Positions 1 to 13,443 of a stretch of DNA of 13,443 nt are shown piece after piece. The DNA lies in contig CAJWGI010000010.1 of the NCBI GenBank assembly GCA_913031335.1, positions 1 through 13,443 of the forward strand. Direction: 5' to 3'. The notes beneath the pieces were generated by a model. That model had not been told where the DNA came from. It saw only the letters and a list, made by a program, of their open reading frames with translations, and made no database searches. Source of the DNA: an uncultured Anaerolineales bacterium (lineage in GTDB: Bacteria; Chloroflexota; Anaerolineae; Anaerolineales; UBA11657). The number at the start of each line of letters is the position of its first letter. Positions within the stretch are counted from its first letter, which is position 1. Made by a program: the position numbers and the translations under genes.

Positions 1-1
1 G

Positions 2-403
2 ATTCACCGCAGTGCGCTCTATTTTGGTAAACTGCTGAGTACATTCGTTTTTATTCTGATTGTGGAAATTATCGTCATTCCAGTCTTCAGCGTCCTGTAC
101 AACATCTCGCTGTTTTCGCCGCCATTTTTGCTGGTGGTGCTGTTAGGTACATTGGGCTATGCGATGGTGGGCACGTTGCTGGCCGCAATGGCCATCCATA
201 CTCGCGCCCGCGAGGTGATGCTGCCGATACTGCTTTTCCCAGTCGCGGTGCCGGTGGTGATGGCCGCTGTGCGCGCCAGCGCCGGCATTCTGGCCGGAGC
301 CGAGTGGGGGCGTTTTGCCGGCGCGTTCAATCTGGTGGTCATTTACGATACAATCATGCTCGCCATAGCGATTATGACTTTCGATTACCTGATAGAGGAA
401 TGA
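2..403 (+). CDS. ccmB: Heme exporter subunit CcmB, 3' part
   Basis: The reading frame is open from base 2, so the gene starts upstream of the window and about the last 133 codons are present. CcmB is the membrane subunit of the CcmAB ABC transporter of cytochrome c maturation (system I); with CcmC and CcmD it drives release of heme-loaded CcmE in the cytoplasmic membrane. What is seen is a very hydrophobic protein with about four membrane spans. It contains the CcmB-like stretches SALYFGKLLS near the left edge, LGTLGYAMVGTLLAAMA in the middle, and MLPILLFPVAVPVVMAAV, the family's most recognisable C-terminal run. The stop codon overlaps the ccmC start (ATGA), so the two are translationally coupled. 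Identity is quite sure; only the N-terminal part is missing. Confidence 0.9.
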   Translation: MHRSALYFGKLLSTFVFILIVEIIVIPVFSVLYNISLFSPPFLLVVLLGTLGYAMVGTLLAAMAIHTRAREVMLPILLFPVAVPVVMAAVRASAGILAGAEWGRFAGAFNLVVIYDTIMLAIAIMTFDYLIEE

Positions 404-1110
404 GCGCGGTGCAGCCGAGCCGCAGTCTGCGCATCCTGACCATTAGCGCCTTCCTACTGGTGCTGCTTTCGCTTTACATGGTCTTTGTGTACGCGCCCCG
501 CGAGGTCGTCATGGGCGCTGTGCAGCGGGTGTTCTATTACCACGTTGCCGCCGGCTGGATAGGGGCGCTGGCGTTTTTGGTGACGCTGATTGTCAGCATT
601 TTGTATCTCGCTACTAACAATATTATATTGGATCGAATTGCCGTCTCCTCGGTCGAAATCGGCGTAGTCTTCACCAGTATGAATATCGCCAGCGGCTCTA
701 TCTGGGCGCGCCCAATCTGGAACACCTGGTGGACCTGGGACCCGCGCCTGACTACCGCCACCGTGATGTGGCTGCTGTACATCGCCTATTTGATGTTGCG
801 CCAGGGATTGGAAGACCCTGAGCGGCAGCGCCGATTTGCCGCCGTTTACGGCATCTTGGCTTTTACCAGCGTACCGCTTACTTTTCTGGCAATCCGCATC
901 TGGCGCACAATTCATCCGGTGGTCATCGGCAGCAGCGACCCCGGCGCCGAAGGACAATTCGACATGACGATGCGCATGCGCTCCGCGTTTTTCTTTTCGC
1001 TTTTCACCTTCACCGTTTTGTACACAACTTTACTCTGGCACCGCGTCCGGCTTGAAGGCCTAGCCTGCCGGGTGGCCATTATGAAAGCACGGCTGTTACA
1101 CGACCGATAA
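400..1110 (+). CDS. ccmC: Heme-handling protein CcmC
   Basis: A 236-residue integral membrane protein of the CcmC/CcsA/CcmF heme-handling superfamily. It binds heme and passes it to the chaperone CcmE on the outer face of the cytoplasmic membrane. The tryptophan-rich WWD motif is clear at residues 107-118 (W-N-T-W-W-T-W-D-P-R-L-T). His48 (FYYHV) and His172 (IHPVV) sit where the family's two external heme-ligand histidines are expected. About six membrane spans can be drawn, and the length matches typical CcmC. The frame is open further upstream, to 304, but the ATG at 400 is chosen because it overlaps the ccmB stop as ATGA, follows an AGAGGA stretch, and gives the usual short N terminus; the extra 32 upstream residues are polar and unlike the family. 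A CcsA-type protein is the alternative but would usually be longer. Confidence 0.92.
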   Translation: MSAVQPSRSLRILTISAFLLVLLSLYMVFVYAPREVVMGAVQRVFYYHVAAGWIGALAFLVTLIVSILYLATNNIILDRIAVSSVEIGVVFTSMNIASGSIWARPIWNTWWTWDPRLTTATVMWLLYIAYLMLRQGLEDPERQRRFAAVYGILAFTSVPLTFLAIRIWRTIHPVVIGSSDPGAEGQFDMTMRMRSAFFFSLFTFTVLYTTLLWHRVRLEGLACRVAIMKARLLHDR

Positions 1111-1119
1111 GGCTTTCTC

Positions 1120-1299
1120 ATGTTTCTGCAAGAAATCACGCCTGACACCTCTTTCTACATGCTGTTGGGCTACGCGGTCTTCGCCATCCTTGGCGCGGGC
1201 TACGTCATCTCTTTACTTGCCCGTAGCCGCAAGTTGCGGAGAGAAGCAGAGACAATCGCCCGGATCCAAGTTGAAGACAGCGAACAGAGCCTCTCCTAA
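1120..1299 (+). CDS. ccmD: CcmD-like small membrane protein
   Basis: A 59-residue ORF starting 9 bp after ccmC. It has a short N terminus, one membrane span at about residues 13-34 (rich in Leu, Ala, Gly, Val) and a basic then acidic tail (RSRKLRREAE). This is the layout of CcmD, the small single-span protein that stabilises the CcmABC complex and is needed to release holo-CcmE. AAGG lies 7 bases before the ATG. The sequence of CcmD is poorly conserved, so the call rests on size, topology and position directly after ccmC rather than on a motif. The downstream genes that often follow, ccmE and ccmF, are not here. Confidence 0.7.
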   Translation: MFLQEITPDTSFYMLLGYAVFAILGAGYVISLLARSRKLRREAETIARIQVEDSEQSLS

Positions 1300-1414
1300 C
1301 TTTGTGAAACTAGTCAGGTGATTCCCGTGACGGACACCACTCCCCACGGTCAAGGGAAAACCACTATGCTATTGATATGGTGGGGCAGAGCGCACGCATG
1401 GTGGAGACTATTCG

Positions 1415-1507
1415 ATGAAACAGATTTCAAGCAGGGGACAGGCGCTCGGGCCAGGCGAGCGCCTGTTGGAGAGGATGCACCACCGCGCCAATAGATCGTC
1501 AGTCTGA
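1415..1507 (+). CDS. Possible 30-residue small ORF
   Basis: ATG at 1415 to TGA at 1505-1507. GGTGGAG at 1400-1406 lies 8 bases before the ATG, a better ribosome binding site than most genes in this window have. The predicted peptide is polar and charged, with no membrane span; its second half (GERLLERMHHR) could form a basic amphipathic helix. The DNA of its middle third is the arm-loop-arm of the hairpin at 1438-1466, so the sequence may be constrained by RNA structure instead of coding. It is in the same frame as the isomerase gene downstream, ending 21 bases before that gene's possible GTG. It could be a leader peptide or chance; I do not recognise it. Confidence 0.22.
   Translation: MKQISSRGQALGPGERLLERMHHRANRSSV
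1438..1466. promoter_or_regulatory. Strong 11-bp hairpin, loop 7
   Basis: ACAGGCGCTCG at 1438-1448 and its exact complement CGAGCGCCTGT at 1456-1466 flank a 7-base loop, giving an uninterrupted, GC-rich 11-bp stem. No T-run follows on either strand, so it is not a standard intrinsic terminator. It could stabilise or regulate the leader of the downstream isomerase transcript, protect the 3' end of the ccm transcript, or act as a protein-binding inverted repeat. The structure is seen; the role is inference. Confidence 0.5.
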
Positions 1508-1558
1508 CCAACACGAGTACAAGCACGCGTGCCCGCCACGGAGCGCGCGTACTTGCGT

Positions 1559-1564
1559 TACAAT
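1559..1564 (+). promoter_or_regulatory. Possible -10 box for SIS isomerase
   Basis: TACAAT matches the TANNNT consensus at five of six positions of TATAAT. A transcript starting about 7 bases later would leave a leader of about 42 bases before the TTG at 1613 and its GGAAG ribosome binding site. No good -35 box lies 16-18 bases upstream, so this is weak. Confidence 0.2.
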
Positions 1565-1612
1565 GAGGAGTGGCAATCACCCGGCAGCCTTGATTGGAAT
1601 CGGAAGCAAGCC

Positions 1613-2662
1613 TTGAACCTCGACGACCACGCCCAGATTGAACGGCTGGATTCAGGAAACATGCTCGGACACATCGACGGGCTGCCCGAGCAGCTGCTGG
1701 CCGCCTGGAAGCACGCTCTGGATCTGCCGCTTCCGGAATCTGGCGGCGTGTCCAACATCGTCATTCTGGGCATGGGCGGTTCGGCCATCGGAGGGTCTCT
1801 GCTGCGCTCGTTGCTTGCCGCAGAGTGCCCCGCCCCCATTCTATCGAACCGCGATTATGAGCTGCCAGCTTTCGTCGGGCCGGATACGCTGGTCATAGCC
1901 TCATCTTATTCCGGCAACACCGAGGAGACGTTGGCAACGCTCGCCGCTGCGCAGCAGCGCGACGCGCAGATCGTGAGCATCTCCAGCGGCGGGAAAATCG
2001 CCGAACTCACCGCGGAATCCGGCGGGTTGGCCTGGCGCTTCGATTATGAAAGTCCACCGAGGGCTGCGCTCGGCTACTCGCTGCTGCTACCGCTGCGGCT
2101 GCTTTGCCGGCTGGGAATGGTGCGCGATTTCAGCGCGGATGTGGAGAAGGCGGCGCAGGTGCTGCGCCAGCAGCAGGCTCGCTTGGCCAGCCAGTCGCCC
2201 GTGAGTTCCAACCCGGCCAAACGCCTCGCCGGGCAGATGCTGGACCGGCTGGTTTTGATCTTTGCCGCCGATCCATTAACGCCCGTGGCGCGCCGCTGGC
2301 GCGGGCAGATTGCTGAAAACGGAAAGGCATGGGCGCAATTCGAGCAGCTGCCTGAGATGAACCACAACGCAGTGGTCGGCTTGGAACACCCGGAAGTGCT
2401 CATAGACAGGACTTTCGCGCTGTTTCTCGAATCCTCGCTCGCTCATCCCCGCAACCAGCGCCGCGCCGAACTGACGCGCCGAATGTTCATCGGCGCGGGC
2501 TTCAACTCCGACACCGTGCACACGCGCGGCGAGTCGCGTCTCGCGCAGATGCTATCCGCGCTGCATTTCGGTGACTATGTCAGCTTTTATCTGGCAATCG
2601 CCTACGGCGTTGACCCCTCGCCGGTGCAACCCATCACCTGGCTGAAAGAACAGCTATCCTGA
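1613..2662 (+). CDS. SIS-domain bifunctional phosphoglucose/phosphomannose isomerase
   Basis: Interconverts glucose-6-phosphate or mannose-6-phosphate with fructose-6-phosphate in the cytosol. The sequence shows two SIS domains. Counted from the upstream GTG at 1529, a glycine-rich phosphosugar loop (GMGGSAIGGSLL) is at residues 81-92, SSYSGNTEET at 125-134, the family signature LPEMNHN at 274-280 with the expected catalytic Glu and His, and VHTRGESRLAQML near 330-342, holding another conserved His. This pattern is that of the archaeal/bacterial PGI-PMI family rather than classical PGI. I prefer TTG 1613 (349 residues) because homologues as I recall them begin at the NLDD...LDS.NML stretch found there and GGAAG lies 6 bases upstream. 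GTG 1529 adds 28 residues that look unlike the family and lacks a ribosome binding site. It is first in a three-gene run and would link hexose-phosphate flow to the glgX locus on the other strand. Confidence 0.88.
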   Translation: MNLDDHAQIERLDSGNMLGHIDGLPEQLLAAWKHALDLPLPESGGVSNIVILGMGGSAIGGSLLRSLLAAECPAPILSNRDYELPAFVGPDTLVIASSYSGNTEETLATLAAAQQRDAQIVSISSGGKIAELTAESGGLAWRFDYESPPRAALGYSLLLPLRLLCRLGMVRDFSADVEKAAQVLRQQQARLASQSPVSSNPAKRLAGQMLDRLVLIFAADPLTPVARRWRGQIAENGKAWAQFEQLPEMNHNAVVGLEHPEVLIDRTFALFLESSLAHPRNQRRAELTRRMFIGAGFNSDTVHTRGESRLAQMLSALHFGDYVSFYLAIAYGVDPSPVQPITWLKEQLS

Positions 2663-2689
2663 CGCAGCCATCGCAAAACCATTGCGCTC

Positions 2690-5041
2690 ATGACCTTCGA
2701 TCTGCAAAGCCTGCCGAAAATAGTCTCCCTGCAACTGCGCATCAGACAGTACCCTATCCTGGGCAGCGCCATCCGCGAGCGCATGCAGGAAGAGCTTTTC
2801 AACCGGGGCGTGATAACGCCGGAACGTCTGGAAGAAGAGGTGCACGAGCGGGCGGTCGCCTCGCAAAAACTGGAGGGTTTAGAGGACCCATTCACGGAGG
2901 AGCCACCCGACATCTGGCACGAACGTCTCCACCACGTCCGCGATTATCTCACCGAGTTCTACTTCGCCCACAACGTGCCTGCGCAGGTGTTCGATAAAAT
3001 CGTGGCGGGGCTGCTAGAAGACCGCACCGGTACAGAAACTCCGGTGACCCGGTTGAAGTACAACCCCGAAATGGCGCCGCTTGCCCTGGTGATGAGGCAC
3101 GGAAAACGCATCGAGGCGCTGCCGCCGGAAAAACGCAAGGAGATGGGCCACCATCTGCAGGAAATAATCGTGGTCATCATCAAAACCATCGTCAGCGATC
3201 GGCTGGAGTACGTCGGCACCGCGCGTAAATGGTTCACGATCGAGGACCTGTGGGACATACGCCGCCGCCGTTTTGGCAAGGGAAAAATCGGCGGCAAGGC
3301 GGCCGGGATTGAGCTGGCCTGGAAAATTCTGCAGAGCGACAAACAGCTTTCGGAAGAAGTGCGCGTGCCCAAATCGTATTTTATCGCCACAGACGTGTTC
3401 GACCGCTTCAAACGCGCCAACGACCTGGTGAGCGTGATGAACCAGAAGTACAAACCGGCAGCCGAGGTGCGGGAGCAGTATGCCGGCATCAGGCATGATT
3501 TCGCCGCCGGCCAGCTGCCGGATGAAATCCTCGAGAACCTGCGAAACCTGCTGCAGAAGAGCGGGCGCACACCGCTCATCGTGCGCTCATCCAGCCTGCT
3601 GGAGGATTCATACGGCACCTCCTTCGCAGGCAAGTACGACAGTTATTTCTGCGCAAATCAGGGCAGCCCGGAAGATAACCTTGAGGCGCTCACTCTGGCC
3701 ATCACGCAGATTTACGCCAGCGTCTATAGCCCGGACGCACTGCTCTACCGGCAGAGGATGGGCCTCTTAGACTACAGCGAACGCATGGCCATTCTAATAC
3801 AACTCGTCGAAGGGGAGCAACACGGCCTCTGGTTCTTCCCTTCCATCGCCGGCGTGGCGTTTAGCCGCAACCCCTTCCGCTGGACCCCCCGCATTAAACC
3901 CGAGGAAGGACTGGTGCGCGTGGTCTGCGGACTGGGCACCCGCGCCGTGGAACGCACAGATGACTACGCCCGCATGATCGCGCTCAGCCACCCGATGCTA
4001 CGGCCTGAAAGCGGGGCGGACGCTATCCGCCATTATTCACAGAAAAAGATGGACCTTCTAAACCTGGAGACCAATCGACTTGAGACCCAGCCGATAGCCG
4101 AGGTGCTGCATGGCAGGCTACCATGGGTCCGGTTGTTGGCCACGCAGCACAGTGATGGTTATCTGCGGAAGTTGCTCATGTTGAACCCGAACATCGACCC
4201 GGCCAGCCTTGTGCTCACTTTTGATCAGCTGCTGCAGCAGACCGAATTCGTGCCACAGGTCAAACGCATGTTGAAGCAACTTTCCAAACACTATGACACC
4301 GCCATAGACGTCGAATTCACCGCCCGGGTCGTGCACGAGGGCAAGGCGCCAAAGGTCAGTCTCTGTCTGGTGCAGTGCCGCCCCCAGAGCTTCCGGGCCG
4401 ACCGCGCGGCGGAGGCCATCCCGCAGGAAATTGAGGAAGCTGACAAGGTTCTCAGAACCGGCAGCATGGTGCCGGATGGTCGCGTGGACGGCATCACCTT
4501 CGTTGTAGTGGTACCGCTGGACGAGTACGAAGCGCTGGCGGATCCGGTCAAGAAAATCAGCATCGGCCGCGTGATTGGACGGCTAAATCAAGTCCTTCAG
4601 GGAGAGCCTTTTGTGCTGATTGGGCCACACCGCTGGGGAAGCAACAACCCCGACCTTGGCGTGAAAGTGACCTATGCGGACGTTTACAACACTCGCATGC
4701 TAATCGAACTGGTGCCGGGCAGCGGCGCCGAAAGCGGTGAGCCCTCCTACGGAACTCATTTCTTCCAAGACCTGGTGGAGGCGAATATTTTCCCGCTGGC
4801 TATTAACGTGGATGATGAGAGGGGTTTTTTCCACGCCGCGCATTTCGCGGATGCGCCCAACCTGCTCGCGCAGCTCAGCCCCGAGGACGCCGATTTCGCC
4901 GACGTGGTGCAGGTTTACAATCTGCCGGCGACGTGCGGCGGGAAGACCTTGAGTGTGGTGATGGACGCTTCCTCAGAAGAAGCGCTGGGCTTCCTGACAG
5001 ACGCCCGCAAGCCAAAATCCCCAGAATCACCTGATGCCTGA
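2690..5041 (+). CDS. PEP/pyruvate-binding (PPDK N-terminal) domain protein lacking phospho-His domain
   Basis: A 783-residue soluble protein. After a helical N-terminal region of about 190 residues comes an ATP-grasp-like domain of the PEP synthase/pyruvate phosphate dikinase type. Visible motifs are GKGKIGGKAAGI at 196-207 (nucleotide loop), VRSSSLLEDSYGTSFAGKYDSY spread over 298-319, GVAFSRNPF at 388-396, and the closing IDVEF...LVQCRPQ at 539-566. The swivelling domain with its T-S/C-H phospho-histidine and the C-terminal PEP/pyruvate barrel of the full enzymes are absent. Residues 570-783 form a different C-terminal region, with HRWGSNNPDLGV and SYGTHFFQDLVE, that I cannot assign. It is therefore probably not a complete PEP synthase; it may use ATP on another substrate or need a partner carrying the phospho-acceptor. 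It lies 27 bp after the isomerase and 27 bp before the RNase H gene, so one operon is likely. No ribosome binding site is visible before the ATG. Confidence 0.75.
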   Translation: MTFDLQSLPKIVSLQLRIRQYPILGSAIRERMQEELFNRGVITPERLEEEVHERAVASQKLEGLEDPFTEEPPDIWHERLHHVRDYLTEFYFAHNVPAQVFDKIVAGLLEDRTGTETPVTRLKYNPEMAPLALVMRHGKRIEALPPEKRKEMGHHLQEIIVVIIKTIVSDRLEYVGTARKWFTIEDLWDIRRRRFGKGKIGGKAAGIELAWKILQSDKQLSEEVRVPKSYFIATDVFDRFKRANDLVSVMNQKYKPAAEVREQYAGIRHDFAAGQLPDEILENLRNLLQKSGRTPLIVRSSSLLEDSYGTSFAGKYDSYFCANQGSPEDNLEALTLAITQIYASVYSPDALLYRQRMGLLDYSERMAILIQLVEGEQHGLWFFPSIAGVAFSRNPFRWTPRIKPEEGLVRVVCGLGTRAVERTDDYARMIALSHPMLRPESGADAIRHYSQKKMDLLNLETNRLETQPIAEVLHGRLPWVRLLATQHSDGYLRKLLMLNPNIDPASLVLTFDQLLQQTEFVPQVKRMLKQLSKHYDTAIDVEFTARVVHEGKAPKVSLCLVQCRPQSFRADRAAEAIPQEIEEADKVLRTGSMVPDGRVDGITFVVVVPLDEYEALADPVKKISIGRVIGRLNQVLQGEPFVLIGPHRWGSNNPDLGVKVTYADVYNTRMLIELVPGSGAESGEPSYGTHFFQDLVEANIFPLAINVDDERGFFHAAHFADAPNLLAQLSPEDADFADVVQVYNLPATCGGKTLSVVMDASSEEALGFLTDARKPKSPESPDA

Positions 5042-5068
5042 TACGCGCTGAAGCGGTCAACTCCAGCC

Positions 5069-5965
5069 GTGCCAAACACTGAAATCACAGTCGTCACCAT
5101 CTACACCGATGGCGCCTGCGACCCCAACCCGGGGCCGGGCGGCTGGGCCGCGATCTTACGTTACGGTGCGCGCCAGAAAGAGCTTTACGGCGGCGAAGCG
5201 GATACAACCAACAACCGCATGGAGCTGCGCGCCACCATCGAAGCCCTCGCTGAACTAACGCGTCCGTGTCAGGTTGAACTATACACGGATTCGGAATACC
5301 TGCGAAAAGGCGTAACCGAATGGCTGCCTCGCTGGCAGGCACAAAAATGGCGCACGCGCAGGAAACGACCGGTCGCCAACCAGGACCTTTGGCGCAGATT
5401 GGCCGAGGCGAGGCAGCCGCACAGAATGCGCTGGCACTGGGTGAAAGGGCACGCCGGTCACCCGCTAAACGAACGCGCAGACAGCCTGGCGCGGAAGGCA
5501 ATCCCGCGAGCAGACTTTCCGCTGCCTGATGCAACCGCTGTTCATGTGTTCACCGGCGCATCCTGCAGCGGCCCGCGCGGCCCCGGCGGCTGGGCGGCGG
5601 TGCTGCGACAGGGGGACGAGGTTAGCACGCTGTCGGGGCGAGAATCAAAGACGACAGCCAATCGTCTGCAGCTGCTGGCAGCGGCGCGCGCCCTGAGCGC
5701 AACTCACGGGCACAGGCGCAGGCGCATTCACATGTACACGCCCTCCGATTACGTCCAGCGCGGAGCCACGCAGTGGATGCCAGCGTGGCAGCAGCGCAGC
5801 TGGAAAACCAGAACCGATCAGCCAGTGAAGAACCGTGATCTGTGGCATGAAATCGCGGCCGCTTGCGCAGAAAGTAAAGTCCGCTGGCACCTAGCAAAGT
5901 CTGGCGCGCGCCCGCAGGAAAGCGCAAACGCGCACGAGCTCGCCTGCAAAGCCGCGTCGAGCTGA
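5069..5965 (+). CDS. rnhA: Tandem ribonuclease HI with a degenerate second domain
   Basis: RNase HI cuts the RNA strand of RNA-DNA hybrids (R-loops, primers). Residues 8-146 form a complete domain: catalytic Asp14 ([15 protein letters not shown]), Glu52 (NNRMEL), Asp74 (YTDSEYL), His128 (KGHAGHP) and Asp138 (NERADSLA). Residues 157-296 repeat the same fold in the same order (VFTGASC...[43 protein letters not shown]). At the five matching positions it has Gly163, Gln201, Pro225, Gly279 and His289, so it cannot bind the catalytic metals. The tryptophan-rich basic handle (residues 84-108 and 235-259) is kept in both copies, suggesting a substrate-binding role. The start is GTG at 5069, 27 bp after the previous stop; no ribosome binding site is obvious. 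The gene ends 2 bp from the convergent glgX. Confidence 0.9.
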
Positions 5966-5972
5966 ATTCAGC
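5961..5972. repeat. Palindrome containing both convergent stop codons
   Basis: GCTGAATTCAGC is a perfect 12-bp palindrome. The TGA of the RNase H gene (5963-5965) and the TGA of glgX on the other strand (5968-5970) are its two symmetric halves. It is too short and loop-free to be a convincing terminator. Confidence 0.6.
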
Positions 5973-8004
5973 GCGCGATTACAACCACAACCGAGCGGGC
6001 GCTCACAGAATAACGCTCGCCATCCACGCGCAAAGCATGCGCCGCAGTATTGATATCGTCCGGAGAGGCGCGGGCGGTGTCCAGCAGGCGGCGCCAGCCG
6101 CAATCGGGCAGCACGGGCAAGCGGAATTGCAGCGCTTCCGAGTGAGCATTCGCCATCATGTGCAGCGCATCAACCTGTTCATCCGCCCGCAAAGTGAAAG
6201 CGAGCGTGTGGGAATGATGGCTCCAATCGGGCTGCTGCAACTCCACCCCGTGCCACTGAAGCTGCTTCTCTGTCGGGAAATCGGGCAGGCGCAGAGCCGG
6301 CCATTCCGTGCGGAAGCGCAGCAACATGCGCACAAAACGTTGCAGCCCCGCATGCTCGCGCAGCAGGCCCCAATCGACCCACGAGATCTCGTTATCCTGA
6401 CAGTACGCATTGTTGTTGCCCTGCTGCGTGCGCCGGAATTCATCTCCGGCCAGCAGCATGGGCGTGCCCTGCGCAAGCAGCAGCAGCGCGACCGCGTTTT
6501 TCATCGGACGGGTGCGCACAGCCTGCACTTGGGCGTCGGTAGTCGCGCCCTCCACGCCGTGGTTGCAGCTATAGCTCGCCGGGTGGCCATCAGCGTTGTC
6601 CTCGCCGTTAGCGTGATTGTCGCGCTGATTGTAGGAGACCAGGTCATTGAGCGTGAATCCGTCGTGGCAGGTCACATAGTTAACGCTGCGCTGCGGCCGG
6701 TGCCCGAGAAAGATGCCAGGGCTGCCCTGAAACCGGTCGGCCAGAGCCGGCACCATGCCCGCGTCTCCGCGCACAAAGCGGCGCACATCGTCGCGAAAGC
6801 GGTCATTCCACTCCAGCCAGCGGCCGCCGGGAAACCTGCCGAGCTGATGCAACCCGACGGCGTCCCACGGCTCCGCGATGATTTTGGTCTGGGAAAGCAG
6901 CACATCATTTTCGATTTCTAGCAGCACGGGCGGTTTTTCAAGTGGTTTCCCATCCTCACCGCGCGCGAGCGCAGCGGCCAAATCAAACCGAAAGCCGTCA
7001 ACGTGCATATCCCGCACCCAGAAGTGCAGGCAATCGAGAATCATGCGCCGCATCACCGGATGGTTCGCATTGACAGTGTTTCCACAGCCACTGAAATCCA
7101 TGTAGTGGGCGCGGTCTTGCGGGTCGCTCAGATAATAGCTGCCACTGTCAAATCCACGCCAGCTGAATGTCGGGCCGGCAGCGCCGCCCTCCGCCGTGTG
7201 ATTGAAAACCACATCGAGGATGACTTCGATTCCCGCGCGATGGCAGGCTTTGACCATATCGCGGAACTCGGTCACCGGCGCGAGCGGGTCGCTCTGATTG
7301 ACGCAATAGCCCCGATGCGGGGCGAACCACGCCACCGGCTGGTATCCCCAGAACTGGCGCAACTGCTCGCCTGTCACCGGGTTGACTCTGCCAATCTCGC
7401 CGGGGTCAAACTGCTGCACCGGCAACAGCTCGATGGCGGAAACGCCGAGAGACTGAAGATAGGGCAGCTGCTGCGCCAGCCCGGAATATGTGCCCGGATG
7501 AGCGACTCCGGAGGAAGGGTGCCGCGTGAAACCACGCACGTGTAGCTCGTAGATTACGGTCTCGCGCAGCGGGCGCCGCAGCGGTGCATCCCCCTCCCAA
7601 TTATAAGCGGCGGGGTCCACAACCACGCTTTTGAAACTTTGGGAAGGGCGCTCGGCGTCGGGCGAGTACATGACGGCGAGAGCGTACGGGTCGAGCAGCA
7701 CTCCGGATTCGTCAGCACTCACGGTGCCTTCAGGCGCCTGCCGGGCGGATACGCGCCAACCATAAAGTTGCCCGGCGGTTACATCGCGCAGCAGCACATG
7801 CCAGCAGTCGTCCGTACGATTTTCCACCGGGTCTAATGTAATTTCTCGGGCCGGACGCGCAGAGGAATGGTGGTCGAAGAGCAGCAGCGAGACTGCCGTG
7901 GCCGCCTCGGAGTGAACGCAGAAATTGACGCCCTCAGCGCCCACGCTGGCGCCGAGCAGCATCGGCCAAGCCGCGCTGGGAACTACACCCGCGCCTGTAG
8001 CCAC
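5968..8004 (-). CDS. glgX: Glycogen debranching enzyme GlgX
   Basis: A 678-residue GH13 isoamylase-type debranching enzyme that hydrolyses alpha-1,6 branches left after phosphorylase trims glycogen, in the cytosol. Domain order is normal: an N-terminal carbohydrate-binding domain (about residues 15-115, with GVNFCVHSE), the TIM barrel, then a beta-rich C-terminal domain. Catalytic motifs are complete: VFNHT at 266-270, the nucleophile Asp341 in VDGFRFD, the acid Glu378 in IIAEPWD, and Asp448 in TCHDGF. Length is typical of GlgX/TreX. The GTG start at 8004 lies inside the preceding hydrolase gene (22-bp overlap), which implies translational coupling. An in-frame ATG 14 codons further in (7962) is possible, but the residues before it (AAWPM) align with the family's usual W-P-G...L-G-A start. 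It faces the RNase H gene tail to tail. Confidence 0.93.
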   Translation of the reverse strand: MATGAGVVPSAAWPMLLGASVGAEGVNFCVHSEAATAVSLLLFDHHSSARPAREITLDPVENRTDDCWHVLLRDVTAGQLYGWRVSARQAPEGTVSADESGVLLDPYALAVMYSPDAERPSQSFKSVVVDPAAYNWEGDAPLRRPLRETVIYELHVRGFTRHPSSGVAHPGTYSGLAQQLPYLQSLGVSAIELLPVQQFDPGEIGRVNPVTGEQLRQFWGYQPVAWFAPHRGYCVNQSDPLAPVTEFRDMVKACHRAGIEVILDVVFNHTAEGGAAGPTFSWRGFDSGSYYLSDPQDRAHYMDFSGCGNTVNANHPVMRRMILDCLHFWVRDMHVDGFRFDLAAALARGEDGKPLEKPPVLLEIENDVLLSQTKIIAEPWDAVGLHQLGRFPGGRWLEWNDRFRDDVRRFVRGDAGMVPALADRFQGSPGIFLGHRPQRSVNYVTCHDGFTLNDLVSYNQRDNHANGEDNADGHPASYSCNHGVEGATTDAQVQAVRTRPMKNAVALLLLAQGTPMLLAGDEFRRTQQGNNNAYCQDNEISWVDWGLLREHAGLQRFVRMLLRFRTEWPALRLPDFPTEKQLQWHGVELQQPDWSHHSHTLAFTLRADEQVDALHMMANAHSEALQFRLPVLPDCGWRRLLDTARASPDDINTAAHALRVDGERYSVSARSVVVVIAR

Positions 8005-8849
8005 TCGGTGAGGTCCGCCAGCACCTGATGCTTCTCAGGCTCGTTGAGCACTTCGTGGTAAAAGCCGGCGTACATCTTCAGGCCCTTGTCGTCAGAACGC
8101 GCGCGCGCGTGGAACTGCCGACTTCCATCCGGCCCGGAGAGGCGATCCTCCGACCCGTGCAGAATGAGGAAAGGCAACGTGGCCTGCTCCAGGGCTGCTT
8201 GCAGCCGTATCACGGCTCCGTTAATCTCCGCGCCGGTACGGGCGCACAGGCCTTCTCGATAGACAAGCGGATCGCTGTCATATGCCGCCGCCACGTCCGC
8301 ATCGCGGGAGATGGAGGCGCTGTCCAGTTTCATTACCTTCAGGCGCGGCAGCAACCGGCCAACCAGTGGCGCGATTTTCACCAGCAGTGGGGGCACGTCT
8401 TCGCCGATAATGAGCAGCGGGCCGCTGAGCACCATTCCGCGCACGGCGGGGTTTCGAAAGACCGCCAGAGTGGCCACAATCAACCCTCCCGTGCTGTGCC
8501 CCAGCAGAAAGACCGGTTTGCTGGGAAGCTTTTCGCGCGCCCGGACGAGCACGTGCTCCAGATCATCCAGGTAATCGTCAAAACGCTCGATGAAGCTCCG
8601 CTCACCATCCGAGAACCCGTGGCCGCGCTGGTCGTAGGCGCACACCGCGAATCCATTCTGCGCGAGATGCTCACCCACGTGCGCATGGCGGCCGCTGTGT
8701 TCGGCGATACCATGCACAATCAGCACAACTGCGCGGGGGTCGCCACCGGGCTGCCACCACTGTTCGTAAAGGGTCGCTCCGTCCGGAGCGGAGAATTTGC
8801 CTTCGCTGTATCGCGCCGATTCTTGCATGGTAATGCCCGCTCCCAACAT
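7983..8849 (-). CDS. Alpha/beta hydrolase, monoacylglycerol lipase type
   Basis: A 288-residue serine hydrolase of the lysophospholipase/monoglyceride lipase group (Hydrolase_4), expected to split acyl esters such as monoacylglycerols in the cytosol. The oxyanion motif HGIAEHSGRH is at residues 46-55, AYDQRGHGFSDGER at 71-84, the nucleophile Ser119 in GHSTGG at 117-122, and the acid and base are Asp235 (HGSEDRL) and His265 (GFYHEVLNE). No signal peptide is seen. Two starts are possible: ATG at 8849 and ATG at 8828. The second has GGGAG about 11 bases upstream and begins close to the conserved region, so either could be used. It lies 45 bp after the thiolase-dehydrogenase chimera and overlaps glgX by 22 bp, so the three look co-transcribed. 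The exact substrate cannot be read from the sequence. Confidence 0.88.
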   Translation of the reverse strand: MLGAGITMQESARYSEGKFSAPDGATLYEQWWQPGGDPRAVVLIVHGIAEHSGRHAHVGEHLAQNGFAVCAYDQRGHGFSDGERSFIERFDDYLDDLEHVLVRAREKLPSKPVFLLGHSTGGLIVATLAVFRNPAVRGMVLSGPLLIIGEDVPPLLVKIAPLVGRLLPRLKVMKLDSASISRDADVAAAYDSDPLVYREGLCARTGAEINGAVIRLQAALEQATLPFLILHGSEDRLSGPDGSRQFHARARSDDKGLKMYAGFYHEVLNEPEKHQVLADLTEWLQARV

Positions 8850-8894
8850 CGCCTGTCAATCATCGTAAAAACCATAGATGTGTTTCGCTCCGGG

Positions 8895-10106
8895 TCAAGC
8901 ATATTCACAAAAACCTCGACCTGTCTTCCGCCCGAGACGCCCGGCTGCCACCATCTTGCGCAACAGCGGGCAGGGGCGGGACTTGTCCTCGCCGAGGTCG
9001 CGGTGCAATACCTCCATAACATGCAGCAGCACGTCAATGCCGACCAGGTCGCATTGTTCCAGTGGCCCCATCGGATGGTTAATACCCAGTTTCATCACCG
9101 CGTCTATCGCCTCCGGAGTGCCGACCCCCTCCACCAGCGCACAGACGGCCTCGTTCACCATCGGACAAAGAATGCGATTAGAGATGAAACCGGGCGAATC
9201 ATTCGCCTCCACCGGCGTCTTGCCGAGCGTCTCGGAAAGCGCCACGGCGGTGGCCGTGGTCTGGTCAGAAGTGGCCAGCCCGCGCACAATCTCCACCAGC
9301 GCTGCCGCGCCGTCGTCACCGCCGGGTGAATTCCCGGCGGTGACGATGCCATCATCGACAAACGCGGGCGGCAACTTGGCCAGCGCGGGCAGCGAGGTTT
9401 CGCGCCGCGGGGCCTCGTCTTGCTTGACCACAGAGGTCGTGCCATCACGCGCTTTGACTGGCACCGGCACGATTTCCGCCGTGAATTTTCCGGCGTCCAT
9501 AGCGGCGACCGCCTTCCGGTGACTGAGCAGCGCGAACTCGTCCAGCTCTTCCCGGGTCAATCCGTACTCAGCGGAGATGAATTCAGCTGCCTCGCCCATC
9601 ATCCATCCCTGCAACGAGCAGCGCAGCCCGTCCTGGATAAGCGCGTCGACGACGGGCTTATTTCCTAACCGCGAGCCGCGCCGCGCCCACGGCAATATGA
9701 AAGGCACTGCGCTCATGTTCTCCATGCCACCGGCAACCAGCAAATCCGCGTCCGCCGCGCGGATTGCCTGCGCTGCCAGCATCACCGCCTTCAGGCCGGA
9801 GGCGCACATTTTGCTCAGAGTGGTGGCCCCGACCGCAGCCGGAAGACCGGCGGCCATCCCGGCCTGGCGGGCGGGCGCCTGGCCCGACCCGGCGGAGACC
9901 ACCTGCCCCATCAGCACCTCGGCGATATCGTCCGCGTTTACTCCGGCGCGTTCGACAGCCGCACAAATGGCCACTGCGCCGAGCTCGGTCGCGGTGACCC
10001 CGGCCAATGCGCCTGCGAATCGGCTCACCGGCGTGCGCGCCCCGCTAAGAATGACAACGTCATCGGGTTGTTTTGCGTGGCCCGGGGTCACCGCGTTCTC
10101 ACTCAC
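8895..10106 (-). CDS. In-frame chimera: thiolase N-terminal part + 3-hydroxyacyl-CoA dehydrogenase C-terminal domain
   Basis: One open frame of 403 residues contains parts of two enzymes. Residues about 14-270 are acetyl-CoA acetyltransferase (thiolase): [14 protein letters not shown], the nucleophile Cys101 in [17 protein letters not shown], and [17 protein letters not shown]. The thiolase C-terminal domain with its active-site His and second Cys is absent. Residues about 270-403 are the C-terminal helical domain of 3-hydroxybutyryl-CoA dehydrogenase: [52 protein letters not shown]. Its NAD-binding Rossmann domain and catalytic His are missing; the dyad Glu is probably Glu272, right at the joint. 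The joint (about 9290-9300) falls on Leu-Val-Glu, which both parents normally have there. Neither activity should work as in the parents. The start is GTG directly after GGGGGA, or GTG at 10091. It lies 8 bp after the decayed HIT 3' end. Confidence 0.85.
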
Positions 10107-10114
10107 TCCCCCTT

Positions 10115-10292
10115 CTAGAGCAACTCAGTAATCAGATCGCGCAGCCGCCGATATGTCACCGCCAACTCCTCGGAACGATGCGCGTTTTCGCCATGGTAGT
10201 CATAAATTTGTTTCGCCCGCCCAGCGCGGACACACATGCATATGCACGTGCTCGGGCACGCCCGCGCCGCCGGCTGCGCCGATGTTCACGCT
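10115..10292 (-). pseudogene. Frameshifted 3' fragment of a HIT-family gene
   Basis: Homologous to the last third of the intact HIT gene at the right end of the window, covering its residues 107-164. The catalytic histidine triad region (GVPEHVHMHV) is still readable. Two single-base deletions, between 10173/10174 and between 10203/10204, break the frame; the second makes a stop at 10200-10202. With both bases restored, the peptide matches the intact protein at 49 of 58 residues and ends at a TAG at 10115-10117. By my hand alignment the nucleotide identity is about 82 percent over 176 columns. No N-terminal part is recognisable beyond 10292, where similarity stops abruptly. The fragment ends 8 bp before the thiolase start, so it looks like the former 3' end of an operon gene. 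Confidence 0.85.
10233..10291. repeat. 59-bp near-perfect direct repeat, left copy
   Basis: Matches 13021-13079 at 57 of 59 bases, in the same orientation. This is the part encoding the HIT catalytic loop; outside it, toward the stop codon, identity drops to about 75 percent over 117 columns. Confidence 0.85.
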
Positions 10293-10392
10293 TTGGTACA
10301 TGGTTCCTCGATGCCTAGCGATTCGCCTTGTCGCCCACCAACATGCATAGGCTGTAGAGCGAAACGACGTCTCCACACCAGAAGAGAAATGA

Positions 10393-10407
10393 CTGCACAG
10401 CATGCAG
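10393..10407 (-). terminator. Weak possible terminator after the membrane protein gene
   Basis: On the minus strand, just after the TAG at 10410-10412, CTGCA and TGCAG form a 5-bp stem with a 5-base loop, followed by the pyrimidine-rich TCATTTCTCTTC. The stem is short and the tract interrupted, so it may be inactive. Confidence 0.2.
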
Positions 10408-10409
10408 GG

Positions 10410-12725
10410 CTAGACGCGGGCACGCCGGGACGAGAAATAGGCCAGAGCAAACAGCACCAACGCCAATCCATAAAGACTGCGGTAGCCAAGATACATGGAG
10501 TTGTATTCAAGAAAGCCACCAACCATGGCTCCCAAAAGGTTGGGGCCAAGAGCCGCGCCAGCACTAACGCCACGAGCGTTGAGTTCACTCGAAAACGCTA
10601 GACCAGAGAACAATAATGGCAAGGTGAGCAACACCACGGCAACTATCTTAGCCGATCCCATCGGGAATATCCCTGACGCGTTCACTCCCGATCCATACAT
10701 CCCGACCAACAGAGATGTGGCTATCAAAGTGTAAGCAAATGCTGGCCGTACGGAACCCATCTTTATGACAGTGAAATTTGCTAGGTAGGCCATAGCTAAC
10801 ACTCCTGCAATAGTCGCGCTTACAACCTGCCACGTGTTGCCGAAAGTTAGCCCTAGTTCCGTGATAGCCTTGGTCTCCACCAACAAAAACCCAGCCCCGA
10901 GAAAGAAGAAAGTAGCGGTCGCAGGTGTAGTGACTGTCGGTAAGAACTGCCATATCGTGACAGCGGATACCACCACCAGAATAACCAACAAGTACACGTA
11001 CGTTAGAGGGAAGATACGGATCGGCATGTACAGAAATGGCCAGTCGTCAGTCGACACGTCAGCTGCAATACTAGGGTCAGATACAACGGAGGTAATCTGA
11101 CGATAATATGAGGTATTCGCCCTAGCGGATACCGCGCTCAATGCCGGGCCAGCGATAAACATGGGCCACTGCTCTCGACCCTTTGTGACGTAAACTTCAG
11201 GAGTTTGACCATCAAATGCCTGTTGCATCGTCAGGTACATCTTGCGAGCATGGGCAGGCGAGATTACGGCAAAGGTAACGACGAGGAGGCCTTCGTCGGT
11301 GAGGATTTGACGCGCTTCTTGAAAAGCCTCCACTGTATACACGAAACTGTCCAGACGGACGGAAGAAAAACCGCTAAGGGAGCTCTGGGCATCCAGCAAT
11401 CCGTAGACGACAAGATCGTATTTTTTTTCTGTATTGCGAATGTATGATCGCGCGTCGTCCAACACGGCTGACACCCGTGGAGATGAATATGGCTGTTCTG
11501 GATGCAACTGGCGCCCATAATTAAGAATCACTGGGTCAATTTCAACCGCGTCAACCTGAGAAACATTGTCATGCCGTACGGCTGCTGCGACATCGTTGCC
11601 AGTACCACTTCCTACTACAAGGACAGAGGCCGCATCGGGCTTGATCACATAGGGAAAATCATAACCCCGTCCTTCCGCTTCCATGTTCGGGAATCGCCGG
11701 ATTGCCTCGGGACGCAAATCATACATCCGCTGGTACCACAAATGATTGACCTCCAGAAACGGGGAAACTCCCGCGTCGACCCTCAGTGTGAGAACCTGAT
11801 ATGGCGAGTAGCGTTCAACCGCATTTGCCGCAGTGGGTAGACTTACTACAGTAACAGCGACCGCCATCGCTGCACCCGACGTCAATAACGCAAGCGCATG
11901 GCCTCGGAGAAACCATAGTAGCCAGCAGCCTCCTATGAGCAGCCAAACAGCTGGTGGTGCCCACAGATAGGACAAACCTGTAAAAAGTCCAATTCCCAGC
12001 AAAGAACCTGCCAAGTTCAAACCGTAGGCGCGCAATCGAGGACGTCGCATCATGATTCGCGCAACTAGCTGACCCAATGGAACAAACGTAAGGCCATTGA
12101 CCATGAAAACAATCGCCAAAAATCCGTATATAACCAGCGCATTCTGCCATGTCGCCGGCTGCATGGCTTGTGCTGCGCGTTCGGCGACTGGATTAACAAG
12201 CAGAAACTGAAGAGGCGTCAACCGCGCTAAACGCAGGAGCACAAACTGAGCCGCAAGAGCAGGCAACACCAACGGCATAGCTATAAAGCGTACTGCACCA
12301 AGCCCATAGCCAAGTCCAAGCCCCAGAAAACAGGAAATAAGACTAATGTTCTTAAATAGCGAAAACATCCTCAGTTCTGAGCCATGCCAGCGTATCACCA
12401 TGAGCTCTATATAGAGCCCCAAAGCACTGGCAAGCAAGATAGACGAATTGACGCGATGTTCGGGGATCGCATCCAAGAAAGTTGTGTACCGATTCAAATG
12501 CGCCTTAAGCCGCGGCCACCACTGCTCACGCGAGCGCCACACCCATATCCACGCAAGTAACTCGAGCAGCAAAATGATGACCGCTGAGACAACCTTCCAC
12601 CATCGGAGAGTGGTTGACAATACTACCCCAAACAGAAAGGCCGCTGAAGCTATGAATAAGGTGACTTCCAACAGCAGCGCACCATCATTTTTATGGCGCC
12701 TAAAGAGACCACTGATAATATTCAA
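10410..12725 (-). CDS. Multi-span membrane protein with spermidine-synthase-like methyltransferase fold
   Basis: A 771-residue protein in three parts. The N-terminal third has about eight or nine membrane spans between residues 20 and 298. Residues about 305-570 form a soluble Rossmann domain like that of spermidine synthase: VLVVGSGTGNDV at 368-379 (cofactor loop), AVEIDP at 393-398, DDARSY at 423-428 and the tail motif TDDWPFLY at 559-566. The C-terminal third has about seven more spans (571-765). Soluble spermidine synthases have a catalytic Asp in a D-S-x-D-P motif after the fourth strand; here that stretch reads VVYGLLDAQ (439-447), so the key Asp is replaced and aminopropyl transfer is doubtful. 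Known relatives are annotated only as spermidine-synthase-like membrane proteins; the substrate is unknown. The start is TTG, supported by GAGGGAGGA 5 bases upstream. Lower GC and the flanking repeats suggest acquisition. Confidence 0.8.
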   Translation of the reverse strand: MNIISGLFRRHKNDGALLLEVTLFIASAAFLFGVVLSTTLRWWKVVSAVIILLLELLAWIWVWRSREQWWPRLKAHLNRYTTFLDAIPEHRVNSSILLASALGLYIELMVIRWHGSELRMFSLFKNISLISCFLGLGLGYGLGAVRFIAMPLVLPALAAQFVLLRLARLTPLQFLLVNPVAERAAQAMQPATWQNALVIYGFLAIVFMVNGLTFVPLGQLVARIMMRRPRLRAYGLNLAGSLLGIGLFTGLSYLWAPPAVWLLIGGCWLLWFLRGHALALLTSGAAMAVAVTVVSLPTAANAVERYSPYQVLTLRVDAGVSPFLEVNHLWYQRMYDLRPEAIRRFPNMEAEGRGYDFPYVIKPDAASVLVVGSGTGNDVAAAVRHDNVSQVDAVEIDPVILNYGRQLHPEQPYSSPRVSAVLDDARSYIRNTEKKYDLVVYGLLDAQSSLSGFSSVRLDSFVYTVEAFQEARQILTDEGLLVVTFAVISPAHARKMYLTMQQAFDGQTPEVYVTKGREQWPMFIAGPALSAVSARANTSYYRQITSVVSDPSIAADVSTDDWPFLYMPIRIFPLTYVYLLVILVVVSAVTIWQFLPTVTTPATATFFFLGAGFLLVETKAITELGLTFGNTWQVVSATIAGVLAMAYLANFTVIKMGSVRPAFAYTLIATSLLVGMYGSGVNASGIFPMGSAKIVAVVLLTLPLLFSGLAFSSELNARGVSAGAALGPNLLGAMVGGFLEYNSMYLGYRSLYGLALVLFALAYFSSRRARV

Positions 12726-12730
12726 ATTGA

Positions 12731-12739
12731 TCCTCCCTC
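12731..12739 (-). promoter_or_regulatory. Ribosome binding site deciding the TTG start
   Basis: GAGGGAGGA on the minus strand, 5 bases before the TTG at 12725. It is the strongest Shine-Dalgarno sequence in the window and supports a TTG start for the large membrane protein. Its strength contrasts with the weak sites of neighbouring genes. Confidence 0.7.
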
Positions 12740-12888
12740 GATCGCCCGAAGCGCACTGCTTGTCAATGCACTGGCGCCTGATATTCGTTGCGGTGTCTTA
12801 GGCCCGCAGCTCTCCCGGCAAGCACACCGCCGCTGCCTGTGACCATACCTAGGGCTTTGTCCGGAATCCGCCATCATGCCGTGTTTGC

Positions 12889-13395
12889 TCAACTGCCCTC
12901 CCCTAGAAGCCAGGCCATCAGATCGCGCAACCGCCTGTGGGTCACCGCCATTTCCTCGGGAACAATGCGCGTCTCGGCGACGGTGGTCATGAAATTGGTG
13001 TCGCCCGCCCAGCGCGGGAGCACATGCATGTGCACGTGCTCCGGCACGCCCGCGCCGCCGGCTGCGCCGATGTTCACGCCCACGTTAAACCCCTGCGGCG
13101 CGTACACCCTACGCAACGCCCGCAACGCAATCTGGCTCAGGCCTCCCAATTCGCTCATCACCTCGGCAGGCAAATCCTCCAGCGAGGGCACGTGCTCCGC
13201 GGGCACCAGCAGTATGTGCCCGTTGCTGTAAGGGTATTTGTTCAGCATAGCCAGCACGTGAGCGCCCCGATGCAGCACCAGGTTACTTTCATCTGACTGC
13301 GCTTCTTCCAGCGTCCGGCAGAACAGGCAACCACCCTTCGCCTCACTCTCGCCGCGCAGATAACTCATGCGCCAGGGCGCCCACAGATTCTTCAT
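12889..13395 (-). CDS. HIT-family nucleotide hydrolase/phosphorylase (Ap4A phosphorylase-like)
   Basis: A 168-residue cytosolic protein of the histidine triad superfamily, acting on nucleoside phosphate derivatives such as diadenosine tetraphosphate. The triad H-V-H-M-H-V is at residues 120-125, followed by LPRW. A CLFC pair at 23-26 is the likely zinc knuckle seen in many bacterial members, and NKYPYSNGHILLVPAEHV at 52-69 is the typical N-terminal half of the fold. The start MKNLWAPWRMSYL is characteristic of the Ap4A-phosphorylase-like branch and supports ATG 13395. The gene is intact. Its 3' third, from residue 107, is duplicated in decayed form near 10.2 kb. The next gene downstream is the membrane protein after a 163-bp gap, whereas the old partner was apparently the thiolase. 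The exact nucleotide substrate cannot be fixed from the sequence. Confidence 0.9.
   Translation of the reverse strand: MKNLWAPWRMSYLRGESEAKGGCLFCRTLEEAQSDESNLVLHRGAHVLAMLNKYPYSNGHILLVPAEHVPSLEDLPAEVMSELGGLSQIALRALRRVYAPQGFNVGVNIGAAGGAGVPEHVHMHVLPRWAGDTNFMTTVAETRIVPEEMAVTHRRLRDLMAWLLGEGS
13021..13079. repeat. 59-bp near-perfect direct repeat, right copy
   Basis: The partner of the repeat at 10233-10291, lying inside the intact HIT gene over the catalytic histidine loop. It is the likely crossover zone if recombination produced the present arrangement. Confidence 0.85.
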
Positions 13396-13403
13396 ACAAC
13401 TCG

Positions 13404-13409
13404 ATTCTA
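13404..13409 (-). promoter_or_regulatory. Possible -10 box for a leaderless HIT transcript
   Basis: TAGAAT on the minus strand ends 8 bases before the ATG at 13395, and no ribosome binding site lies between. This spacing would put the transcription start at or next to the ATG, as in leaderless genes. No clear -35 box is visible. Confidence 0.25.
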
Positions 13410-13443
13410 CCAGAGCGCCGGCGGTTGACGGCGTGGCACAGCC

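Follow-up and report, generated by a model that had tools for sequence, protein, structure and literature searches.

Is an open reading frame that begins as a thiolase and ends as a 3-hydroxybutyryl-CoA dehydrogenase a working protein, the relic of a deletion or an error of assembly? This question is raised by a stretch of 13,443 nucleotides (the window, whose features are collected in Table 1), in which the two gene parts are joined with neither a stop nor a frameshift. Using Pfam, we found Thiolase_N at residues 17-271 (profile positions 1-255 of 260) and no match to Thiolase_C, followed by 3HCDH_N at residues 269-303 with profile positions 145-179 of 180 only, and by a complete 3HCDH C-terminal domain (residues 306-402, profile positions 1-97 of 97). 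The joint codons, GCG CTG GTG followed by GAG ATT GTG, run in frame at Leu-Val, and both halves of the frame have a codon-like GC pattern by codon position. In a comparison with chains of solved structures, the first part resembled acetyl-CoA acetyltransferases, and the second, from chain residue 148-149 onward, resembled 3-hydroxybutyryl-CoA dehydrogenases. Cys101 is invariant in the 33 aligned rows, the fused protein among them, and Glu272 of the dehydrogenase part is kept. The Pfam matches and the joint codons agree with the first-pass annotation, which had read thiolase with Cys101 up to about residue 270 and then dehydrogenase in one uninterrupted frame, and the Pfam matches also bear out its view that the thiolase C-half and most of the Rossmann domain are lost. 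It had placed the joint in a shared Leu-Val-Glu, of which Leu-Val holds but Glu does not, the thiolases of relatives having Val, Leu, Ile or Phe at the next position.

Table 1. Features of the fused locus and its surroundings, in window positions.
Feature	Positions	Strand	Remarks
Alpha/beta hydrolase (S33) gene	7983..8849	minus	Downstream of the fused ORF
Fused ORF	8895..10106	minus	403 aa (403 codons), GTG start
3-hydroxybutyryl-CoA dehydrogenase part	8895..9293	minus	Begins at Glu codon 272, ends at the stop; lacks GxGxxG and the MHFFNP His
Putative joint microhomology	9293..9300	minus	GCTGGTGG, 7-8 nt
Thiolase N-half	9294..10106	minus	Residues 1-271, Cys101 kept; C-half absent
Inverted repeat (hairpin)	9313..9346		14-bp perfect arms 9313-9326 and 9333-9346, 6-nt loop
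Four-base block GGTG	9317..9320	minus	Codons 263-264, Gly-Asp; perfects the hairpin
HIT-family 3' fragment	10131..10291	minus	Frame-broken; directly upstream of the fused ORF
Spermidine-synthase-like gene	10410..12725	minus	Between the two HIT copies
Intact HIT-family gene	12889..13395	minus	

Thiolase catalysis uses an Asn, a His and a second Cys in the C-half of the protein, and 3-hydroxyacyl-CoA dehydrogenases use a catalytic His-Glu pair, which we take here to be the His in MHFFNP and the Glu in LVE. The motifs NEAFA, GGAIALGH and CLGGG are present in the thiolases P0002 and P0005-P0007 and absent from the fused protein, and the dehydrogenase His went with the deleted part, as did the NAD-binding GxGxxG. 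Because the Asn, His and Cys partners of the thiolase lie with its C-half, and the His and NAD site of the dehydrogenase, in what was lost, the fused protein should, judged by its sequence, carry out neither the thiolase nor the dehydrogenase reaction.

From what arrangement did the fusion arise? Among the matches listed, intact thiolases reach 92% (P0002), 80% (P0005) and 75% (P0006) identity over 65-66% of the query, and the intact dehydrogenases P0121-P0129 reach 86-92% over the 134 residues searched, with P0121-P0124 at 91-92%. Two thiolase-dehydrogenase (thl-hbd) pairs, P0005/P0127 and P0006/P0128, are probably linked, since the longest contigs of the two members are equal in length (203,861 and 6,788, respectively). 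In loci of the same order, HIT lies upstream of thiolase in 22 of 29 and the dehydrogenase downstream in 13 of 29, the misses being due in part to want of sequence, as the flanks of these 29 loci measure about 1.5 kb or less. Among 80 other loci on genome contigs, 15 have a dehydrogenase no more than 3 kb after the thiolase, and none has HIT ahead of the thiolase. The order HIT-thl-hbd in same-order relatives thus supports the earlier suggestion that the two genes were ancestral neighbours and, because a HIT fragment lies directly upstream of the fused frame, the locus looks like a damaged form of this old operon. Neither the operon context nor the HIT fragment had been noted in the first-pass annotation. 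In 11 of the 13 intact same-order pairs, 877-975 bases lie between the points of the joint (1361 and 1426 in the two others), from which we derive a deletion of about 0.9 kb, in keeping with the 0.8-0.9 kb proposed before. The DNA of intact sisters was sought with P0005 as query at E 1e-170 in the class (396 genomes) and the phylum (400) and gave no hit, a weak negative, since the first four candidates per shown row were scored; a contig search gave 62% identity at best, with records near the window's genome possibly excluded. As a separate observation on these relatives, P0121 and P0122 are identical from the ILATNTSSISIT motif onward and clearly different in their N-parts, either through recombination or as a metagenome chimera.

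A direct repeat of 9 nt had been proposed at the joint. We found a repeat there, but a shorter one: the run common to both genes amounts to 6-8 nt in 8 of the 26 relatives with both genes and to fewer than 6 in 18 of 26, and it reads approximately (G)CTGGTG(G) and not the whole CTGGTGGAG. The relatives give no support to a repeat of the full CTGGTGGAG, as their thiolase codons that follow Leu-Val do not encode Glu. The closest intact relatives are represented by proteins only, so that the pre-deletion bases and the true length of the repeat are unobserved. The join would fall in frame even without selection, because the thiolase Ala-Leu-Val and the dehydrogenase Leu-Val-Glu share their Leu-Val codons in one phase.

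Next to the joint lies a second mark, which the first-pass annotation did not spot: the fusion is ordinary in kind, and this hairpin scar is unusual. Only 12 nt from the microhomology, the hairpin is the longest perfect inverted repeat of the window with a loop of 3-10 nt; when the whole window was shuffled 60 times by dinucleotides, arms of 14 bp were reached once, and the folding of the hairpin gave z-scores of -4.5 and -5.2. The four central pairs (7-10 from the loop) all form here, while 14 of 17 relatives have none of them and 3 of 17 have one, the 17 being those of the 29 same-order loci in which the stretch was found by motif. The same block changes two residues, 263 from the Leu, Ile or Met seen in 117 of 117 thiolases to Gly, and 264 from Asn, Thr or Ser, again in 117 of 117, to Asp. 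According to the accessible part of a report on Escherichia coli, template-switch mutation can make an imperfect inverted repeat perfect (PMC7202029), and a report on yeast genes, in its accessible part, describes multi-base changes from such mutation (PMC8604942). As in these quasipalindrome-associated template switches, so far as the accessible text describes them, adjacent changes in one arm would have perfected an inverted repeat here (PMC7202029, PMC8604942); unlike those cases, the hairpin lies 12 nt from the joint of a 0.9 kb deletion, and the event is reconstructed and was not watched. From this comparison we infer that the four-base cluster is the mark of a template-switch mutation.

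We propose that an ancestral HIT-thl-hbd array lost about 0.9 kb between the thiolase Ala-Leu-Val codons and the dehydrogenase Leu-Val-Glu codons, in a deletion that would have used the 7-8 nt common to both sites. Replication probably stalled at the quasi-palindrome that directly precedes the thiolase site. By folding back, the nascent strand could then have used its own first arm as a template, a step that would have perfected the hairpin and turned Leu-Asn into Gly-Asp; slippage to the site in the dehydrogenase gene may have come next, in the same or in a separate event. That the template switch and the deletion belong to one event is our guess. We consider it likely that the locus arose by such a deletion fusion and that its product is a fairly recent relic which would do neither reaction. 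A far bolder version, in which a single complex replication error (fold-back copying, then a jump of about 0.9 kb to the 7-8 nt microhomology) accounts for the perfect hairpin as well as for the in-frame chimera, the latter being expressed today and retained as a novel acyl-CoA-binding protein, seems to us highly improbable.

An assembly or library chimera of two intact genes would give the same frame, and the fragmentation of the bin (351 contigs, 73% complete) and the pair P0121/P0122, whose common C-part with different N-parts suggests chimeras or mosaics in such metagenomes, speak for it. When 5.8 billion proteins were searched and 8000 candidates scored, however, the best match to the fused protein was cluster P0001, the same protein, a cluster at 90% identity whose 15 member sequences come from 9 contigs; the longest of these contigs, at 95,440 bases, places one member on a longer piece than the window's own contig of 13,443 bases. 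The joint probably recurs in other members, with the qualification, which favours the chimera, that P0001 is known by its representative sequence only and that its 9 contigs may share samples. A query with residues 241-300 gave 132 proteins at E <= 0.001, with P0001 at 109 bits and the next at 48, and only P0001 has both Pfam families among the 120 matches listed of these 132; in the whole-protein and dehydrogenase-part searches (the best 120 listed for each) P0001 and P0003 have both. Furthermore, the bin holds no close intact copy, its only matches besides the fusion being two thiolases at 38-39% identity. Because P0001 occurs on 9 contigs and the 7-8 shared bases would be too few for an assembler overlap, we regard the fusion as a genuine in-frame deletion fusion; a lone assembly join, one of three outcomes offered earlier, is unlikely, and a chimera of two intact genes appears very improbable overall. 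A different proposal, not exclusive of a relic, is that the block from a glgX-like gene to the HIT fragment came by horizontal transfer via recombination at HIT, the fusion having arisen earlier or later. HIT was found in 6 of 9 other genomes of the family, convergent with and adjoining RNase H in those 6 (the gap by the listed ORFs is 26 bases in G002 and 127 in G001), while in the window's genome the two are 6.9 kb apart, separated by the glgX-like gene, the hydrolase, the fusion, the HIT fragment and the spermidine-synthase-like gene. In line with a transfer, among 400 genomes of the order, the window's own included, only the own genome passed with the fused protein at E 1e-100, so that the 399 others drawn gave no match at this level or better. 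Yet other families of the order commonly have HIT-thl-hbd, so that loss in sister genera would explain the block as well, and the HIT fragment is similar to the intact copy in its own genome; we take the transfer as possible and hold to it only tentatively. Aligned with the intact copy over 163 positions, the HIT fragment is 86% identical and has lost a single base at two places, and the two copies together are, by their sequences, a duplication or recombination scar. The spermidine-synthase-like gene between them has a GC content of 0.50-0.53 over most of its length, against 0.59-0.67 over positions 5001-10500.

Could the fused protein instead be produced and retained for acyl-CoA binding or for a regulatory role? 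The N-half of thiolases carries the nucleophile and the CoA-binding loop domain, and the C-half of the dehydrogenases is a dimerising helical domain. The frame is open over 403 codons with its GC codon pattern kept in both halves, P0001 was found on 9 contigs, and the fused frame has no known indel, as against two in the 163 positions of the HIT fragment (given equal age and the absence of constraint, the expectation would be 14.9). Against this, the HIT fragment may be older than the fusion, and a young relic without selection would also keep an open frame: the probability of no stop without selection is 0.75, 0.57 and 0.42 at 1, 2 and 3% change, so that the open frame is no proof of function. 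The protein lacks half of the thiolase fold and the greater part of the Rossmann domain, P0001 is the sole listed match to residues 241-300 that combines both families, and strongly conserved sites have changed. Taking the columns in which 95% or more of the relatives agree, from 113 and 110 background proteins with the listed sisters set apart and P0003 and P0004 excluded, we found that the fusion departs at 4 of 92 in the thiolase and 6 of 88 in the dehydrogenase part. Residues 263 and 264 lie outside this count because neither column reaches 95% for one residue. Tyr376Ser, Leu351Gln, Met342Ile and Tyr400Cys fall in columns in which 109-110 of 110 proteins agree. These changes point to a relic, but are only a hint, since sisters depart at similar sites too: those set apart do so at 0-6 (thiolase) and 2-5 (dehydrogenase) columns, P0005 at 6 against 4 here, and P0121, P0122 and P0124 at 5 each against 6 in the fusion. 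Relative-rate counts were 7 versus 5 (p 0.77), 11 versus 6 (p 0.33) and, without the edge of the joint, 5 versus 5 for the thiolase part, and 6-7 versus 1-3 (p 0.13-0.34) for the dehydrogenase part, so that this test gave no significant speed-up in either half (p 0.13-1.0). Between the dead relic and the acyl-CoA-binding protein considered in the first-pass annotation, we favour the relic, short of proof, and regard a kept protein as rather unlikely.

Does the genome hold intact counterparts, as had been asked? It contains two other complete thiolases, one on contig C232 and one on C57, the former adjoining a gene that we read as FadB-like and that is cut by the contig end, and a piece of a 3HCDH C-domain at the end of C206. 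These thiolases and the FadB-like protein would, by their sequence assignments, make the loss bearable. An intact thl-hbd pair may also lie elsewhere in the genome, the bin being 73% complete.

How does the fused protein compare with known systems? Its N-half with Cys101 is like that of biosynthetic thiolase (acetyl-CoA C-acetyltransferase; among solved chains, 7cw4 and 4o99 are the closest by sequence), which differs in having the C-half with the NEAFA, GGAIALGH and CLGGG motifs. Its second part has, like 3-hydroxybutyryl-CoA dehydrogenase (Hbd; solved chains by sequence 9fbd and 4pzc), the whole 3HCDH C-domain and the Glu after Leu-Val, but lacks about the first 150 residues of Hbd, where the NAD site and the MHFFNP His lie. 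P0003 unites the same two genes in one frame and the same order; it differs in that nothing is deleted, is 56% identical over 68% of the query, and comes from one contig of 7,182 bases, perhaps as a read-through or a sequencing slip. As an observation in its own right, its 693 aa comprise a complete thiolase read through into a complete dehydrogenase with a short linker, which may be a true bifunctional fusion or a lost stop. A literature search on thiolase, this dehydrogenase and gene fusion gave, in the text portions that it covered, one match, a paper on synthetic scaffolds; such a fusion may nevertheless be in print. The locus offers a clean natural case of how neighbouring genes can fuse in frame without selection, the same dipeptide lying in the same phase in both, and is a warning that fused domains need not be functionally linked. 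In annotation, a protein of this type may easily receive the name of a thiolase or of a dehydrogenase. Should the scar be confirmed in strains, it would connect template-switch mutation with a deletion that fused two genes in a wild bacterium.

Two further observations concern the neighbourhood. The RNase H protein at 5069-5965 contains two RNase H stretches in tandem, an internal repeat that tblastn also found in at least 3 family mates. A 783-aa gene at 2690-5041, which on our own reading may be PEP-synthase/PPDK-like, is absent from the genus mate G001, where its neighbours lie side by side, and present in 8 of the 9 other family genomes.
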